In this document: positions 1 through 64,000 of the stretch, in pieces
How the letters are laid out: each line of letters starts with the position of its first letter
Numbering within the stretch: position 1 is the stretch's first letter
Made by a program: the position numbers and the translations under genes
The notes under the pieces: model-generated
What the model was told of the DNA's origin: nothing
Database searches by the model: none
Seen by the model: the letters and a program-made list of their open reading frames with translations, nothing else
Origin: Halorussus gelatinilyticus
Lineage (GTDB): Archaea; Halobacteriota; Halobacteria; Halobacteriales; Haladaptataceae
Direction: 5' to 3'
Length of the DNA: 64,000 nt
Assembly (NCBI RefSeq): GCF_023238445.1
Contig: NZ_CP096658.1
Location: 310,001-374,000 of the forward strand

Positions 1-1249
1 TCCCCGCGGCCTCGACTGCACGCGAGAGGTCGCTGCTCTCCAGGTCGTACTCGTCGTAGAGGTTCCGGAGCGTCATGCCCGGAATCACGATGGCCATGTA
101 CTGCTGGGCGCTGAAGATGTTGACCAGAATCGCCGAGAGGCCCGACGTCGCCACGAGGCTAGTTCCGCTTCGGACGCCCTGTGCGAGGTGATGAGCCAGC
201 ACCGCGAGGACGCCGAGTCGTTCGAGGAGACCCCCGAGCGAGAGCGCGGCGACGACCACCGTGATGGTCCACGCCGACCCGGTGAGACCGTCCTGCGCGA
301 GCAGGTCGTTCACGAGTTTCGTCCCGGTCTGGGGCGCGGTCCCGTTCAGGAACACGTCCCACGCGGCGGTGAAGCCGACGCCCTGCACCGCCATCGTGGT
401 GAACACGCCGGCGAAGACGCCCGCGACTAGCGAGGGGAGCGCCGGGTAGCCGTAGAGCGCGAGGCCGAAGGTGACCACGAGCGGCAGGAAGACGAACACC
501 GAGAGGTCGTAGGTGCCCGCCAGCGCGCCCTGAATCTCGGCGACCCGACCCTCGGGAATCGCTCCGCCGGCGCGGAGTCCGAGGAGCGCGTAGAGAATCA
601 GCGAGAGACCGAGCGCTATCGCGGTGCCCGTCCGCATCGCCCGGATGTGGTCGTAGAGGTTCGTGTTCGTGACCGCGGCCGCGAGGTTGGTCGTGTCCGA
701 GAGCGGCGACTGCTTGTCGCCGGCGTACGCGCCGCTCAGAATCGCGCCGGCGGTCATCGGCGCGGGAATGCCGAGACCCGACCCGATGCCGACGAACGCG
801 ACGCCGAGCGTGCCTGCGGTGGTCCACGACGACCCGATGGAGAACGCGACCACGGCCGCCAGAATCGCGGTCGCGGGCAGGAACACCTCGGGCGTGAGAA
901 TCGACAGGCCGTAGTGCATCAGGCCCGGAATCGTGCCCGCGCTGACCCACGTGGCGATGAGCGCGTAGATGGTGAATAGGATGAGAATCGCCTGTAGTCC
1001 CATCAGTAGGCCGTCGGCGATGCCCTCGTACAGGACGTCCCACGAGAGGTCCATCCAGTAGTAGCCGACCAGTCCCGTCAGGACGACGCTCCAGACGAGC
1101 GGCGCGTGGGGGTTCATCCCGAGGTAGCCCGACCCGACGCCGAGGAAGACGACGACGCCGAGGATGGGGACCAACGCTTGGGCGAGCGTCGGCCGGCGCT
1201 CGGGCGACAGTTCTCCGTACGTTTGCGGTTCGAAGTCGAGGGAAGCCAT
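1..1249 (-). CDS. NhaC-family Na+/H+ antiporter (C-terminus off the left edge)
   Basis: The protein begins at an ATG at 1249 (MASLDFEPQTYGEL) and stays open to base 1, giving about 416 visible residues. It is a polytopic membrane protein with roughly ten hydrophobic segments. It contains the NhaC-type stretch AGDKQSPLSDTTNLAA, which resembles the GDHSSPISDTT motif of the second NhaC protein at 35849-37582. Such proteins exchange sodium for protons across the cytoplasmic membrane, which fits a salt-adapted host. A TATA-like box (ATTTAATACC read on the minus strand, about 1276-1285) lies some 30 bases upstream, so the transcript is probably leaderless. The C-terminus is outside the window. Confidence 0.85.
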   Translation of the reverse strand, partial: MASLDFEPQTYGELSPERRPTLAQALVPILGVVVFLGVGSGYLGMNPHAPLVWSVVLTGLVGYYWMDLSWDVLYEGIADGLLMGLQAILILFTIYALIATWVSAGTIPGLMHYGLSILTPEVFLPATAILAAVVAFSIGSSWTTAGTLGVAFVGIGSGLGIPAPMTAGAILSGAYAGDKQSPLSDTTNLAAAVTNTNLYDHIRAMRTGTAIALGLSLILYALLGLRAGGAIPEGRVAEIQGALAGTYDLSVFVFLPLVVTFGLALYGYPALPSLVAGVFAGVFTTMAVQGVGFTAAWDVFLNGTAPQTGTKLVNDLLAQDGLTGSAWTITVVVAALSLGGLLERLGVLAVLAHHLAQGVRSGTSLVATSGLSAILVNIFSAQQYMAIVIPGMTLRNLYDEYDLESSDLSRAVEAAG

Positions 1250-1562
1250 TGACGTCCCGATTTATTACTCGAAGGTATTAAATCTCGTCGATTTATTCTG
1301 TTTGTGCATACTTGCCACGGTCGTTAGTCACGCACCACCAAGCACGGTCGGAGGTCACGAGTCGGCAGTAACCGACCGTTACCGCCGACGAAATCGCTGA
1401 CGTACGTAAACGTGGCTTTCGACCACGTTCATCCGAGAATACGCACCTCAAAGCCTCTAAACTATTATTTACGAAAAATCAGAAGAGAGTTTAAAAATAA
1501 AAGGTGTGAAACGGATGAAACAGTGACGTGATATAAAATATTATCGCGCCAAAAATACGCCC
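1250..1562. promoter_or_regulatory. AT-rich divergent intergenic region with hairpin
   Basis: No gene is seen here. The segment separates the leftward antiporter from the rightward secreted protein and becomes strongly AT-rich after about 1440, with TATA-like runs near 1490-1500 and 1531-1540. A perfect 7-base inverted repeat (AACGTGG at 1409-1415, CCACGTT at 1423-1429) sits in the middle. CGATTTATT occurs twice in direct orientation (1258-1266 and 1289-1297) around the antiporter TATA box. Function is inferred from position only. Confidence 0.45.
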
Positions 1563-3671
1563 ATGTCGTCTGAGAAACGAAGCGACGGACGCACTTCACG
1601 CACGACCATCGACCGACGCGATTACCTCCGGACGGTCGGCGCGACCGCGACGGCGGCCGGACTGCTCGGCGGTGCGGCGGGGTCGGCCAGCGCCGAGAGC
1701 TACGAGACGGTGACCGTCTCGGCGAACTCCGAGAAGTTCGTCACGGTCGGCAGCGGCAACGACTCGCCGAGCGTCCTCGAAAACAAGATATACGACGTGA
1801 CGGCCGACGGCGCGGCCGTGAAGATATACGCCGAGGGGACCGACTGGGTCATCCGAGACGTCGGCATCCGCGGCGTCGGAAACGGCGACGGGTACACCGT
1901 GGGCGCGAACGTGACCGCCTCGGACGGGACCGGTCTCATCGAGAACGTCTACCTCGGCGACGGGAGCGCCTCGAACAGCGGCCGGGTCGGAATCTACGTG
2001 TTCGACGGCCACTCGGGCAACGTGACGATACGCGACTGTAACGTCCAGAGCTTCTCGGACAACGGCATCTACGGGAGCTACCCCGGCAACAGCTCGGGCG
2101 GTCAGGGCACGGTCCAGATAGAGAACTGCTACGCGCGGAACAACAACATCAGCCAGTACCGACTCGGAACCGACGGGTCCTACGTCCGCGACTCGGTGGC
2201 CCACGTGGACGCCGACGTGCCCGATGCCGGGGGTGCCGAGAACGCCCGCGGCGTCTGGGTCAGGCGGGACGGCACGGTGGACGTCGAGAACTCCGACGTA
2301 CTGCTCGAACACGAGGACTCGACCCACTGCGTCATCGAGGGCGACGGTAACGGACAGGCGAACGTGATCGACTCGCAGGTCGAGGCCGGGACCGGAGCCG
2401 ACAACCGGTTCGTGGGGAACGTCACTACGACCAACGTCGGGTCGAACGCGGACGTGTCGATGCCCGACTGCGTCCCGACGACTCCCGCGGACGCCGCCGA
2501 CGGGAGCGACTGCGGCGGAAGCGACGGCGGAAGCAGCGACGGAAGCGTCATCGACGACTTCGAGGACGGCGACCTCTCGGAGTACAGCTTCGACCGCGGG
2601 AGTTCGAGCGCGAGCGTGGTCTCCTCGCCGACTCACTCGGGGTCCTACGCGCTGGAGTACACCGCCGGCAACGTGGAGGCCATCAGCACCTCGGGACTCC
2701 CGAACTACCCCGTCGCGGGCGACACCTTCAGCTACCGCGTCCGCGGGAGCGGCGGGGCGAGCAAGACCAACCTGAGCTACGGCGTCCAAGACCACGCGAA
2801 CCGCTACTTCGTCCGACTCAACATCGCCAACGACAGCCTCGCGCTCTACCGGTTGGAGGGCGGGTCGAGTACCGAACTCGCGGCCGACTGGTCCACTCCG
2901 ACGCTCTCGCAGGACACGTGGTACGAACTCGAAGTCCAGTGGGGAGCGAGCGGCGGACACACCGTGACGCTGTTCGACGCCGGCGGAACGCAGGTGACCC
3001 AGATTTCGACCGCCGACTCGACGTGGACCTCCGGCGGCGTGGGCTACGACGCGTACCTCGGGTCGGGAGAGACCGCCTACTTCGACGACGTGCGGCTCAA
3101 GACCGCCACGACCGTCGTGGACGACTTCGAGGACGGCGACATCTCGGAGTACAACTTCGACCGCGGGAGTTCGAGCGCAAGCGTGGTCTCGTCGCCCACC
3201 CATTCGGGGTCCTACGCGCTGGAGTACACCGCCGGCAACGTCGAAGCCATCAGCACCTCCGGGCTGAACGCCTACCCGTCGGCCGGAGACACGTTCAGCT
3301 ATCGGGTTCGCGGAAGCGGCGGCGCGGCCAAGACCAACCTGAGCTACGGGGTTCAAGGCCACACGAATCGCTACTTCGTTCGGGTCAACATCGCCGACGA
3401 CAGCCTCGCTCTCTACCGGTTGGAGGGCGGGTCGAGTACCGAACTCGCGGCCGACTGGTCCACTCCGACGCTCTCGCAGGACACGTGGTACGAACTCGAA
3501 GTCCAGTGGGAGTCGGGCGGGGGTCACACCGTGACGCTGCTGGACGGTAGCGGGAGTCAACTGACCCAGATTTCGGCCACCGACTCGACGTGGACCTCCG
3601 GCGGCGTGGGCTACGACGCCTACCTCGGGTCCGGAGAGTCCGCCTACTTCGACGACGTGGTCATCGAGTAG
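1563..3671 (+). CDS. secreted parallel beta-helix protein with two C-terminal jelly-roll-like repeats
   Basis: A 702-residue protein. The N-terminus has a twin-arginine-type signal (DRRDYLRTVG, then an Ala/Gly-rich hydrophobic stretch ending ASA near residue 45), so export in folded form is expected. Residues ~50-310 have short repeated turns rich in N, G and D (for example NVTIRDCNV, GTVQIENCYA), typical of right-handed parallel beta-helix proteins that bind or cut polysaccharide. A Gly/Ser/Asp linker (~315-328) leads into two near-identical ~189-residue modules, each beginning DDFEDGD and ending in AYFDDV. These resemble LamG/concanavalin-like carbohydrate-binding folds. No catalytic residues can be assigned, so whether it is an enzyme, adhesin or surface protein is open. 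Confidence 0.8.
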   Translation: MSSEKRSDGRTSRTTIDRRDYLRTVGATATAAGLLGGAAGSASAESYETVTVSANSEKFVTVGSGNDSPSVLENKIYDVTADGAAVKIYAEGTDWVIRDVGIRGVGNGDGYTVGANVTASDGTGLIENVYLGDGSASNSGRVGIYVFDGHSGNVTIRDCNVQSFSDNGIYGSYPGNSSGGQGTVQIENCYARNNNISQYRLGTDGSYVRDSVAHVDADVPDAGGAENARGVWVRRDGTVDVENSDVLLEHEDSTHCVIEGDGNGQANVIDSQVEAGTGADNRFVGNVTTTNVGSNADVSMPDCVPTTPADAADGSDCGGSDGGSSDGSVIDDFEDGDLSEYSFDRGSSSASVVSSPTHSGSYALEYTAGNVEAISTSGLPNYPVAGDTFSYRVRGSGGASKTNLSYGVQDHANRYFVRLNIANDSLALYRLEGGSSTELAADWSTPTLSQDTWYELEVQWGASGGHTVTLFDAGGTQVTQISTADSTWTSGGVGYDAYLGSGETAYFDDVRLKTATTVVDDFEDGDISEYNFDRGSSSASVVSSPTHSGSYALEYTAGNVEAISTSGLNAYPSAGDTFSYRVRGSGGAAKTNLSYGVQGHTNRYFVRVNIADDSLALYRLEGGSSTELAADWSTPTLSQDTWYELEVQWESGGGHTVTLLDGSGSQLTQISATDSTWTSGGVGYDAYLGSGESAYFDDVVIE
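2553..3671 (+). repeat. tandem in-frame duplication, period 567 bp (189 codons)
   Basis: The module starting GACGACTTCGAGGACGGC at 2553 starts again at 3120, exactly 567 bases later. Long stretches are identical at nucleotide level, for example the segment encoding the LEGGSSTELAADWSTPTL region (2851-2910 versus 3418-3477), and the remaining differences are scattered. This points to a recent duplication, or to ongoing gene conversion, of one domain inside the secreted protein. Confidence 0.9.
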
Positions 3672-3740
3672 TCCGAATCGCCGACCCGCGGCGGGGTCGC
3701 CGGACCCGTTCGAGAGGCATCCGTCGTCCTCCCGTCGCGC

Positions 3741-5675
3741 TCACCGCTCCGCGAAGCGGGGGCGCTTGCTGACGTGTTTCGGGAGGTAGCGTCGCTTCCG
3801 TGGCAAATCACCGATATCGTCGAGTACCGCCGACTTCAGTTCGCTGACGGTCATCTCGCGCTCCTCGCCCTCGTCGCGGACGGTCACCTTCAGCGTCTCG
3901 GCGTCGCCGTCCAGTTCGTTGCCCTCTCTCTCATCCTCCATCTTGCCGCACTCCACCTCGTCGTCCTCCATCTCGCGGTCTCCGACCACGACGTAGTAGG
4001 GCACCCAGTCGGTCTCGGCCGTAGCGATGCGTTCGCCGACCGACTCGTCGCGCTCGTCCACGTCCGCCCGGACGCGGGCAGTCGTGAGGTCGTCGGCGAG
4101 CGCGTCGCAGTGCTCGACGTGTTCGTCGCCGACCGGAACGAACCGGACCTGCGTCGGCGAGAGCCACGTCGGGAGTCGCGGCGTCTCCTGCTTCGCGGCC
4201 GTCTCCAGCAGGGCGGCCAGCACGCGCTCGATGCTGCCCGTCGGCGAGCAGTGGAGGACGGGCGGATGGCGGGTCTCGTCGTCCGCGCTGTACTCGACGC
4301 CGAAGCGCTCGGCGCTCTCCACGTCGAGTTCGACCGTCGGGTTCTCGACGGGGCGACCCGACCGGTCGATGGTCGCGAACTCCACCTTCGCCGACCAGTA
4401 GCGGTGGCGCTCGGGCAGAATCTCCAGCAGCGCGGGCTTGCCGAAGTCGTCCGCGAGCGACTCGACCCATGCCGCGTTGCCCTCGTAGAACTCGCGGGTC
4501 ACGCGAATCGCAGGTTCGTAGTTCAGGCCGAGGTCGTCGCCGGTGCGCAGGGCGAGATTCGCCTGCGCGCGGAGTTCCTCCTTGGCCCGCTCCGCGTCTC
4601 GGGTCGCGGTGTGTATGTCGGGTACCGTGAACGCGCGCTGGCGCTTCAGGCCCGCCACCGCGTCGCGCCGCTCGCGCCGGAACGAAGTGGACAACTCGTA
4701 GAGTCGCAGGGGCAGGTCCGATTCGGAGACCTGCATGTCCCGCATGACGGAGAAGTGGCCGACGCAGGCCGCGAACCGGAGCAGCATCGGTCGGCCGTCC
4801 GACTCGAAGCGATACTGCCGCTCGCCGAACGCCTCGGTGTGTTCCCGAATCGCGCGCACCCCGAGGTCGTACATCGCGGGCGTCTCGACCGGCATCCCGC
4901 CGAACTCGACCGCGAGGTCGTCGACGTACTCGGCGAGGGAGTCCCGAATCAGTTTCCCGCGGGGGTACCACCGGAGGGTGCCCGCGTCGCTCGACTCGTC
5001 GCGGCCGACCAGTTCCTGCTCTCGCATCAACTCGACGTGTGAGGGCTGTTCGTCCGCGCTCGCGGTCTCGCCCTCCACCTCGTCGGCGACGAGCGCGCGC
5101 ATGTCGTCCCCCACGCGGTCGGCGTCCTCGTCGTCGAGCGAGTCGATGGCGTCGGTCTCGGGGAGGTCTGCGGTCTCGCCCCCTCGGAAGACGAGTTTCC
5201 AGTCGCTCGGCGCGCACCCCGAGGGGTCCGCGCCGCCACCGTCCTCGTCGCGCTCGGGCGTGACGTGCCGGGAGAGCTCCGAAATCGGGTGGCCCTTGCA
5301 CGCGACCTCGAAGGACTTGTACCAGCCGAAGGGTGCCCGCAGGACCTCGTAGTCGCCGTCGAGGGAGGTTTTGAGCTTCCGGAGGACGGTCTTGGCGGCG
5401 TCGGGGTCGGCGAGGTCGTCGCTCAGGTGGGCGTGGGGGTAGAGGACGACGTTCCGGGTGTTCAACCGGTCGGTCACGTCGCGCAACTCGTCGGCGGCGT
5501 TCGCGACCGCGGCGTCGGGGTCGGTCTCGTCTCCGGTCTCGACGCTGACGAACGCGGTCACGCAGTCCTCCATCCGGCCCGCCATCGGGACGCCCTCGGT
5601 CTCGGCGACGCCCTCTCCGGCCTCCGTCGTGGCCTCGAATTCGAGGTGGTCCGAGTGGACGAACAGCAGTCGCAT
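3741..5675 (-). CDS. thrS: threonyl-tRNA synthetase, archaeal type
   Basis: A 644-residue class II aminoacyl-tRNA synthetase that charges tRNA-Thr in the cytoplasm. The N-terminus (MRLLFVHSDHLEFEAT) is the archaea-specific editing domain related to D-aminoacyl-tRNA deacylase, which removes mischarged serine. The catalytic core follows, with WYPRGKLIRDSL and GMPVETPAMYDLG before motif 2 (STSFRRER). Candidate zinc ligands are Cys in FAACVGHFS, His in VPDIHTATRD and His in PVLHCSP. The C-terminal third (from about VRFVPVGDEH) is the anticodon-binding domain. A TATA-like CACATTTTTC (minus strand, ~5704) lies 29 bases before the ATG, supporting this start and a leaderless mRNA. Confidence 0.97.
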   Translation of the reverse strand: MRLLFVHSDHLEFEATTEAGEGVAETEGVPMAGRMEDCVTAFVSVETGDETDPDAAVANAADELRDVTDRLNTRNVVLYPHAHLSDDLADPDAAKTVLRKLKTSLDGDYEVLRAPFGWYKSFEVACKGHPISELSRHVTPERDEDGGGADPSGCAPSDWKLVFRGGETADLPETDAIDSLDDEDADRVGDDMRALVADEVEGETASADEQPSHVELMREQELVGRDESSDAGTLRWYPRGKLIRDSLAEYVDDLAVEFGGMPVETPAMYDLGVRAIREHTEAFGERQYRFESDGRPMLLRFAACVGHFSVMRDMQVSESDLPLRLYELSTSFRRERRDAVAGLKRQRAFTVPDIHTATRDAERAKEELRAQANLALRTGDDLGLNYEPAIRVTREFYEGNAAWVESLADDFGKPALLEILPERHRYWSAKVEFATIDRSGRPVENPTVELDVESAERFGVEYSADDETRHPPVLHCSPTGSIERVLAALLETAAKQETPRLPTWLSPTQVRFVPVGDEHVEHCDALADDLTTARVRADVDERDESVGERIATAETDWVPYYVVVGDREMEDDEVECGKMEDEREGNELDGDAETLKVTVRDEGEEREMTVSELKSAVLDDIGDLPRKRRYLPKHVSKRPRFAER

Positions 5676-5732
5676 GCCGAAAGCGACCGCGCGTGCGGAG
5701 AAAAATGTGCCGAGGTCGCTATCTCCGCGGGG

Positions 5733-7112
5733 TCAGTCGTCCGCGGAGGCGGGGGGTTCCTCGGTCTCGGCGACGCTCTCCTCGGGCGGCGCGTCGAACA
5801 GCGGACTCTGGTCGCCGGGCGTGAACGTGTTGAGGACGAGCGCGGTCAGCGCGGTGACGACGACCGGTTCCCCGAAGAAGGTCTGAGCCGCGGTCGGGAG
5901 CCCCGAAATCGCGTCGGGGCGCGTGGCGATGCCCAACCCGAGACCGAGCGAGACCGCGAGGATGACCATGTTCCGGCGGTCGAGGTCGGTGTGGAGGAAG
6001 ACGAGTCGCGCGCCGCTGGCGGCGACCATCCCGGCCATGAGCAGGACCGCACCGCCGAACACCGGACTCGGGATGGTGGCGACCGCCGCACCGACCTTCG
6101 GGCTGAGACCGAGGAGCGCGAGGATGACCCCGGCGACGCCGACGACGTGGCGACTCATGACGCCCGTGAAGTTGACGATGCCCGCGTTCTGCGAGAACGA
6201 CGTGACGGGGAACGCGCCGAACGCCGCGCCGAGCGAACTCAGCAGGCCGTCGGTGAAGAGGCCGCCGCGCAATTCGTCGCTGTCGGGGGTGCGACCCTCG
6301 GCGGCGGTGACGCTCGACACGTCGCCGACGGTCTCCATCGCCGAGACGAGGAACAAAAAGGCGAAGGTGACCATCGGGACCGGCTCGAACGAAAACCCGA
6401 ACGCGCCGGGCTTCGGGACCGCGACCCACGAGGCCTGCGCGACCGGGCCGAAGTCCACGAGACCGAGCGCGAGCGCGGCGACGTAGCCGACCGCGAGGCC
6501 GACGAGCGTGCTGAGAAGCCGGGTCACGCCGTCGGTGAAGAGGTTGAGCGCGACCGCGACGAACAGGACCAGCGCGGCCAGTCCGACGTTGTGGGCCGCG
6601 CCGTAGTCGCTCGCGCCGACGCCGCCCGCCGAGTAGTCCATGGCGACCGGCACGAGGTAGAGACCGATGATTATCACGACGAGTCCGGTCACGAGCGGCG
6701 GGAAGAACGGTTCGATGCGGTCGAACTGCCAGCCGATGACGCCCTCGACGAGGAAGCCGGTGACGAGTATCGCGCCGAAGACCGCCCCGAGTCCGTAGCT
6801 CGCGCCTATCGAGGAGGCCGCGCCGACGAAGGTGAAACTCGTGCCCATCACGATGGGGAGTTTGGCCCCGATCGGGCCGACGGTGTAGGCCTGGACGACC
6901 GTCGCCAACCCGGAGAACAGCAGGACCATCTGGACGATGTAGGCCGTGTCGCCCGCACTCAGGCCGACCGCGCCCGCGACGATGTAGGCCACCGCGGTCG
7001 CCGGAACGAGCATCACCGCGACGTGCTGGAGGCCGAGCAGGAGCGACTTGGGCAACGGCGGCCGGTCGTCGAGTTCGTAGTCGAGGTCTATCTCGCCGTC
7101 CGTCTCTGTCAT
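5733..7112 (-). CDS. NCS2-family nucleobase permease (uracil/xanthine type)
   Basis: A 459-residue membrane protein with about 12-14 hydrophobic helices, matching NCS2 (UraA/XanQ-type) symporters that import uracil, xanthine or uric acid with protons. Family signs include the N-terminal LGLQHVAVMLVPATAVAYIV, the helix-breaking GTSFTFVGAAS, and the later GAFPVTSFSQNAGIVNFTGV with its conserved polar residues. An upstream ATG at 7205 exists, but the ATG at 7112 is preferred because a TATA-like ACTATTATT sits about 31 bases before it. Exact substrate cannot be told from sequence. The purine phosphoribosyltransferase at 8525-9070 is compatible with a role in nucleobase salvage but is not in the same operon. 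Confidence 0.9.
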   Translation of the reverse strand: MTETDGEIDLDYELDDRPPLPKSLLLGLQHVAVMLVPATAVAYIVAGAVGLSAGDTAYIVQMVLLFSGLATVVQAYTVGPIGAKLPIVMGTSFTFVGAASSIGASYGLGAVFGAILVTGFLVEGVIGWQFDRIEPFFPPLVTGLVVIIIGLYLVPVAMDYSAGGVGASDYGAAHNVGLAALVLFVAVALNLFTDGVTRLLSTLVGLAVGYVAALALGLVDFGPVAQASWVAVPKPGAFGFSFEPVPMVTFAFLFLVSAMETVGDVSSVTAAEGRTPDSDELRGGLFTDGLLSSLGAAFGAFPVTSFSQNAGIVNFTGVMSRHVVGVAGVILALLGLSPKVGAAVATIPSPVFGGAVLLMAGMVAASGARLVFLHTDLDRRNMVILAVSLGLGLGIATRPDAISGLPTAAQTFFGEPVVVTALTALVLNTFTPGDQSPLFDAPPEESVAETEEPPASADD

Positions 7113-7327
7113 TACTCCCGACGAACGGGTCGGGTTCAATAATAGTTTCGCGTTCGAGCGCATATTCGGCATCGAGATGCGGAAAGTATGCACGATTGTG
7201 GTCATTCATTCGGGGGGCGTCGTCGCTTCGGGGGCGGCGACCGCAAGCGCGCGACTTCCTCGTCGCCGAACGGGCGGCTATCGCCGTCGTCGAAAGCTAC
7301 AACCGAACTCTCTCCCACGTATCCCAC

Positions 7328-8476
7328 GTGAAAGGTTACAGAGTTCTCTCGGTCTGGGGCATCCCCATCCGTATCAACGTCTCACTCGTCGTCGTGTTAC
7401 CGATACTAGCGTGGCTCATCGGGAGCGGCGAGCAGATCGACCTGTACACGCAGATAATCAACGGGTTCCCCATCGTGGCTCTCGACCCCGCCGCACTCCG
7501 GGCCGGAAACACACCGTGGTTCATCGGTATCGCCGCCGCGGTCGGGCTCTTCGTGAGCGTGACCCTCCACGAACTCGGCCACGCGTGGGCCGCACGCCGA
7601 TACGACATCGAGGTGGAGTCGATCACGCTCTGGCTCCTCGGCGGACTGGCGAACCTGAAAGCGATGCCCCGAGAGTGGCAACAGGAGCTCTGGATCGCCC
7701 TCGCGGGACCGGCGGCGAGCGTCCTCGTCGCCGCCGTCTGCTACGGCGTCGTCCTCGCCCTCCCCGCGTCGGTCCCCGCGGTCACGTTCGTCGTCGGCTG
7801 GCTGGTCGTCACGAACGTCGTTCTCACCGTCTTCAATCTCCTGCCCGCGTTCCCGATGGACGGCGGGCGCGTCCTCCGGGCGCTCCTCGCGCGGTCCCGG
7901 CCGTACGCCGAGGCGACGCGGACCGCGGCGCGAATCGGCTCGCTGTTCGCCATCGGGTTCGCCGTCCTCGGCGTCCTCTCGTTCAGCCCGATGTTGCTCA
8001 TCTTGGCGCTGTTCGTCTACGGGGCGGCCAACGGCGAGTCGCGGATGGTCGCGCTGGAGACCCTACTCGACGGCGTGACGGCGGAGGACGTGATGGACCC
8101 CGACGCGGAGGTCGTCTCCGCCGAGACGCCGCTCTCGGAACTCGGCGAGCGGATGCTCGCGGACCGCCGAACCGCCTACACCGTCGCCGACGAGTCCGGT
8201 TCCATCGTCGGCGTCGTCTCGCTCGACCGACTCCGACAGGGTCGTCGCCGGGAGGCCGCGACCGTCGGCGACGTGATGGTCGAGACGTTTCCGACGGTCG
8301 CGCCGGACGCCCCGATGTTCGAGGTCGTCGGACTGATGAACGAGGCGCGGGCGAGCGCGGCGCTCGTGGAAGCCGACGGGGAGGTCGTCGGGATACTCAC
8401 GTCGGCGGACTTGGCGACGACGCTGGCGGTCCGGCGCGAGGCCGAGACCCCGACCGGACCCAGAGTCGCGATGTGA
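7328..8476 (+). CDS. site-2 protease family (M50) membrane metalloprotease with two CBS domains
   Basis: A 382-residue intramembrane zinc protease. The zinc motif HELGH lies at residues 81-85 inside a hydrophobic helix, and the second metal motif is NLLPAFPMDGGR at ~170-181. Six or so membrane helices occupy the first ~230 residues. Two CBS modules follow (~245-375: AEDVMDPDAEVVS and VGDVMVETFPTVAPD), which usually bind adenine nucleotides and regulate activity. I chose the GTG at 7328 because the family begins just before the conserved GIPIRIN; the frame stays open upstream to 7196. The physiological substrate is unknown; the family cleaves transmembrane regulators. Confidence 0.9.
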   Translation: MKGYRVLSVWGIPIRINVSLVVVLPILAWLIGSGEQIDLYTQIINGFPIVALDPAALRAGNTPWFIGIAAAVGLFVSVTLHELGHAWAARRYDIEVESITLWLLGGLANLKAMPREWQQELWIALAGPAASVLVAAVCYGVVLALPASVPAVTFVVGWLVVTNVVLTVFNLLPAFPMDGGRVLRALLARSRPYAEATRTAARIGSLFAIGFAVLGVLSFSPMLLILALFVYGAANGESRMVALETLLDGVTAEDVMDPDAEVVSAETPLSELGERMLADRRTAYTVADESGSIVGVVSLDRLRQGRRREAATVGDVMVETFPTVAPDAPMFEVVGLMNEARASAALVEADGEVVGILTSADLATTLAVRREAETPTGPRVAM

Positions 8477-8524
8477 ACCGGCGGTCGTCGGGGCGTCCCG
8501 CTCGCCGGACCGACGTCGAACCCG

Positions 8525-9070
8525 CTAGTGAATCGTGACTTCGTAGTCCTCGACCGTGATGTCTATCAGACTCGTCGCCTCGTAGTCGGTCTCGTCTAAC
8601 GCCGTCTCGCCGAGTTTCCGGATGACGACCACGATGTCCGCGATTTCCGCGCCGATTTCGTCCATCGCGTCGCAGATGGAGGCCAGCGTCCCGCCGGTCG
8701 AGAGCAGGTCGTCCACGATGAGGACGCGGTCGCCCTCCTCGACGTCGTTGATGTACATCTCCGATTCGCTGTAGCCGGTGGTCTGGTGGAGCGCGACCTC
8801 GCCCTCCAGTCCGTACTCGCGCTTGCGGATGACCACGAGGGGCACGTCGGTCTGGAGCGACAGCGCAGTGGCGATGTGGATGCCCATCGCCTCGGGCGCG
8901 ACGATTTTGTCCACGTCGAGGTCCGCCTCGCGGGTGACGCCGACCACGACCTCCCGGAGGAGTTCGGGTTCGAGCATCGGCACGCCGTTGCTGATGGGGT
9001 GGACGAGATACTGGTAGCCGTCCTTGTCGATGATCGGTGCCTCGTGGAGTGACTCGCGGAGTCGGTCCAT
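8525..9070 (-). CDS. hpt: hypoxanthine/guanine phosphoribosyltransferase (HGPRTase-like)
   Basis: A 181-residue type I phosphoribosyltransferase that joins a purine base to PRPP in salvage. The PRPP-binding signature [13 protein letters not shown] is at residues 117-129, and the adenine-PRT-like flexible region [12 protein letters not shown] is at ~81-92. The ATG at 9070 gives the usual haloarchaeal length; the frame continues to 9175 but the extra residues (MPRVGVVG...) look non-homologous. Haloarchaea have several PRT paralogues, some regulatory, so base specificity is inferred from the family. It converges with the site-2 protease gene. Confidence 0.9.
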
Positions 9071-9224
9071 GGCGATGGTTGGAACAACCGGTGGAAAAAC
9101 GGTTCGCTCTCGGGGCGAGTCTCGGTCGTGCCGGCAGGACCCCGACTGCATCCCGACTACGCCCACTCGCGGCACCTAAAGCGTTTTACGGCGCGAACGA
9201 CTACCTTCGACCAAGACAGCACTG

Positions 9225-9824
9225 ATGAAACGCGTACTACTCGGACTGCTGCTCATCCCGCTGCTGGACGCGCTGTTCCTCGTCTACGTGGCGAGCCAAC
9301 TCGGGGCGCCGCTGACCGTCGCGCTGGTCGTCCTGACCGCGCTGGTCGGGACGCTGTTCGTCCGCGCGGAGGGCCGCCACACCGTCCGGCGGCTCCAGAA
9401 AGCGGTCGGCGAGGGCAACGTTCCGACCGACGAACTGACCGACGGCGCGCTCCTCATCGCGGCGGGCGCGTTCCTGCTCACGCCCGGTCTCGTCACCGAC
9501 ACGCTGGGCTTCCTGCTGGCGTTCCCGCCCTCGCGCATCCTCGTGCGCGAGGCGGTCCAGAAGTGGGTCGTGAAGCCCTACGTCGAGAAGAAGACCGGCG
9601 GCTTCGCCTCCGGCAACGTCTACACCTTCGGCTTCCCGAACGCCGAGGACGTGAGCGCGAGCGGGACCGGAGCAGGCGCGGGCGGCGCGAGCGCGAGTGG
9701 CTCGGGTGCCGGAGCGGGCGGTTCGACCTCCGGTTCGCAGAGTCGGGACGCCTCGGAGGACACCTATCGCGTGGACGACGACGCCTACGACATCGAGTTC
9801 GAGGACGACGAGACCGACGGGTAA
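9225..9824 (+). CDS. fxsA: FxsA-family membrane protein
   Basis: A 199-residue protein. Residues ~1-95 have three to four hydrophobic helices and the FxsA core, including LDALFLVYVASQLG and LLIAAGAFLLTPGLVTDTLGF. In bacteria FxsA is a cytoplasmic-membrane protein named for suppression of F exclusion of phage T7; its biochemical role is unknown. The C-terminal ~60 residues are a Gly/Ser/Ala-rich repeat (GTGAGAGGASASGSGAGAGG) followed by an acidic tail, an extension absent from short bacterial homologues. A TATA-like CGTTTTACGG lies ~40 bases upstream of the ATG. Confidence 0.88.
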   Translation: MKRVLLGLLLIPLLDALFLVYVASQLGAPLTVALVVLTALVGTLFVRAEGRHTVRRLQKAVGEGNVPTDELTDGALLIAAGAFLLTPGLVTDTLGFLLAFPPSRILVREAVQKWVVKPYVEKKTGGFASGNVYTFGFPNAEDVSASGTGAGAGGASASGSGAGAGGSTSGSQSRDASEDTYRVDDDAYDIEFEDDETDG

Positions 9825-9950
9825 CCGAAGCCGGTGACACCACGGAACTCGCGGACGATTTTTCCGGAAAACAGCGTGAGGGCGTCCCGAATCGCCGTCG
9901 AAAGGAAACGCTTAAACATTCAAGGGCGCAAGCAGTGAATGCGTTCGCAC

Positions 9951-10024
9951 GGGCCAATAGCTCAATCAGGTTGAGCGCTCGGCTGATAACCGGGAGGTTC
10001 GCGGTTCAAATCCGCGTTGGCCCA
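9951..10024 (+). tRNA. tRNA-Ile (anticodon GAT)
   Basis: A full cloverleaf can be folded: acceptor GGGCCAA pairs with TTGGCCC followed by discriminator A. The D-arm is present. The anticodon stem CTCGG/CCGGG closes the loop CTGATAA, giving anticodon GAT. The T-arm carries GGTTCAAATCC. No intron and no encoded CCA. An AT-rich box (CGCTTAAAC, ~9909) lies about 40 bases upstream, suitable as a TATA element. Confidence 0.97.
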
Positions 10025-10289
10025 CTAGATTTTCTCACGAATTTTGTCCGTATTAGAACGAGGACCTCTGTTTTAGCGGGTGACGGTCCTCGCCACTACC
10101 CGATGAACACGGACGAGTTCTTCCCGAGCACGTCGGCGGCCTGAAGAGATCCTCAACGCCCGAGAAACCGTCGTGCGCGAGGTCGAGGCCGCGTCGGGAC
10201 GGCGCGACGGGTCGCGGTAGTCGCCCACTATCGCCGTCGCCCTTCTCGCGGCCGGAACGCTGACACCGTTCGCAGTGCTAACTGGGCCG
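10025..10289. other. spacer after tRNA-Ile, no convincing gene
   Basis: This 265-base stretch holds no ORF that I can defend. A 13-codon frame (MNTDEFFPSTSAA) starts at 10102 and stops at once, and the following bases read through in another frame as a short arginine-rich peptide, so it could be decayed coding sequence. The 3' end of a tRNA gene is a common integration site, but I see no second copy of the tRNA end and no integrase nearby. Confidence 0.3.
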
Positions 10290-11447
10290 ATGACCGAGAT
10301 GCCCGAACGGACGGACGCCGAGCCGACGGACTCCGATTCGGCCGACCAGAGCGGTCCCGAGTCAGTTCGCGCCGACCGCGGCGGCGAGTGGGCCGACGTC
10401 CTCCGGATGGTCACCGCCGTCGCGCCCTCGTGGTCGGTCGAGCGCATCCGACCGCAGGACGGCGGGACCGACGACGTCGCCTTCCTCACCGTCGCCACGC
10501 CCGAGGGTCCCCGAGAGGTCGTCCTGAAGTCGTTCTCCGGGGACGGCGTCCCCGCCGCGGTCGCGCGCTCGGAACCGCGGGTACTCGAACTGTTGGCCCG
10601 CGAGACCGACCTCCCGGTTCCCGAGGTGGTCGGCTTCGTGGACGACCACCCCGACTTCCCGGCACCGTTCTTTATCGCCGAGCGACTCCCCGGCGAGGAC
10701 GCCGGAGGACGGTTCTTCGAGCTCTCGGCGGACGCGCTCGAAACCCTGCTGGCCGACGCGGGAACCCACCTCGCGCAACTCCACGAACTCCGGTCGTTCG
10801 ACCGGTTCGGACGCGTCGGCGTCGAATCGGACCGAACGAACGAAGTGGAGGGGAGCGACGAAAGGAGCGAGGTCGGCGTCTGCGACGGCGACCTCGCCGT
10901 GGTCGGCGACCAGTACGGTTCCCGAGCGCGGTGGACCGACTGGCTGCTCGCGGACGCCGAGGACGCCCTCGACGGACTGTCCGGCGGCCGGTTCGACGAC
11001 CTCGTGCCCGCGCTCCGAGAGTACGCCGAGGATGCGATTCCCGCGCTCGACGGCCCGGAGACCGCCTCGCTCGTCCACTGGGACTACCGACTCGGGAACC
11101 TGCTGGTGGACCCCGAGACCGGCGAGACGACGGGCGTCCTCGACTGGGCGGACCTCCTCGCGGGCGACCCCGTCTACAACTTCGCCACGGTCGAGGACCA
11201 CGCGGTCAACTGGCGGACCCGCGACCCGGTCCTCCGGAGGCGACTCCGTGACGCGTTCCGGGAGGCGTACCGCGCCGGTCGCTCGGGCGACGCAGGAGGA
11301 TTCCGCGACCGCAAGCACGTCTACCACTTCTGTAATCGCCTGCACGCGATGGTCTGCCACCCGGACTGGTACGCCGACGCCGACCCGGCGGTCCGCGAGG
11401 AGCGCGCCGCCGAACATCGGATGTTCGTCCGGAGCTACCTCGATTGA
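10290..11447 (+). CDS. APH/choline-kinase-like small-molecule phosphotransferase
   Basis: A 385-residue protein of the aminoglycoside phosphotransferase superfamily, cytosolic enzymes that transfer phosphate from ATP to a small hydroxylated substrate. The kinase-like lobe begins after an acidic ~50-residue tail. VVLKSFSG supplies the ATP-binding lysine, the catalytic loop is HWDYRLGNLLVD (the Brenner-type HxDxxxxN), and the metal-binding Asp is in GVLDWADLLAGDP. The ATG at 10290 is preferred over the GTG at 10275. True aminoglycoside resistance is unlikely in an archaeon; the substrate is unknown. Confidence 0.85.
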   Translation: MTEMPERTDAEPTDSDSADQSGPESVRADRGGEWADVLRMVTAVAPSWSVERIRPQDGGTDDVAFLTVATPEGPREVVLKSFSGDGVPAAVARSEPRVLELLARETDLPVPEVVGFVDDHPDFPAPFFIAERLPGEDAGGRFFELSADALETLLADAGTHLAQLHELRSFDRFGRVGVESDRTNEVEGSDERSEVGVCDGDLAVVGDQYGSRARWTDWLLADAEDALDGLSGGRFDDLVPALREYAEDAIPALDGPETASLVHWDYRLGNLLVDPETGETTGVLDWADLLAGDPVYNFATVEDHAVNWRTRDPVLRRRLRDAFREAYRAGRSGDAGGFRDRKHVYHFCNRLHAMVCHPDWYADADPAVREERAAEHRMFVRSYLD

Positions 11448-11556
11448 GTCCGTGCCGAGCGACCTCGACCGAACGCCGCTGGCCGCTTCGACCGACCGTC
11501 GCCGACCGCTCCGCCCGAACGAACAAGCCTATAACGACGCTCACTAACTCCCGCCC

Positions 11557-12297
11557 GTGCCCCGGACACTCGTCGTCTCGGACGTACACGCCAACGCCGT
11601 CGCCCTCGACGCGGTTCTCGCCGCGGAACCCGACCGCGACGCGGTCGTCTTCCTCGGCGACGCCGTGGACAACGGCCCGCACCCGAACGCGGTCTGCGAC
11701 CGCCTCCGCGGGCTGAACTTCGTCGCGGGCGTCCGCGGCAACCACGACCGGACCGTCCTCGCCGCGCCGCCCGACGAAAGCGGCGCGAGCGAGTCGAACC
11801 CGCCGGCCGACTCCTTCGCCGAGTGGCAGGCGTGGACCCACGCCAGCCTCTCGCCCGAGAACCGCGACTTTCTGGAGTCGCTCGACCGCACGAAGACGCT
11901 CACGCTCGGCGGGCGCACCGCGCGCTTGCACCACGGCGACTTCCCCGCGCCGGAGGGCCGCGAGGAGACGTGGCGGACCCGCGTGACGCCGGAAGAAGAC
12001 CCCGCGCCCTTCGAGGCGGTCGCCGCGCGCTACGACGAGGACGTCGTTTTCCACGGCCACTCGCACTTCCCGTTCGTCGCCACCGTCGCGGGGACCACGT
12101 TCGTCAATCCGGGGAGCGTCGGTCTCCAGCGCCCCGGTTGGCCCGCCGACGAGGCGCGCTACGCCGTCTTCGAGGACGGCGCGTTCGACCTCCGGCGCGT
12201 CGCGTACGACCCCGCGCCGGTCGCTACCGACTCGCGGGAGTTAGACAGTCCGTTCGTCGATTTGTGGGAACCGGCGAGCGCGACCGTGAGCGACTGA
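11557..12297 (+). CDS. calcineurin-like metallophosphoesterase (YfcE/MJ0936-like)
   Basis: A 246-residue cytosolic phosphoesterase with all metal-binding motifs in order: SDVHAN (residues 8-13), GDAVDNG (~34-40), GNHD (~59-62), HHGD (~128), and GHSHFP (~167). These hold two metal ions in phosphodiesterases and protein phosphatases. An insertion of ~30 residues after GNHD (ESNPPADSFAEWQAW) resembles diadenosine tetraphosphatase/PrpE relatives. The start codon GTG at 11557 fits the family, whose members begin immediately before the first metal motif. It converges with the membrane-protein pair to its right, with two bases between the stops. Confidence 0.88.
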   Translation: MPRTLVVSDVHANAVALDAVLAAEPDRDAVVFLGDAVDNGPHPNAVCDRLRGLNFVAGVRGNHDRTVLAAPPDESGASESNPPADSFAEWQAWTHASLSPENRDFLESLDRTKTLTLGGRTARLHHGDFPAPEGREETWRTRVTPEEDPAPFEAVAARYDEDVVFHGHSHFPFVATVAGTTFVNPGSVGLQRPGWPADEARYAVFEDGAFDLRRVAYDPAPVATDSRELDSPFVDLWEPASATVSD

Positions 12298-12299
12298 GG

Positions 12300-12590
12300 C
12301 TACTCCCCGCTCAGTTCCCGGACGGTCAGCGAAATCCCGAGACCCGAGACCAACAACACGACCAGATTGAACGCCGCTCTGAACAGCGGCCGGTACTCGT
12401 CGGCGACGAACGTGGCGATGGTCGCGTTCACGCTGGCGTACAGTTGCACCACCGCGACGACCGCCAGCAGGACGAACAGCCCCAGCGCGGCCCGGTAGAG
12501 GTTCCGCCGAATCTGGAAGTCGCTCGATGCTTCGCTCGGGTCGGTGTCGATGTTGGTCTCTGACATGGTTTCCGTGTTCGTATCGGTCAC
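12300..12590 (-). CDS. small two-helix membrane protein, unknown function
   Basis: A 96-residue protein with a polar acidic N-terminus (~28 residues) and two hydrophobic segments (~33-55 and ~72-90). Not recognised as any named family. Its ATG overlaps the stop of the upstream gene by four bases (12587-12590), so the two are almost certainly cotranslated, and its product probably sits in the membrane with the upstream surface protein. A second in-frame ATG 24 bases downstream (MSETN) is an alternative start. Confidence 0.7.
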   Translation of the reverse strand: MTDTNTETMSETNIDTDPSEASSDFQIRRNLYRAALGLFVLLAVVAVVQLYASVNATIATFVADEYRPLFRAAFNLVVLLVSGLGISLTVRELSGE

Positions 12591-13606
12591 GATTGCCTCC
12601 CCGCGAGCAGGAGCGCGCCGGCCAGCGCGACGACGGCGACCCCGACGCCGAGGCCGGGGACGCCGCCCGCACCGCCGGTCGCGCCCTCGCTGATGGTGGT
12701 CTCGGGGCGGTCCTCGTTCGGGTTCCCGTCGCTCTCGAAGTCGCTGACCTCGATGCCGACCTCACGGACCGTCTCGTTCGCGCGGACGGTCTCGGTCGGG
12801 TTCAGGTTCGCCACGCTCCGGGCCGTGCCGACGACCACGCCGTCCTTCCACAGCACCGCGTCGAGGTAGTAGTTGTACTCGTCGGGGACCGTCAACTCGA
12901 CGCTCGGGGTGGCGGTCCGGCCCGGCCGGATGGTGCCGACGCGGACCGACGCGCGGTCGGCGACGACGTTCGAGTCGGCCTGCCGCGCGGTGACGACGAC
13001 GCGCAACTCCTCGGAGGCGTCGTCGCCCTCGTTGGTCAGGAACGTCGAGACGTCGAGGGTGGCGCTGTCGTTGCCGGCCTCGGTCACGCCGTACTCGATT
13101 GGCGGGAGTCCGTCGCCGCCCTGCCAGCGGAACCGGACGCTCGTCCTGGCGTACTCGGGCGTCAGCGTGCCGACGCCTCGGACCACCTTGCTCCCCTCGG
13201 CGATGCGCGCGCCGTCGCGGTAGACCACGGTCTCGACCCGGTAGCCGCCCGACCGCTCGACCGAGAGGTTCTGGACGACCGAGACCTCCCGGTCGCCCGA
13301 GATTGGTTCGACGGCGGTCTCGCTCGTCGTCTCGACCAGTCCGGAGTCGAGGTGGACCGCCCGCACGAGGACGGTGACGTTCTCCGACTTGCCGCCCCGG
13401 TGTTCGAGGCGCGTATCGACCTGTAGCGTCGCGGTGCCGCCCGACACCGCGCCGGGCGCGATGGCGACCTCCTGAATCGAGAGGTGGCCGGGCCGGACCG
13501 GGCCGGGGTCGGTCTCGGCTATCGCGCCGGGGACCACGGCGACGGCGACAAGCGACGCCGCGACGACGACCGCAATCGCCCCCGCCAGCATCGTCTCACG
13601 GTTCAT
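12587..13606 (-). CDS. secreted haloarchaeal surface protein with C-terminal membrane/sorting segment
   Basis: A 339-residue protein starting at ATG 13606 (MNRETMLAG). Residues ~6-27 form a signal peptide. The extracellular part contains two beta-rich domains of about 120 residues each, with NVTVLVRAVHLDSG and ELRVVVTARQADSN in equivalent positions, suggesting an internal repeat of CARDB-like immunoglobulin fold. The C-terminus (GVPGLGVGVAVVALAGALLLAG, then RQS) resembles a PGF-CTERM-type tripartite tail: Pro-Gly motif, hydrophobic helix, basic end. It may therefore be lipid-anchored by an archaeosortase. Function unknown. Confidence 0.75.
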   Translation of the reverse strand: MNRETMLAGAIAVVVAASLVAVAVVPGAIAETDPGPVRPGHLSIQEVAIAPGAVSGGTATLQVDTRLEHRGGKSENVTVLVRAVHLDSGLVETTSETAVEPISGDREVSVVQNLSVERSGGYRVETVVYRDGARIAEGSKVVRGVGTLTPEYARTSVRFRWQGGDGLPPIEYGVTEAGNDSATLDVSTFLTNEGDDASEELRVVVTARQADSNVVADRASVRVGTIRPGRTATPSVELTVPDEYNYYLDAVLWKDGVVVGTARSVANLNPTETVRANETVREVGIEVSDFESDGNPNEDRPETTISEGATGGAGGVPGLGVGVAVVALAGALLLAGRQS

Positions 13607-13747
13607 ATCGAGACGCTCACAAGTGTCTGTGAAGTGTTTTGTGGTCGGTGGGTCCCCGAGAGCGGCGCGACCGGCGCGAGTTCGGCCGACGCGTCCGGTT
13701 CCCGCTTCGCAGACAGACCCAAGGACGCCGAGTCCCAATGCCCGACG

Positions 13748-13864
13748 ATGTACACCGGGAAGACCGCCAAGCCCCGCTGTCGCTGCGACGACGCCGAGAC
13801 CGGCCGTGACGCATCGACGGGGTCCGGCCCAGATGCGCCCCGTCCCGCGGAGGCCGAGCGATGA
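13748..13864 (+). CDS. possible 38-residue protein overlapping the HAD gene
   Basis: A short frame beginning MYTGKTAKPRCRCDD and ending PAEAER, whose TGA overlaps the ATG of the HAD phosphatase in an ATGA arrangement (13861-13864). The overlap suggests translational coupling. The first third holds a Cys-Arg-Cys motif, and the rest is Pro/Gly/Asp-rich and disordered-looking. I do not recognise a family. It may be a real small protein or a leader that feeds ribosomes into the HAD gene. Confidence 0.35.
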   Translation: MYTGKTAKPRCRCDDAETGRDASTGSGPDAPRPAEAER

Positions 13865-14640
13865 CGATTCGCAGCGTCGTCCTCGACGTGGACGGCACGC
13901 TCGTCCGGGGCGACGAGCCGATTCCGGGAGCCATCGAGACCGTGGACCGACTCCGCGAGCGCGGTCTCGACCTCCTGATGCTCTCGAACAACCCGACCGA
14001 GACGCCCGCGGCCTACGCCGCCCGACTCGCGGACCTCGGGTTCGCGGTGGGTCCCGACGACGTGGTGACCTCGGGGTCGCTGACCGCCGACTACGTGGCC
14101 GCCGAGTACCCCGGCGCGGCGACCTATCTGCTGGGCGAGGCGGGTCTGCGCGAGATGCTGGCCGACCGGGGCGTCCCGCTCGTGACCGACCCCGACCGCG
14201 CCGAAGTGGTCGTCGCCTCCATCGACCGCGAGTTCACCTACGACCGACTCCGGGACGCGCTCTGGGCGCTGGAGGGCGCGGCCTTCGTCGCCTCGGACCC
14301 CGACGGGACCATCCCCGCGGCCGACCGTCCGGTGCCGGGGTCGGGTGCCGTCGTCGCCGCGCTCGCCGAGGCCGCCGGCCGCGACCCGGACGCGACGCTC
14401 GGCAAGCCGGGGGAGACGGCCGCGGACGCCGTCGCGTCGCGCGTCGCCGGGCGGGGCGAGGAGGTCCTCGTCGTCGGCGACCGACTCGACACCGACATTG
14501 CGCTCGGCGAGAACGCCGGGTTGGCGACCGCGCTGGTCCTGTCCGGTATCACGACCCGCGCCGACGTGGACGTCTCGCCCGTCGCGCCCGACCGCGTTCT
14601 CGACTCGGTGGCCGACGTGCCCGACCTGCTGGACGGGTGA
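13861..14640 (+). CDS. HAD-superfamily subfamily IIA phosphatase (NagD/PGPase-like)
   Basis: A 259-residue cytosolic hydrolase. HAD motif I is VLDVDGTLVRG (residues 7-17, nucleophile Asp9), motif II is LSNNPTETP (~41-49), motif III contains the GKPGE lysine (~181-185), and motif IV is VVGDRLDTDIALGENAG (~203-219). The C2-type cap domain lies between motifs II and III, as in NagD, 4-nitrophenylphosphatase and phosphoglycolate phosphatase relatives. It probably removes phosphate from a sugar or nucleotide metabolite; the substrate is not predictable. It may be translationally coupled to the short upstream frame. Confidence 0.9.
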   Translation: MTIRSVVLDVDGTLVRGDEPIPGAIETVDRLRERGLDLLMLSNNPTETPAAYAARLADLGFAVGPDDVVTSGSLTADYVAAEYPGAATYLLGEAGLREMLADRGVPLVTDPDRAEVVVASIDREFTYDRLRDALWALEGAAFVASDPDGTIPAADRPVPGSGAVVAALAEAAGRDPDATLGKPGETAADAVASRVAGRGEEVLVVGDRLDTDIALGENAGLATALVLSGITTRADVDVSPVAPDRVLDSVADVPDLLDG

Positions 14641-14763
14641 GAGCCGCACGGATGAACGGTGGCGACTCCGTCGACACGGAGCCGGTCGGTACCGAAGGGT
14701 CGGGTTTGGGAACCAGCGACGAGACAGAACCGTCTTAACGGGGGAAGAGCAGTAGCCCCTCAT

Positions 14764-15237
14764 ATGGACACCTACGAACTGGACGAGGTAGACAAGGGCA
14801 TTCTCTACTATCTCCAGAAGGACGCCCGCAACAGCACTAGCACCGAGATGGCCGAGGAGTTGGACATCACCGCCAGCACGGTCCGGAATCGACTCGCTCG
14901 GTTGGAGGACGAGGGCGTCATCGAGAAGTACGTGCCCCAGATAGACTACGAGAAGGCCGGCTTCCAGCTTCGCGTGCTGTTCACCTGTACGGCTCCCGAC
15001 CAACCCGAGAACTTCGGCCACGACGTACTAGAACAGGAGGGCGTCGTGGCGGTCCGGGAACTGCTCGCCGGGACCGAGAACCTCCACGTCGAGGCGGTCG
15101 GCACCGACACCGACCACCTGACCGAAATTGCCGACTCGCTCCGCGAGATGGGGCTGGAAATCGTCCGCTCGGAGGTGCTGAAGTCTCAACTCCATCAGCC
15201 GTTCAACCACTTCGGAACCCCCGTCGCCGACGAGTAG
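14764..15237 (+). CDS. Lrp/AsnC-family transcriptional regulator
   Basis: A 157-residue DNA-binding regulator. The N-terminal winged helix (residues ~5-60: LDEVDKGILYYLQKDARNSTSTEMAEEL, then TASTVRNRLARLEDEGVI) is typical of Lrp proteins. The C-terminal RAM-like ligand domain (~75-145) has the alpha-beta pattern RVLFTCTAPD and VVAVRELLAGTENLHVEAVG. Such proteins sense amino acids and act as octamers. The ATG at 14764 follows a TATA-like TCTTAACG by ~28 bases, so the transcript looks leaderless. Targets are unknown. Confidence 0.9.
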   Translation: MDTYELDEVDKGILYYLQKDARNSTSTEMAEELDITASTVRNRLARLEDEGVIEKYVPQIDYEKAGFQLRVLFTCTAPDQPENFGHDVLEQEGVVAVRELLAGTENLHVEAVGTDTDHLTEIADSLREMGLEIVRSEVLKSQLHQPFNHFGTPVADE

Positions 15238-15408
15238 ACCCGCCCCGATAGGTTCTTCCTCTCGATAGTTCTGCCAGCGTGGGCGTCCATCGCCCCGAAG
15301 TAGAGCGATACGATACGTGACGGAATAGCAGTGAAGTCGGATTTCCGAGGACGGGAAGACTGCGTATTCCGCCATATTTTTGCGTCTGTGTCCGAATAAA
15401 TCGGCCAG

Positions 15409-15663
15409 ATGTGTGACGAGTCACGCCCGGCGAGCGAAAAAATAATTGTAGAAATCACCGACCGAAACGGTACGGACCCGACGGAGCTACGCCCGCCGCT
15501 CTACGAGGTGATCGACGTGGCGGCGTTGGACGACCTCTTCGCGTCCGGCCGCGACCAGGGGCTCCGGGACTGCGACGGTCGGCTCGAGTTCACCTACGGG
15601 TCGTGGCGAGTCCGCGTCGAGAGCGACGGGTCGGTCGTCGTGGAACCGGGTGAAGAGTCGTGA
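15409..15663 (+). CDS. stand-alone HalOD1 output-domain protein
   Basis: An 84-residue protein that is essentially a single HalOD1 (haloarchaeal output domain 1): PLYEVIDVAALDDLFASG, then LEFTYGSWRVRVESDGSVVVEP. This domain is often fused to receivers or PAS domains in haloarchaeal signalling, and free-standing copies are common; its molecular activity is unproven. A TATA-like CATATTTTTG lies ~33 bases upstream. The stop overlaps the GTG start of the next gene by four bases, so they form a coupled pair. A second solo HalOD1 gene is at 41348-41656. Confidence 0.8.
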   Translation: MCDESRPASEKIIVEITDRNGTDPTELRPPLYEVIDVAALDDLFASGRDQGLRDCDGRLEFTYGSWRVRVESDGSVVVEPGEES

Positions 15664-15989
15664 CCGGGTTCCGGTTCGACTGCGCCTACTGCGACGAGCG
15701 CGTCGTGACCGACGACGTGGACGCGGTGAAAGCCGACGCCGAGGCGCACCTCGACGCCCACCGCGAAGAGATGTGCGAGGTGTTCGCCGTCGCGTTCGGC
15801 GGCACGGACTGCCAGAACGACTGCGGGTACGTCTTCCCGGAGGACGTGGACGAGGCGGTCGGCTTCGAGTGTCCGGCTTGCGGCCACGACAACTTCCCGA
15901 CGTTCGTGACCCAATACGTCTACTGGCGCATCGAGAAGACCGACGCTCGGGACGACTCGGTCTCCGGGTCGGAGTCCGACGACACCTGA
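15660..15989 (+). CDS. zinc-ribbon-like haloarchaeal protein
   Basis: A 109-residue acidic protein with four Cys-based knuckles that could bind zinc: CAYC at the N-terminus, DCQNDC near the middle, and CPAC after VGFE; His residues (HLDAH) lie between. It starts at a GTG in a GTGA overlap with the HalOD1 stop, so translation is probably coupled. The C-terminal ~20 residues are acidic and Ser-rich. No function known; the pairing suggests shared use with the HalOD1 protein. Confidence 0.7.
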   Translation: MTGFRFDCAYCDERVVTDDVDAVKADAEAHLDAHREEMCEVFAVAFGGTDCQNDCGYVFPEDVDEAVGFECPACGHDNFPTFVTQYVYWRIEKTDARDDSVSGSESDDT

Positions 15990-16374
15990 CCGACTCGGGC
16001 GGCGACGCTCGACCGCGCTGCTCGTCGGCGTCGGGCGCGACCGACTCGCGGCGCTCGTCCGCGCCGTCTTTCGCTTTCTTCTCCTAGAAGCCGGGACGTT
16101 TCACTACCGCCACGTCGCCCTCGACGCGAATTTGACACGAGAGGCTACAGCCCGAATCGTCGGTATAGACTGTCGTCGGGAGCGAAGCGGAAACCGAGAC
16201 GCGCAGGCGGTTGGGAAGGACGAGGAGCGGTGCGGGGCGGTTGCGGTACGATTGTCATCGGCAGTAGCTCGCTCAGGCTCGAATTTCACCACCGCAGTCG
16301 TCACTGCCTCGGAACCCCGACCACCCGTTCGGCATCGGACAACACTTTCGTCCCGGAACCACGACACCACCGAT
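15990..16374. other. 385-base intergenic region, no gene seen
   Basis: Possible frames here (for example one on the minus strand at 16104-16400) lack haloarchaeal acidic composition and any recognisable motif. The last 30 bases before the VOC gene carry a weak TATA-like ACACTTTCG (~16345). No tRNA, repeat or strong hairpin noted. Confidence 0.4.
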
Positions 16375-16725
16375 ATGAGCGCGATAACGTTCTTCGCCAC
16401 GACCGACCTCCGACGCGTCGTCGAATTCTACACCGAGACCGTCGGCGCTGACGTGTGGCTCGAACAGCCCGATTGCACGATTCTGAAGTACGACAACCAA
16501 CTGCTCGGCTTCTGCGAGCGCGACGAGGCCGACACCGAGGGCGTCCTCACGTTCGTCTCCGAGGACCGCGAAGGCGTCGAGGCGATGCACGAGCGACTGG
16601 CCGACCGCGCCCGCGAGGAGCCACACGAGAACGAGACCTACGACATCTACCAGTTCTTCGCCGAGGACCCCGACGGCCGGACCGTCGAGTTCCAGACGTT
16701 CCTCCACCCGACCGACGAACTGTAG
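16375..16725 (+). CDS. VOC (glyoxalase/bleomycin-resistance fold) protein
   Basis: A 116-residue single-domain protein with the betaalphabetabetabeta pattern of the vicinal oxygen chelate superfamily. It starts MSAITFFATTDLRRVVEFYTETVGADV and has the characteristic C-terminal FFAEDPDGRTVEFQTF. The terminal Glu in VEFQ matches a usual metal ligand; the N-terminal His ligand is absent, so it may bind a small molecule rather than act as a metal enzyme. No operon partner. The start is the ATG at 16375, directly before the conserved first strand. Confidence 0.85.
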   Translation: MSAITFFATTDLRRVVEFYTETVGADVWLEQPDCTILKYDNQLLGFCERDEADTEGVLTFVSEDREGVEAMHERLADRAREEPHENETYDIYQFFAEDPDGRTVEFQTFLHPTDEL

Positions 16726-17272
16726 CCGCCTTTCGAGCGTTCGTCTCGACTGCGAGCACTTCTGTAGACGTTCGATAGGATTACCTACAATTCTCTGCAG
16801 CTATCGGCCGTCGGGACTGCGGCCGTCCGACCGGCGATTTCGCGCGGGTAACGCTCGTGACGGGGACCATCGTCGCGCTCCGCCCCGGAAGGTATCACTA
16901 TTGAGTGATATATCGACCAATTAGCGAGGCTTTTCAAACGTCGGTGAATCGCTCGAAACGTGGCGTGCTGTCCCGTCCGTCGCAACGCGCTAACGCCACT
17001 GTGAACGGCACCTGTCATCAACTCGCCACGCACGCCACGAACCAGTCAGCCAACAGTCGTTGCCACGACGTCCCCCGGATTTCCCCATCTCTCTTTCCGC
17101 TTTTCACCGAATCGGAGTGTCCGGCAGAGCGGACACCGTGTCGCCGTCGTTGTTCCAGACGTACGACCCCCCCAGTAGAGTCGGTAGCGGAGTCTCGTGC
17201 CCGAACCGAGGAGTTGACCTTCTTCGAGTCCGTAGCGCCGACCATGACCCGACGGAACGGCGGTGGTCGGTG
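16726..17272. promoter_or_regulatory. 547-base intergenic region with a perfect palindrome
   Basis: No gene of normal size is seen. TATCACT (16893-16899) and AGTGATA (16904-16910) form a perfect 7-base inverted repeat with a 4-base centre, in a locally AT-rich context followed by TATATCG. This looks like a binding site for a dimeric regulator rather than a terminator. Just before the next gene a 9-codon frame (17244-17273, MTRRNGGGR) ends in a TGATG overlap with the start at 17273. Confidence 0.45.
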
Positions 17273-17470
17273 ATGGGCGGCGGCGAGAAGCTCCGGTTCG
17301 GCGCGGCGCTCGCGGCGGGCGTCATCGTGCCGGGCTTTCTGAAGTACGGGTTCACCTCCATCGGTTACGAGGCGCTCGGAACCGCGGTGTGGGTCAGCGG
17401 CTACCTGACCGCTATCCTCGCTATTTGGTACGTCTGGATTCGGCCCCTCGACCTCCAGGGCGCGACGTAG
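17273..17470 (+). CDS. small membrane protein (65 residues), unknown
   Basis: A 65-residue protein with two hydrophobic segments (~10-28 and ~37-56) and a short polar tail. Starts MGGGEKLRFGAALAAG. Its ATG overlaps the TGA of a 9-codon frame. Resembles the many small haloarchaeal two-helix membrane proteins of unknown function; I cannot assign a family. Confidence 0.6.
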   Translation: MGGGEKLRFGAALAAGVIVPGFLKYGFTSIGYEALGTAVWVSGYLTAILAIWYVWIRPLDLQGAT

Positions 17471-17632
17471 CGTCTCCCGAGACGGTCGGTCGAGGCGACT
17501 CGTCGGCGACGACCCGGACGGCGACCGACCCACTACGTCGACCCCCTGTCGGCGACGACGCGGCGACCACCGCCGGCCGACCGGCGTATAGCGGAACTTT
17601 AAAGGGTATTTCGGGGCGACTTTTCGATAAGG

Positions 17633-17893
17633 ATGATAGAGTTCGTGCCAATGCCCCTCATCGACGACTTCCTGCTCCAGTACAACATCGGGCAGGTGCT
17701 GCTGTTCCTGTTCGTCCTGTCGGTGTTGGCGGCGATTCCGCTCGGTTCACGGAAGGTGCTGTCGCTGAACGCCATCACGTTCGGTCTGCTATTCCTCGTG
17801 ACCCCGGCGAGCATGGCACCGCTGCCGTTCAAGTTCCTCGGCATCGCACTCCTCGTCGTCGCGCCCGTGCTGTTCGTCACGGCGCGAGCGTGA
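17633..17893 (+). CDS. small hydrophobic membrane protein (86 residues), unknown
   Basis: An 86-residue protein with three hydrophobic segments (~18-38, ~45-60, ~65-85) and little soluble sequence. A good TATA box (CTTTAAAGG, centre ~17601) lies 32 bases before the ATG at 17633, with GGATG context; a second ATG at 17651 (MPLIDDFLL) would also fit. The phrase IPLGSRKVLSLNAITFGLLFL looks like a conserved haloarchaeal small membrane protein, but I cannot name it. Confidence 0.7.
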   Translation: MIEFVPMPLIDDFLLQYNIGQVLLFLFVLSVLAAIPLGSRKVLSLNAITFGLLFLVTPASMAPLPFKFLGIALLVVAPVLFVTARA

Positions 17894-17931
17894 GGACCGA
17901 AACGCAATCGAGCGGCCCTTTTACAGCCTCG

Positions 17932-18921
17932 TCACTCGTCTCTCGGTAGCGCGACACTCAGAAGCGTCTCTCCGCCCGAGACGGTCGCTTCCCGCGTCAG
18001 CGAGTACAGAATCCCCTCCCGGTCGGTCTCGGCCTCCTGAAGCACCTCGTAGGTCGTCGGGTCGTAGACCGTCCCGACGCGTTCGCCCGGTTCGACGCGC
18101 TGGCCGACTTCCCGGTCGGGGTCCAGTCGGAACAGGCCCGCGTCGTCGGCCGTGACGCGGCCGAGGTGGTTGCGCGCGAGTCGGCGCTCGCCGTCGGCGT
18201 CGGGGTCGCCGGGGAGCAGATCGAGGTGCCGGAGGACCGCCAGCGTGCCCTCCACGCCCGCGTCCACGGCGTCCTCCACGAGTTGCTTGTTGTGCGCGAG
18301 TTCGGGCGTGATGGTCGGGATGCCCTCGTGCGTCGCCGCGACGCGGAGTTTCCCGTCGAAGTCCCGCTTCGCCCACTCGTCGTCGGCGTCCTTGCCTGCC
18401 TCCTCCGAGAGCAGGAGGTCGGTGCCGAACGCCTCGGCGAGGGCACGGGACTCCTCGTGGCCCTCCATGAACACGACGTGGGTGAGCATGTCGGCGCTCC
18501 CGGTGTGGAGGTCCACCACGGCGTCGGCGTCCGCGACGTACTCCCAGAGCGTCGCGGCCATGCGCTCGTGGACGGTGCCCTCGGCGTCGCCGGGCCAGAC
18601 CCGGTTCATGTTCGGGTTCACGCTGTCCAACTGCTCGGGCGTGGTGTACGACACCCGGTCGAACGTGAGCGGGTCGGCGACCGGCACCGCGACGAGTCGG
18701 CCCGCGAGGTCGAGACCGTCGGCGTCCGCCGACGCCGACCCGACGAGTCGGTCGTGGACCCGGCGCAGGGTCTCGGTCCCGTTTATCTCCCGGCCGTGCT
18801 GGGCGGCCTGCACGTAGACGGTCGGTCCCTCGTCGTCGCCGTCGTAGGTGTGAACCGTGGTCTCGATTTCGACGCCGGAGGGGAGGCGTGCGAGCGTGAC
18901 GCGCTCTGCAGTGTGGTCCAT
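17932..18921 (-). CDS. succinylglutamate desuccinylase/aspartoacylase-family zinc hydrolase
   Basis: A 329-residue M14-like carboxypeptidase-fold hydrolase. The first zinc motif is QHGREINGTE (His42, Glu45) and the second zinc His is in VDLHTGS. The Asn-Arg substrate clamp is in NPNMNRVWPGD. The C-terminal ~90 residues form the beta domain typical of AstE/aspartoacylase proteins. Such enzymes cleave N-acyl amino acids or related amides. The ATG at 18921 is used; an ATG at 18945 is less likely because the extra residues are not family-like. No astABCD neighbours, so the substrate is not certain. Confidence 0.88.
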   Translation of the reverse strand: MDHTAERVTLARLPSGVEIETTVHTYDGDDEGPTVYVQAAQHGREINGTETLRRVHDRLVGSASADADGLDLAGRLVAVPVADPLTFDRVSYTTPEQLDSVNPNMNRVWPGDAEGTVHERMAATLWEYVADADAVVDLHTGSADMLTHVVFMEGHEESRALAEAFGTDLLLSEEAGKDADDEWAKRDFDGKLRVAATHEGIPTITPELAHNKQLVEDAVDAGVEGTLAVLRHLDLLPGDPDADGERRLARNHLGRVTADDAGLFRLDPDREVGQRVEPGERVGTVYDPTTYEVLQEAETDREGILYSLTREATVSGGETLLSVALPRDE

Positions 18922-19086
18922 GGTGGGTTCTCCGTCGCGGGACAATTCAAGCTACTGCCTCCCGCGGGTCGGTTCGCTGACGGGTCGCGCCGTCGTCGCT
19001 CGAACTCCCGCGGGGGCGTCGATAACTACGACGGTCGTTTCACTCACCGACGGTTACTAATGGCTCGACTGACACGAACGGAACCG

Positions 19087-20556
19087 ATGACCGGTCCCTC
19101 CGACTCGCACGATTCGACGCGGCGCAGGTTCCTCGCGGCCGGCGGTCTCCTCGCCGGGACCGCCGGACTCGCGGGATGCATCTCGGGCACGGGGTCGAAA
19201 CCGACCGCGACCGAGACGACCGACGACGAACCGGCCGACGGACAGACGGCCGACGGGGAAACGACCGAAGCGGTCGCGGCGGAGTCGCCCGGCGCGGCCG
19301 CGTGGCCGCAGTTCGGCCACGACGCGAGCAACGCCGGGTACGCCCGGTCGGCCAGCGGTCCCGGTGCGGACGCCGCGCTGGCGTGGCGCTTCGACGCAAA
19401 GACGCCGACGATGAACGCCTCGCCCGTGGTCGCGGACGGCACGGTCTACGCGCCGGGGAGCGGAGACCCCGGCTACGTCCACGCCATCGACGCCGAGACC
19501 GGCGAGTCGGTCTGGCGCTTCGAACCGGCCGGCTACGCGAGTTGCGCCCCCGCGGTCGCCGACGGGCGAGTCTACTTCGGGACGTGGAGCAAGAAGTTCT
19601 ACGCGCTGGACGCCGCGACCGGCGAGCAGGTCTGGGCGAGCGACGTGGGCCACCGGTTCGGGTCGTCCTCGCCCGCCGTCTCGGACGGCACCGTCTACGT
19701 CGGGACCGTCGGCGACGGCCCGATGGTGGTCAGCGGCGAGGAGGACGAAGAGAAGTTCGAGTCCTGCGCGGTCCTCGCGCTCGACGCCGAATCCGGCGAC
19801 GAGCGGTGGCGCTACGACGACTTCGGCGAGAAGGAGAACGTCGGTTCGTCCATCGCGGTCGCGGACGGCCGGGTCTACTTCGGCGGCGAGTCGGCGGTGT
19901 ACGCGCTCGACGCCGACTCGGGGTCGGTCGCGTGGTCGCGCGAGGTCGCGACCCACCCCCAGTCGTCGCCGGCCGTGGTGGACGGCACGGTGTACTACGG
20001 CGGGCCGTCCGACGCCGAGGACGGTCCCCCGGCGCGACTGTACGCGCTCGACGCGAAGTCGGGCGAGACGGTCTGGACCGCCGGTATCGACGACACTAGC
20101 CTCCGGACCTCGCCCGCCGTCGCCGACGGGACGGTGTACGTCGCGGCGTCCTCGACGCGCGCCTGTCTGCTCTCCGGCGGCGGGGTGGCGACCACCGAGA
20201 CCGACGACGGCGGGAACGGCACCGACGCCGCGCGGACCGAGGACGGCGACTCGGACTGCTCGGGGACGAACCGCGGGCGACTCTACGCGCTCGACGCGGC
20301 CAGCGGCGAGCGCCGGTGGACCGCCGAGTTCCGAACCGACACGCGCTCGTCGCCCGCCGTCGCCGACGGCACGGTCTACGCCGGCAACGGCGACGGTCTC
20401 TCGGCGGTGACGACCGACGGCGAGAACCTGTGGCGAATCGGCTTCGAGGGGAAGCGCGACGACGGCCCGTACCTCGATTCGTCACCTGCGGTCGCCGGCG
20501 GCCGGGTCTTCGTCGGCGCGTCGGACGGTCGCCTGCGCGCCATCGGAACGAAATAG
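19087..20556 (+). CDS. secreted PQQ-like beta-propeller lipoprotein
   Basis: A 489-residue protein (498 if the ATG at 19060 is used). A Tat signal (STRRRFLAAGG) ends in the lipobox LAGC, so the mature protein should be anchored on the outer face of the membrane through the Cys. An acidic Thr/Asp-rich linker (~35-75) precedes a seven- to eight-bladed propeller made of repeats of the type SSPAVADGTVYVG...LYALDAxSGExxW (BamB/PQQ repeats). One blade carries a ~25-residue acidic insertion (TETDDGGNGTDAARTEDGD). Function unknown; such proteins are common at haloarchaeal surfaces and may bind quinone cofactors or proteins. Confidence 0.88.
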   Translation: MTGPSDSHDSTRRRFLAAGGLLAGTAGLAGCISGTGSKPTATETTDDEPADGQTADGETTEAVAAESPGAAAWPQFGHDASNAGYARSASGPGADAALAWRFDAKTPTMNASPVVADGTVYAPGSGDPGYVHAIDAETGESVWRFEPAGYASCAPAVADGRVYFGTWSKKFYALDAATGEQVWASDVGHRFGSSSPAVSDGTVYVGTVGDGPMVVSGEEDEEKFESCAVLALDAESGDERWRYDDFGEKENVGSSIAVADGRVYFGGESAVYALDADSGSVAWSREVATHPQSSPAVVDGTVYYGGPSDAEDGPPARLYALDAKSGETVWTAGIDDTSLRTSPAVADGTVYVAASSTRACLLSGGGVATTETDDGGNGTDAARTEDGDSDCSGTNRGRLYALDAASGERRWTAEFRTDTRSSPAVADGTVYAGNGDGLSAVTTDGENLWRIGFEGKRDDGPYLDSSPAVAGGRVFVGASDGRLRAIGTK

Positions 20557-20743
20557 CTGTTGGAGACAACGAAATTCGATTCTTTTAACCAACCGTATAT
20601 TTCCCTCCCGGTCGATTCGGTGTCGTCGGACCTCCCGCGCTCGTCGCTCCTCGCGCCGGCCGACGCCCGAACCCGTCGGCGGACAGTTCTTTCAGCAGAG
20701 CGACCATATGAAGGTTTTTCCGGTACAGTGTCGTATCCGTCTT

Positions 20744-23338
20744 ATGAACGAACCGGCGGAGGCTTCAGGGTCGGCGTTCTGGGGTGACGCCGACGACGAG
20801 GAAGCCCTCCGGCGTTATCGGACCCTGTTCGACGGTATCGAGCAGGGGCTGTACCGACTCGATGCCGGCGGCCGATTCGTCGGCGTCAACGACGCGCTTC
20901 TGACGACGACGGGTTACGACCGCGAGGAACTGCTCGGCGAACACGTCGGACTCCTCTTCGACGCCCGCGACCTCGTGGCCGTCGAACGCGAGACCGAGCG
21001 CCGACTCTTCGGCGAGGGCGGAGAGTCGGTCCCGGTGGCGCTCCGGACGGCCGACGGCGACGCGATTCCGGCCAGCGTGTCGGTCTCCGTCCACGTCGAG
21101 GACGACGAGTTCCGCGGCACGACCGGCGTCGTCCGAACGGAGCCGCCCGAGCGCGACTCGGCGGACGGCCCGGCGGCCGTGACAATCCTCGACGCGAGTC
21201 CCGTCGGCGTCGTCGTCCGCGACGCCGACGGCGCGGTCACGCGGGTCAACGACAGAGCCGAGGAACTGCTCGACGTGTCGGTGGGCGAGCGCCCGGCGGA
21301 CGGCGAGGACGAGCGAACGGGGGAGACGGAAGCCGAGCGTCCGGCGGACGAATCCGACCTGGATTCGTCCGTCTCGCAGCGATTCTACGACGAGGAGGGC
21401 CAGCGACTGCCCCCGGACGAACGACCGTTCGCTCGCGCGGCGGCGACCGGTTCGTCGGTCGCCGACCGCCTGCTGCGGGTCGAAGGGCCGGACGGCGAGC
21501 GGCGGTGGCTGTCCGTCGAGGCCGCGCCGGTCGCGTCGGACGGCGGCGACGAACGGGTCGTCACGACTTACGAGGACGTGACCGACCTCAAGGAGCGCGA
21601 GCGCGAACTCGAAAACGAACTCGACGAGATATTCGGGCGCGTGACCGACGCCTTCTACGCGCTCGACGACGAGTGGCGGTTCACCCACGCCAACGACCGC
21701 GCCGAGGAACTCATCGACTACTGGGGCGAGGGGCTGGTCGGCCGGAAGTTCTGGGACGTCTTCGAGTGGGCGACCGACTCGAAACTCGGCGAGGAGTACC
21801 GCGAGGCGATGCGAACGCAGGAACCGGCCTCCTTCGAACTCTACTACCCCGACCCGCTGGAAGCGTGGTACGAGATTCGGGCCTACCCCTCCGAGTCGGG
21901 CCTGTCGGTGTACTTCCGGGACGTGACCGAGCGAAAGCGCCGCGAGCGCGAGTTAGAGGAGTCAGAACGTCGGTATCGCTCTCTCGCGGAGTACTTCCCG
22001 AACGGCATCGTGACGCTGTTCGGTCCCGACTGCGAGTACACGCTGGCGGCGGGCCAAGCGTTCGACTACATCCCGGTCGAACCCGAGGATGTCGAAAACG
22101 AACACTTCCGCGAGGTGTGGGACGAGGCGACCGCCGACGCGCTCGAACCCGCGTTCGAGGCCGCGCTCGACGGCGAGAAGCGGTCGGTCGAGGTGTCCTA
22201 TGCCGGACGCGAGTGGGTCGTCCACACGGTGCCCATCACCGACGAGGGCGGCGACGTGTTCGCCGGGATGACGATGGCTCAAGACGTGACCGAGCAGACG
22301 GAGCGCGAGCGCTACCTGCGGGAGACCAAGTCGCAACTGGAGGCCGCGACGGAGGCGGGCGCGGTCGGCACGTGGGAGTGGCGGATTCCCGAGGACGAGA
22401 TGGTGGTGGGTACGTCGTTCGCCAGAACCTTCGGCGTGAAGCCCGAGGAGGCCATCGAGGGCGTCTCGCTCGACCGATTCATCGAGGCCATCCACGAGGA
22501 CGACCGCGAGCGCGTCGAGCGCCAGATAGCCGAGGCGGTCGAGAGCGGCGAGGAGTACGAGGCCGAGTATCGCGTCTGGGACGACGACGACGAACTCCGC
22601 TGGGTGGTCGCCCGCGGCCACGTCGAGTGCGACGACGAGGGCAACCCCGTCACCTTCCCCGGCGCGCTGACCGACGTGACCGAGCGCAAGGAGCGCGAAC
22701 AGCGCCTCGAACGCCAGAACGAGCGGCTCGAATCGTTCGCCAGCATGCTCGCCCACGAACTCCGCAACCCCGTCACCATCGGCCAGATATACGGCCGACA
22801 ACTCCCGGACGACGAAGCGCCGGAGGCGGTCGAGTACGTCACCGAGGCGTTCGACCGCATCGAGGAGATGATAGACGTGATGCTCGTGCTGACCCGCGGC
22901 CGGGAAGCGGTCGGCGAGTGTAAGGACGTCGTGCTGGCCGATGTGGCCCGCGAGGCGTGGACCGAGGTCGAGTCCCCGGAGACGACGCTCACCGTCGAAG
23001 TTACGGCGGTAATCGAGGCCGACGAGACGTATCTCCGCCACCTGTTCCGGAACCTGTTCGAGAACGCGGTCCAGCACGGCGACGCGACCGAGGTCCGGGT
23101 CGGCGAGACGGAGACGGGTTTCTACGTCGCCGACGACGGAAGCGGGATTCCCGAGGACGAGCGCGCGGCCGTCTTCGAGGCCGGATTCACCACGGCAGCG
23201 GGCGAGGGCGGCACCGGTCTCGGACTCGCCTTCGTCCGGGAACTCGCCGAGGTCTACGGGTGGCGGTGTCGCGCGACCGAGAGCGAGTCGGGCGGCGCGC
23301 GCTTCGAGTTCGAGTACGCGGACGGCGGGCGGGAGTAG
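20744..23338 (+). CDS. multi-PAS sensor histidine kinase
   Basis: An 864-residue cytosolic histidine kinase without membrane helices. About five PAS domains run from residue 25 to ~640; clear ones start at RYRTLFDGIEQGLYRLD, ILDASPVGVVVRD, DEIFGRVTDAFYALD and RYRSLAEYFPNGI, and the last is PAS_3-like (GTWEWRIPEDEMVVG). Short coiled coils with TERKEREQRLE join them. The HisKA phosphorylation site is in ASMLAHELRNP (His ~671), and the HATPase_c N box (NLFENAVQHG), G1 (DDGSGIPE) and G2 (GTGLGLAFV) are intact. The ATG at 20708 overlaps a likely TATA element, so the ATG at 20744 is preferred. No response regulator is adjacent, as usual for haloarchaeal PAS kinases. Confidence 0.92.
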   Translation: MNEPAEASGSAFWGDADDEEALRRYRTLFDGIEQGLYRLDAGGRFVGVNDALLTTTGYDREELLGEHVGLLFDARDLVAVERETERRLFGEGGESVPVALRTADGDAIPASVSVSVHVEDDEFRGTTGVVRTEPPERDSADGPAAVTILDASPVGVVVRDADGAVTRVNDRAEELLDVSVGERPADGEDERTGETEAERPADESDLDSSVSQRFYDEEGQRLPPDERPFARAAATGSSVADRLLRVEGPDGERRWLSVEAAPVASDGGDERVVTTYEDVTDLKERERELENELDEIFGRVTDAFYALDDEWRFTHANDRAEELIDYWGEGLVGRKFWDVFEWATDSKLGEEYREAMRTQEPASFELYYPDPLEAWYEIRAYPSESGLSVYFRDVTERKRRERELEESERRYRSLAEYFPNGIVTLFGPDCEYTLAAGQAFDYIPVEPEDVENEHFREVWDEATADALEPAFEAALDGEKRSVEVSYAGREWVVHTVPITDEGGDVFAGMTMAQDVTEQTERERYLRETKSQLEAATEAGAVGTWEWRIPEDEMVVGTSFARTFGVKPEEAIEGVSLDRFIEAIHEDDRERVERQIAEAVESGEEYEAEYRVWDDDDELRWVVARGHVECDDEGNPVTFPGALTDVTERKEREQRLERQNERLESFASMLAHELRNPVTIGQIYGRQLPDDEAPEAVEYVTEAFDRIEEMIDVMLVLTRGREAVGECKDVVLADVAREAWTEVESPETTLTVEVTAVIEADETYLRHLFRNLFENAVQHGDATEVRVGETETGFYVADDGSGIPEDERAAVFEAGFTTAAGEGGTGLGLAFVRELAEVYGWRCRATESESGGARFEFEYADGGRE

Positions 23339-23342
23339 GCGC

Positions 23343-23693
23343 TCAACTCGGCATCCGGAGCGCGTAGAGGATGCAGCCGAGACCGACGAGCGTGCTCCCG
23401 TTCGAGACGAGGACGAACGCCGTCACCGCCGCGGAGTTGTTCCCGAACAGGAGCATCGGACCCAACAGCACGAACGGGAGGCCGACGGTCAGCGCGAACC
23501 CGACGGCGATGAACAGCATCGGTCGGCTGTCGTTGCGTCGGTACCCCCGAAAGGCCTGATACGCGATGAGGAGACCGACGAGCGCCGCGACGAGGTTCAT
23601 CGCCTGCGAGACCGACCGGACCCAACCGGGTACGTCGGGCGGCGTGAGTTGGAGCGGGACCAGCGTCTCGACCAGTAGGTGAGCGACCGGCAT
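23343..23693 (-). CDS. four-helix membrane protein paired with winged-helix regulator
   Basis: A 116-residue protein with about four hydrophobic segments (~28-47, ~58-78, ~85-100, and the end) and the polar loop FRGYRRNDSRPM. It lies one base downstream of the winged-helix gene at 23695-24039 and on the same strand, so they form a two-gene operon. Haloarchaeal winged-helix proteins are often paired with this kind of small membrane protein (resembling DUF7521 proteins); the membrane partner may sense a signal for the regulator. Function unproven. Confidence 0.75.
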   Translation of the reverse strand: MPVAHLLVETLVPLQLTPPDVPGWVRSVSQAMNLVAALVGLLIAYQAFRGYRRNDSRPMLFIAVGFALTVGLPFVLLGPMLLFGNNSAAVTAFVLVSNGSTLVGLGCILYALRMPS

Positions 23694-23694
23694 C

Positions 23695-24039
23695 TCACAT
23701 CCCCTCCACGAGGTCGGTGAACCGGTCGGCCACGTCCTCGCGGCGCTTCACCGAGAGCGTGAGCGACCCCTCCTCTAACTCGACGGTCACGCGCTCCAAC
23801 CGCGGGGAGTACACCTTGTGGTGGTGGCCCGCGGTCGGGTCGAGTTTGGTCCGCTCCTCCACGAGGTCACAGGCCCGCAGGTCCTCCAGACGCCGGTAGA
23901 CGGTCGGCTCCGATACGCCGCATCGTTCGCTCAGTGCGTTGGCTGACATGGGTTCGATACTCGTAGCTGTGAGGATGTCGCGGACGGTCTCGTCTTCGAG
24001 GAGCGCGGCGATGTCCTCGACCTCGCAGTCCTCACTCAC
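23695..24039 (-). CDS. winged-helix (ArsR/MarR-like) transcriptional regulator
   Basis: A 114-residue DNA-binding protein. The HTH spans MSANALSERCGVSEPTVYRRLEDL, followed by a wing (TKLDPTAGHHHKVYSP) with a His-rich turn. A C-terminal strand-rich part (VTVELEEGSLTLSVKRR) probably dimerises. The GTG at 24039 is chosen because a TATA-like ACTTTTATGCC (minus strand, ~24068) sits 29 bases upstream, giving a leaderless transcript; longer frames run through the promoter. It is the first gene of a pair with the membrane protein downstream and is divergent from the gene at 24146. Confidence 0.85.
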   Translation of the reverse strand: MSEDCEVEDIAALLEDETVRDILTATSIEPMSANALSERCGVSEPTVYRRLEDLRACDLVEERTKLDPTAGHHHKVYSPRLERVTVELEEGSLTLSVKRREDVADRFTDLVEGM

Positions 24040-24145
24040 TGGTATCGGGCTACTGATGGAATCGGCATAAAAGTGTATCGACGGCTTCAGCGCGTGAAGT
24101 CGCGGTCCCGGTACTAACGACCCGGCGGTCGTAGCCGAAATCGAG

Positions 24146-24505
24146 ATGACGACTTCGCTCACCCGACTCGACGCTCGTCTGCCGGACCTGACCGCCCTCG
24201 CGCTCCTCGCGCTCTCGTTCGGTGTCGGAATCGCCTTCTTCGCCGAACTCCCCGCCGAGATGGTCGTGGGATGGCACGTGGACCTCGACGGCGGGACCCG
24301 ACTCACGTACGCTCCGCGGTCGGTGGCCGCCTTCGCGTTCCCGGTCGCCGCGACCGGGGCGTACGCCGTCGCCGCGGCCGCCGCGTCGCGCTTCCCCGTC
24401 CGCGAGGAGTTAGGGGACTTCGCGTTCGTCTACGACGTTGCGGTCGTCGGCCTACTGGTCGGCTCGCTCGCACTGCAAACCGCCCTCGTCGCGGCGAACC
24501 TCTGA
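24146..24505 (+). CDS. DUF1648-like small membrane protein
   Basis: A 119-residue protein with three hydrophobic segments. After the first helix comes ELPAEMVVGWHVDLDGG, very like the DUF1648 motif (LPxxIPxHWxxxGxPD) of SdpI-related proteins. SdpI-type proteins are bacterial immunity or signalling proteins; the role of archaeal relatives is unknown. It is transcribed divergently from the winged-helix regulator 106 bases away, so it could be a target of that regulator; this is an inference from position. Confidence 0.7.
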   Translation: MTTSLTRLDARLPDLTALALLALSFGVGIAFFAELPAEMVVGWHVDLDGGTRLTYAPRSVAAFAFPVAATGAYAVAAAAASRFPVREELGDFAFVYDVAVVGLLVGSLALQTALVAANL

Positions 24506-24527
24506 AGAAACCGGACGGAGAGCTACT

Positions 24528-26786
24528 TCACTCGTTCTGCTGGGCGTCTACGACCGCCACGCCCGCCAGATTCACGATGTCTTTGACCTCGTCGCCGCGC
24601 TGAATGACGTGGACCGGTTTGTCCATGCCGACCAGCATCGGGCCGATGGCGTCCGCGCCGCCCAGTCGCTGGAGGAGTTTGTAGCCGATGTTGCCCGCTT
24701 CGAGGTTCGGGAAGACCAGCAGGTTCGCGGGGTCGTCGAGTTCCGAGAACTCGTAGGTGCCGTTGAGGATGTCCTCCACGACCGCGGTGTCGGCCTGCAT
24801 CTCGCCGTCTACCGGGAACTCGACCGTGGGGTCGGCGCGCAACTTCTCGGCGGCCTTCCGGGGCTTGCGGGTGCCCTCGTTGTCCACGCTTCCGAAGTTC
24901 GAGTACGACAGCATCGCGGCGCGCGGTTCGACGTTGAACCGGCGGGCGAGGTCGGCGGTGTGGCGGGTGATTTCGGCCAGCACGTCCTCGTCGGGGTCCT
25001 GATTCACCGTCGCGTCGGCGCAGAAGATGACGCGGTTCTTGAACGTGAGCATGTAGACGCCCGCGGCGTAGTCGGCGTCCTCGGCCGTCCCGATGACCTG
25101 CAGGGGCGGACGGAGCGCCGAGGGGTAGTGGTGGGTCAGCCCCGTCAGCATCGCGTCTGCGTCGCCCTGCTCGACCATCACGCTGGCGAAGTAGTTGCTG
25201 TCCTTCTCCACGAGGTCCTCGGCCTCGCTCTCGGTGATGCCCTTCCGGCGGCGGAGTTGGTAGAGGCGCTCGCCGTACGCCTCGTAGTCGCCGTTCGCGG
25301 GGTCGGCGATTTCGGGGTCGAAGTCGAGACCGAGCGACTCGGCGGTCGCCGCGATGGACTCGCGGTCGCCGACGAGGACCGGGTTGGCGATACCCTCCTC
25401 CTGCATCTGGTAGGCCGCCCGAATCATCTTCTCGTCGTCGCCCTCCGCCAGCGCGACGCGCTTGGGGTCGGACTTGGCCTTGTTGAGGACCACGCGCATC
25501 ATCTCGCGGGACTTGCCGAGGCGGGCCTCCAGCGTCTCGACGTACTGCTCGGTGTCCAACTCGCTCCGGGCGACGCCCGACTCCATCGCGGCGTCGGCGA
25601 CCGCGGGCGCGACCTCGAAGAGGACGCGGGGGTCGAGCGGTTTCGGGATGATGTACTCCGGCCCGAACTGGAGCGGTTGGTCGCCGTAGGCCTTGACCAC
25701 GGCGTCGGGCACGTCCTGCTTAGCGAGGTCCGCGAGGGCTTCCGCCGCGGCGATTTTCATCTCCTCGTTGATTTCGGTCGCGCGAACGTCCAACGCGCCC
25801 CGGAAGATGAACGGGAATCCGAGGACGTTGTTGACCATGTTCGGGTAGTCAGAGCGCCCGGTCGCCATGATGACGGTGTCGTCGCGGGCCGCCTTGGCCT
25901 CCTCGTAGCCGATTTCCGGGTCGGGGTTCGCCATGGCGAAGATGACGGGGTCGTCGGCCATCGACCGGACCATCTCCTCACCGACGATGCCGGCGACCGA
26001 GAGACCGACCAGCACGTCCGCGCCCTCCATCGCGTCCGCGAGGTCGCCCTCCGGCACGTCGCGGGCGAACTCGGCCTTGTAGTCGTTGACGTCGCCGTGT
26101 TCGGCCCGGTTCTCGGTGATGATGCCCGAGGAGTCGCACATGATGATGTTCTCCTTCTTCGCGCCGAGCGAGACGTAGAACCGGGCGGTAGCGATGGCCG
26201 ACGCCCCCGCCCCGGAGAAGACGATGTTCAGGTCCTCCAAGTCCTTCCCGTTGATTTCGGTCGCGTTGAGCAGCGCCGCGCCCGAGATGATGGCGGTACC
26301 GTGCTGGTCGTCGTGGAAGACGGGGATGTCCATCTCCTCGCGGAGGGTCTCCTCTATCTCGAAGCACTCGGGAGCCTTGATGTCCTCCAGATTGATGCCG
26401 CCGAAGGTCGGTTCCATCGCCTTCGTCGTCCGAATCACGTCCTCGGCGTCTTCCTGATCCAACTCGATGTCGAAGACGTCGATGTCGGCGAATCGCTTGA
26501 ACAGGACGCCCTTCCCCTCCATGACGGGTTTGGAGGCCTGCGCGCCGATGTCGCCCAGTCCGAGGACCGCCGACCCGTTCGATACGACGCCCACGAGGTT
26601 GCCCTTCGCAGTGTACTTGTAGGCGTCGTCGGGGTCGTCGGCGATGGCGCGACAGGGCGCGGCCACGCCCGGCGAGTACGCCAGACTCAGGTCGCGCTGG
26701 GTGTTCGTCGGCTTGGTCGTCGAAATCTCGATCTTCCCCGGTGGCTCCTCCCGGTGGTAGTCGAGTGAGTCCTCGTCTAATCCCAT
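24528..26786 (-). CDS. maeB: NADP-type malic enzyme fused to phosphotransacetylase-like domain
   Basis: A 752-residue cytosolic enzyme that oxidatively decarboxylates malate to pyruvate. The malic enzyme half (~1-420) shows [15 protein letters not shown], the substrate lysine region [17 protein letters not shown], metal site DDQHGTAI, and the dinucleotide loop [13 protein letters not shown]. The C-terminal half (~430-752) is phosphotransacetylase-like ([14 protein letters not shown] to the end) and in MaeB enzymes binds acetyl-CoA for allosteric control rather than catalysing acetyl transfer. A TATA-like GCTTTTTACGC (~26813, minus strand) 27 bases before the ATG at 26786 supports this start. 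Confidence 0.95.
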
Positions 26787-26868
26787 AGTCGGGGGAACCG
26801 TCGCCGAGCGTAAAAAGCTACCCGAAGGCGTCGAACCGGGGTTCGACAGACGACGAAAAGCGGTGGGT

Positions 26869-27273
26869 CTACGGCGTCGCAACGTCGGTATCGCTTCCCG
26901 AGTCGGTAAACGGCAGGTCGATTTCAAGCCCGTCGTACGCCAGCAGTGGCTTCTTTGCCTTACCGGAGCCGCCGCCCTCGAATTCGACGACGCCGATGTC
27001 TTCGAGTTCGGAGAGATTTCGATGGACCTGCTTGTAATCCCGATTGACTAGGTCCGCTGCTCGACTGATGCTGTCGGGTTCGTGTTCGGCGATGGCTTCG
27101 AGTAGCTCCAAATTTTTCTGACTGAGGAGTCGGCTCAGGTCGGCATACGACTCGAAGTTCAACACCGGTTGTGCGTCGTCGAGAGAGACGCCCTCCTCGG
27201 CGGCCTCTATCCGCCGACGCGTTCGGTCACCCAATCGGTCGCGTTCGCCGACGGTAACTTTGAGTTTTGGCAT
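26869..27273 (-). CDS. HVO_A0114-type HTH DNA-binding protein, probable antitoxin
   Basis: A 134-residue protein with a winged helix in the middle ([46 protein letters not shown]). The Lys/Gly turn ([20 protein letters not shown]) forms the wing. It resembles the haloarchaeal HVO_A0114 group of DNA-binding proteins that often sit next to DUF6516 genes. Here it follows the DUF6516-like gene by 22 bases on the same strand. The likely role is to neutralise that partner and repress the operon through the palindrome at 27614-27637. The gene order (toxin first) is less common but known for HTH antitoxins. Confidence 0.75.
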
Positions 27274-27295
27274 GAGTTGTCACCTCCGTAGCGGT

Positions 27296-27607
27296 CTACA
27301 CCGATTCCGGCCAACTCCATCGGTTGGCCGTCGCTTCCTCGGCTTCGGTCTCGAACCGGTCGTAGAGTTCGAGCATGCCGGGGAAGTCGATGTACTCGAC
27401 CTTGCTCCGGGTGTGGCGCTCGTGACCTTTCGTCCGTTCGTGAGCGTTGTCGTACCGGAGGACGGTCTCACCACCGACTTTTCCGAGATGGAGACTGTAA
27501 TCCCATCCGCACGGATACTTATCGTCGTCCGTCTTTCGAATCGTCACGTCCAGTACGTATCCGTCCTCGACAGACTGCCAGTCTTCGATTACGGTGTAGT
27601 CCGCCAT
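27296..27607 (-). CDS. TumE/DUF6516-family protein, probable toxin
   Basis: A 103-residue small protein matching the TumE (DUF6516) pattern: VLDVTIRKTDDDKYPCGWDYSLHLG, then RYDNAHERTKGHERHTRSKVEY, with the conserved Tyr-Asp-Asn-Ala-His core, and a C-terminal helix. The family is known as the toxin half of TumE-TumA type II modules; its target is not established. Base composition is clearly less GC-rich than neighbouring genes, in keeping with acquisition by transfer. It is the first gene of a two-gene operon with the HTH gene and starts just downstream of a palindromic promoter. Confidence 0.75.
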   Translation of the reverse strand: MADYTVIEDWQSVEDGYVLDVTIRKTDDDKYPCGWDYSLHLGKVGGETVLRYDNAHERTKGHERHTRSKVEYIDFPGMLELYDRFETEAEEATANRWSWPESV

Positions 27608-27613
27608 CCATCG

Positions 27614-27637
27614 ACCTATGTTATTACCTCCATAGGT
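27614..27637. promoter_or_regulatory. candidate operator/promoter of the toxin-antitoxin operon
   Basis: ACCTATG (27614-27620) and CATAGGT (27631-27637) form a perfect 7-base inverted repeat with a 10-base spacer, starting seven bases before the DUF6516 start codon. A TATA-like TTTTATAC on the minus strand overlaps its distal edge (~27636-27643). Repressor bound here would block TBP or the transcription start, as expected for toxin-antitoxin autoregulation. Confidence 0.55.
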
Positions 27638-27672
27638 ATAAAATCGAGGGTCTACTTAGCCGTCGTCCTCGC

Positions 27673-28785
27673 TCAACTCTCGCCGTCTTCCTGCACCAGC
27701 ACGTCCGGACGCTCGATTACGCCGTCGTAGTCGTAGGCGTCCACCGGCGTCGTCGGCCACTCGCCGGTGTCGGTCAGCACCTCGAAGCCGTCGTCCGTCA
27801 CCAGCACGGTGTCCTCGCTCTTGGCACCCCGAACTGTCGGGTTGTAGGCGTAGGCCATCGGCGTCGTGATTTCGGCGTCGTCGCCGACCTCGGGCGCGGC
27901 GAACCACTCCCGGCCCGCGAACCCGGCCGCGCCGCCCTGATGGTGTTTCTGCCACTCGTCGTCGTAACCCAGATGCTCGTAGGCGGCCTGAACCGCCTGA
28001 AAGACGCTGGCGGGGTCGCCCGAGAGGTCGGCGACCGCCCGCGTCGCGCCGAGCGCGGTCACTTCCACGATGCGGGCGGCGTGGTGCTTCTCGCCGAGTT
28101 CGTTCAGGTCGGCGTCGTCCATCTCCGACTCGAAGGCGACACAGCGGGTCGCGCTGGCGTGGAGGCCGTCGCGCTGGGTCGTGACCGAGACGAGCGCGTA
28201 CTCGCCCAGTCGGGCGTTCGTCGGCGTGTAGTGGCGGTACTTCTGGGCGCGCTCGCTTCCGCCGACCAGCGCGACGGGCACCTCGATGCCGCGGGCCGAG
28301 AGCGCGACCCGGAGCGCGGAGGCGACCTCCGACTCCACGTCGCCGGGTCGGAGTTCCCGACAGACCGACTCGACGGCTTGGGCGGTCTCCCGCCCGAGTT
28401 GCCGGTAGTTCTCGATGTCGTCCTCGGTTAGCGGTTGGCGGAGCGGCGAGGCCTCGACCGTCTCCATGCCGGGCACGTCGAAGTCGGCCGCGGCGGGCGC
28501 GTCGCCGTGGTCGGCGACCGCCTCGGCCAGCGACTGCTCGTACCACTGGAACTCGGTGACGGGCGCGTCCACTTCCTCGTCGCGGAAGCGGTTCGCTTCG
28601 ATGTTACTCGTCACGACTTCGAGTCCGTCGCCGTCGTAGCCCACGGCGGCCACGCCGACGTCGCCCTCGCGGTCCACGACGTTGTTCGCACCGGTCAGCC
28701 ACGCGAAGGAGTTCGGTCGCGCGAACCAGACGGCTTCGAGGTCGTTCTCCGCGAGGTAGGCGTCGAGACGCTCCTGCTTGGTCAT
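27673..28785 (-). CDS. M24-family (creatinase/Xaa-Pro peptidase-like) protein, metal site degenerate
   Basis: A 370-residue protein with the creatinase N-terminal domain (~1-130) and a pita-bread C-terminal domain (~135-370). The HHQGGAAGF motif and a late Glu (AKSEDTVLVT) of M24 enzymes are present. The two aspartates that normally bind metal seem lost: where active enzymes have D-x-G...D-x-T-R, this protein reads VSVTTQRDGLHASATR. It may therefore be a pseudo-peptidase with a binding role, or it may use other residues. The ATG at 28785 (MTKQERLDAYLAE) is the family-like start; an ATG at 28815 also exists. Confidence 0.8.
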   Translation of the reverse strand: MTKQERLDAYLAENDLEAVWFARPNSFAWLTGANNVVDREGDVGVAAVGYDGDGLEVVTSNIEANRFRDEEVDAPVTEFQWYEQSLAEAVADHGDAPAAADFDVPGMETVEASPLRQPLTEDDIENYRQLGRETAQAVESVCRELRPGDVESEVASALRVALSARGIEVPVALVGGSERAQKYRHYTPTNARLGEYALVSVTTQRDGLHASATRCVAFESEMDDADLNELGEKHHAARIVEVTALGATRAVADLSGDPASVFQAVQAAYEHLGYDDEWQKHHQGGAAGFAGREWFAAPEVGDDAEITTPMAYAYNPTVRGAKSEDTVLVTDDGFEVLTDTGEWPTTPVDAYDYDGVIERPDVLVQEDGES

Positions 28786-29160
28786 GTGTGGGCGCTCGTG
28801 GTCGATGGCCTTCAAGCAGGTGGATTCGGTCAGTATTGGTCCCGGTTCGCTCTCGTTTCCTCTCCGGGTGATTTCGCACGGCTTCGGCGACCACGGGTTC
28901 GCGCATCTTCACTGACCACGGGTTCGCGAATCCTCACGAGCGACAGGATGCGCTGTGCGGATTCATCACCGCGAGAGTTCTCTCCCCGGCAACTCCGTCA
29001 CCAGTTGAGCCACTTCTCACACTCCCCGACCGAACCGACTCCCGCCCCGAATCCGTCCGGAGCGCGAGTCGAACAGACCTAAGTACGACCGGCCGAAACC
29101 TCCGGTAAGGGGAGTTCCAACCGTGCAAGTCCACACACTCCGTTCGGGAGGTGTCCGCTG
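28786..29160. other. 375-base intergenic region with a two-copy 25-bp tandem repeat
   Basis: No gene is supported. A 25-base unit beginning GACCACGGGTTCGCG occurs twice in tandem (28889-28913 and 28914-28938) with three differences. Near the right end a 12-codon frame begins at the GTG at 29123 (MQVHTLRSGGVR) and its TGA overlaps the ATG of the heme A synthase gene. A strong ribosome binding site GGGAGGTG at 29147-29154 precedes that ATG. Confidence 0.45.
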
Positions 29161-29637
29161 ATGGTCCGGTTCCGCCACCTCGCGGGCGTCACGACCGGTC
29201 TCACGTTCGTCCTCATCCTGCTCGGCGTCTACACCGCCGCGATGGGCGCTGGACTGTCGTGTTCGGCCCAGTGGCCCTTCTGCGACGGCGGCCTGATTCC
29301 GCAGACGTGGCCGAGCTTCATCGAGTGGTTCCACCGCCTCGTCGCCATGATAACCGGGTTCTTCATCCTCGGCACCGCCGCCGGGTCGTGGAAGTACACA
29401 GACGAGAAGCGCATCCGGGGCGCGGCCACCCTCGCGCTCGCCGTCACGCCGATTCAGGTCGTGTTGGGCGGCGCGACGGTGTTCGTCTACACGCCGCTCG
29501 TGCAGGTCGCCCATCACACCGCCGCGCTGGTAATCTTCGGCGCGCTGTTGGCGACGACGCTGTGGTCCTACGAGGAGACGGGCGCGCCCGACTCCCGGAC
29601 CGCCGACACTGCGGCCGGCTATCCGAGCGACGACTGA
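29161..29637 (+). CDS. ctaA: half-size heme A synthase (CtaA/COX15 family)
   Basis: A 158-residue membrane protein with four helices, the compact archaeal form of CtaA; bacterial CtaA has eight helices from two such halves. It oxidises the C8 methyl of heme O to give heme A for aa3-type oxidase. Helix 2 carries EWFHRLVAM, with the catalytic Glu and heme-ligand His, and helix 4 carries VQVAHHTAAL. A Cys pair (SCSAQWPFCDG) after helix 1 matches the conserved cysteines. The oxidase genes lie 25 kb away at 54-59 kb. Translation probably uses the strong GGAGGTG site six bases upstream. Confidence 0.92.
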   Translation: MVRFRHLAGVTTGLTFVLILLGVYTAAMGAGLSCSAQWPFCDGGLIPQTWPSFIEWFHRLVAMITGFFILGTAAGSWKYTDEKRIRGAATLALAVTPIQVVLGGATVFVYTPLVQVAHHTAALVIFGALLATTLWSYEETGAPDSRTADTAAGYPSDD

Positions 29638-29724
29638 ACAATTTAGCGTCTCTTCCCTCCGAATCTGGACGTTTCGCGCCACGATTATATAGTGTCGCGT
29701 AGACGTGACTTCGGGGGAAAAACA

Positions 29725-30651
29725 ATGGACATCGACAGGCGGTCGTTTGTCAAGGGGAGTGCAGGAATCGTCGGCGGACTCGCGATGGGCGGGGTCTCCG
29801 GAGCGCAGAATCAGGGGCCCGTCCGAATCGGCTCGGACATCCCGTACAAGCCGTTCGAGTACCGGACCGCGCAGGGGAAGTTGACCGGGTTCGACCCGGC
29901 GATGGCGCAGGCCATCTTCGCCGAGGAGATGGGCCTCGAATACGAGTTCGTGGACACCGGGTTCGACACCATCATTCCGAGTCTCAACAACGGGAACTTC
30001 CGAATCATCATGTCCGCGATGACCATCAACGAGCAGCGCGACCAGAAGGTGGACTTCTCGGACCCGTACTTCGTGGCCTACCAGACCGTCGCCATCCTGC
30101 AGGGGAGCGACATCGACGAGCTATCCGACCTCCGTGGGAAGACGGTCGCGGTCCAGAAGGGGACGACCGGCGAGGCCGCCGCCGAGGAACTGAAAAAGCA
30201 GTTCGACGGCGAACTCACCATCGACAGCTACGACCAGATTCCGGGCGCGTTCAACGCCTTGCTCCGGAATCAGGCGGTCGCGGTCATCAACGACAACGCG
30301 GTCAACGCTCAGTACACCCAAGAGCAGGAGCGCATCGTCCTGCTGAAGGGTGAAGGCGTCGCCGCCGAGCAACAGGGCGAGAACGCGCCGGACTACCTCA
30401 CGCTCACGGTTGAGGAGTACGGCATCGCCTTCCGGCAGGACGACGACGAGTTCCGCCAGCGGGTCAACGACGCGCTCAACCGTGTCATCGGGAGCGGACG
30501 CTACGAGGAGCTGTATCGGGAGTTCTTCCCCGGTAATCCGCCAGCGAGCATTCTGGCCCGCGCTCGGCCCCAACCGGGGACGACTGCGGCGAACGGCACG
30601 GCGACCGGAAACGCCACGGGGACCACCACGGACACGAACTCCAGCGGATAA
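29725..30651 (+). CDS. polar amino-acid ABC transporter, substrate-binding protein (system 1)
   Basis: A 308-residue exported binding protein of family 3 (His/Glu/Gln type). A Tat signal (DRRSFVKGSAG, cut after SGA ~27) lacks a lipobox Cys. The ligand-binding core includes IPYKPFEYRTAQGKLTGFDPAMAQAI, the phrase VDFSDPYFVAYQ and the hinge TVAVQKGTTGEAAA. The C-terminus ends in a ~25-residue Thr/Asn/Gly tail with N-glycosylation sequons (NGTATGNATGTTT). Since no anchor is evident at either end, it may be freely secreted or held by its permease. A TATA-like GATTATATAG (~29688) sits 37 bases before the ATG. It heads a three-gene operon. Confidence 0.92.
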   Translation: MDIDRRSFVKGSAGIVGGLAMGGVSGAQNQGPVRIGSDIPYKPFEYRTAQGKLTGFDPAMAQAIFAEEMGLEYEFVDTGFDTIIPSLNNGNFRIIMSAMTINEQRDQKVDFSDPYFVAYQTVAILQGSDIDELSDLRGKTVAVQKGTTGEAAAEELKKQFDGELTIDSYDQIPGAFNALLRNQAVAVINDNAVNAQYTQEQERIVLLKGEGVAAEQQGENAPDYLTLTVEEYGIAFRQDDDEFRQRVNDALNRVIGSGRYEELYREFFPGNPPASILARARPQPGTTAANGTATGNATGTTTDTNSSG

Positions 30652-30657
30652 TCCGCA

Positions 30658-31536
30658 ATGGCCGAGACCTACACCGAGGACCGCGGCGGCGAGGTAACGA
30701 CCGACGAGGGGCTACTGACCGACGAGCGAGTCAAGTGGGCGGGGCTGTCGGTCGCGGTGGCGTTCACCGCAACCATCATCGCGTTCGTCGGGTACATCCT
30801 GCTGGAGTTCGTGGACTACGAACTCCTGATGGTCGTTTGGCCGCGGTTCGTGGGGGCGACGTGGCTCGTCATCCAAATCGTGCTCATCTCCAGCGTCCTC
30901 GCGCTGACGGCCGGGGTGTTCGTCGGTCTCGGGCGAGTGTCGAAGACCGCACTCACGAACTCGATAGCCACGGCGTACGTCGAGTTCTTCCGGGGGACGC
31001 CGTTGCTGTTCCAGCTGTTCATCATCTACCTCGGGATTCCGCAACTCTGGCCGCCCGCGTGGGGGCCGTTCCCGGCGACGAACTGGAGCTTCGCGGCCGC
31101 CATCATCGGGCTGACGCTGAACCACGCCGCCTACGTCGGCGAGGCTGTCAAGGGCGGCATCAACGCGGTGCCCGACGGTCAGATGGAGGCCGCCCGGTCG
31201 CTCGGGATGTCATACGTCGATTCGATGCGCGAGGTCATCCTGCCTCAAGCGTCCCGGAACGCGCTGGCGGCCATCGGCAACGACCTCGTGATTCTGGTGA
31301 AAGACACCTCGCTGTTGACCGTGCTGGCGGTCCCGGAGATTATCAGCGTGTTCAGAAACATCAACTCCAACCAGTTCGACGCGTGGACGCCCATCGTCCT
31401 CGTCTCTATCTCGTACCTCGTCATCACCCTCCCGCTCATGCGGACCATCCGGTACTTCGAGGCCCGCGCCGAGTGGGGATCGGGCGACGACGAGGACGAA
31501 GAACCGAGGGACTGGCTCGCGTGGGGTGAGCACTGA
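30658..31536 (+). CDS. polar amino-acid ABC transporter permease (system 1)
   Basis: A 292-residue inner membrane permease with five to six helices and a ~30-residue acidic N-terminal tail. The EAA loop that docks to the ATPase is [23 protein letters not shown]. The motif [17 protein letters not shown] is diagnostic of the HisM/GlnP group. It starts six bases after the binding protein and its stop overlaps the ATPase start by one base, so all three parts are cotranscribed. Confidence 0.93.
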
Positions 31537-32315
31537 TGAGCGACGCCGGTGAGACCACGGCCACGACCGACGACCTCGCCAGCGGGCAACCGATGGTCGA
31601 GTTCGAGGGCGTGGACAAGTTCTTCGGGAGCGCGCACGTCCTGAAGGACATCGACCTCGCGGTCGAGGAGCGGGAAGTGGTCGTCGTCGTCGGCCCGAGC
31701 GGGAGCGGGAAGTCCACGCTCCTGCGGTGCGTCAACCGCCTCGAAGAGATTCAGGACGGCGAGGTCCGCATCGGCGGTGAGTCCATCACCGCGCCGGGCG
31801 TGGACGTGAACCGCCTCCGCCAGAAGGTCGGCATGGTCTTCCAGCACTTCAACCTCTTCCCGCACAAGACGGCCCTGGAGAACGTCACGCTCGCGCCCGT
31901 GCGAGTTCGAGGTCTTTCGACGGCCGAGGCCCGACGGACGGGCGAGGACCTGCTGAAGGAGGTCGGTTTGGGCGATCAGATGGACTCGTATCCCGCGGAG
32001 CTATCGGGCGGCCAGCAACAGCGGGTCGCCATCGCTCGCGCGCTGGCGATGGACCCCGACGTGATGCTGTTCGACGAGGTAACCTCGGCGCTCGACCCGG
32101 AACTCGTCGGCGAGGTGCTGGGCGTCATGCGCGGCCTCGCCGAGGAGGGCATGACGATGCTGGTCGTTACCCACGAGATGGGGTTCGCCCGCGAGGTCGG
32201 CGACCGCGTGGTGCTGATGTCGGAGGGCCGTATCGTTGAGGAGGGACCTCCCGACGAGTTCTTCGACCGTCCGGGGACCGACCGGGCCAAGCAGTTCCTC
32301 GAGCGCGTGCTGTGA
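31536..32315 (+). CDS. polar amino-acid ABC transporter ATPase (system 1)
   Basis: A 259-residue ATP-binding subunit (GlnQ type). Walker A is [10 protein letters not shown]-loop is [18 protein letters not shown], signature LSGGQQQR, Walker B with [14 protein letters not shown], and H-loop VVTHEMGF. The Walker B-proximal proline of the usual DEPTSALDPE is replaced by Val. A ~20-residue polar N-terminal extension precedes the core. Drives import through the adjacent permease. Confidence 0.95.
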
Positions 32316-32366
32316 GCCGTGACCTCGGCAAGTCCGGGCGGCCGCCCGCCGCCGTCGGCTAAGGAT

Positions 32367-32404
32367 TGTTCAGAAAACTATCCATTTTCCGCAATTTTTG
32401 AACA
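32367..32404. promoter_or_regulatory. inverted repeat between the two amino-acid transporter operons
   Basis: TGTTCA (32367-32372) and TGAACA (32399-32404) form a 6-base inverted repeat separated by an AT-rich 26-base stretch. The TATA-like GGTTAAAAAG (~32424-32430) of the second operon follows, 28 bases before its ATG. Could be an operator for the second operon or part of the termination zone of the first. Confidence 0.35.
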
Positions 32405-32454
32405 GTAGACCGGGTGAGAAAGGTTAAAAAGCGTAGTCTTCCTCCTGTGGGAGT

Positions 32455-33285
32455 ATGGAACACAGAACTTCCGTCGATATGGACCGGCGTACCTACGTGA
32501 AGGTCGTCGGTGCGAGCAGCGTCGCAGGGCTGACCGGAACCGCGGGTTGTGTCGGTAGCATCTCCGGAAGCGGCGACGAGAGCACCACCACCGAAAAGGG
32601 CGGCAAACTGACCGCCGGGACCGCGCCCGGCTTTCCCCCGTTCGAGATGAAGAAGGGCGGCGAACTCGTCGGCTTCGACATCGACCTGCTGGAGGCGGTC
32701 GTCTCCGAGAGCGAGTACACGCTCTCGGGATGGGAGGAGTTCGAGTTCAAGGGACTCATGCCCGCGCTGGCTAGCGAGAAAATCGACGTCATCGCTGGCG
32801 CGATGACCATCAACGACGAGCGCGACAAGAAAATCGACTTCTCGAACCCCTACTACAGCGCCGACCAGTCGATACTCGTGCGCAAGGGCGGCGACTTCTC
32901 GCCGTCGAAACTCGGCGACTTCTCGGGCCACCCCGTCGGCGCGCAGAAGGGCACCACTGGCGAGGGCATCATCAAGGACGAACTCATCTCGAAGGGCAAA
33001 CTCAAGGAGTCGAACTACAACTCCTACGGGAGCTACGTGCTGGCCGTCGAGGACCTCGTGAACGGCAACATCGACGCCATCGTCATCGACAAGCCGGTCG
33101 CCAAGACGTTCCAGAGCGAGCGGGACGTCTCCATCGCGTTCACCTACGAGACCGGCGAGCAGTACGGCTTCGGCGTGCGCCAGGGCGACAGCGAGGTCCA
33201 GAAGGCCCTCAACAGCGGTCTGAAGGCCGTCCGCGACAGCGGAAAGTACGCCGAGATTCGCAACAAGTGGTTCAGCGACTCGTAG
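32455..33285 (+). CDS. polar amino-acid ABC transporter, substrate-binding lipoprotein (system 2)
   Basis: A 276-residue binding protein. The Tat signal (DMDRRTYVKVVGASS) ends in a lipobox, GTAGC, so the mature protein should be lipid-anchored outside the cell. The family 3 core shows GTAPGFPPFEMKKGGELVGFDIDLLEAV, FSNPYYSADQSI, and GAQKGTTGEGIIKDEL. The start at 32455 is supported by a TATA box 28 bases upstream; an internal ATG at 32479 is an alternative. It heads a four-gene operon with two permeases. Ligand not predictable. Confidence 0.93.
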   Translation: MEHRTSVDMDRRTYVKVVGASSVAGLTGTAGCVGSISGSGDESTTTEKGGKLTAGTAPGFPPFEMKKGGELVGFDIDLLEAVVSESEYTLSGWEEFEFKGLMPALASEKIDVIAGAMTINDERDKKIDFSNPYYSADQSILVRKGGDFSPSKLGDFSGHPVGAQKGTTGEGIIKDELISKGKLKESNYNSYGSYVLAVEDLVNGNIDAIVIDKPVAKTFQSERDVSIAFTYETGEQYGFGVRQGDSEVQKALNSGLKAVRDSGKYAEIRNKWFSDS

Positions 33286-33289
33286 AGCC

Positions 33290-33964
33290 GTGCTGACTCC
33301 CCTGCTCTCGAGCGACTGGACGTTCGTCGTCGAGAACGTGCCGTACCTGTTCGGCGGGATAGTGCTGACCGTCGCGCTGACGGCCGCCAGCATCCTGCTC
33401 GGCTTCGCCGCCGGATTCCCGGCGGGGACCGTCGAGGTGTACGGCGGTCGGTACGCCAGCGGCGCGGTCGAGACGGTCGGCGTCGTCCTCCGGGGGACGC
33501 CCATCGTCGTCATCCTGCTGTTCGCGTACTTCGGGACGCCCATCGAGAGCGCGTTCGCCGCGGCCGTCCTCGGTCTCGGCCTGCGAAGTGCGGCCTACCA
33601 GTCCCAGATATTCCGGGGTGCGATACAGAGCATCGACGAGGGACAGATGGAGGCCGCCCGCGCGGTCGGGATGTCCCGATTGCAAGCGATTCGCCACGTC
33701 GTCGTCCCGCAGGCGCTCCGTCGGTCGATTCCGGGGTTCCAGAACGAATTCACCATCGTCCTCAAGGACACGAGCGTCGCGTTCGCCATCGGTCTCTCGG
33801 AGCTGCTGACCCGGAGCAACGACCTGTTCGTCCAGAACACCAACGCCGTGCTGGAGGTCATCCTGTTCGCCAGCGCGGTGTACTTCGTGCTGACGTTCGC
33901 CACCAATCGGACGCTGGACTACGTCGGCAACGTCTTCGCAGTTCCCACAGGTGATTCCACATGA
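33290..33964 (+). CDS. polar amino-acid ABC transporter permease A (system 2)
   Basis: A 224-residue permease with about five helices, starting at a GTG four bases after the binding-protein stop. The EAA loop is MEAARAVGMSRLQAIRHVVVPQA. LRGTPIVVILLFAYFG corresponds to the RGTPLLxQLF motif. Its stop overlaps the ATPase ATG by four bases. It probably pairs with permease B at 34703-35683 as a heterodimer, like HisQ-HisM. Confidence 0.92.
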   Translation: MLTPLLSSDWTFVVENVPYLFGGIVLTVALTAASILLGFAAGFPAGTVEVYGGRYASGAVETVGVVLRGTPIVVILLFAYFGTPIESAFAAAVLGLGLRSAAYQSQIFRGAIQSIDEGQMEAARAVGMSRLQAIRHVVVPQALRRSIPGFQNEFTIVLKDTSVAFAIGLSELLTRSNDLFVQNTNAVLEVILFASAVYFVLTFATNRTLDYVGNVFAVPTGDST

Positions 33965-34710
33965 GTCTGCTACGCGTCGAGAACCTCTCGAAGAGCTACG
34001 GTGACGAACGCGTCCTCCGGGACGTGAGCTTCGAAATGGACCGGGGCGACGTCGAAGTCGTCGTCGGCCCGAGCGGGAGCGGGAAGTCCACGCTCCTGCG
34101 GTGTGTCAACCGCCTCACGGAGTACGACTCCGGCGACATCTACCTCGACGGGGACAGTACGACGGGACCGGACGCGGACGTGAACCAGCTTCGGCGGGAC
34201 GTCGGCATGGTGTTCCAGGACTTCAACCTGTTCGCGCACCTGACCGCCCGCAAGAACATCACCTTGGGTCTCCGGCGGGTCAAGGGACTCTCGAAGGAGG
34301 AAGCCAGAAGCGCGGCCGACGAACACCTCGAAATGGTCGGTCTCGCGGCGCAGGCCGACTCCTACCCGGCGGAACTCTCGGGCGGCCAGAAACAGCGGGT
34401 CGGCATCGCCCGGGCACTGGCGATGGAACCCAAACTGATGCTGTTCGACGAACCGACCAGCGCGCTCGACCCCGAACTCATCGGCGAGGTGGTCGGCGTG
34501 ATGGAGAAACTGGTCGAGCGCGGGATGACGATGCTGGTCGTCACCCACGAGATGGGGTTCGCCCGGTCGGCGGCCAGCACCGTCACCTTCCTCGAAGACG
34601 GCAACATCGTCGAGCGTGGCCCGCCCGAACAGTTGTTCGAGAGCCCCGAACAGGCGCGGACCGGGGAGTTCCTCGGTCGCCTCGACAAGGTCCACGCCGA
34701 CCATGAGTGA
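33961..34710 (+). CDS. polar amino-acid ABC transporter ATPase (system 2)
   Basis: A 249-residue ATPase with Walker [11 protein letters not shown]-loop MVFQDFNLFAHLTARKNI, signature LSGGQKQR, Walker B LMLFDEPTSALDPE and H-loop VVTHEMGF. The stretch coding [20 protein letters not shown] is nearly identical at DNA level to the system 1 ATPase, consistent with duplication or gene conversion between the two operons. It overlaps both neighbours (33961-33964 and 34703-34710). Confidence 0.95.
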   Translation: MSLLRVENLSKSYGDERVLRDVSFEMDRGDVEVVVGPSGSGKSTLLRCVNRLTEYDSGDIYLDGDSTTGPDADVNQLRRDVGMVFQDFNLFAHLTARKNITLGLRRVKGLSKEEARSAADEHLEMVGLAAQADSYPAELSGGQKQRVGIARALAMEPKLMLFDEPTSALDPELIGEVVGVMEKLVERGMTMLVVTHEMGFARSAASTVTFLEDGNIVERGPPEQLFESPEQARTGEFLGRLDKVHADHE

Positions 34711-35683
34711 CGTGACTCGGCGTGCGACGGCGGTCCCGCGCTGGCGGTCGTACGGACTCCGCCAGTGGCTCGGCGTCGCGGCCGCGGCGCTGTTCTGGGG
34801 GTGGCTCGTCTTCCGGTGGGTCAACGACTGGCTGCTCGGCGGGGCCGTCGTTCCGCCCGGCCAACCGCTAATTCCGGCCGCGGCGTTCGCCGGCGTCGCC
34901 GAGTCGCTGTCGGCGGCGGCCGACGCGCTCGGTCTCCTCGGGTGGCCCCTCGCGCAGGTCGCGGGACTGTTCTCGTTCCTCGCGACCGGCGCGCCGGCGC
35001 TCCCCGCGCTGGCGCAGGGCGCGTGGTTGACCGTCGTGCTGACGGTCACCAGCATCGCGCTGGGGTTCGTCCTCGCCGTCCCGCTCGCGGTCACGCGGGT
35101 GTACGGCGAGAAGACGGCGTGGCTCTCGCTGGCCTACACCGAACTCATCCGCGGGACGCCGCTGCTGGCCCAGTTGTTCGTGCTCTACTACGGCATGGGG
35201 CTGTCGGCGTGGATACGTGAACTGCCGCTGGTCGGCGTCGGCTTCGTCCCGAACCAGGCCGTCTGGGTCGCCATCATCGGCTTCACCATCAACGGGTCGG
35301 CCTACCAGTCGGAGTACATCCGAGCGGCCATCGAGAGCGTCGATTCTGGACAGTTGACCGCGGCCCGCGCGGTCGGGATGTCGAAGCTCGCCGGGATTCG
35401 CCACGTCGTCCTGCCGCAGGGGCTTCGCTACGCGATACCTGGCTGGTCGAACGAACTGGTCTATCTCATCAAGTACTCGTCGCTGGCGGCGTTCATCACC
35501 GTCCCCGAACTGTTCGAGCGCGCCGACGCCGTCGCGTCCGAGACGTTCGAGTTCACCACGATGTACGCGTTCGCCGCGCTCCTCTATCTCGGACTCGTCC
35601 TCTCGGCGTCGAAACTGATGTCGGTCGTCGAACGCCGGTTCGCCATCCCCGGCATCGGCACGGTCGAGGGTCGAGACCAGTAG
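34703..35683 (+). CDS. polar amino-acid ABC transporter permease B (system 2)
   Basis: A 326-residue permease, longer than permease A because of an N-terminal helix and a Pro/Ala-rich loop (~20-110) before the core. The core has ELIRGTPLLAQLFVLYYGMGL and the EAA loop LTAARAVGMSKLAGIRHVVLPQG. It starts at an ATG overlapping the ATPase end by eight bases. The extra N-terminal segment could contact the lipoprotein, which is only an inference. Last gene of the operon. Confidence 0.92.
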   Translation: MSDVTRRATAVPRWRSYGLRQWLGVAAAALFWGWLVFRWVNDWLLGGAVVPPGQPLIPAAAFAGVAESLSAAADALGLLGWPLAQVAGLFSFLATGAPALPALAQGAWLTVVLTVTSIALGFVLAVPLAVTRVYGEKTAWLSLAYTELIRGTPLLAQLFVLYYGMGLSAWIRELPLVGVGFVPNQAVWVAIIGFTINGSAYQSEYIRAAIESVDSGQLTAARAVGMSKLAGIRHVVLPQGLRYAIPGWSNELVYLIKYSSLAAFITVPELFERADAVASETFEFTTMYAFAALLYLGLVLSASKLMSVVERRFAIPGIGTVEGRDQ

Positions 35684-35848
35684 CCGACCGACTCCGACGA
35701 GCCGGTCCGAGACCGTCCGCTCCGAACAGTTCCGGCGGGTACCGTAGTTCGCGTCGTTCGGTGACACCTCGTATTTCCTGAGATTCAGGCCGCAGAGAGT
35801 TTCTTTCAGTCGCAACCCATATGTGGCACCGACTGCCACCGATTGGGT

Positions 35849-37582
35849 ATGGCTCTCGAAAGTATCGACGCTGGCGTCTGGTCGCTCGTCCCCGCCATCC
35901 TCGCCATCACGCTGGCGTGGACGACCCGAGACGCGCTCATCGGCCTGTTCGTCGGCGTAGCGAGCGCCGGACCGATTTACGGCGCGCTGAAACCGGGCGC
36001 GGCCGCGGTCGGCGTGCCGCCGGACATGGTGGGTCAAGTACTCGTCTCGCAGATACAAACCCCGTGGTTGACGGTCGGCCCGGTCACGACAGGAAACCTC
36101 CTCGGCGCGCTGTTCGGCCTGAAATTGATTCCGACGCTCGTCGCCACCGCACCCCTGTTCAGTTCCGCGTGGTACGTCGAGAACGTCCTTCTCGCCATCT
36201 TCGCCATCGGCGGGATGATAGGCTTGATGATTCGGGCGGGCGCGATTCAGGGCGTCCTCGAAGCGCTCGCCGACTGGGCCGACTCCCCGGCGGACGCCGA
36301 GAAGGCGGCCTACATCGCGGGAATCGCGGTCCACATCGACGACTACTTCAACTGCTTGGTGGTCGGGTCGATGATGCGCCCACTGACGGACAAGTACAAC
36401 GTCTCGCGGGCGAAGTTGGCCTACTACGTGGACTCGGCGGGGAGTCCGGCCGCGCGCCTCGCGTTCTACTCGACGTGGGGCGCGGCGCTCATCGGCTTCA
36501 TCGGCGCGGGACTCGAATCCGCCGCGAGTCAGGGCGTGCTTCCCCAAGCGATGAGCGGGTTCGTGAAGGCCGGGAGCGACGGGCCGACCGCGGTCACGGC
36601 CGAGATATGGCCGCTGTTCTTCAACAGCCTCTTCTTCGGGTTCTACTCGTGGGTCGCGCTCATCATCGCCGCGCTGGTCGCGTGGCAGGTCTTCCCGAAC
36701 ATCTTCGGGATGAAGCGAGAGGAGGAGCGCGCTCGCGCCGGGAACGGCGTCGTCGGCGAGGACCACGACCCGATGATCTCCGAGGAGATGGACCGCTACG
36801 AGATGGCCGAGACCGCGACGACCGACTGGCGGAACTTCGCGGTCCCGGTCGCGGTGATGATAGCGGTCGGTCTCGGCGCGATGTTCTGGCGCGGGAGTCC
36901 CGTGGTCCACGTGCCCGGCGAACCCGAGAACCTGCTGTTCGCGCTCGGGGGCTATCAGTTCATGCTCCCGCCCGCGGGCGAGTGGGCGTTCAACATCGGC
37001 GGCGTCAAGTTGGGACTCGCGGCGACGGCGGCGCTGGTCGTCGCGGCGGTTCTGTACCGCCTGCGCGGGGATATCCCGAGCAACGACGACGCGACCGACG
37101 CGATGGTCCACGGGTTCAAGGGTATCTTCCTCGCGGCGCTCATCCTGATGTTGGCCTCCTCGATTCAGAACAGCGTCACCGTGCTAGGCATCTCGAACTT
37201 CGTCACCGACTGGTTCCGGGGCGTCCCGGCCGCGGTGATTCCCCTGCTCGTGTTCCTCGCCACCGCAGGCATCAGTTTCGCCGACGGGAGTTCGTGGTCC
37301 ACCTACGGCATCATGTTCCCCATCGCCATCCCGGTGGCGTTCACGACGGGCGCGAATCTGCCGCTCGTGCTGGGCGCGGTGTTCAGTGGCGGCATCTTCG
37401 GCGACCACTCCTCGCCCATCTCGGACACGACGGTGCTGGCGTCCTCGACGTCGGGGAGCGACCACCTCGTCCACGTCCGGACCCAGATTCCCTACGCGGT
37501 CGTCACGGCGGCCATCGCGGGGACGCTCTTCCTGTTGCTCGGGTTCGTCCTGCCGCAGGGCTTCGAGATATTCCCGTACTGA
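35849..37582 (+). CDS. NhaC-family Na+/H+ antiporter
   Basis: A 577-residue membrane protein with about 11-13 helices. Family signatures include HIDDYFNCLVVGSMMRPLTD, SPAARLAFYSTWG, and FGDHSSPISDTTVLASS, resembling the motif of the antiporter at the left edge. A hydrophilic loop (~290-330, MKREEERARAG...) is central. It should exchange sodium or an organic cation for protons across the cytoplasmic membrane. The ATG at 35849 is used; a TTG two codons earlier is unlikely. It follows the ABC operon by 165 bases with its own promoter region. Confidence 0.9.
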   Translation: MALESIDAGVWSLVPAILAITLAWTTRDALIGLFVGVASAGPIYGALKPGAAAVGVPPDMVGQVLVSQIQTPWLTVGPVTTGNLLGALFGLKLIPTLVATAPLFSSAWYVENVLLAIFAIGGMIGLMIRAGAIQGVLEALADWADSPADAEKAAYIAGIAVHIDDYFNCLVVGSMMRPLTDKYNVSRAKLAYYVDSAGSPAARLAFYSTWGAALIGFIGAGLESAASQGVLPQAMSGFVKAGSDGPTAVTAEIWPLFFNSLFFGFYSWVALIIAALVAWQVFPNIFGMKREEERARAGNGVVGEDHDPMISEEMDRYEMAETATTDWRNFAVPVAVMIAVGLGAMFWRGSPVVHVPGEPENLLFALGGYQFMLPPAGEWAFNIGGVKLGLAATAALVVAAVLYRLRGDIPSNDDATDAMVHGFKGIFLAALILMLASSIQNSVTVLGISNFVTDWFRGVPAAVIPLLVFLATAGISFADGSSWSTYGIMFPIAIPVAFTTGANLPLVLGAVFSGGIFGDHSSPISDTTVLASSTSGSDHLVHVRTQIPYAVVTAAIAGTLFLLLGFVLPQGFEIFPY

Positions 37583-37745
37583 CCGCCTTCTCTCCGGTCG
37601 TTTCGGCGTAGGGCCGGCCTGACGCGGGGATGGTGCCGTCTACGGACCCGCAGGGCGGATTTACGTGCGAGTTGTTCACAAGGAAATATATCCGCACCCG
37701 AACAGATTCCGTATAACAAAGCCTCCCAAAGACGACGGGAGAGGC

Positions 37746-39179
37746 ATGGGAGACCCCCATCCCACCACCGAGTCTGCGGTGGTCGTCCCCGCCATCGACA
37801 CGGCGAGTAGCACGGCCGCCGTCCGGTCGCTCGGTCGGCACGGTATCCACACTATCGCGGTTTCGGAACGCGAGACGCCCCCGGCGAGCAGCTCGAAGTA
37901 TTGCGACGAGTTCGTCACAGTTCCCGACCCGACGCGCGACTTGCAGGCCTACGAAGCGGCGCTCTTCGACCTCGCGCGCCGCGAGCGCGTCGATGCTATC
38001 CTGCCGTTCCGAGAGTCGGACGTGTACGCCCTCTCGCGGAACCGCCAGGCGTTCGCCGACCACGTCGGCACGCCGTGGCCCGCCCTCGACCGTCTCCGGC
38101 AGGCCCAAGACCGCGTGGAACTGTTCGACGCCGCGGCGGCCGCGGGCGTCGGGGCACCGGAGACGGCGTTGCTCGACGACTGGGACGACTGGGACCGCGA
38201 CGTCATCGTCAAGCCCCGGTACACGGTCCACGCCACCGAGTACTCCGACCGCTTCGCCCGAAGTCACACCCAGTGGAGTTCGACCCGGTACGTCTCGCCC
38301 GACGAGACCCCCGACCGGGACGCGCTGGTCGCCGAGACGGGCCACGTCCCGATAGTCCAGGAGTACGTCCCGGACTCTGACGAGTACGGCTTCTTCGCAC
38401 TCTACGACGAGGGCGAGGCGCTCGCCACCTTCCAGCACCGCGAGCGTCGCGGGTGGCAGTACTCCGGCGGGCCGAGCGCCTACCGCGAGTCGGTCGAAAT
38501 CCCGGAATTGGAGGCCTCTGGCCGGCGACTGCTGGACGAACTCGACTGGCACGGGGTTGCGATGGTCGAGTTCCTGCGCGACCCCGAGACCGGGGAGTTC
38601 GAACTCATGGAGGTCAACCCCCGGTTCTGGTCGTCACTCCCGTTCACGGTGCAGGCGGGCGTCGATTTCCCGAAACTCTACTGGCGGCGGGCGACCGGTA
38701 GGTCCGTCGAGCGCGCGCCCGACTACGACGCGGGCGTCGCCGGCCACCTCCTCTGGGGCGAACTCCTCCACCTGAAGAGCATCGTCGCCGACGACGTCGC
38801 GCTGGTCGAACGCCCGTCGCTCGCCGAGACGGCGCTCGCCGTCGCCGGGTCTGTCGTCCGGGACCGCCGGTTCGACTACCTCAGCGCCGACGACTTCGGG
38901 CCGTTCGTCCGCGACGTTCGGAACACGCTCGGTCTCCTCGCGCCCGGCGCGAGCGACGCGGCGGACGACCCGGACCTGCCCGAGCGGGCGACCCGTCCGC
39001 CGGAACCGGAACCGGTCGAGTCGCTGTCAGGGCGCGTCGGACGGGCGGCGAACCGGCCCGACGCGGCGCGGTCCGGCGGAGCGACGGCGGAGCGACTCCG
39101 ATCTGCGCGAGACCACGCTGTGGAATCGGTAGACGATTCCATCCCTATCTCAGAGCAAGCGAAATCGTCGTCTGACTGA
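37746..39179 (+). CDS. ATP-grasp carboxylate-amine/thiol ligase
   Basis: A 477-residue cytosolic enzyme with the ATP-grasp fold. An N-terminal Rossmann-like part (AVVVPAIDTASSTAAVRSLGRHGIHTIAVSE) is followed by the ATP-binding domain (DVIVKPRY lysine; PIVQEYVPDSDEYGFFAL; Mg-binding Glu and Asn in ELMEVNPRFWSSLP). The fold resembles carbamoylphosphate-synthase-like and PylC-like ligases that join a carboxylate to an amine. The C-terminal ~90 residues are Pro/Ser/Arg-rich and likely disordered. The ATG at 37746 is used; an ATG-type start at 37665 would add unrelated sequence. Substrate unknown. Confidence 0.85.
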   Translation: MGDPHPTTESAVVVPAIDTASSTAAVRSLGRHGIHTIAVSERETPPASSSKYCDEFVTVPDPTRDLQAYEAALFDLARRERVDAILPFRESDVYALSRNRQAFADHVGTPWPALDRLRQAQDRVELFDAAAAAGVGAPETALLDDWDDWDRDVIVKPRYTVHATEYSDRFARSHTQWSSTRYVSPDETPDRDALVAETGHVPIVQEYVPDSDEYGFFALYDEGEALATFQHRERRGWQYSGGPSAYRESVEIPELEASGRRLLDELDWHGVAMVEFLRDPETGEFELMEVNPRFWSSLPFTVQAGVDFPKLYWRRATGRSVERAPDYDAGVAGHLLWGELLHLKSIVADDVALVERPSLAETALAVAGSVVRDRRFDYLSADDFGPFVRDVRNTLGLLAPGASDAADDPDLPERATRPPEPEPVESLSGRVGRAANRPDAARSGGATAERLRSARDHAVESVDDSIPISEQAKSSSD

Positions 39180-39247
39180 TCGACGGTCGGTCGGCGGTTC
39201 AGTCGAACCACCGACCGACGCGGCTGTCTTCGCCGTCGAATCCGCGT

Positions 39248-39967
39248 TCACACCGTCCGGTTACCCGACCGACCGTCGGCGAGGGTTCGCCTGTCGGTCC
39301 CGTTGCCCAGCGTCTCGTTGACCACGTCGCGCGCAACCGGGTCCTCGAACTGGTAGAGCGCGCGAGCCTGCGCACCGAGGTCCCAGATGCGCGTCGCGTT
39401 GATGGCGTGGTCCCAGCGCGCCGATTCGGGGAGTCGCTCGGCGGCCCGCGCGGTCCGGTTGGCCCGGCGCTCGACGGTTCTGGCGCGGACGACGAACTCG
39501 GTCAACGCGGCGCGGTACTCGCCTTTAGAGAGTTCGTCGCGCTCCCACGACTCGGTGAGGTTCTCCCGAACGCCTTCGAGGGTGTCGAGGTACGCCGAAA
39601 GCGACTCGGTCTCGTTGGCGATGACCGCGGCGCGCTGGTCGGGCGTCGTCGCGTTCGCCAACTGCCCCGACAGCGACCGGTTGAGGAGTTCGCCCTGCAC
39701 GGACGCGCCCTGCGCGCCGACCGCGCCGGTCAGTTGCTGGCCCGGCGAGACGCTGGTCGTCTCGTCGGGTCGGTCGGTTCCGTCGCTCTCCGTCTCGTCG
39801 CTCTCGTTAGTAGTCTCTTGGCCCGGCCACCCCGGTTGTCCGGCGTCGGCGACGGGCTGTACCGATGGAGTTCCGTCGGCGACCGGCGACGACTGGTCGG
39901 CGGCCGCGCCGCCGGTTACTACTGCCAGTCCGACCGCGGCGAGGAGGACGACGAACGTCGGCTTCAT
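39248..39967 (-). CDS. secreted helical protein of unknown function
   Basis: A 239-residue protein with a Sec-type signal peptide (~1-23, MKPTFVVLLAAVGLAVVTGGAAA), a disordered Ser/Thr/Asp linker (~25-75), and a helical domain (~90-225) rich in Arg and Glu (for example AALTEFVVRARTVERRANRTARAAERL). Several N-x-S/T sequons suggest glycosylation. It lies downstream of, and on the same strand as, the membrane-anchored HTH protein, but has its own TATA-like element (~39996). Function unknown; a role as partner of the HTH sensor is inferred from adjacency. Confidence 0.7.
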   Translation of the reverse strand: MKPTFVVLLAAVGLAVVTGGAAADQSSPVADGTPSVQPVADAGQPGWPGQETTNESDETESDGTDRPDETTSVSPGQQLTGAVGAQGASVQGELLNRSLSGQLANATTPDQRAAVIANETESLSAYLDTLEGVRENLTESWERDELSKGEYRAALTEFVVRARTVERRANRTARAAERLPESARWDHAINATRIWDLGAQARALYQFEDPVARDVVNETLGNGTDRRTLADGRSGNRTV

Positions 39968-40011
39968 AGATACACCGGACGGGTCCCACGGGCAATAAGC
40001 CGCCGTTACTG

Positions 40012-40033
40012 AATCCGGATTTAGCCGAATTAA
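40012..40033. promoter_or_regulatory. palindromic element upstream of the secreted-protein promoter
   Basis: AATCCGGATT (40012-40021) is a perfect 10-base palindrome, followed by CCGAATTAA (40025-40033). It sits about 20 bases upstream of the TATA-like element of the leftward gene. The same CCGAATTAA string is found inverted at 41240-41248, beyond the other end of the HTH gene, hinting at a shared regulator. Confidence 0.35.
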
Positions 40034-40039
40034 CGGGGT

Positions 40040-41104
40040 TCAGGACTCCTGTTGCTCGGTCGGCAGTGCGAGTACGTTCTCCCTACCGAGCCGGAAGCTC
40101 TCTATCTTGCCTTGTTCGCGCAGGCTCCCGACGACTTGGCTCGTCTTGGCCTCGGTCCAGCCGAGTTCGTCCACGACCGCGCGCTGTTTGATGCGCCCGC
40201 CGCGGCGTTCGAGCAGTCGCAGGACGCGCTCCTCGTTACTCAGCAGGTCCTCCGGCGGGTCCTCGCTCTCCGGTACCGGTTCGCGTTGCTCGCGGTCCCG
40301 GTAGAGCCACCAGCCGCCGGCCGCGAGGAGTGCGACGAGCGCGAGTCCGCCGACGCCGGTGGCGACCAGCGTCCACGGGACGTTCGGGCCGATCCCGCCG
40401 GGCGCGGTCAGCACGATGCGGGGCTCGTTGCCCGCGAACTCGATGGGACCGTTCCAGATAACCGCGTTCTCGCGCTTCTCGTAGCCCGAGTCGGGGCGCG
40501 GTTGGACGGTCGTCGCGTCGTACTCCTCGGGCCACTTGACCAACAGCCGCGTCTTCTCGTTGAGGATGAGTCCCGACAGCGAGTCGCCGATGCGGACCTC
40601 GCCGTTCGAGACCGCGGCGAACCCGTGCCACTTGAAGGAGTAGACGACCAGCCCGTAGCGCTGGGGGAACTCCCGAATCTCGGCCCGGACCGAGTAGTTC
40701 GTCCCCGACATCTCCCGGCCGGTGGTCTGTTCGGCGCTCCGGATGGTGCTGTTCATCCGGCCGACGAACTGCCGGCTGTACTTCGTCGAGTTGGCTTCCA
40801 CGTCGTTCTTGTAGCTCCTGAACGCCGCGGCCGTCTGGGAGTCGTCGAGTCTCGTCCGGTAGACGACCTCCCACTTGGCGGTGCCGTTCCCGTACACCGT
40901 CACGTCGAGGACCACCGTGTCCGGCGTGACGCGCTGGCTCTGGGACTGCACGCTTCCGTCGGCGAGTGCGGCCGGAGCGACGTCGAAGTCGGCTGTCGCT
41001 GTTCCGGAGCCGCCGATAGCGGACGCCCCACCGGCGGCTGTGCCGACCGCGGCCACCAGACAGAGGGCCGCGGCGAGCAACGCTACGGACTGTCGCGCCC
41101 CCAT
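40040..41104 (-). CDS. membrane-anchored helix-turn-helix protein with extracellular sensor domain
   Basis: A 354-residue protein with unusual topology. A signal peptide or helix (~5-27) leads to an extracellular domain (~40-235, with SGTNYSVRAEIREFPQRYGLVVYSFKW). A transmembrane helix follows (~248-270, LVATGVGGLALVALLAAGGWWLY), then a cytoplasmic winged helix (~292-350: NEERVLRLLERRGGRIKQRAVVDELGWTEAKTSQVVGSL). This could transmit an outside signal directly to DNA without phosphorylation. A TATA-like CCCTTTTTCC (~41133) precedes the ATG by ~28 bases. Domain resembles haloarchaeal DUF7343/7345-type proteins; target genes are unknown, though the next gene is a candidate. Confidence 0.82.
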   Translation of the reverse strand: MGARQSVALLAAALCLVAAVGTAAGGASAIGGSGTATADFDVAPAALADGSVQSQSQRVTPDTVVLDVTVYGNGTAKWEVVYRTRLDDSQTAAAFRSYKNDVEANSTKYSRQFVGRMNSTIRSAEQTTGREMSGTNYSVRAEIREFPQRYGLVVYSFKWHGFAAVSNGEVRIGDSLSGLILNEKTRLLVKWPEEYDATTVQPRPDSGYEKRENAVIWNGPIEFAGNEPRIVLTAPGGIGPNVPWTLVATGVGGLALVALLAAGGWWLYRDREQREPVPESEDPPEDLLSNEERVLRLLERRGGRIKQRAVVDELGWTEAKTSQVVGSLREQGKIESFRLGRENVLALPTEQQES

Positions 41105-41239
41105 TCGTCACGTACGTCCGACGCGCAAGGAAAAAGGGATTGCGTCGTTTTGGGGCGTCTGCCCCGACTCGGGGCGGTTCCACGACTCCTTTCTCTGCGG
41201 TAGGCGGCCGTTACTCCCGTTAGGTCGGAGTTGGTACGC

Positions 41240-41273
41240 TTAATTCGGATTAACTCGAGGACAAGCCGTCCTC
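41240..41273 (+). promoter_or_regulatory. palindrome TTAAT...ATTAA plus hairpin upstream of HalOD1 gene
   Basis: TTAAT (41240-41244) and ATTAA (41249-41253) form an inverted repeat around TCGG. It contains the inverted copy of the CCGAATTAA element at 40025-40033. Directly after it GAGGAC (41257-41262) and GTCCTC (41268-41273) form a perfect 6-bp stem with a 5-base loop. The AT-rich palindrome could be the TATA region for the HalOD1 gene, with the hairpin near the start of a ~70-base leader. Confidence 0.35.
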
Positions 41274-41347
41274 AGAACCACCAATCGGCTTTCAGCGTTT
41301 CGGGGGTTGAAGCACCTGTCCGTCCTTGCCAAAATCGGCGAGATACG

Positions 41348-41656
41348 ATGTCGAAGACCGAAACGCACACCGTCGACGCGATAGAGTACGAGAGCGAGAC
41401 ACCCCTGCGGATGCAGGCCGACTGGTCGGGCACCGAGACGCTCGACTCGGCGGTCACGTGCGCCATCTCGCGGGCGACCGGCGTCTCGGTGACCGAGCTC
41501 GCGCCGCTGTACGAGTACATGGACCCCGACGCGCTCCACGAGTTCGTCGCGTCGATGCGCGACCGGGAGACCCAGACCTCCATCACCTTCCAGTACGAGG
41601 GCCACGACGTGACGGTCCGCGCGGACGGTGAAATCTTGGTGTGGCCTGCGCGGTGA
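41348..41656 (+). CDS. stand-alone HalOD1 output-domain protein
   Basis: A 102-residue protein composed mainly of one HalOD1 domain (TLDSAVTCAISRATGVSVTELAPLYEYMDPDALHEFV, then SITFQYEGHDVTVRADGEILV). Unlike the copy at 15409-15663 it has ~28 extra N-terminal residues. The ATG at 41348 gives a family-like start. It is divergent from the membrane-anchored HTH gene, with 243 bases between, so that protein could regulate it (inference). Confidence 0.82.
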   Translation: MSKTETHTVDAIEYESETPLRMQADWSGTETLDSAVTCAISRATGVSVTELAPLYEYMDPDALHEFVASMRDRETQTSITFQYEGHDVTVRADGEILVWPAR

Positions 41657-41716
41657 CGAGTCGGCGTTGCCGACCCCGAGTCCCGGACGAGTTCGGTCGG
41701 TCGGAGCCGACCGCCC

Positions 41717-43180
41717 TCAGAAGTCGGTCAGGCCGGCTTGGTTGTCGTCGGCGTCGCCCGAATCCCCGCTGGCTTCGCCCTCCGAGTCGTCGGTCTCCCC
41801 CGCCGACTCCGAATTGGTTCCGTCCGACGCCGCCGACGAGTCGGCGGCGTCGGACTGGGACCCGTGACTCCCCTCGAACGCGCCCCCGGAGTGTTCCACG
41901 GCCGCCTCCTCCCGCAACTCTTCGGCCGACTCCACGATATTTTGCACCTTGTTGGTGTCCTCGCCCGACCCGGTGACGAACGAGACGTGTTCGGCGTCGA
42001 GGTCGTACTTCGCGGTCATGGCTATCGTCAGCTCCCGGTTCTTGCAGTGGTGGGTCATCGCCGCGAGGAAGGGCAGAATCTCGCGGCGCGCGGTGGACAT
42101 GCTCACGCCGTCGGTCTCGGCTATCTTCCGGGCCACGTAGTCGCGCTTGTTGCGGTTCCCGCGGGAACTCCCCAGCTTCCGCCAGTAGCTCGGCGGGCCG
42201 TAGCGCGTCCACCCGCCCTTGTCGCCCTGCCGGGCCGCCGCGACCCCGCCTGCGATGTTGTCGCCCGCGTAGCGCCAGTAGGAGTAGTCCTGCGACGCTT
42301 GGACGCGGCCGAGCCACTTGTCGGCGTTCGAGAGGAAGTCGTAGGCGGTGGCCAGTTCCGCTCCCTCGTAGTCTTTCGGCACGTTGTCCTCGACCCAGTT
42401 CAGCATGTCGTCGGGCGTCTCGTCCACGTCGTAGGACTCCCGAATCGCGCTCCGGGCGTCTTCCTCCTTGAACAACGCGTCGAGGAAGTCGAAGATGCCG
42501 CTCGACCGGTCGCGATCGCCCGTGACCTCCACGTCCTCGGCGGTGAGTCGCTCCTCGGTCTCGGCGATGGCTTGCAGGTCGTTGACCGCCGAGCGCAGGT
42601 CGCCGTCGTTCTTGTCGGCGATGGCTCGGAGTGCGTCTTTCTCGTACTCGATGCCCTCCTGCTTGCAGATGTGGCGGAGTGCGGGCACGATGGAGCGGGC
42701 CTGCACGTCCCGGAACTCGATCTCCTCGCAGGCGTTCCGGAGCGTGTTCGACATGTCGTAGAACTCGTTGGCGATAAGGACCATCGGTTGTCCGGCCTCC
42801 TTGACGACCTCGGTGATGGCCTTCGAGCCGCCCCTATCGACGTTCCCGTGGAGGTTGTCGGCCTCGTCCATGATGACGAGTCGGCGGCCGTCGCCGCCCC
42901 CGGTCAGCGTGCCGGACTTGGCGGCCTCGCCCGCGACCTTCTCGACCACCGAGGAGGTGCGCTGGTCGCTGGCGTTCAACTCGATGGTCGGCCACTCCAT
43001 GTCGTTGGCCAGCGCGTGGGCCGCCGAGGTCTTGCCCACGCCGGGGCTCCCGTGGAGGATGGCGGCGTCCTTGTGGTCGTCCCACGTCTGGGCCCACTCC
43101 TTCAGCGCGTCGCGGGCCTTGTTGTTCCCGCGGAGTTCGGAGAGAGAAGAGGGCCGATATTTCTCGGTCCAGTCGGTCAT
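41717..43180 (-). CDS. rfcL: replication factor C large subunit
   Basis: A 487-residue AAA+ clamp-loader subunit that, with four small RFC subunits, loads the PCNA ring onto primed DNA. Walker A is GSPGVGKT (44-51), Walker B is VIMDEADN, and sensor 1 lies near LIANEFYDM; the RFC collar domain fills ~240-410. The C-terminal ~70 residues are acidic and Ser/Asp-rich, ending in QAGLTDF, a PIP-box-like motif for PCNA binding. A TATA-like ACTAAACG (~43211) precedes the ATG by ~30 bases. The acidic tail is a haloadaptive feature. Confidence 0.96.
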   Translation of the reverse strand: MTDWTEKYRPSSLSELRGNNKARDALKEWAQTWDDHKDAAILHGSPGVGKTSAAHALANDMEWPTIELNASDQRTSSVVEKVAGEAAKSGTLTGGGDGRRLVIMDEADNLHGNVDRGGSKAITEVVKEAGQPMVLIANEFYDMSNTLRNACEEIEFRDVQARSIVPALRHICKQEGIEYEKDALRAIADKNDGDLRSAVNDLQAIAETEERLTAEDVEVTGDRDRSSGIFDFLDALFKEEDARSAIRESYDVDETPDDMLNWVEDNVPKDYEGAELATAYDFLSNADKWLGRVQASQDYSYWRYAGDNIAGGVAAARQGDKGGWTRYGPPSYWRKLGSSRGNRNKRDYVARKIAETDGVSMSTARREILPFLAAMTHHCKNRELTIAMTAKYDLDAEHVSFVTGSGEDTNKVQNIVESAEELREEAAVEHSGGAFEGSHGSQSDAADSSAASDGTNSESAGETDDSEGEASGDSGDADDNQAGLTDF

Positions 43181-43320
43181 TGAGCGTTGGTAGGGGTGAG
43201 TGGCGTTTAGTGGTTGCGGAGAGCGAGTCGGCGGCGAGAGACCGCTCGATTAACTTTCGGAGCGCTAACAACTCCCACTCTCGGACAACGCTTTTCACGC
43301 CATCCTCCGACGAATCTGCC

Positions 43321-43932
43321 ATGCTTCCGGAGCGCATCGAGACCGACCGGTTGGAACTGACGGCGTTGACGCCCGAGAACGTGGACGTGCTGGCCTACTA
43401 CGACATCTGCTCCGGGAACGCTGGCGACGACATCGACGCCGTGACCGAACACCTGCCGTGGGAGCCACACGACACGCCGAAGGAGACCAAGGAGTTCCTC
43501 GACCGACTCGCCGACCAGCGTGCGGCGGGCGAGAACGCCGAGTTTCTGGTTCGGCCGAAGGGCGGCGACGAGGGCCCGGACGACGACCGCATCGCCGGCA
43601 CGGTCGGTCTCGCCCCTCACTGGGACCGCCGGACCGGCGAACTCGGCATCTGGCTCCGCGAACCGTTCTGGGGCCGGGGCTACTACGACGAGGCGTTCGC
43701 GGAACTGGCTCGGGTCGCGTTCGAGCGCCTCGACCTCGACGCGGTGGAAATCGTCCACCGCCACGGCAACGCCAACTCCCGACGCGCGACCGAGAAGTTC
43801 GTGGAGCGGTTCGGCGGTCGCCACGAGGGTCGCCTGCGCAACTACTGGACCGGGCCGGGCGGCCCTGCCGACGCCCATCGGTACACCGTCGCGCGCGACG
43901 AATACGGCGCGAACGCGGAGGCCGACCGATGA
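43321..43932 (+). CDS. GNAT-family N-acetyltransferase, copy 1
   Basis: A 203-residue acetyltransferase of the RimJ/RimL group. It starts LPERIETDRLELTALTPENVDVLAYYD, has ELGIWLREPFWGRGYYDEAFAEL as the acetyl-CoA pyrophosphate loop (motif A, Arg/Gly-x-Gly), and NANSRRATEKFVERFGG as motif B. A TATA-like GCTTTTCACG lies ~28 bases before the ATG. Its stop overlaps the ATG of a paralogous GNAT gene by four bases, so the two are coupled. Substrate could be an N-terminal amino group or a small molecule. Confidence 0.9.
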   Translation: MLPERIETDRLELTALTPENVDVLAYYDICSGNAGDDIDAVTEHLPWEPHDTPKETKEFLDRLADQRAAGENAEFLVRPKGGDEGPDDDRIAGTVGLAPHWDRRTGELGIWLREPFWGRGYYDEAFAELARVAFERLDLDAVEIVHRHGNANSRRATEKFVERFGGRHEGRLRNYWTGPGGPADAHRYTVARDEYGANAEADR

Positions 43933-44540
43933 GCGAGCGCGACCTCTTCCCCGAAACCATCGAGACCGACCGGCTCCTGCTGGAGCGACTCTGTCACGAG
44001 AACGTCGAGACGCTCGCGTTCTACGACTGCTTCGCGGCGGGCGTCGCCGACGAGGAGGTCTTCGAGTACGTCCCCGAGGACCCGTGGCAGACGCCGAAGG
44101 AGGCCCACGACCGCATCATCGACGCCGAGGAGCGGTGGCGAGAAGGTCGCGGTGCCGAGTACGTCGTCCGACCGAAGGACGGCGAACCGCGCGCCGGGGA
44201 AATCGCAGGGACGACCAGCCTCTTCTGTAAATGGGAGCGCCGGACCGGACAGTTGGGCCTGATTCTCCGCAAGCCCTTCTGGGGCCGGGGCTACTCCGGC
44301 GAGCGCGCCGCCGCCCTGATGGAAGTGGCGTTCGACCGCCTCGACCTCGAACTCGCGACCGCGGGCTACAACGAGGGCAACGAGAAGTCCCGGCGAGCCA
44401 TCGAGAAGTACGTCGAGCGATTCGGCGGTCAGTACGACGGCGTCCTCCGAAACTGGGTGCCGATGGGCGACGAGATTGACGACCTACACCGCTACACCGT
44501 CTCGCGCGAGCAGTGGGTCGAAGCGACGAAGGGGGACTGA
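43929..44540 (+). CDS. GNAT-family N-acetyltransferase, copy 2
   Basis: A 203-residue paralogue of the preceding gene with the same layout: ETIETDRLLLERLCHENVETLAFYD, acetyl-CoA loop LRKPFWGRGYSGERAAALM, and NEKSRRAIEKYVERFGGQYDGVLRN. The pair has the same length and reads through an ATGA overlap, so it probably arose by tandem duplication and may form a heterodimer. Where copy 1 has PHWDRRTGELG, copy 2 has CKWERRTGQLG, so the active-site surroundings differ modestly. Confidence 0.9.
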   Translation: MSERDLFPETIETDRLLLERLCHENVETLAFYDCFAAGVADEEVFEYVPEDPWQTPKEAHDRIIDAEERWREGRGAEYVVRPKDGEPRAGEIAGTTSLFCKWERRTGQLGLILRKPFWGRGYSGERAAALMEVAFDRLDLELATAGYNEGNEKSRRAIEKYVERFGGQYDGVLRNWVPMGDEIDDLHRYTVSREQWVEATKGD

Positions 44541-44555
44541 CGAGAACCCCGAGCT

Positions 44556-44783
44556 ATGCCCGAGCGTTTCGACGTCCACGACCACCGCCACGCGCTGAAA
44601 CTGCACAAGGACACCGGTCAGACCCAACTCTGGGAGAACAAGAAGGGACTCGACTGCCCGGCCTGCGACGAGCCGTTCGCGGACCTCCTGATTTCCGAGA
44701 AGCGTCACAACAGCTTCGGCCCGCCCGACGGTCGGTTCTGCGTCGTCCGCGAGGAGGGTCGAATTCTGGTGTTCACGCACTGA
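44556..44783 (+). CDS. small CxxC protein of the 'flagella cluster protein' type
   Basis: A 75-residue protein with one CPAC knuckle followed by LISEKRHNSF and FCVVREEGRILVFTH. The pattern resembles short haloarchaeal proteins annotated as flagella cluster protein, but no archaellum gene is nearby and I cannot confirm a link. It lies 15 bases after the GNAT pair and is probably cotranscribed. Confidence 0.7.
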   Translation: MPERFDVHDHRHALKLHKDTGQTQLWENKKGLDCPACDEPFADLLISEKRHNSFGPPDGRFCVVREEGRILVFTH

Positions 44784-44798
44784 CGCCGATTTCGCGCG

Positions 44799-45983
44799 CT
44801 ACGCTTCGAGTCGGTCGAACGGCGTCCCCGCGACGACGTCGCCGCCCTTGACGACCGTCTCGGGCTCGCGGAGCGTCGAGAGGTCCTCGAAGGGGTCGTC
44901 GTCCAGCACGAGGAAGTCGGCGAACGAGTCGGCTTCGAGCGTGCCCGCGTCGTCCAGTCCGACGACCTCGGCCGCGCGGCCGGTCATCGCCACGAGCGCG
45001 TCGTGGGGGTCCATCCCGTACTCGGCCATGAACGAGATTTCGGTGGCGTTCGCGCCGTGGTAGTTGAACGGCGTGCCCGCGTCGGTGCCGCCGACGATTT
45101 CGACGCCGGCCTCGACCGCCGCGGAGAACGACTCGATGTGGCGCTCGTAGACGTCGTTGGTCTTCTGGAGCGACTCGTCGGTGGCGTGGTCGGCGTTGCG
45201 CACGATGCGGTACGGGGCCGAGAGCGTCGGCACCAGCACCACGTCCTCGGCGACGAACAGGTCGATGGTCGCCTCGTCGAGGAACGTGCCGTGTTCGATG
45301 GTGTCCACGCCCGCGCGGATGGCCGCCTGCGCGCCCGCCGCGCCGTGGGCGTGGGCCGCGACGTGGACGCCGCGGCGGTGGGCCTCGTCCACCAAGGCGT
45401 CCATCTCCTCCTGCGTGAAGGCGGGCACGTTCGGGTCAGTGCCGGGCGTCGTGACCCCGCCGGTCGCCATGAATTTGATGAACTCCGCGCCCCGCTTGAC
45501 CTGCTCGCGGACCGCCCTCCGGCACTCCGTCGGGCCGTCTACCTCCCGGCCGAGATGGTGGCCGTGGCCCCCGGTGATGGTGATAGACCGGCAGTTGGCG
45601 ACCATCCGCGGGCCGGGCATGTCGCCGCGGTCGATGCGCTCGGCCAGCACCACGTCGAGGTCTCGGGCACCCATCGCTCGGACGCCCGTGACCCCGGCTT
45701 CGAGCGTCTCGCGAGCGTTAACCGCCTCGGTCAGCATCAGTTCGGCGTCGCTCATCGACACCACGTCGGCGACGCTGGCCTCGCCGGAGAGCGAGAAGTG
45801 GACGTGCGCGTCCACGATGCCCGGAACTATCGTCCTCCCGCCGAGGTCGTAGGTCGGTTCGTTCTCTCTGGGGTCGGCGTCGCCGACCGCTTCGACGCGT
45901 CCCGATTCGGGGTCGAACCGGAGTGCGGCGTCGTCTCGGACGTCGCCGGTGCCGTCCACGACTCGGGCGTCACGCAGAATCAT
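44799..45983 (-). CDS. amidohydrolase-superfamily metal-dependent hydrolase (prolidase/imidazolonepropionase-like)
   Basis: A 394-residue TIM-barrel hydrolase. The metal ligands are DAHVHFSLSG (HxH, ~57-59), the carbamylated-Lys candidate in EFIKFMATGG, two His in HVAAHAHG and DTIEHGTF, and the catalytic Asp in VGGTDAGTPF. It belongs to the branch including Xaa-Pro dipeptidase-like and ochratoxinase-like enzymes that cleave amides or dipeptides; the substrate is not certain. The ATG at 45983 (MILRDARVVDG) is the family start. No signal peptide, so cytosolic. Confidence 0.9.
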   Translation of the reverse strand: MILRDARVVDGTGDVRDDAALRFDPESGRVEAVGDADPRENEPTYDLGGRTIVPGIVDAHVHFSLSGEASVADVVSMSDAELMLTEAVNARETLEAGVTGVRAMGARDLDVVLAERIDRGDMPGPRMVANCRSITITGGHGHHLGREVDGPTECRRAVREQVKRGAEFIKFMATGGVTTPGTDPNVPAFTQEEMDALVDEAHRRGVHVAAHAHGAAGAQAAIRAGVDTIEHGTFLDEATIDLFVAEDVVLVPTLSAPYRIVRNADHATDESLQKTNDVYERHIESFSAAVEAGVEIVGGTDAGTPFNYHGANATEISFMAEYGMDPHDALVAMTGRAAEVVGLDDAGTLEADSFADFLVLDDDPFEDLSTLREPETVVKGGDVVAGTPFDRLEA

Positions 45984-46117
45984 GTGGTGAACGTTCCCAG
46001 TCGCCGCTCTTGAATCCCGCGAATGTACCCGGCGAAACCGGGCGCGAGGGGCCGGAGATGTTGCACCGCTGTCGTCCGGCCACAAGACACTCCCGGCATC
46101 GGTCGGAGGCCCCGACC

Positions 46118-46711
46118 ATGACGACTCAACGAGACGCGTCTCTCACGACCGGCGGGATGGTTCGGCGCGCGACGCTGGCCCGCGGTGCGGTCGCGGGCGT
46201 CGGCGCGTGGCTGCTCGGCTATCTGGTCGCCTACGTCTGGAAGTCGGCGGCCATCTCGGAGGCGCTCCGGGGAGTCGGCTTCGTCTCGCAACTGCTCGGC
46301 GGCGAGGCGATTCCCGCGTGGAAGGGCGTCTCGTGGCTCTTCCTGAACGCCCACTTCGTCGCCACGCGCTTCCCGACGATTACCGGCGGGACTCGGACCG
46401 CGAACGTCGTCACTCGCGAGGGCGGTTCGACCCTCCTGCTCGCGCTCCCGGTCCTCGTCCTGCTCGGAGCGGGCGTCGTCGCCGGGTACGGGCGACCCGG
46501 CGGCGCAGTCGAGCGCGCGAAAGCGGGCGGGACGGTCGCGCTGGGCTACCTGCCGCTCTCGGCCGGGGTCGCGCTGGTCGCCACGCACGCCATCGGCGAC
46601 ACCGGAACCGCCGTCTCGCCGGACCCCGTGACCGCGGTTCTGCTGGCGGGGCTGGCGTATCCGCTGGTTCTGGGTGCCGTCGGTGGCGCGCTGAGTAGCG
46701 CGGCACGGTAG
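46118..46711 (+). CDS. polytopic membrane protein, unknown (haloarchaeal)
   Basis: A 197-residue protein with about five hydrophobic segments (~20-42, ~75-90, ~105-125, ~133-155, ~170-192) and Gly/Ala-rich helices. Annotated relatives are simply called transporter or hypothetical; no transport motif is seen. Divergent from the amidohydrolase gene with 134 bases between. Confidence 0.75.
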   Translation: MTTQRDASLTTGGMVRRATLARGAVAGVGAWLLGYLVAYVWKSAAISEALRGVGFVSQLLGGEAIPAWKGVSWLFLNAHFVATRFPTITGGTRTANVVTREGGSTLLLALPVLVLLGAGVVAGYGRPGGAVERAKAGGTVALGYLPLSAGVALVATHAIGDTGTAVSPDPVTAVLLAGLAYPLVLGAVGGALSSAAR

Positions 46712-46879
46712 CGCAGGGACTCGGCGAACGCTCACCGTAGCCTGCCGACTGCTCGACTCCGATTCCGGGGTCGTTCGGCGACCGTACGCCGCGCAAATCG
46801 CGGTCGTTCCGCGAGCGAATCCGACCGCCACGACCGGGGGAACCGCTTTTACCGCGACCCGTCGTACGCCTCCCACCAG

Positions 46880-47149
46880 ATGCCACTCATCCACTTCGAG
46901 GAGGCCGACGGCCCCGAGCGCACCCAGATCGGCGAGGGACTGGTCAAGTTCGCGCGAGCGGCCGACCGCCTCGAAACCGGCCGCTCGGAGGGCAAGTACT
47001 TCCTGAACCACGAGGAGGGCTGTGACGCGGGCGGCGAGCGAATCGAGACCGGCGACGAGTTCTTCTTCGACACCGAGGCCGGCGAGATCCTCTGTGCAGA
47101 CCACGGCCGCGAGAGGCGGGAAGAGCGCGACGCGGTCGGCGAGGAGTAG
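46880..47149 (+). CDS. acidic conserved small protein, unknown
   Basis: An 89-residue soluble protein with the C-terminal phrase GDEFFFDTEAGEILCADHGRERREERD and two Cys residues (EEGCDAGG, LCADHG) that may bind a metal. No family recognised. A TATA-like CGCTTTTACC lies ~33 bases upstream. It converges with the following gene, with five bases between the stops. Confidence 0.65.
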   Translation: MPLIHFEEADGPERTQIGEGLVKFARAADRLETGRSEGKYFLNHEEGCDAGGERIETGDEFFFDTEAGEILCADHGRERREERDAVGEE

Positions 47150-47154
47150 CCCGA

Positions 47155-47565
47155 CTACGCCTCCTCGCCCAGCACGTCCTCGACCTGCCACTCGGGCAGG
47201 ACCAGCATCTGCTCGTCGTCGGCCAACTCGTCGCTGGTCACGAATTCGAGTCGGTCGCCGCCCGAGACGGCGGTCCCGCCGCCCGCCACCTGGTCCCAGT
47301 GGTCGGACACCGCGTCGGGGACCGGGAGCTGTCTACTGTCGTCGTCGATGACGGTGCTGGTCAGGAATCGGACGCCGGGGTCGTCCTGGATAGGGTCGTA
47401 GAGCTGTGAGGCGACCACCGCGTCGTCGGCCTCGCGGACGCCCCAGTAGACCTCGCCGCCCTGCTTCACCAGTTCGATGTTGACGGCCTTCTGTGGCACT
47501 GGCAATTCGCGGGTGTTCGCGCTGACTGATGCACCGCCGAGTCGGTCGTACGAGTCGGTCGCCAT
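47155..47565 (-). CDS. conserved haloarchaeal protein, unknown
   Basis: A 136-residue acidic soluble protein. Notable phrases are AVNIELVKQGGEVYWGVREADDAVVAS and DDSRQLPVPDAVSDHW; ELPVP and QLPVP occur at two sites. No known motif. The ATG at 47565 follows a TATA-like GAGCTAACCG (~47591, minus strand). A longer frame to 47985 is the antisense shadow of the next gene. Confidence 0.65.
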   Translation of the reverse strand: MATDSYDRLGGASVSANTRELPVPQKAVNIELVKQGGEVYWGVREADDAVVASQLYDPIQDDPGVRFLTSTVIDDDSRQLPVPDAVSDHWDQVAGGGTAVSGGDRLEFVTSDELADDEQMLVLPEWQVEDVLGEEA

Positions 47566-47743
47566 ATCAGAGACCTCGGCGCGCACTCGGTTAGCTCGTA
47601 CGGCCGTGGGCCGCGTGACGGTTCCGACCGCGGGGCGGGTTGGGTGCCGGCTCACGACCGCGCAGCTCTGCGCGGTCGCTCGGCCGACCTCGGAAGGCGT
47701 ATCGACCGACAGACAGATTGTCCCGGCGGCCGATGGACGACAC

Positions 47744-48172
47744 ATGACGACCACCTCGGACGCGAGTTCGACCGCTTCCGACGCGAGTTCGACGGACTCG
47801 GACGACGGGCGAAAGCGAGGCGCCACGGTCCTCTCCGGTCCCGACGAGTCGGGCGAGACCGGAGCGACGGAGAACGGGGCGATAGCGGACGGGGAGACAG
47901 CGAGCGAGGAGACCGGAGATGGGGCGTCCGGAGAGTCGACCGACGAGTCGGGCGACTCGTCGTCGCTGTTCGACAAACTCGACACCGTCGGGACGGTCGT
48001 CTGGACCGGTTTCCTCGTCGCTATCGTGGTCTACGCGCTGATTCCCGTCGTCGGCCTCGCAGCGGGGTACGCCCCCTTCGACCCGCCGGCGACGACGCCG
48101 TACTTCGCGCTCGTCGGGTTCGCGTTCCTCGGTGCGGCCGCGCTCGTCGGCGGCGCGATACTCGACGTGTGA
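47744..48172 (+). CDS. membrane protein with long acidic low-complexity N-terminus
   Basis: A 142-residue protein. Residues 1-75 are almost only Ser, Thr, Asp, Glu, Gly and Ala (TASDASSTDSDD type), predicted disordered and facing the cytoplasm. Two hydrophobic helices follow (~83-108 and ~115-140) with no soluble tail. Family not recognised. It is the last gene before the IS66 element, whose left end begins 26 bases after its stop. Confidence 0.7.
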   Translation: MTTTSDASSTASDASSTDSDDGRKRGATVLSGPDESGETGATENGAIADGETASEETGDGASGESTDESGDSSSLFDKLDTVGTVVWTGFLVAIVVYALIPVVGLAAGYAPFDPPATTPYFALVGFAFLGAAALVGGAILDV

Positions 48173-48198
48173 CCGGACGCGTCCGAGGTAGGTTTTTG

Positions 48199-48216
48199 GT
48201 ATGTGTTTAGCCCGAA
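48199..48216 (+). repeat. IS66 left terminal inverted repeat
   Basis: GTATGTGTTTAGCCCGAA, matching the complement of the right end except at positions 4 and 12. Preceded by the target duplication GGTTTTTG (48191-48198). Confidence 0.9.
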
Positions 48217-48294
48217 CTGATTTCGTCACTGTCTCGTAGGAGGCGTTCACTGGGGGCCGTATGCACTGGCAGCAGAGATCTGGTGCGGTTCTGA

Positions 48295-48323
48295 GGGATG
48301 GGCTCCGTGGCGGAGCCCATCCC
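48295..48323 (+). promoter_or_regulatory. 13-bp perfect hairpin upstream of the transposase start
   Basis: GGGATGGGCTCCG (48295-48307) and CGGAGCCCATCCC (48311-48323) form a perfect 13-bp stem with a TGG loop, 36 bases before the GTG start. Such a structure in the leader could stop transcription entering from outside or control translation. A Shine-Dalgarno sequence GGGAGGTG follows at 48345-48352. Confidence 0.8.
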
Positions 48324-48358
48324 GGTGGCTCTGCTGTCCTCGCCGGGAGGTGGGCTCT

Positions 48359-49816
48359 GTGACCGGTGACGATCTCACCAAAGACGAGCTGCTCTCTCGG
48401 TTTCTCCAGCTTGAGCAACGAGTCGAAGAGCTCGAGCAGGAGAACAAGCGGAAGGATGAGAAAATCGACCAACTGCAAGAGCAACTTGACCAGAAGGACG
48501 AGCGGATAGAGGAGCTCGAAACACGCCTTCGCAAGTACGAGAATCCACACACGCCGCCGAGCAAGCGACGGTCGGCGACCGACGAGTCGCCGACCGCGCA
48601 AGACGACGAGGACGATGATGTCCGAACTGACGGCGGAACGCCAGGCCGGAACGAAGGACACGACCCAGAGTGGCGGACAGTAGCTGACCCAGACGAGGTC
48701 GTCGAGGTCACCTGTGAGTGCTGTCCCGAGTGTGGCGAACACTTCGACGAGTCGGCGGGCGTCAGCCCCCGACTCGTCGAGGAGATTCCTGATCCACAGC
48801 CGCCCGAAATCACCCAGTACAACCGCCACCACTACGGGTGTGACTCCTGTGGAACACAGACCGTTGCCTCTCACCCCGACTGCCCCGGTGAGGGGCAGTT
48901 CGGGGTGAACGTCATCGCCCAAGCCGCGCTGTCCCGGTACGATCATCGACTCCCCTACCGGAAAATCGCTGATCGTTTCGACCAACTGCACGGATTGGAA
49001 CTCTCGGGCGCGTCTGCGTGGCACGCGACCGAGCGCGCTGCGCGCGCCGGTCGCTGTGAGTACGAGCAGATTCGCAGACAGATTCAGGAGGCTGAGATCG
49101 TCCACGTTGATGAAACCGGCATCAAGCGTGACGGTGACCAAGCGTGGATCTGGACGTTTCGGACAGACGAGCACACGCTGTATGCCGTCAGAGAGAGTCG
49201 TGGGAGTGATGTTCCCGCGGAAGTCCTCGGCGAGGACTTCGCGGGAACGATCGTCTGTGATGGCTGGACGGCGTATCCAGCGTTCAGCAGTACCCTCCAA
49301 CGGTGCTGGGCACACATTCTCCGCGAAGCTGAAGATGCAGCTGAGGATTACGAGGACGCAAAGCCGATTTACCGGACGCTCAGGCAGATGTACGTCGGTC
49401 TCCAGGCCTGGCTGGAGACCGACCCGAGTACGCGTGAGCGCGCACAGATGCACCGATCGAGCCAGAACGGGCTCAGATCGCTCGCTGAGCGATCAGTAGC
49501 CGACGAACCAGTGGCAACACTGCTCGGAAAGATCGAAGGCGGGATCGATCACTGGCTCACCTTCGTCGGTGAGCCAGCGGTCTCACCGACGAACAACGCT
49601 GCCGAGAACGCGCTTCGTGAGCCAGTCGTTCTTCGGAAAATCATCGGCACGCTCCGCAACGACCGCGGGATGTTCGTTCATGAGACGTTGCTGTCCCTGC
49701 TGGCGACGTGGCGCCAGCAGGGACGGAATCCCTACGAGGAACTCAAGCGAGTCGTCAAAAGCAACGAGATGGTTTCCCGAACTCACGCCGTACCTGCCGT
49801 TGAGCCTTCGGGGTAA
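48359..49816 (+). CDS. IS66-family transposase (TnpC-like)
   Basis: A 485-residue DDE transposase. An N-terminal leucine-zipper-like coiled coil (~10-62, EQRVEELEQENKRKDEKIDQ and on) precedes a zinc-binding region (ECCPECGEHF and CDSCG), then the catalytic core: Asp in HVDETGIKRDG, Asp in IVCDGWTAYPAF and Glu in NNAAENALREP. The GTG at 48359 is chosen because GGGAGGTG (48345-48352) is correctly spaced; a GTG at 48350 overlaps that site. The stop codon TAA (49814-49816) lies inside the right terminal repeat. The coding sequence contains many hairpins: 48569-48596, 48744-48780, 48871-48908, 49025-49054, 49103-49130, 49211-49248, 49394-49423, 49476-49494, 49552-49591 and 49693-49724. Confidence 0.95.
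   Translation: MTGDDLTKDELLSRFLQLEQRVEELEQENKRKDEKIDQLQEQLDQKDERIEELETRLRKYENPHTPPSKRRSATDESPTAQDDEDDDVRTDGGTPGRNEGHDPEWRTVADPDEVVEVTCECCPECGEHFDESAGVSPRLVEEIPDPQPPEITQYNRHHYGCDSCGTQTVASHPDCPGEGQFGVNVIAQAALSRYDHRLPYRKIADRFDQLHGLELSGASAWHATERAARAGRCEYEQIRRQIQEAEIVHVDETGIKRDGDQAWIWTFRTDEHTLYAVRESRGSDVPAEVLGEDFAGTIVCDGWTAYPAFSSTLQRCWAHILREAEDAAEDYEDAKPIYRTLRQMYVGLQAWLETDPSTRERAQMHRSSQNGLRSLAERSVADEPVATLLGKIEGGIDHWLTFVGEPAVSPTNNAAENALREPVVLRKIIGTLRNDRGMFVHETLLSLLATWRQQGRNPYEELKRVVKSNEMVSRTHAVPAVEPSG
49552..49591 (+). repeat. two overlapping, mutually exclusive 10-bp hairpins inside the transposase gene
   Basis: Hairpin A pairs CTGGCTCACC (49552-49561) with GGTGAGCCAG (49568-49577). Hairpin B pairs CGTCGGTGAG (49564-49573) with CTCACCGACG (49582-49591). 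Both stems are perfect and share GGTGAG (49568-49573), so only one can form at a time, as in attenuators. Confidence 0.8.
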
Positions 49817-49824
49817 ACACGTAC
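49807..49824 (-). repeat. IS66 right terminal inverted repeat
   Basis: Reads GTACGTGTTTACCCCGAA on the minus strand and pairs with the left end at 16 of 18 positions. Followed by the second copy of GGTTTTTG (49825-49832). It overlaps the last codons and the stop of the transposase. Confidence 0.9.
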
Positions 49825-49855
49825 GGTTTTTGGAATCGCGGCCACTCTGTCGTTC

Positions 49856-50116
49856 ATGAGCAAGACGCCCTTCCGCGAGCGGATGTATCCCTGCGCGCGG
49901 TGCAACCGGGACGTGCGCGTCGAGTCGCTGTTGCACCACTTCGCCGCGATGCACGACGAGCGACTCGTCACCGCCAACCGCGACGGGACCGACGCCTGCG
50001 CGCTCTGCGGGATGGAACTGCCGGGCGACGACGAGAACAACGCGTGGAAACTCCGCGTGCGCCACTTCCGGGAGCATCACGGCAAGCGACTGCTCGATAC
50101 GGACGCGCTTCGGTGA
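49856..50116 (+). CDS. two-zinc-finger small protein
   Basis: An 86-residue protein with two C2H2-like fingers: CARCNRDVRVESLLHHFAAMH and CALCGMELPGDDENNAWK with a late HFREHH. Both are longer than classical fingers but keep Cys-x2-Cys and His-x3/4-His spacing. A DNA, RNA or protein binding role is possible. The IS66 element ends 31 bases upstream, and the T-rich GGTTTTTGG copy next to it lies ~27 bases before the ATG, where a TATA box would be. The insertion may therefore have changed or cut off its promoter. Confidence 0.75.
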   Translation: MSKTPFRERMYPCARCNRDVRVESLLHHFAAMHDERLVTANRDGTDACALCGMELPGDDENNAWKLRVRHFREHHGKRLLDTDALR

Positions 50117-50420
50117 GCCTCCGAGAGAACGTCCAGTCGTCGAGTCGTCCGGAGACGCCGACGACCGAGACGTTCGGCGTAGCGGGGTCGAAGACGAGTG
50201 TCGGCCGAAGCCGTCGGCTACTGGGCGTCGAGAATGGCCTCGGCACTCATAGGGCTCGTCACGACTGGTTGCCGAGACCAGTTCGGAGCCGTCGCCTCGT
50301 CATCGGCCACTCCATCCTATCCGCTCCGGCGAAAAGACCCTTACTCCTCGCCGACAGACTTCGACACGAACGCCCCGCCCCCGACACCGCAGAAACGATG
50401 CACACGACAGGCCGGTACCG
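50117..50420. other. 304-base intergenic region, no gene seen
   Basis: Only short frames of neutral composition on either strand. No TATA box of quality is visible just before the glycosyltransferase start, no strong hairpins and no repeats were found. Confidence 0.35.
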
Positions 50421-51128
50421 ATGACCGCTCCCGCCGTCAGCTTCGTCGTCCCCGCGAAAGACGAGGCGGCGACCCTCCCGGCGACGCTGGCGAGCGTCCG
50501 CGACCAGCGCACCGACCGCGACTACGAGGTCATCGTCGTGGACGGCGACAGCGACGACGCCACTCCCGCGGTCGCTCGGCGGTACGACGCCACGGTGGTC
50601 AGTCAGGACGAAGCGGCCGACGGCGGCCCGGATTCAGCCGCCCGAGAGCGCGTCGGTCCGGACATCGGCGACGCGCGCCACCGCGGGGCGCGCCGGGCCG
50701 CGGGCGACTGGCTGGCGTTCGTGGACGCCGACACCGCCGTCCGCCCGGACTACCTCGACTCGATGCTGGCGTTCGCCAGCGAGTCGGACCTCGCGGCGGC
50801 CTCCTCGCGGTGTCGCGTCACCGGTCCCGCGCGAGCGAAGGCGATGGAGGCGGTCATCAACCACGTCTTCCCGCGTCTCGACCGGCCGGTTCTGCCGGGG
50901 TTCAACTGCTTCGTCCGCCGCGATGCGTACTTCGCGGCGGGCGGGTTCCCGAACGTGCCCAACGAGGACACCGCGTTCAGCCGCGAGTTGGGCCGCGAGC
51001 GCGCGACGGGGTATCATCCGGACGTGCTGGTCGAGACCTCCGGGCGGCGGATTCGGGAGTCGGGACTGACGGGCACGCTGTATCACTACTTGCGACTCGA
51101 CTGGCACCGAATTCGGAGCGAGTACTGA
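50421..51128 (+). CDS. glycosyltransferase family 2
   Basis: A 235-residue cytosolic or membrane-associated GT-A fold transferase. It starts VSFVVPAKDEAATLPATLASV, has VDGDSDD as the nucleotide-binding Asp region, the DAD metal motif in FVDADTAVRPDY, and NEDTAFSREL as the catalytic ED motif. An insert of acidic residues (~65-85) lies between the first and second halves. No membrane helix is obvious. It would add a sugar to lipid, glycan or protein; the acceptor is unknown as no polysaccharide cluster surrounds it. Confidence 0.88.
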   Translation: MTAPAVSFVVPAKDEAATLPATLASVRDQRTDRDYEVIVVDGDSDDATPAVARRYDATVVSQDEAADGGPDSAARERVGPDIGDARHRGARRAAGDWLAFVDADTAVRPDYLDSMLAFASESDLAAASSRCRVTGPARAKAMEAVINHVFPRLDRPVLPGFNCFVRRDAYFAAGGFPNVPNEDTAFSRELGRERATGYHPDVLVETSGRRIRESGLTGTLYHYLRLDWHRIRSEY

Positions 51129-51151
51129 CGCCGGACCGACGCGCCGACGGC

Positions 51152-51787
51152 TCAGTCCGACTCCGGCTCCGAACACCGCACCGACGCGCTACAGCACGAC
51201 GACCGGTACTGCTCGTGGTTCCGGACCAGTTTACACTCGCGGTACCGGCGTCCCACCACGGCCCCGCAGTCCGCACAGGTCAGGACGTACTTCGGGTCCG
51301 CGAACGGCGGGCACCGCACCGTCGCGTCCACCGTGGCGGCGCGCTCGCGGAACGCCTCGCCGTGGTCGGTCGTGCCGTAGCGCTGGAACTGCTCGACGTG
51401 GACGAGTTCGTGGCGGAGCGTCGAAGTCCACTCGCCCACGTCGAACGACTCGAACGCGCGCCACGTCAGCGACAGCGTGCAGGTCCGGAGGGTCTCAGGG
51501 TCGGTCCCCGCGCGCTCGGCCGCGGCGTGCCAGTCCACCGGGTCGCCGACTTCCACCTCGGGAATCTTCGGGCGCTTGACCGCGGCGGCGCGGCGCTTCG
51601 CGCGGGTCGAGACTTCCCAGTCGAGGCGCGAAAACTCCACGTCGAGGTCGTACTCGCGGGTCGCCTCCCGGCAGTAGGCGCGCGACCCCAGAATCAGCTC
51701 CTCGTGGGTTCCGGCGTGGGCCAGCGCCCGGACCGTCGGCGACTTGTCGGGGTCGGCGTCGGGCGCGAGCTGGCGGGTGTCGGGCAT
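51152..51787 (-). CDS. SprT-like zinc metalloprotease-fold protein
   Basis: A 211-residue protein with the HExxH motif RHELVHVEQFQRYG (~121-133) and a later Cys-rich zinc ribbon (CADCG, then CKLVRNHEQYRSSCC), the layout of SprT/Spartan-like proteins. In eukaryotes such proteases degrade DNA-protein crosslinks; archaeal function is untested. The ATG at 51787 (MPDTRQLAP) gives a compact protein; longer starts extend over the divergent gene. The next gene on the right starts 82 bases away in the opposite direction. Confidence 0.85.
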   Translation of the reverse strand: MPDTRQLAPDADPDKSPTVRALAHAGTHEELILGSRAYCREATREYDLDVEFSRLDWEVSTRAKRRAAAVKRPKIPEVEVGDPVDWHAAAERAGTDPETLRTCTLSLTWRAFESFDVGEWTSTLRHELVHVEQFQRYGTTDHGEAFRERAATVDATVRCPPFADPKYVLTCADCGAVVGRRYRECKLVRNHEQYRSSCCSASVRCSEPESD

Positions 51788-51869
51788 GGCGGTCGTTGGT
51801 GGTCCGTCGAACCCCTCCCTCATGAGGGTTTCCCGAACGACTAACTCCGAACGGAGCCTCCGTTCGAAC

Positions 51870-52151
51870 ATGGCGACAGAACCTGAGGAGGTCCGCGTCT
51901 GGCTCGTCGAGCGCACCTATTCGGACGACGAGCAGAACCTCGTCATCCTCGTCTACGCGACGCCCGAGGGCGACCGCTACTTCCGGAAGGAGCGCGCGCT
52001 GACGAGTTTCTCCGACGAGCGCGACACGACGGCGGCGCTCTCCGTGCCCGCGGACAACCTCGGCACCGTGGACGACCCCGACGAGCGCGAACAGTACGCC
52101 GCCGAAGCCGAGCGGATGGCCGACCTCCACGACCCCGACGACGCGATTTGA
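51870..52151 (+). CDS. small acidic protein, unknown
   Basis: A 93-residue soluble acidic protein, with VRVWLVERTYSDDEQNLVILVYATPEGDRYFRKERAL as a likely beta-rich core and a helical acidic C-terminus. No family recognised. Divergent from the SprT-like gene. It ends about 100 bases before the histidine kinase start, which has its own TATA box, so cotranscription is not required. Confidence 0.65.
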   Translation: MATEPEEVRVWLVERTYSDDEQNLVILVYATPEGDRYFRKERALTSFSDERDTTAALSVPADNLGTVDDPDEREQYAAEAERMADLHDPDDAI

Positions 52152-52249
52152 GTGACTCCTCGGCGGGATTCGACTGCGCTCCGGAGCAGTCTCTCGAACC
52201 GGATTATTCTGCCGTAGTATACTTTGGTCGCGCACATGAAGAGGGGGCA

Positions 52250-53353
52250 ATGGACGACGGTGACGACGGAGAGCGCGAACGGGAGACCGACCGGCGTTCG
52301 TTGCTGACCGACGTACTGGACACGTCGGACGTCGGGACGTTCATCCTCGACGGCAACTTCGAGGTGGTCTGGGTGAACGAGGCCGTCGAGGAGTACTTCG
52401 GTCTCGACCGCGACGCCGTCCTCGGCGCCGACAAGCGCGAACTCGTCATCGAGCAGATTCAGGACCGCTTTATCGACTCCGACCAGTTCGCCGAACGGGT
52501 GCTGGCGACTTACGACGACAACACGTACGTCGAGAACTTCGAGTGTCACGTCCGCGACACCGAGACCACCGACGAGCGATGGCTCGAACACTGGAGCCAA
52601 CCCATCGAGACCGGGCCGTACGCGGGCGGTCGCATCGAACACTACACGGACATCACCGACCAGAAGTACCGCGAGCAGGAACTCGACCGCCGCCGGCACG
52701 AACTGGAGAACCAGACCGAGCGACTACAGAACTTCGCCAGCGTCCTCAGTCACGACCTCCGCACGCCGCTGTACACGGTGCAGACCTACGTGGGCGTACT
52801 CCGAGAGAACGGCAACGCCGAGCAGGCGGTCATCGACGAAATCGAGCAGGCCGTAGACCGGGCGGACGCCATCATCGACGACGTGCTGGCGCTCGCCCGC
52901 GAGGGCACGTCGGTCATAGACCTGACCTCGGTCGATATCGCCGCGGTAGCGACGGACGCGTGGGAGAGCGTCGAAACCGGCGACGCCGCGCTCGACGTCG
53001 AAGACGAGTGCATCGTGACCGCCGACGCCGGTCAGCTGTCGCGGCTGTTCGAGAACCTGTTCCGGAACAGCGTCGAACACGGCGGCGATGGCGTCCGCAT
53101 TCGGGTGGGACGACTCGGCGACGCAGGCTTCTACGTCGCGGACGACGGGGCGGGCATCCCCGCCGACCGGCGCGACAGCGTGTTGGAGTGGGGGTACTCC
53201 TCGACCGGAGACGGAACCGGATTCGGACTCGCCATCGTGCGCCAAATCGCGGAGGCTCACGGCTGGGAGACCGCAGTCACCGAGAGCGAGGACGGCGGCG
53301 CGCGCGTCGAATTCCGGAACGTGGACGTCGTCTCGGCGGACGCGGCCGAGTGA
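52250..53353 (+). CDS. PAS-domain sensor histidine kinase
   Basis: A 367-residue soluble kinase with one PAS domain (~15-140, VLDTSDVGTFILDGNFEVVWVNEAVEEYFG), HisKA with SVLSHDLRTPL (His ~168), N box LFENLFRNSVEHGG, G1 DDGAGIPAD and G2 GTGFGLAIV. A TATA-like TAGTATACTT (~52220) lies 30 bases before the ATG at 52250; the frame continues to 52148 but would overlap the promoter. No adjacent response regulator. Ligand of the PAS domain unknown. Confidence 0.92.
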   Translation: MDDGDDGERERETDRRSLLTDVLDTSDVGTFILDGNFEVVWVNEAVEEYFGLDRDAVLGADKRELVIEQIQDRFIDSDQFAERVLATYDDNTYVENFECHVRDTETTDERWLEHWSQPIETGPYAGGRIEHYTDITDQKYREQELDRRRHELENQTERLQNFASVLSHDLRTPLYTVQTYVGVLRENGNAEQAVIDEIEQAVDRADAIIDDVLALAREGTSVIDLTSVDIAAVATDAWESVETGDAALDVEDECIVTADAGQLSRLFENLFRNSVEHGGDGVRIRVGRLGDAGFYVADDGAGIPADRRDSVLEWGYSSTGDGTGFGLAIVRQIAEAHGWETAVTESEDGGARVEFRNVDVVSADAAE

Positions 53354-53386
53354 ACTGACACTCCTGCTGATGAGAGACGCGAGGAC

Positions 53387-54445
53387 CTACTCGCCGATTC
53401 GCTCGCGGGCCGCCGCGACCACGAGCGGGAGCGTGATGGTCGCGTCGGCGTAGACCGATGCGTTCCGCGCGGCCTTCTCCAACTTCCCCCACGACCGGGC
53501 CTCGTCCAGCGTCGCGCCCGAGAGACCGCCGGTCTGTGGCGGGTCCATCGTCAACTGGACCGCGTAGTCGTAGGCCTCGGGCGAGACGAGCATCGTCTGG
53601 AGGACGTAGTTCTTCGGGACGCCGCCGCCGACCACCATCGCGCCCGACTTCTCGGCGTCGAAGGCTTGGTCGGTGATGGTCGTCATGTCCGCCAGCGCGT
53701 CGAGCGTGAAGTCGGCGGTCTGGGAGTACATCCACGCTTGCAGGCCCAGCACGGAGTCCTGAATCGCCGGGCAGTAGATGGGCACGTCGTTCTCGTAGGC
53801 CGCGGCCGCGACGCCCGCGCCCTCATCGACGCTCTCGCGCTCGTTGACCTCGCTGTTGGCCCGGCCGAGCGCGGCCGTCAGTTCTTGGATGCTGACCACG
53901 CCGTCGTCGTCCTCGCCGTCGCCCTCGACGGCGGGGAACACCTCCGAGCGCAGGTGGTTCTCGAACAGCGCGAAGTGTTCCTGCGGGAGGTAGACGTTGT
54001 AAATCCTATCGACCTCCTCGTCGCGCAACTGCTCGTCGTGGTCCCGCTCCGTCTTGCCCTCGGCGTGAACCTGCCCGTGGTGGTGCTTGCCGCCGATGGC
54101 CTCGATGGCGTCGTGGGTCAGGTTCGCGCCGGTCGTGACCAGCGCGTCGATGTGACCGTCCCGAATCAACTCCGCGACGATTTTCCGCATCCCGGTCGGG
54201 ACCATCGCGCCCGCCAGTCCGAAGAAGTTGGTCACGTCCTCGTCGCCCAGCATCTCGGCGTAGATGTCGACCGCCTCGTGGAGGTCGGCCGCGCCGATGC
54301 CCGCGTCGCCGTACGAGTCGGCCAGTTCGCCCACGGTCATCCCCGCCCGGACCTCGGCGTGGCCGATGGGGTCGTGGTGGAACTCCTCACGGTCGGGTTC
54401 GTGATGCTCGTGGTCGTCGTGACCGTCGTGCGAGTCGTCGCTCAT
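53387..54445 (-). CDS. dys: deoxyhypusine synthase
   Basis: A 352-residue enzyme that transfers a butylamine group to the lysine of translation factor aIF5A. NAD-binding elements include TGANLTHDAIEAIGG, and the active-site Lys is in GGGVPKNYVLQT (Lys278 by count). The N-terminal ~28 residues are extremely His/Asp-rich (SDDSHDGHDDHEHHEPD), which could bind nickel or zinc or be a haloadaptive tail. The ATG at 54445 is used; the frame continues to 55606 only as the antisense shadow of coxB. Haloarchaea often use agmatine rather than spermidine in this pathway. Confidence 0.93.
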   Translation of the reverse strand: MSDDSHDGHDDHEHHEPDREEFHHDPIGHAEVRAGMTVGELADSYGDAGIGAADLHEAVDIYAEMLGDEDVTNFFGLAGAMVPTGMRKIVAELIRDGHIDALVTTGANLTHDAIEAIGGKHHHGQVHAEGKTERDHDEQLRDEEVDRIYNVYLPQEHFALFENHLRSEVFPAVEGDGEDDDGVVSIQELTAALGRANSEVNERESVDEGAGVAAAAYENDVPIYCPAIQDSVLGLQAWMYSQTADFTLDALADMTTITDQAFDAEKSGAMVVGGGVPKNYVLQTMLVSPEAYDYAVQLTMDPPQTGGLSGATLDEARSWGKLEKAARNASVYADATITLPLVVAAARERIGE

Positions 54446-54519
54446 AATAGACGCTCCTCGCGGAGTGGATTGAATGTCGTGGTTTCCACGGGCCGGTCGG
54501 CGAGCGGTACCGACCGCGC

Positions 54520-55512
54520 TCACGCGGGTATCTCGGTTGCGGCGGGCGAATTCGACCGCGCGGTCGAATTCGCCGGGACGGACCGGTCCGGGGATGCGCT
54601 CGCGTTTGCCGTCGGCGGTACGCTCGCGTTTGTCGGGTCGGTCGTGTTCGCCGGACCGCTCACGTTTGCCGGACCGCTCGCGTTTGCCGGACCGCTCGCG
54701 TTCGGCGCGTTCGAGACGTTCCCCGCGCTCGCGTTCGGCGGCGCGGTCACGAGTCGCTCGTCGGCGTGGGCCGCGAGCCACTGGCGGTACGTCTCGGGGT
54801 CCACGACGTACACCGCCGCGCGCATCCGGGCGTGGCCGTCGCCGCAGAACTCCGTGCAGTAACCCCGATACCGGCCGTTCTCCAAGGCGCGGGTCAGGAG
54901 CGTCGTGTCGTGGCCCGGAAACACGTCCTGCTTGAGTCCGAGTTTCGGGACGAAAAGCGAGTGAATCACCCTGTCCGCCCGGAGCTGTAACCGGGCGTCC
55001 TCGCCGCGGGGCAGGACCAGCAGGTTCTGGGTCGTGACGTTCGCGTCGGTGTAGGTGAACTGCCAGCCCCACCGGTAGGCCAGCACGTCGATCTCCACGT
55101 CGGCCTCCACGTCCGGCGGCGGCGCGGCCTCCGCCTCGGGCGTCGGCGAGATGTACGGACTCGCCAGCACGTTGTACGCCGACCACCCGACGAACACGAG
55201 GACGATGGCGGTCGCCACGGTCCACGTGACTTCGAGCGTCGGGTTCTCGGCGGTCGGCTCGGGGTCGTCGTTGCCCCGGAACCGAATCACGGCGTAGACG
55301 AGGATGACCTCGACGAACAGCGTGAGCGGGAGCGCGACGTAGAGCAACTGCAGGTTCAGCCTGTCGATGAGGTTCCGGTTGACCGATTGGGCGGCCGCCG
55401 GTGCGACGCCGCCGAGTCCGAGCGCGAACAGCGCCGCGGCCGCGAGGACGCTCCACCGAATCGCGGCGCGTCCGCTCGGCCGAGTCGCGCGCTGTCCTCG
55501 CCGCCGGCTCAC
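54520..55512 (-). CDS. coxB: cytochrome c oxidase subunit II
   Basis: A 330-residue subunit of an aa3-type heme-copper oxidase. A signal peptide (~15-42) is followed by two membrane helices (~55-75 and ~95-115) and the periplasmic CuA domain. CuA ligands are in CTEFCGDGHARM with an earlier His (RVIHSLFVPKL). The C-terminal ~75 residues are a low-complexity tail with nine N-glycosylation sequons, partly from an 18-bp repeat. The GTG at 55512 is chosen over the GTG at 55578 because a TATA-like CTTACTTC lies upstream of a tiny frame whose TGA overlaps the GTG at 55512. It is divergent from coxA. Confidence 0.93.
   Translation of the reverse strand: MSRRRGQRATRPSGRAAIRWSVLAAAALFALGLGGVAPAAAQSVNRNLIDRLNLQLLYVALPLTLFVEVILVYAVIRFRGNDDPEPTAENPTLEVTWTVATAIVLVFVGWSAYNVLASPYISPTPEAEAAPPPDVEADVEIDVLAYRWGWQFTYTDANVTTQNLLVLPRGEDARLQLRADRVIHSLFVPKLGLKQDVFPGHDTTLLTRALENGRYRGYCTEFCGDGHARMRAAVYVVDPETYRQWLAAHADERLVTAPPNASAGNVSNAPNASGPANASGPANVSGPANTTDPTNASVPPTANASASPDRSVPANSTARSNSPAATEIPA
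54647..54700 (-). repeat. 18-bp tandem repeat in the coxB tail
   Basis: Three tandem units of about TTTGCCGGACCGCTCGCG (54647-54664, 54665-54682, 54683-54700); the last two are identical and the first differs at two bases. They encode the repeated NASGPA/NVSGPA sequence in the tail of subunit II. Confidence 0.88.
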
Positions 55513-55535
55513 TGCGTGTCCCCCCGAGTCCCCAT
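55509..55535 (-). CDS. putative 8-codon leader ORF of coxB
   Basis: ATG at 55535 opens a frame MGTRGDTQ whose TGA (55509-55511) overlaps the GTG start of coxB in a GTGA arrangement. A TATA-like CTTACTTC (minus strand, ~55564) lies 29 bases upstream of the ATG, so the ORF would be at the very 5' end of a leaderless mRNA. It may serve to load ribosomes onto coxB by termination-reinitiation. A mirror arrangement exists at coxA. Confidence 0.45.
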   Translation of the reverse strand: MGTRGDTQ

Positions 55536-55707
55536 GCACGTGCCCGACGACGGACGAACTGAAGTAAGTGCCGCCCACGGTACTGACGAACCGCCGCCCG
55601 CGGCACCGACGAACCGCCGCCCCCTGGACTGCCGAACTACCGGTTCACGGCTATCCCCGGTGGTCCGGCCTCCACTTTTATTCCGATTCGGGCCGACTCC
55701 TGCATCC

Positions 55708-55755
55708 ATGCGTGGGGGACGAACGGGGACGCCGACAGCGACGGGGAAACGATGA
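55708..55755 (+). CDS. putative 15-codon leader ORF of coxA
   Basis: ATG at 55708 opens MRGGRTGTPTATGKR; its TGA (55753-55755) overlaps the coxA ATG (55752) in an ATGA arrangement. A TATA box CTTTTATT (55675-55682) lies 29 bases before this ATG, the expected distance for leaderless start. The coxA ATG itself would be ~44 bases inside the mRNA. This suggests the leader ORF is translated first and coupled to coxA. Confidence 0.5.
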   Translation: MRGGRTGTPTATGKR

Positions 55756-58019
55756 ACGGCCCGACGGTCGAGTTCGCGGCGCTCTGTCTGGTCGTACTGA
55801 GCGTCGGCGCGCTCGCTCGCCACGCGAAGCGACGGGCGCGCGCCGACGGCGGAGAGTACCCCGGCCGGGAGGGGTGGTTCGACGCCGAGGCGCTGACCGA
55901 CGGTGTCGTCCGGTGGACGACGACGACGAACCACCGCGACGTGGGCCTGCTGTACATCGCGTTCGGCACGTTCGCGGCGCTCTGGGGCGGTATCGACGGG
56001 ATGATGATTCGGACCGAACTGCTGACGCCGCCGGCCGACATCTGGACCGAGAGCACCTACAACGCCCTCTTCACGACTCACGGGCTGACGATGCTGTTCT
56101 TCTTCGTGACGCCCGTCTTCTTCGGCATCGGGAACTACTTCATCCCGCTACTGGTGGACGCCGAGGACATGGCGTTCCCGCGGGTCAACGCCATCGGTTT
56201 CTGGTTGCTCCCGCCCGCGCTCCTGCTCGCGCGGGCCGGCCTGCTCTCGCAGGTCTCGGGGCAGTTCCTCGGTTTGCTCGCGCCCGACGCGCTCGCGGAG
56301 GTGGTCCGCTTCTTCGAGAGCATCGAAGCGCCCGGCGTCGGGTGGACGATGTACACGCCGCTGTCGATAACGGTGGACAACCCCCAGATGGACTTACTCC
56401 TGCTCGGACTCCACCTCAGCGGCATCGGCACCGTGCTGGGCGCTATCAACTTCGTCGTGACCATCGTCTACGAGCGCGGCCCGTCGATCGAGTGGGAGAC
56501 CCTCGACATTTTCTCGTGGACGATGCTCACGACGAGCGGCCTCGTCATCTTCGCGTTCCCGCTGCTCGGGAGCGCGCTGGTGATGCTCCTGCTGGACCGC
56601 AACTTCGGCACGACGTTCTTCACCGTCGAGGGCGGCGGTCCCCTGCTGTGGCAACACCTCTTCTGGTACTTCGGCCACCCGGAGGTGTACATCATCTTCC
56701 TGCCCGCGACGGGGCTGATGAGCTTCATCCTCCCGAAGTTCGCCCGGCGCGCGCTCTTCGGGTTCAAGTACATCGTCTACTCGACGCTGGCCATCGGCGT
56801 CCTCTCGTTCGGCGTCTGGGCACACCACATGTTCGCCACGGGAATCGACCCGCGGATTCGCGCGAGTTTCATGTTCGTCTCCATCGCCATCGCGGTGCCC
56901 TCCGCTATCAAGGTGTTCAACTGGCTGACGACCATCTGGGACGGGACCGTCAGACTCACCGCGCCGATGGTCCTCTGCGTGAGTTCCATCGGGATGTTCG
57001 TCGTCGGCGGCGTGACGGGCGTCTTTCTGGCGGCCATCCCGGTGGACCTGCTCTACCACGGGACCTACTACGTCGTCGGCCACTTCCACTTCATCGTGAT
57101 GGGCATCATCCCGCTGATGATGTTCGCCGCGAGCTACTTCTGGTACCCCATCATCACCGGCCGACTCTACGACCGGGAACTCGCGCTGTTCCAGTCGGTC
57201 CTGCTCGTGTTCGGCGCGGTCGTCGCGTTCGGGTCGCTCGTCGTGCTGGGGTTCATGGAACTCCCGCGCAGACACGCGGTCTATCCCGAGATGTTCGCGC
57301 CGGTCCAGCAGGTCGCCACCGTCGGCGCGTTCCTCGTCGGTATCAGCGTCCTGCTGTGGCTCTACAACATGATTTGGTCGGCGTGGAACGGGACGCCGGT
57401 GCGCTCGGCCGACGTGTGGAACCTGAAGGAGACCGAGCAGTTCACCCGCGAGTGGGAGTGGTTCGAGGAGGAACTCGAACGCAAGTACGCCATCGAACCG
57501 ACCGAACCCGAGACGACCCGGTCCGCGGCCGCGACCGAACCCGGCGAGGGCAGTCCGCAGGTGCTGACCGACGTCACGTCCGTCACCGGCGCGGTTCGGG
57601 ACAACGCCGCCGTCGCGGCGCTCGGCGGACTGGTCGGCACGCTCCTGCTGTCGGGCGTCCTCTTTCCCGCGACCATCATCGGCGTCTTCGATTTGGCGTC
57701 GTTCGCCGACCTCTCGGAACTGGTCGGTCTCCCGCGGAGCATCGCGCTGGGCTACGGCCTGTTCCTCGCCGGCGGGATGACGACGTGGGCGCTGTTGTTC
57801 GTCGCCTTGGCGTCCTACCTGCCGGGGAGAGTCCTCGTCGTCCGGGGGCTCTCGTACGCGACCATCGTCGCGGCCGGGTTCCTGGTCGCGTTCTACTCGG
57901 GGCAGTCCGGACTCGAACTGGTCGGCTTCGTGGTCTTCACGCTCGTCGCCCACTGGCTCTACGGCTTCGGTCTGGCGGCGACGATTCAGGCCGTCTCCCT
58001 GCGGGGCGTCGAACGATGA
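55752..58019 (+). CDS. coxA: cytochrome c oxidase subunit I
   Basis: A 755-residue catalytic subunit with 12 core helices plus ~3 extra C-terminal helices (~600-750), a fusion-like extension. Heme a ligands are His110 (TTHGLTM) and His446; heme a3 is bound by His444 (VVGHFHFIV). CuB ligands are His309 (WYFGHPEVY, with the crosslinking Tyr313) and His358-His359 (VWAHHMF). It reduces oxygen to water and pumps protons. The N-terminal ~40 residues include an additional helix. The C-terminal extension after ~570 may replace part of subunit III or interact with the small subunit at 58087. Its start overlaps a tiny leader ORF. Confidence 0.97.
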   Translation: MNGPTVEFAALCLVVLSVGALARHAKRRARADGGEYPGREGWFDAEALTDGVVRWTTTTNHRDVGLLYIAFGTFAALWGGIDGMMIRTELLTPPADIWTESTYNALFTTHGLTMLFFFVTPVFFGIGNYFIPLLVDAEDMAFPRVNAIGFWLLPPALLLARAGLLSQVSGQFLGLLAPDALAEVVRFFESIEAPGVGWTMYTPLSITVDNPQMDLLLLGLHLSGIGTVLGAINFVVTIVYERGPSIEWETLDIFSWTMLTTSGLVIFAFPLLGSALVMLLLDRNFGTTFFTVEGGGPLLWQHLFWYFGHPEVYIIFLPATGLMSFILPKFARRALFGFKYIVYSTLAIGVLSFGVWAHHMFATGIDPRIRASFMFVSIAIAVPSAIKVFNWLTTIWDGTVRLTAPMVLCVSSIGMFVVGGVTGVFLAAIPVDLLYHGTYYVVGHFHFIVMGIIPLMMFAASYFWYPIITGRLYDRELALFQSVLLVFGAVVAFGSLVVLGFMELPRRHAVYPEMFAPVQQVATVGAFLVGISVLLWLYNMIWSAWNGTPVRSADVWNLKETEQFTREWEWFEEELERKYAIEPTEPETTRSAAATEPGEGSPQVLTDVTSVTGAVRDNAAVAALGGLVGTLLLSGVLFPATIIGVFDLASFADLSELVGLPRSIALGYGLFLAGGMTTWALLFVALASYLPGRVLVVRGLSYATIVAAGFLVAFYSGQSGLELVGFVVFTLVAHWLYGFGLAATIQAVSLRGVER

Positions 58020-58090
58020 GCGGGAGCCGCCGCTCGGGAGGTGCGGTCGTAGTGACCGCGCCCCGCGACTCCGGGAGTGGGCCGCCGTGA
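58016..58090 (+). CDS. possible 24-residue ORF linking coxA to the next gene
   Basis: ATG at 58016 overlaps the coxA stop (ATGA), and its own TGA overlaps the GTG of the next gene (GTGA at 58087-58090). The frame, MSGSRRSGGAVVV... ending SGSGPP, is basic and Ser/Gly-rich. The double overlap suggests coupled translation across the operon. It may be a real small protein or just a ribosome bridge. Confidence 0.35.
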   Translation: MSGSRRSGGAVVVTAPRDSGSGPP

Positions 58091-58674
58091 GCGGGACGTC
58101 CGGCCCGCCCCGGACCGACCGGACCACGCGGGGTGCCCTGCTAACCTACGGCGCGCCCTTGCTCGGCGCGCTCCTCGTCGCGGCCGGCATCGCGGGGAGC
58201 GTCCTCGGCGGCTACGCCATCGTCCAAGACGAGTTCGGACTCTGCGGCGACCCGACCATCGGCGTCTCCGACCCGCCCACCGCGACGGGCGCGGAGTCGG
58301 CGGGGGAGTCCGCGGCGGGAGCGGAAGGTGGGCAAGCGGACACCGCCGGCCCGGTGCTGGCGAGATTCGACCTCGACGACCTCTCGCCCGCGGAACGCCG
58401 CGCCATCGAGCGCGCGCTCGCGGAACCGGGCGGACAGGCGGACGTGCGCGGCGCGTTCCCCAACCGCGAGGCTTTCGAGCAGGGCGCGGTCGTCCGCGTC
58501 GAGGGACGCCGCTACTACGTCACCGTCGTCTCGTCGGTCGAGTGTCTCGGCGTGGACCCGCTCGTCCTTCCGCTCGGTCTGGTCGCCATCCTGCTCGGCA
58601 TCGGCGGCGTCCTCACGCCGCCCGCGTACCGGCGACTCCTCGAACGCGGCGACGCCGGACGGTTCGGCCGGTAG
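58087..58674 (+). CDS. two-helix membrane protein downstream of coxA
   Basis: A 195-residue protein with a helix at ~18-45, an extracellular domain (~50-155, with FDLDDLSPAERRAIERALAEPGG and GRRYYVTVVSS), and a second helix near ~158-178 (PLVLPLGLVAILLGIGGVL). A disordered Gly/Ala/Glu linker occupies ~60-90. Not a known oxidase subunit, but its cotranscription with coxA and topology fit an accessory or assembly factor. It converges with coxC with 26 bases between the stops. Confidence 0.7.
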   Translation: MSGTSGPPRTDRTTRGALLTYGAPLLGALLVAAGIAGSVLGGYAIVQDEFGLCGDPTIGVSDPPTATGAESAGESAAGAEGGQADTAGPVLARFDLDDLSPAERRAIERALAEPGGQADVRGAFPNREAFEQGAVVRVEGRRYYVTVVSSVECLGVDPLVLPLGLVAILLGIGGVLTPPAYRRLLERGDAGRFGR

Positions 58675-58700
58675 CCCCTCGGCGTTCCCGACGCGCCGAC

Positions 58701-59534
58701 TCAGAGCGATATCTCCGCGCCGACGTACAGCACGGCGACCAGGAAGAGCCACACGGCGTCCACGAAGTGCCAGTAGAGCGAGACCGTCGAGACCGAGGTG
58801 TCGCGCTCGGCGTCGTACTGGCCCCGGAGCGCACGCCAGAGGACGATGCCGACGAGGACGACCCCGAGCGCGACGTGCAGGCCGTGGAGTCCCGTCAGGC
58901 CGAAGAACGCCGAGGCGAACACGCCGCTGGTCAGGGTGAACTCCTCCTCGCCCACGAACGTCGCGTACTCGGCGATTTGACCGGCGAGGAACACCACCCC
59001 GAGCGCGAACGTCGCGCCGAGCAGTGCGAGGAACCGGCGGCGGTGCCCCTCGTCGAGCGCTTCGTGGGCGAAGTGGAGCGTGACACTCGACGCGACCAGC
59101 AGGGCGGTGTTGACCAGCACGAGCGACCCGACCAGTTCGGGGAGTTCGCCCGGTGGCCACGTCCAAATACGGACGTAGAAGTAGTAGACGAACCCCGCGC
59201 CGAACGTCGCCACGTCGGTCACGAGGAAGATGACCATCGTCGCGCGGTACGCCCGTCGCTTCCGGTCGCTGGCCGCCCGCGCCCAGTAGTCGCTGAGGTA
59301 CGCCTGTCGGAGCCAGCCGACCAGTCCGCCGGTCAGCACGGCGAACCCGACGACGGCGATGCCGACCCCGACCGGACTCGGGAAGATGCCGGCGCGGTTC
59401 CCGACGAGCGCGAGCGCGGCCCCGGTGTAGAGTATCGCCGCGCCCGCGGCCCCGACGATGGGCCAGCGACTCCGATGCTCGTGTTCGTGGTCGTGCGCGT
59501 CCCCCTCGGCGACCCCGGCGTCGGTCTCCCCCAT
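58701..59534 (-). CDS. coxC: cytochrome c oxidase subunit III
   Basis: A 277-residue subunit with seven hydrophobic helices. Typical motifs are FLVTDVATFGAGFVYYFYVR, the lipid-binding Glu region (AGQIAEYATFVGEEEFTLTSGVFASAFFGLTGLHGLHV) and the late SLYWHFVDAVWLFLVAVLY. The N-terminus has an extra ~30-residue His/Glu-rich tail (AEGDAHDHEHEHRSRW). The ATG at 59534 is used. A TATA-like CTCGTTTTTCG (~59562, minus strand) 28 bases upstream gives it its own promoter, but it also lies 96 bases behind the rhodopsin gene on the same strand, so readthrough is possible. Confidence 0.95.
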   Translation of the reverse strand: MGETDAGVAEGDAHDHEHEHRSRWPIVGAAGAAILYTGAALALVGNRAGIFPSPVGVGIAVVGFAVLTGGLVGWLRQAYLSDYWARAASDRKRRAYRATMVIFLVTDVATFGAGFVYYFYVRIWTWPPGELPELVGSLVLVNTALLVASSVTLHFAHEALDEGHRRRFLALLGATFALGVVFLAGQIAEYATFVGEEEFTLTSGVFASAFFGLTGLHGLHVALGVVLVGIVLWRALRGQYDAERDTSVSTVSLYWHFVDAVWLFLVAVLYVGAEISL

Positions 59535-59630
59535 CCGACGGGAAGACGACGGCGAGCGAAAAACGAGTTGTGGTCGGTCGGGGTCGGTCCGCCGTCGCAC
59601 GCTCGTCAGCCCACGATGGTCGCGCGCTCG

Positions 59631-60350
59631 TCAGTCAGCCGTCGTCGCGGGACCGTCGCCGGCGTCGGCGAGCGCCGCTCCGGTCCGGAGTTGGTCGAGC
59701 GCGTCCGCCCCGTTGACCGCCATGAACACGAACCCGACCTTACTGATGAGGTCGAGGTAGGTGACGACCATCACCTCGGTCCCGACGTGCAACAGGCCGA
59801 GTCCCAGCGGGCCGAGAATCCAGACCACGGGGTAGATGGTCCAGAGGACGACCGTGAGGTTCCGGAGCTTCGTGAACACCGCGCTCACGCGGTCGCCGTG
59901 GAGGGTCGCCTGCCGGGGAAGGACCCGCAGGAGCAGGTACAGCAGGCCGACGTAGGCGACACAGCCGACCAGATACGCGACGTAGCTGTACGGTGCCGAG
60001 AGCAGGCCCGCGACGACGCCCGACCCGATCACCAGCACGTCCACGCCGACCAGCGCGAGGTAGGTCTTCCGCTCGGGGCGACAGAGCATCCCGAGATACA
60101 GTACCAGCAGGGGCGTCGTCACCAGCCAGTCGAGGTACCGGGGCAGGAACAGCGCGGCGTCGCCGACCGCCACCTTCCCGATGCCGAGCGCCATGGCGAG
60201 GTACGCCGCGGCCGCGAATCCGGTCACGCCCGCCAGCACCGCGTAGTAGGTGGTGTGTCGGCGGTCGGTGGCGAGTCGCCACAGCGGGAAGGCGGTGCCG
60301 ACCGCCATGCCGAGCGCGCCGAGCCAGAACCACATCGACGTGAGGGCCAT
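59631..60350 (-). CDS. sop2: sensory rhodopsin II (phoborhodopsin)
   Basis: A 239-residue seven-helix retinal protein that signals repellent phototaxis through HtrII. The retinal lysine is Lys204 (DLISKVGF), the Schiff-base counterion is Asp74 (RYLDWLVTTP), and the donor position Asp96 of bacteriorhodopsin is Tyr (LLVLYLG), so it is not a proton pump. Numbering is offset by exactly one from NpSRII: Tyr173 = Y174, Tyr198 = Y199, Lys204 = K205. Position 204 of NpSRII (Thr) is Ser203 here. The gene follows htrII with a one-base overlap. SRII rather than SRI is supported by the RNLTVVLWTIYP helix. Confidence 0.93.
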   Translation of the reverse strand: MALTSMWFWLGALGMAVGTAFPLWRLATDRRHTTYYAVLAGVTGFAAAAYLAMALGIGKVAVGDAALFLPRYLDWLVTTPLLVLYLGMLCRPERKTYLALVGVDVLVIGSGVVAGLLSAPYSYVAYLVGCVAYVGLLYLLLRVLPRQATLHGDRVSAVFTKLRNLTVVLWTIYPVVWILGPLGLGLLHVGTEVMVVTYLDLISKVGFVFMAVNGADALDQLRTGAALADAGDGPATTAD

Positions 60351-62668
60351 CAGTCGTTCACCTCCGCGGACCGGAACTCGGTGTCGTCCAGCGGCCCGGC
60401 CCCGCGCGTCACTCTGAAATCGTCCAACAACTGCGAGAGTTCCGACGCCCGCTCGGCGAGGTCGTCGGCGTCGCTCCGGACCTCCGCCAGCGTCTCGGTC
60501 TGGGCCTCGGCGGCCTCGGAGACCGACTCGGCCTGACTCGTCGTCTCCTCGCTGATGGAGGCCACGTCGTCCACCATCTGGACGACCGCCGACGACGACT
60601 GTGCCTGGTCGTCGGTCGCGGCCTGAATCTCCTGAATCTGTGCGTCGGTCTCCTCCGCGTACTCCGCGATCTCTTCGAGCGCGTCGATGGCACCCTCGAC
60701 CGTCTCGACGCCGGTGCTGATGCGGTCGCTGGTCTCGGCCATGCCCTCGACGGACTGGGCGGTCTTCTCTTGGACCCGCTCGATGCGGCCCTCGATTTCG
60801 GCGGCCGACTCCTTGGTCTCCTCCGCGAGGTTCTTCACCTCGTCGGCGACCACGGCGAACCCGTCGCCCTCGGCGTCGGTCCGCGCGGCCTCGATGGAGG
60901 CGTTCAGCGCGAGCATGTTGGTCTGCTCGGCGATTTCGGTGATGACCTCCACGATGTCGCCGATGGCCTCCATCTCGGCGTCGAGTTCCTCGATTTCCTC
61001 GGCGGTCCGCTCGGTCTGGGCCTCGACCGTGTCCATCTCCGCGAGGGCCTCCTCGGCGGCTTCCCTGCCGAGTTCGCCCGCGGCCGCGGCCTGCTGAGAG
61101 GTCGCGGCCACGTCGTCCACGGTGGCGGCGACCTGTTGGGCGCTGGCCGAGAGGGTGTTCATCTCGCTGGCGACCTCGCCGAGTTGGTCGGTCTGGCGCG
61201 CCGCGCCCTCCGATATTTCGGAGACCGATTGGCTGACCTCCTCGCCGGTCGTCATCACCTCCTCGGCGCTCCCCTCCACGTCCACGACCGCGTTAGAGAC
61301 GTGCGAGGCGAAGCGCTTGACGTTCGCCACCGTGCGCTCGATGTCGTCCAGCATGTCGTTGAGCGACTCGCCGATGGCGACCATCGCCTCGCTCCGACTC
61401 TCGGTCTCGACCCGGACCGAGAGGTCGCCGTCCGCCGCGCCGTTCATCACGTCCTCGTAGTGGCTCGCCTTCGATTCGAGGTGCGACGAGAGGGCTTCGG
61501 CCTCCCCGCGGCGACTCTCGGCCTCGCGCCGGGCGGCCTCCGCGTTTTCTTTGGCCTCTTCCGCACTCTTTCGGGCCTCCTCGGCCTCGCGTATCTGCTC
61601 GCGCAGCGAGTCGCGCATCCGGGCGAACGAGTCGTACAGCGTCCCGAACTCGTCGCGGCGGGTGGTCTCCAAGTCCACCTGGAGGTCGCCGCCCGCCATC
61701 GCGTCGGCCTTCCGGGAGAGTTGCCGGAGCGAGACGACGGTGTTCGAGCCGACGGTCACGCCGACGAGCGCGAGGCTCACGACCGCCACGAGGATGAGTC
61801 CGAGGATGTTCGAGGTCACGGCGTCGCTGAGCGCGTAGGCCTCGCTGGCCGGCGCGTGGACGACGACCACCCAGTCGGTCGATTGCATCGGCGCGTACGC
61901 CATGAGCATCCCGCCGTCCATCTGCATGAAGCCCGACTTCCCGGCGAGACCTCGATTGACGGCGGGGCTGTCAGCGCCGCGGTGGTGGGTCGTCAGGAGT
62001 TTGCTCGCGTCGGGGTGCGCGAGATAGCTCCCCGAGGAGTTGAGGACGACCGTGTAGCCGCCTTCGACCCCGCCGGTCAGCGAGCGCGTGCGCTTCTCGA
62101 TGTTGACCATGTAGATGACGCGCTTGTCGGGCGCGTCGGGGACCGGCGCGACGACCGCCACGACCGGGAAGTCCACGGCCGGGACCGTGAACGGTTCCGA
62201 GACGTGGACGTCCTTCTCGTCGAAGTCCGGCGGGTCGGCGGCGAACGGCGCGCCCTGCGCGGCCGGACTGACCCCGACCAATTTCTCGCTCGAACTGGTC
62301 ACGATGGTCTTCTCGGCGGCGTCGTAGTAGTGGACCGCGACGACGCCGTCGGGAACGTTCCCGTCGGCGACCAGTCCGTTCAGGCGGTCCCGGATACGGT
62401 CGCGGTCACCGCTCCGGAACACCGGATGCTGAGCGGTCACCTGCGTCTGAGTCTTCACGCTCGACAGCCACGCGTCCAAGCTCTCGGCCCGCGAGTTCGA
62501 CAGGGTCTTCAGCTCCTCTTGGGCGTCGTCTTGGACCTGTTCGGCGGTCTGTGCTTGCACTAGCGCGCCGACTGCGACCGTGATAGCGACGACCGACACC
62601 AGCGCGATAGCGAGTTTGAGCGCATAACTTCGTCGTATCCGCTCCAGAAATGGCGTTCGTTGTCCCAT
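60350..62668 (-). CDS. htr2: sensory rhodopsin II transducer HtrII with extracellular Cache-like domain
   Basis: A 772-residue methyl-accepting transducer. TM1 (~16-38) follows [11 protein letters not shown], which resembles NpHtrII. A large extracellular domain (~40-285) looks like a double Cache sensor ([19 protein letters not shown], and [20 protein letters not shown]). TM2 (~287-312) leads to two HAMP-like regions (~313-365 and ~425-480), then the kinase-control module with the tip [38 protein letters not shown]. Glu/Gln methylation sites flank it. The protein could sense both light through SRII and a small molecule, as in Halobacterium HtrII, which senses serine. It heads the htr2-sop2 operon. 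Confidence 0.94.
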
Positions 62669-62674
62669 TTTGGA

Positions 62675-62706
62675 TTTTCTCGAAAACGGATAAGTATTCG
62701 AGAAAA
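62675..62706. promoter_or_regulatory. perfect 10-bp inverted repeat at the htrII promoter
   Basis: TTTTCTCGAA (62675-62684) and TTCGAGAAAA (62697-62706) form a perfect 10-base inverted repeat; the arms start 22 bases apart, about two turns of DNA. The spacer and right arm include the TATA-like AATACTTATC (minus strand, ~62694), 26 bases before the htrII ATG. A dimeric regulator binding here would directly control photoreceptor expression. Confidence 0.7.
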
Positions 62707-63065
62707 ATAAGCGTAGGTGGTCGTATCAGCGATGATAATCGGCGTCTCGGATATGCCACTCTACTTTCGTCAGAGAACTGTAATGCCAACTACCGCGGGG
62801 GCCCGCGTGGCGCGGGTCGGGCGCCAGCGGCGGTTCAATTAGCCGCACCCGGTGGGTCGGCTGTCGGGGCCGGTTGGCCGCGGCCCGTCTCCGCCGAGAA
62901 CCGTCGCGTGACCGTTGCTCCGGCAACCGTCGAGGGTTGTTGAAACCCGGCGGACACGTAATTCAAGTTGAACTGGGGGGTTTTAGTATTATCTATTTCC
63001 GAGAACGTCGGCCCGGCGCGAGATTCGACCGTCAACGATACCTGTGTGCGGAGACAACGTTTCGC
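62707..63065. other. 359-base intergenic region, no gene seen
   Basis: Apart from AT-rich stretches near 62707-62760 and 62960-63000, no ORF with haloarchaeal composition was found. TTTTAGTATTATC (~62980-62993) may be part of the promoter for the following membrane protein, though it lies ~75 bases before the ATG. Confidence 0.35.
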
Positions 63066-63341
63066 ATGGAAACCGACATCGGCCCCGCGAAACAGGTGAC
63101 GATACTCGTCGTCCTCGGTATCTTCGCCCTGTTAGCGCTGCTGTTCGTCGGTCTCGTCCAACTCCTCGGTCTCGCCGGGGTCGCGGTCTTTCTGGCTCTC
63201 GTCGGTCTCCTCACTCTCGTCGCGGTGGTCGTGGGACTGACCCTCGAGGTCACGTTCGAAGGCGTCGCGTACGCCGTGGGGGTCACGCTGAGCGCGGTCG
63301 GTCGCCTCGGCGACCGGTTCGGTCGGCGGAAGGGACGCTAA
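63066..63341 (+). CDS. small membrane protein (91 residues), unknown
   Basis: A 91-residue protein with about three hydrophobic segments (~10-30, ~35-55, ~60-78) rich in Leu and Val, and a basic C-terminus (DRFGRRKGR) that should remain in the cytoplasm. No family recognised. Its stop overlaps the stop of the convergent gene at 63338 by four bases. Confidence 0.65.
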   Translation: METDIGPAKQVTILVVLGIFALLALLFVGLVQLLGLAGVAVFLALVGLLTLVAVVVGLTLEVTFEGVAYAVGVTLSAVGRLGDRFGRRKGR

Positions 63342-63808
63342 CCGTCGTCGGCCGGCCGGAACGTGAGTCGGTAGAGGTCCTCGCCCGAACACGCGCCGGC
63401 ACCCGACTCGCACCGCTCGGTCCCGACCACGCGGTAGGTCCGGGGTGGAATCTCGCCGTTTCGGAGGTTCATCCAAATCGTCGGTTCCGTGCCGGGCAGG
63501 TCGGCGTACGCCTTTTCGCTCCCGCCGACGCAGGACGGAGCGAGACCGTTCAACCGGACGACGGCGCAGTCGTCGCCGTCGCACCGCGACTCGACGGTGA
63601 ACGTGGACCCCTCCGAGTGGCCGGTCCCGCAGGTGACGCCCGTGTGCCGTTCGCTCGCGCGCCGGGACCGCGGCGGGCGAGCGTCCGCCTCTCGCGCGAG
63701 CGCGGTCTCGCTCGCCGCGAGTCCGCCACCGCCGACCGCGAGCGCGCCAGCGGTCCGTTTCAAGACGCTACGCCGGGAAATCGACTGCTCGGAGTTCGGC
63801 CCAACCAT
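63338..63808 (-). CDS. secreted Cys-rich protein with Tat signal
   Basis: A 156-residue protein. The Tat signal SISRRSVLKRTAGALAVGG ends near ALA (~38). The mature part has six Cys residues (VTCGTGHSEG, SRCDGDDC, APSCVGG, ERCESGAGACSG) that are likely paired as disulfides, and a C-terminal RLTFRPADD. Resembles small extracellular binding proteins, but I do not recognise the family. The ATG at 63808 puts the RR motif at the correct distance. Confidence 0.7.
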   Translation of the reverse strand: MVGPNSEQSISRRSVLKRTAGALAVGGGGLAASETALAREADARPPRSRRASERHTGVTCGTGHSEGSTFTVESRCDGDDCAVVRLNGLAPSCVGGSEKAYADLPGTEPTIWMNLRNGEIPPRTYRVVGTERCESGAGACSGEDLYRLTFRPADDG

Positions 63809-63901
63809 CGCCGCCAGCAACAGCGGTTTCGCTCTTGAGTCTTTTCGGCGTCGCCCGATAGGTTCCGGAAGTGGTGCGTCGGCGACGCCGGAGCGTCGCG
63901 G

Positions 63902-64000
63902 CTACGCGCCGCCGAGGTAACCCCACGCCTGCAACCGGTCGCCGTCGGACTCGACCCACCGGTCGCCGATATCGTCGCGGTAGTACATGTTCGGAATCAC
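63902..64000 (-). CDS. partial gene, C-terminal 32 residues, possibly phosphoribosylamine-glycine ligase
   Basis: An open frame enters from the right edge and ends at TAG (63902-63904). The visible peptide includes NMYYRDDIGDRWVESD and ends LQAWGYLGGA. The pattern YRDDIG is like the C-terminal RxDIG of PurD enzymes, which attach glycine to phosphoribosylamine in purine synthesis. With so little sequence this is only a suggestion. Confidence 0.4.
   Translation of the reverse strand: MIPNMYYRDDIGDRWVESDGDRLQAWGYLGGA

Follow-up and report, generated by a model that had tools for sequence, protein, structure and literature searches.

Conserved chains of perfect hairpins within the codons of haloarchaeal transposase genes

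The transposase gene of an insertion sequence (IS) in the haloarchaeon Halorussus gelatinilyticus is written in codons that pair with one another, so that the element forms a chain of mostly perfect hairpins, which recur at the same places in related elements, change by compensatory substitution and relax in dead copies. Nine conserved hairpins begin at positions 48295, 48569, 48744, 48872, 49025, 49211, 49394, 49547 and 49693 of the window (here, the whole stretch of 64,000 nucleotides that was analyzed), and comparable chains are found in the transposase genes of unrelated IS families. The sequence comparisons described below lead us to favor, with a probability of roughly 0.45, the view that the stems work mainly at the level of the transcript, where they would form an inbuilt brake on transposase expression.

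An intact IS66 element with a single gene

Positions 48199–49824 of the forward strand comprise an intact, 1626-bp IS of the IS66 family, ISH10/ISNpe25-like and present in one copy in its 3.67-Mb haloarchaeal genome. The transposase contains the DDE_Tnp_IS66 domain (PF03050, residues 182–441, E=8e-44). The nearest named relatives, ISNpe25 (87%) and ISH10 (81%), are haloarchaeal IS66 elements of the same type, with transposases 81–87% identical, and the copy in the window is a new member of this group. The element is flanked by an 8-bp target-site duplication, with GGTTTTTG at 48191–48198 on the left and GGTTTTTG again at 49825–49832 on the right, and is bounded by imperfect 18-bp terminal inverted repeats, of which the left one (GTATGTGTTTAGCCCGAA, 48199–48216, forward strand) agrees with the right one (49807–49824, reverse strand), taken in reverse complement, at 16 of 18 positions. 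Both ends start with GTA (GTATGTG and GTACGTG), as is usual in the IS66 family. In a congener (genome G172), the site that matches the insertion point is empty and uninterrupted.

The transposase coding sequence (48359–49816, forward strand) is likely to begin with the GTG at 48359, judging from its spacing to a Shine–Dalgarno-like GGAGGTG (48346–48352, forward strand); the longest frame runs from 48350. This single open reading frame (ORF) fills the element, which has neither of the accessory genes (tnpA and tnpB) found in canonical IS66 elements and fits the single-ORF IS66 subgroup, whose members are not known to carry them. A small gene with CxxC motifs (49856–50116) starts about 30 bp downstream of the element (gap 49825–49856), and the insertion probably separates this gene from its promoter.

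Hairpins of the element and their excess over expectation

The leader of the element holds one stable hairpin and the coding sequence about eight, all given here on the forward strand. The leader hairpin, S0 (48295–48323), is a perfect 13-bp stem with a loop of 3 nt, extended by outer arms at about 48268–48279 and 48328–48339. Together, S0 and the outer arms finish ~7 nt upstream of the Shine–Dalgarno-like motif at 48346; the leader segment that was folded, which stopped short of this motif, has a predicted energy of −43.8 kcal/mol. Within the coding sequence, S1 (48569–48596), S5 (49394–49423) and S8 (49693–49724) are perfect stems of 11, 12 and 13 bp, respectively, each with a loop of 6 nt. 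S2 (48744–48780) consists of 12 bp followed by a mismatch and 2 bp, S3 (48872–48907) and S3b (49025–49054) of 8 + 7 and 7 + 6 bp, respectively, with one bulge each, S4 (49211–49248) of about 17 bp with one bulge, and S7 (49547–49582) of 4 bp, a mismatch and 10 bp with a loop of 6 nt; in some copies, there is an alternative, overlapping 12-bp stem at 49562–49593. The preliminary description of this DNA had listed eleven hairpins, all of which were recovered at the same positions, and nine of these are conserved. The remaining two, at 49103–49130 (−9 kcal/mol) and 49476–49494 (8 bp), are weak, are not conserved in relatives and are probably due to chance.

A scan for perfect Watson–Crick arms of at least 8 bp with loops of 1–12 nt gives 8 matches within 48199–49824. 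The shuffling comparison proposed in the preliminary description was run on the ORF, with both the protein and the codon usage kept: the ORF contains 7, 5 and 3 stems of at least 8, 10 and 12 bp, respectively, compared with means of 0.55, 0.08 and 0.02 (maxima 4, 2 and 1) in 1,000 synonymous shuffles. The RNAfold MFE of the sense ORF is −673.6 versus −579.8 ± 10.7 in 60 synonymous shuffles (z = −8.8), and that of the antisense strand deviates to z = −8.4, again relative to 60 synonymous shuffles. The contrast with ordinary genes that had been noticed at the outset holds as well: none of the 303 other ORFs taken from the host genome (320 kb) contains three or more stems of at least 10 bp, and their stem rate is 0.128 per kb compared with ~3.4 per kb in the transposase ORF. 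Neither the shuffled controls nor the other ORFs thus show the stem numbers that, according to the preliminary description, would have refuted the observation. Elsewhere in the window, two perfect stems of at least 10 bp (11 bp or longer) are found together in a single stretch, 20525–21991. That the stems arose by chance, or as a by-product of the composition or codon bias of high-GC genomes, is an explanation with a negligible probability, given that they are absent from the synonymous shuffles, which rule out composition and codon bias as the source, as well as from host ORFs and from high-GC bacterial transposases.

Conservation and covariation

Relatives at 70–87% identity carry the same stems in the same places. 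Perfect stems of at least 10 bp are present in nearly every haloarchaeal copy found and in all intact family members tested, with four to six such stems usually seen in full-length haloarchaeal copies and fewer in dead copies and in strongly degraded or truncated fragments. In more distant relatives, S1 gives way to another stem of 12–16 bp that is differently placed, and the haloarchaeal sister group, with 42% identity to the window protein, has its own set of six or seven stems, some of which are located elsewhere.

The stems constrain the codons in which they lie. At codons for conserved amino acids, third positions are 97.5% conserved within stems versus 72.4% elsewhere (p = 8e-26), and parsimony reconstruction across 34 intact copies yields 0.84 third-position changes per site in the stems versus 5.43 outside, a 6.5-fold slower rate. 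Among the same 34 copies, seven swaps of one Watson–Crick pair for another between the arms were detected. In the S5 pair 49398–49419, G-C turned into C-G through changes at the second codon position in each arm, so that Gly/Thr changed to Ala/Ser together; this swap occurred independently at least three times, and none of the 31 sequences first compared is mispaired at this point. Of the 34 intact copies, 30 retain S0 ahead of the start; two compensatory swaps of pairs have occurred in it, and its variants GGGATGGGCTCC, GGGATGGTCTCC and GGGACGGTCTCC nearly always come with the matching opposite arm. The impression that the codons are chosen to pair, recorded in the first inspection of the sequence, is thus borne out by a ~60-fold stem excess of the ORF over synonymous shuffles, by the nearly frozen third positions in the stems and by compensatory changes on both sides.

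The substitutions that disrupt Watson–Crick pairs are informative with regard to the nature of the selected object. Changes from Watson–Crick pairs to G·U and to A·C are found at a ratio of 13:14 in intact copies and 39:41 in all copies, where the neutral expectation is ~54:46, and the corresponding variant types in other IS families number 26:21. G·U being no commoner than A·C, the wobble tolerance expected of selection on the sense-strand RNA is not seen in these sets. Selection for folding of the sense RNA alone should tolerate G·U, so that what is selected may be the palindrome as such, either in the sense and antisense RNA alike or at the level of DNA.

Selection or mutation

Perfect pairing and compensatory double changes could, in principle, result from a mutational process, namely, template switching or quasipalindrome correction, that builds and maintains perfect stems in the absence of selection, and template switching was among the meanings suggested in the preliminary description. 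The copy from Halorussus marinus (L013:1501–2946) also can be taken to favor this explanation: unlike in every other copy, the inner part of its S3 is inverted, which converts HPDCPDEGQFG to HPELPLIGAVG and changes several conserved residues in an otherwise intact gene, indicating that strand exchange or switching does happen at stem sites. However, correction of one arm by the other spreads or reverts mutations, and should not make third positions 6.5-fold slower, and it would have kept dead copies perfect, whereas clearly dead copies lose their stems at the ordinary rate. On terminal branches, stems change at 0.25 times the rate of other sites in intact copies, where stem substitution is strongly suppressed, compared with 0.59 in 27 non-intact copies, a set that includes some recently broken ones and some cut by contig ends, and 0.95–1.54 in five strongly decayed copies (L106, L097, L103, L108 and L025), with some noise possible from misalignment. 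Furthermore, host, plasmid and virus genes in similar cells lack the stems. Because the stems decay in dead copies, we infer that they are maintained by selection rather than by template switching, which as a maintaining force is largely refuted by this decay; a purely mutational origin and upkeep of the stems is very improbable.

Distribution among IS families and lineages

The survey drew on 1.2 Mb of DNA from haloarchaea and a further 0.36 Mb from Methanohalobium. In the haloarchaeal scan, no clusters of three or more stems were found in 400 kb of the genome to which the window belongs, and about twenty were found in 400 kb of an IS-rich plasmid, nearly all of them in transposase genes of unrelated families. 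The stem rate is 3.87 per kb in IS110 genes (versus 0.105 in synonymous shuffles) and 2.50 per kb in the DDE_Tnp_1 families, which include ISH8/IS4-like, IS5-like and ISH1-like elements (versus 0.048 in synonymous shuffles). For TnpB genes, the rate is 0.137 per kb versus 0.020 in synonymous shuffles, and for the Y1 TnpA of IS200/IS605, 0.24 versus 0.065 per kb in shuffled sequences, with two stems in 8.2 kb. In an annotated segment of pNRC100, ISH8B has 4 stems, whereas ISH10, which carries the same stems as the element in the window, ISH27-2 and ISH27-3 have 5 each; the 37 other genes of the segment have one stem in total. In ISH27, which belongs to the ISH3 family, the first 14-bp stem begins at about nucleotide 52 of the coding sequence. 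Conserved stems with frozen third positions are present also in the IS66 group B, ISH8-like, IS5-like and ISH1-like sets; in the small and divergent IS110 set, third positions in the stems do not differ from those elsewhere.

Only DDE/DEDD-type transposases show the feature, which occurs in several IS families that are not related to one another. A trait linked to the transposition chemistry of IS66 alone is ruled out by the stems of IS110, IS4, ISH3 and IS5-like elements, and a general property of haloarchaeal mobile DNA is ruled out by the plasmid genes, TnpA, TnpB and the virus HF2, which has one stem in 15 kb. A search of viral contigs for relatives of the element found none. In Halobacterium salinarum (G018), a 679-aa ORF outside known IS elements (L147:10860–12897), possibly not a real frame, has three stems of at least 10 bp.

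IS66 transposase homologues from other archaea of the phylum, including methanogens, lack the stems (19 genes, 0.042 per kb), and the DDE_Tnp_1 genes of these archaea have 0.22 stems per kb, the main exception being Methanohalobium evestigatum. In this extreme halophile, an IS transposase gene with 38% GC (L306, G411:C1, about 170847) has three 10-bp stems versus 0 expected; most of the other methanogen IS genes tested have zero stems. In a small bacterial sample, no stem of at least 10 bp was found in IS30, IS5 and IS1 of E. coli, in IS21 and ISNCY of Sinorhizobium, in one IS630 gene of Thermus or in IS66 of Aeromonas, Acidiphilium, Streptomyces, Nostoc and Planctomyces, and the same is true of two transposase genes of the halophilic bacterium Salinibacter. 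In this small sample, Deinococcus transposase genes from four families have ~1.7 stems per kb versus 0.05, and a Deinococcus IS66 homologue, 62% identical, has six stems. Perfect coding hairpins were observed on Deinococcus plasmids (L323, L324 and L366–L368) in IS6, IS3, IS66 and IS630 transposase genes. The loops are mostly 1–3 nt long in Deinococcus, loops of 5–7 nt are common in haloarchaea, and the most common loop length among 181 unique stems is 6 nt.

A general effect of salt was considered as well, but Salinibacter has 0 stems in two genes, and the single Methanohalobium evestigatum gene is too little to decide. An effect of polyploidy is only an idea: Deinococcus has stems and Thermus, also polyploid, has none in its one IS630 gene. 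A tentative generalization, less likely than not, is that nearly all haloarchaeal and many Deinococcus DDE/DEDD transposase genes carry an independently evolved chain of perfect, both-strand codon hairpins. If so, these mobile genes would share a convergent, lineage-wide structural code, operating either in the two RNA strands or in DNA, as a response to some pressure specific to polyploid, stress-resistant cells.

What the stems may do

The stem excess, the frozen third positions, the compensatory changes, the leader hairpin just upstream of the Shine–Dalgarno motif, the relaxation in dead copies and the contrast between transposase and other genes on pNRC100 all count in favor of a brake on transposase expression. 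Under this scenario, the stems would fold in the high-salt cytoplasm and hinder ribosomes, perhaps also exposing or protecting sites of processing. Although well transcribed, the transposase mRNA would then yield almost no protein, and the polyploid host would be spared damage by the element; RNA chaperones, SmAP1 for instance, could melt the stems and thereby release transposition. The need for perfect Watson–Crick pairing suggests that the antisense RNAs transcribed across haloarchaeal transposase genes would have to form the stems, too. The idea that mRNA folding limits translation, one of the possibilities raised in the preliminary description, agrees with the published proteomics of H. 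salinarum, where mobilome mRNA is abundant and proteins were detected for 4 of 33, three of these being TnpB (PMC10134880), an IS gene type without stems in the present survey. In the same organism, SmAP1 binds 24 of the 33 mobilome mRNAs, its deletion reduces the transposition of IS4 and ISH3, with the authors noting its hairpin-melting potential, and Ribo-seq reads from one ISH3 mRNA accumulate at its 5′ end (PMC10134880); representatives of the IS4 and ISH3 families both carry strong coding stems, and in the ISH3-family gene ISH27 the first of them lies early in the coding sequence, at about nucleotide 52. In addition, 58 antisense RNAs overlap transposase genes in H. salinarum (PMC6523106). 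The ties between the stems and these data are correlative, and the authors explain the repression by SmAP1 and asRNA rather than by hairpins in coding sequences (PMC10134880). Against a brake that works through the sense RNA is the observation that changes to G·U are no commoner than those to A·C, and the stemless Y1 transposase of IS200/IS605 speaks against a brake as well.

The equal rarity of G·U and A·C, that is, the symmetry of the strands, and the perfection of the palindromes would be accounted for if the latter act as DNA, in the form of cruciforms, single-strand hairpins or substrates for the recombination or replication proteins of the host. Acting in this way, they might influence, for example, the element's transposition, its repair or its copy control inside polyploid cells, and the mRNA structure would be a by-product. 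The L013 inversion shows that DNA strands can switch at stem sites, the stems are missing in IS200/IS605, which move as single-stranded DNA, and they are present in Deinococcus, another polyploid, radiation-resistant lineage. We consider such a role in DNA less likely than the brake: arms of 10–14 bp are short for cruciform extrusion, the feature is common to IS families that differ in their transposition chemistry, Thermus, also polyploid, lacks stems in one IS630 gene, and the correlation with undetected protein would be left unexplained. Slightly less probable again is that the stems mainly govern the interaction between sense and antisense RNA, either resisting duplex formation and so shielding the element from outside antisense transcription, as had also been suggested initially, or engaging in kissing loops, as known from classical antisense control. 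Both strands would then need structure, which matches the lack of wobble pairs, and the antisense MFE is as extreme as the sense one; asRNAs frequently overlap transposase genes in H. salinarum (PMC6523106), and 6 nt is the favorite loop size. However, the coverage of the stems by asRNA is an assumption, the short loops of Deinococcus do not conform to this picture and loops are not conserved. The brake, the role in DNA and the antisense interaction partly overlap as explanations.

Relation to known systems and implications

Repressive leader hairpins on transposases are known, and in the foldback inhibition of IS10 and IS50, such a hairpin hides the ribosome site in read-through mRNA. The element described here is similar in that a structured transposase message is proposed to lower translation and S0 lies just upstream of the Shine–Dalgarno motif, but unlike IS10 and IS50, with their one leader hairpin, it has eight more in the coding sequence, which are conserved at the codon level and have counterparts in many IS families. 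In some RNA viruses, genome-scale ordered RNA structure is attained by pervasive folding via synonymous codons. The haloarchaeal stems likewise impose folding through synonymous codons, but they belong to DNA elements, are discrete and perfect, and do not tolerate wobble. In ISPpu9 (PMC8450116) and IS200 (cited in PMC10134880), mRNA structure combined with antisense or small RNA keeps transposase low, and there the structure is in the 5′UTR of one IS, whereas the haloarchaeal stems run along the ORF and are lineage-wide. REP/BIME sequences are also short palindromes linked to transposases, but they are extragenic and share their sequence, whereas the haloarchaeal stems lie within genes and differ in sequence from one another. 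To our knowledge, a conserved hairpin chain that is written into transposase codons in many unrelated families, and this throughout an entire class, has not been known before, and a literature search, with most subscription papers beyond its reach, found no earlier report of coding hairpins in ISH10-type or other transposases.

These findings show strong and repeated selection on nucleic acid structure inside coding genes, sufficient to steer the choice of amino acids, among insertion sequences that are unrelated to one another, both within one archaeal class and in a bacterial genus. They offer a sequence-based explanation for abundant haloarchaeal transposase mRNA without protein and make the role of SmAP1 in transposition testable by simple synonymous rewrites, and the perfect stems provide a sequence test that distinguishes a functional IS copy from a dead one. 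More generally, the hairpin chain points to a previously unreported way of holding jumping genes in check.
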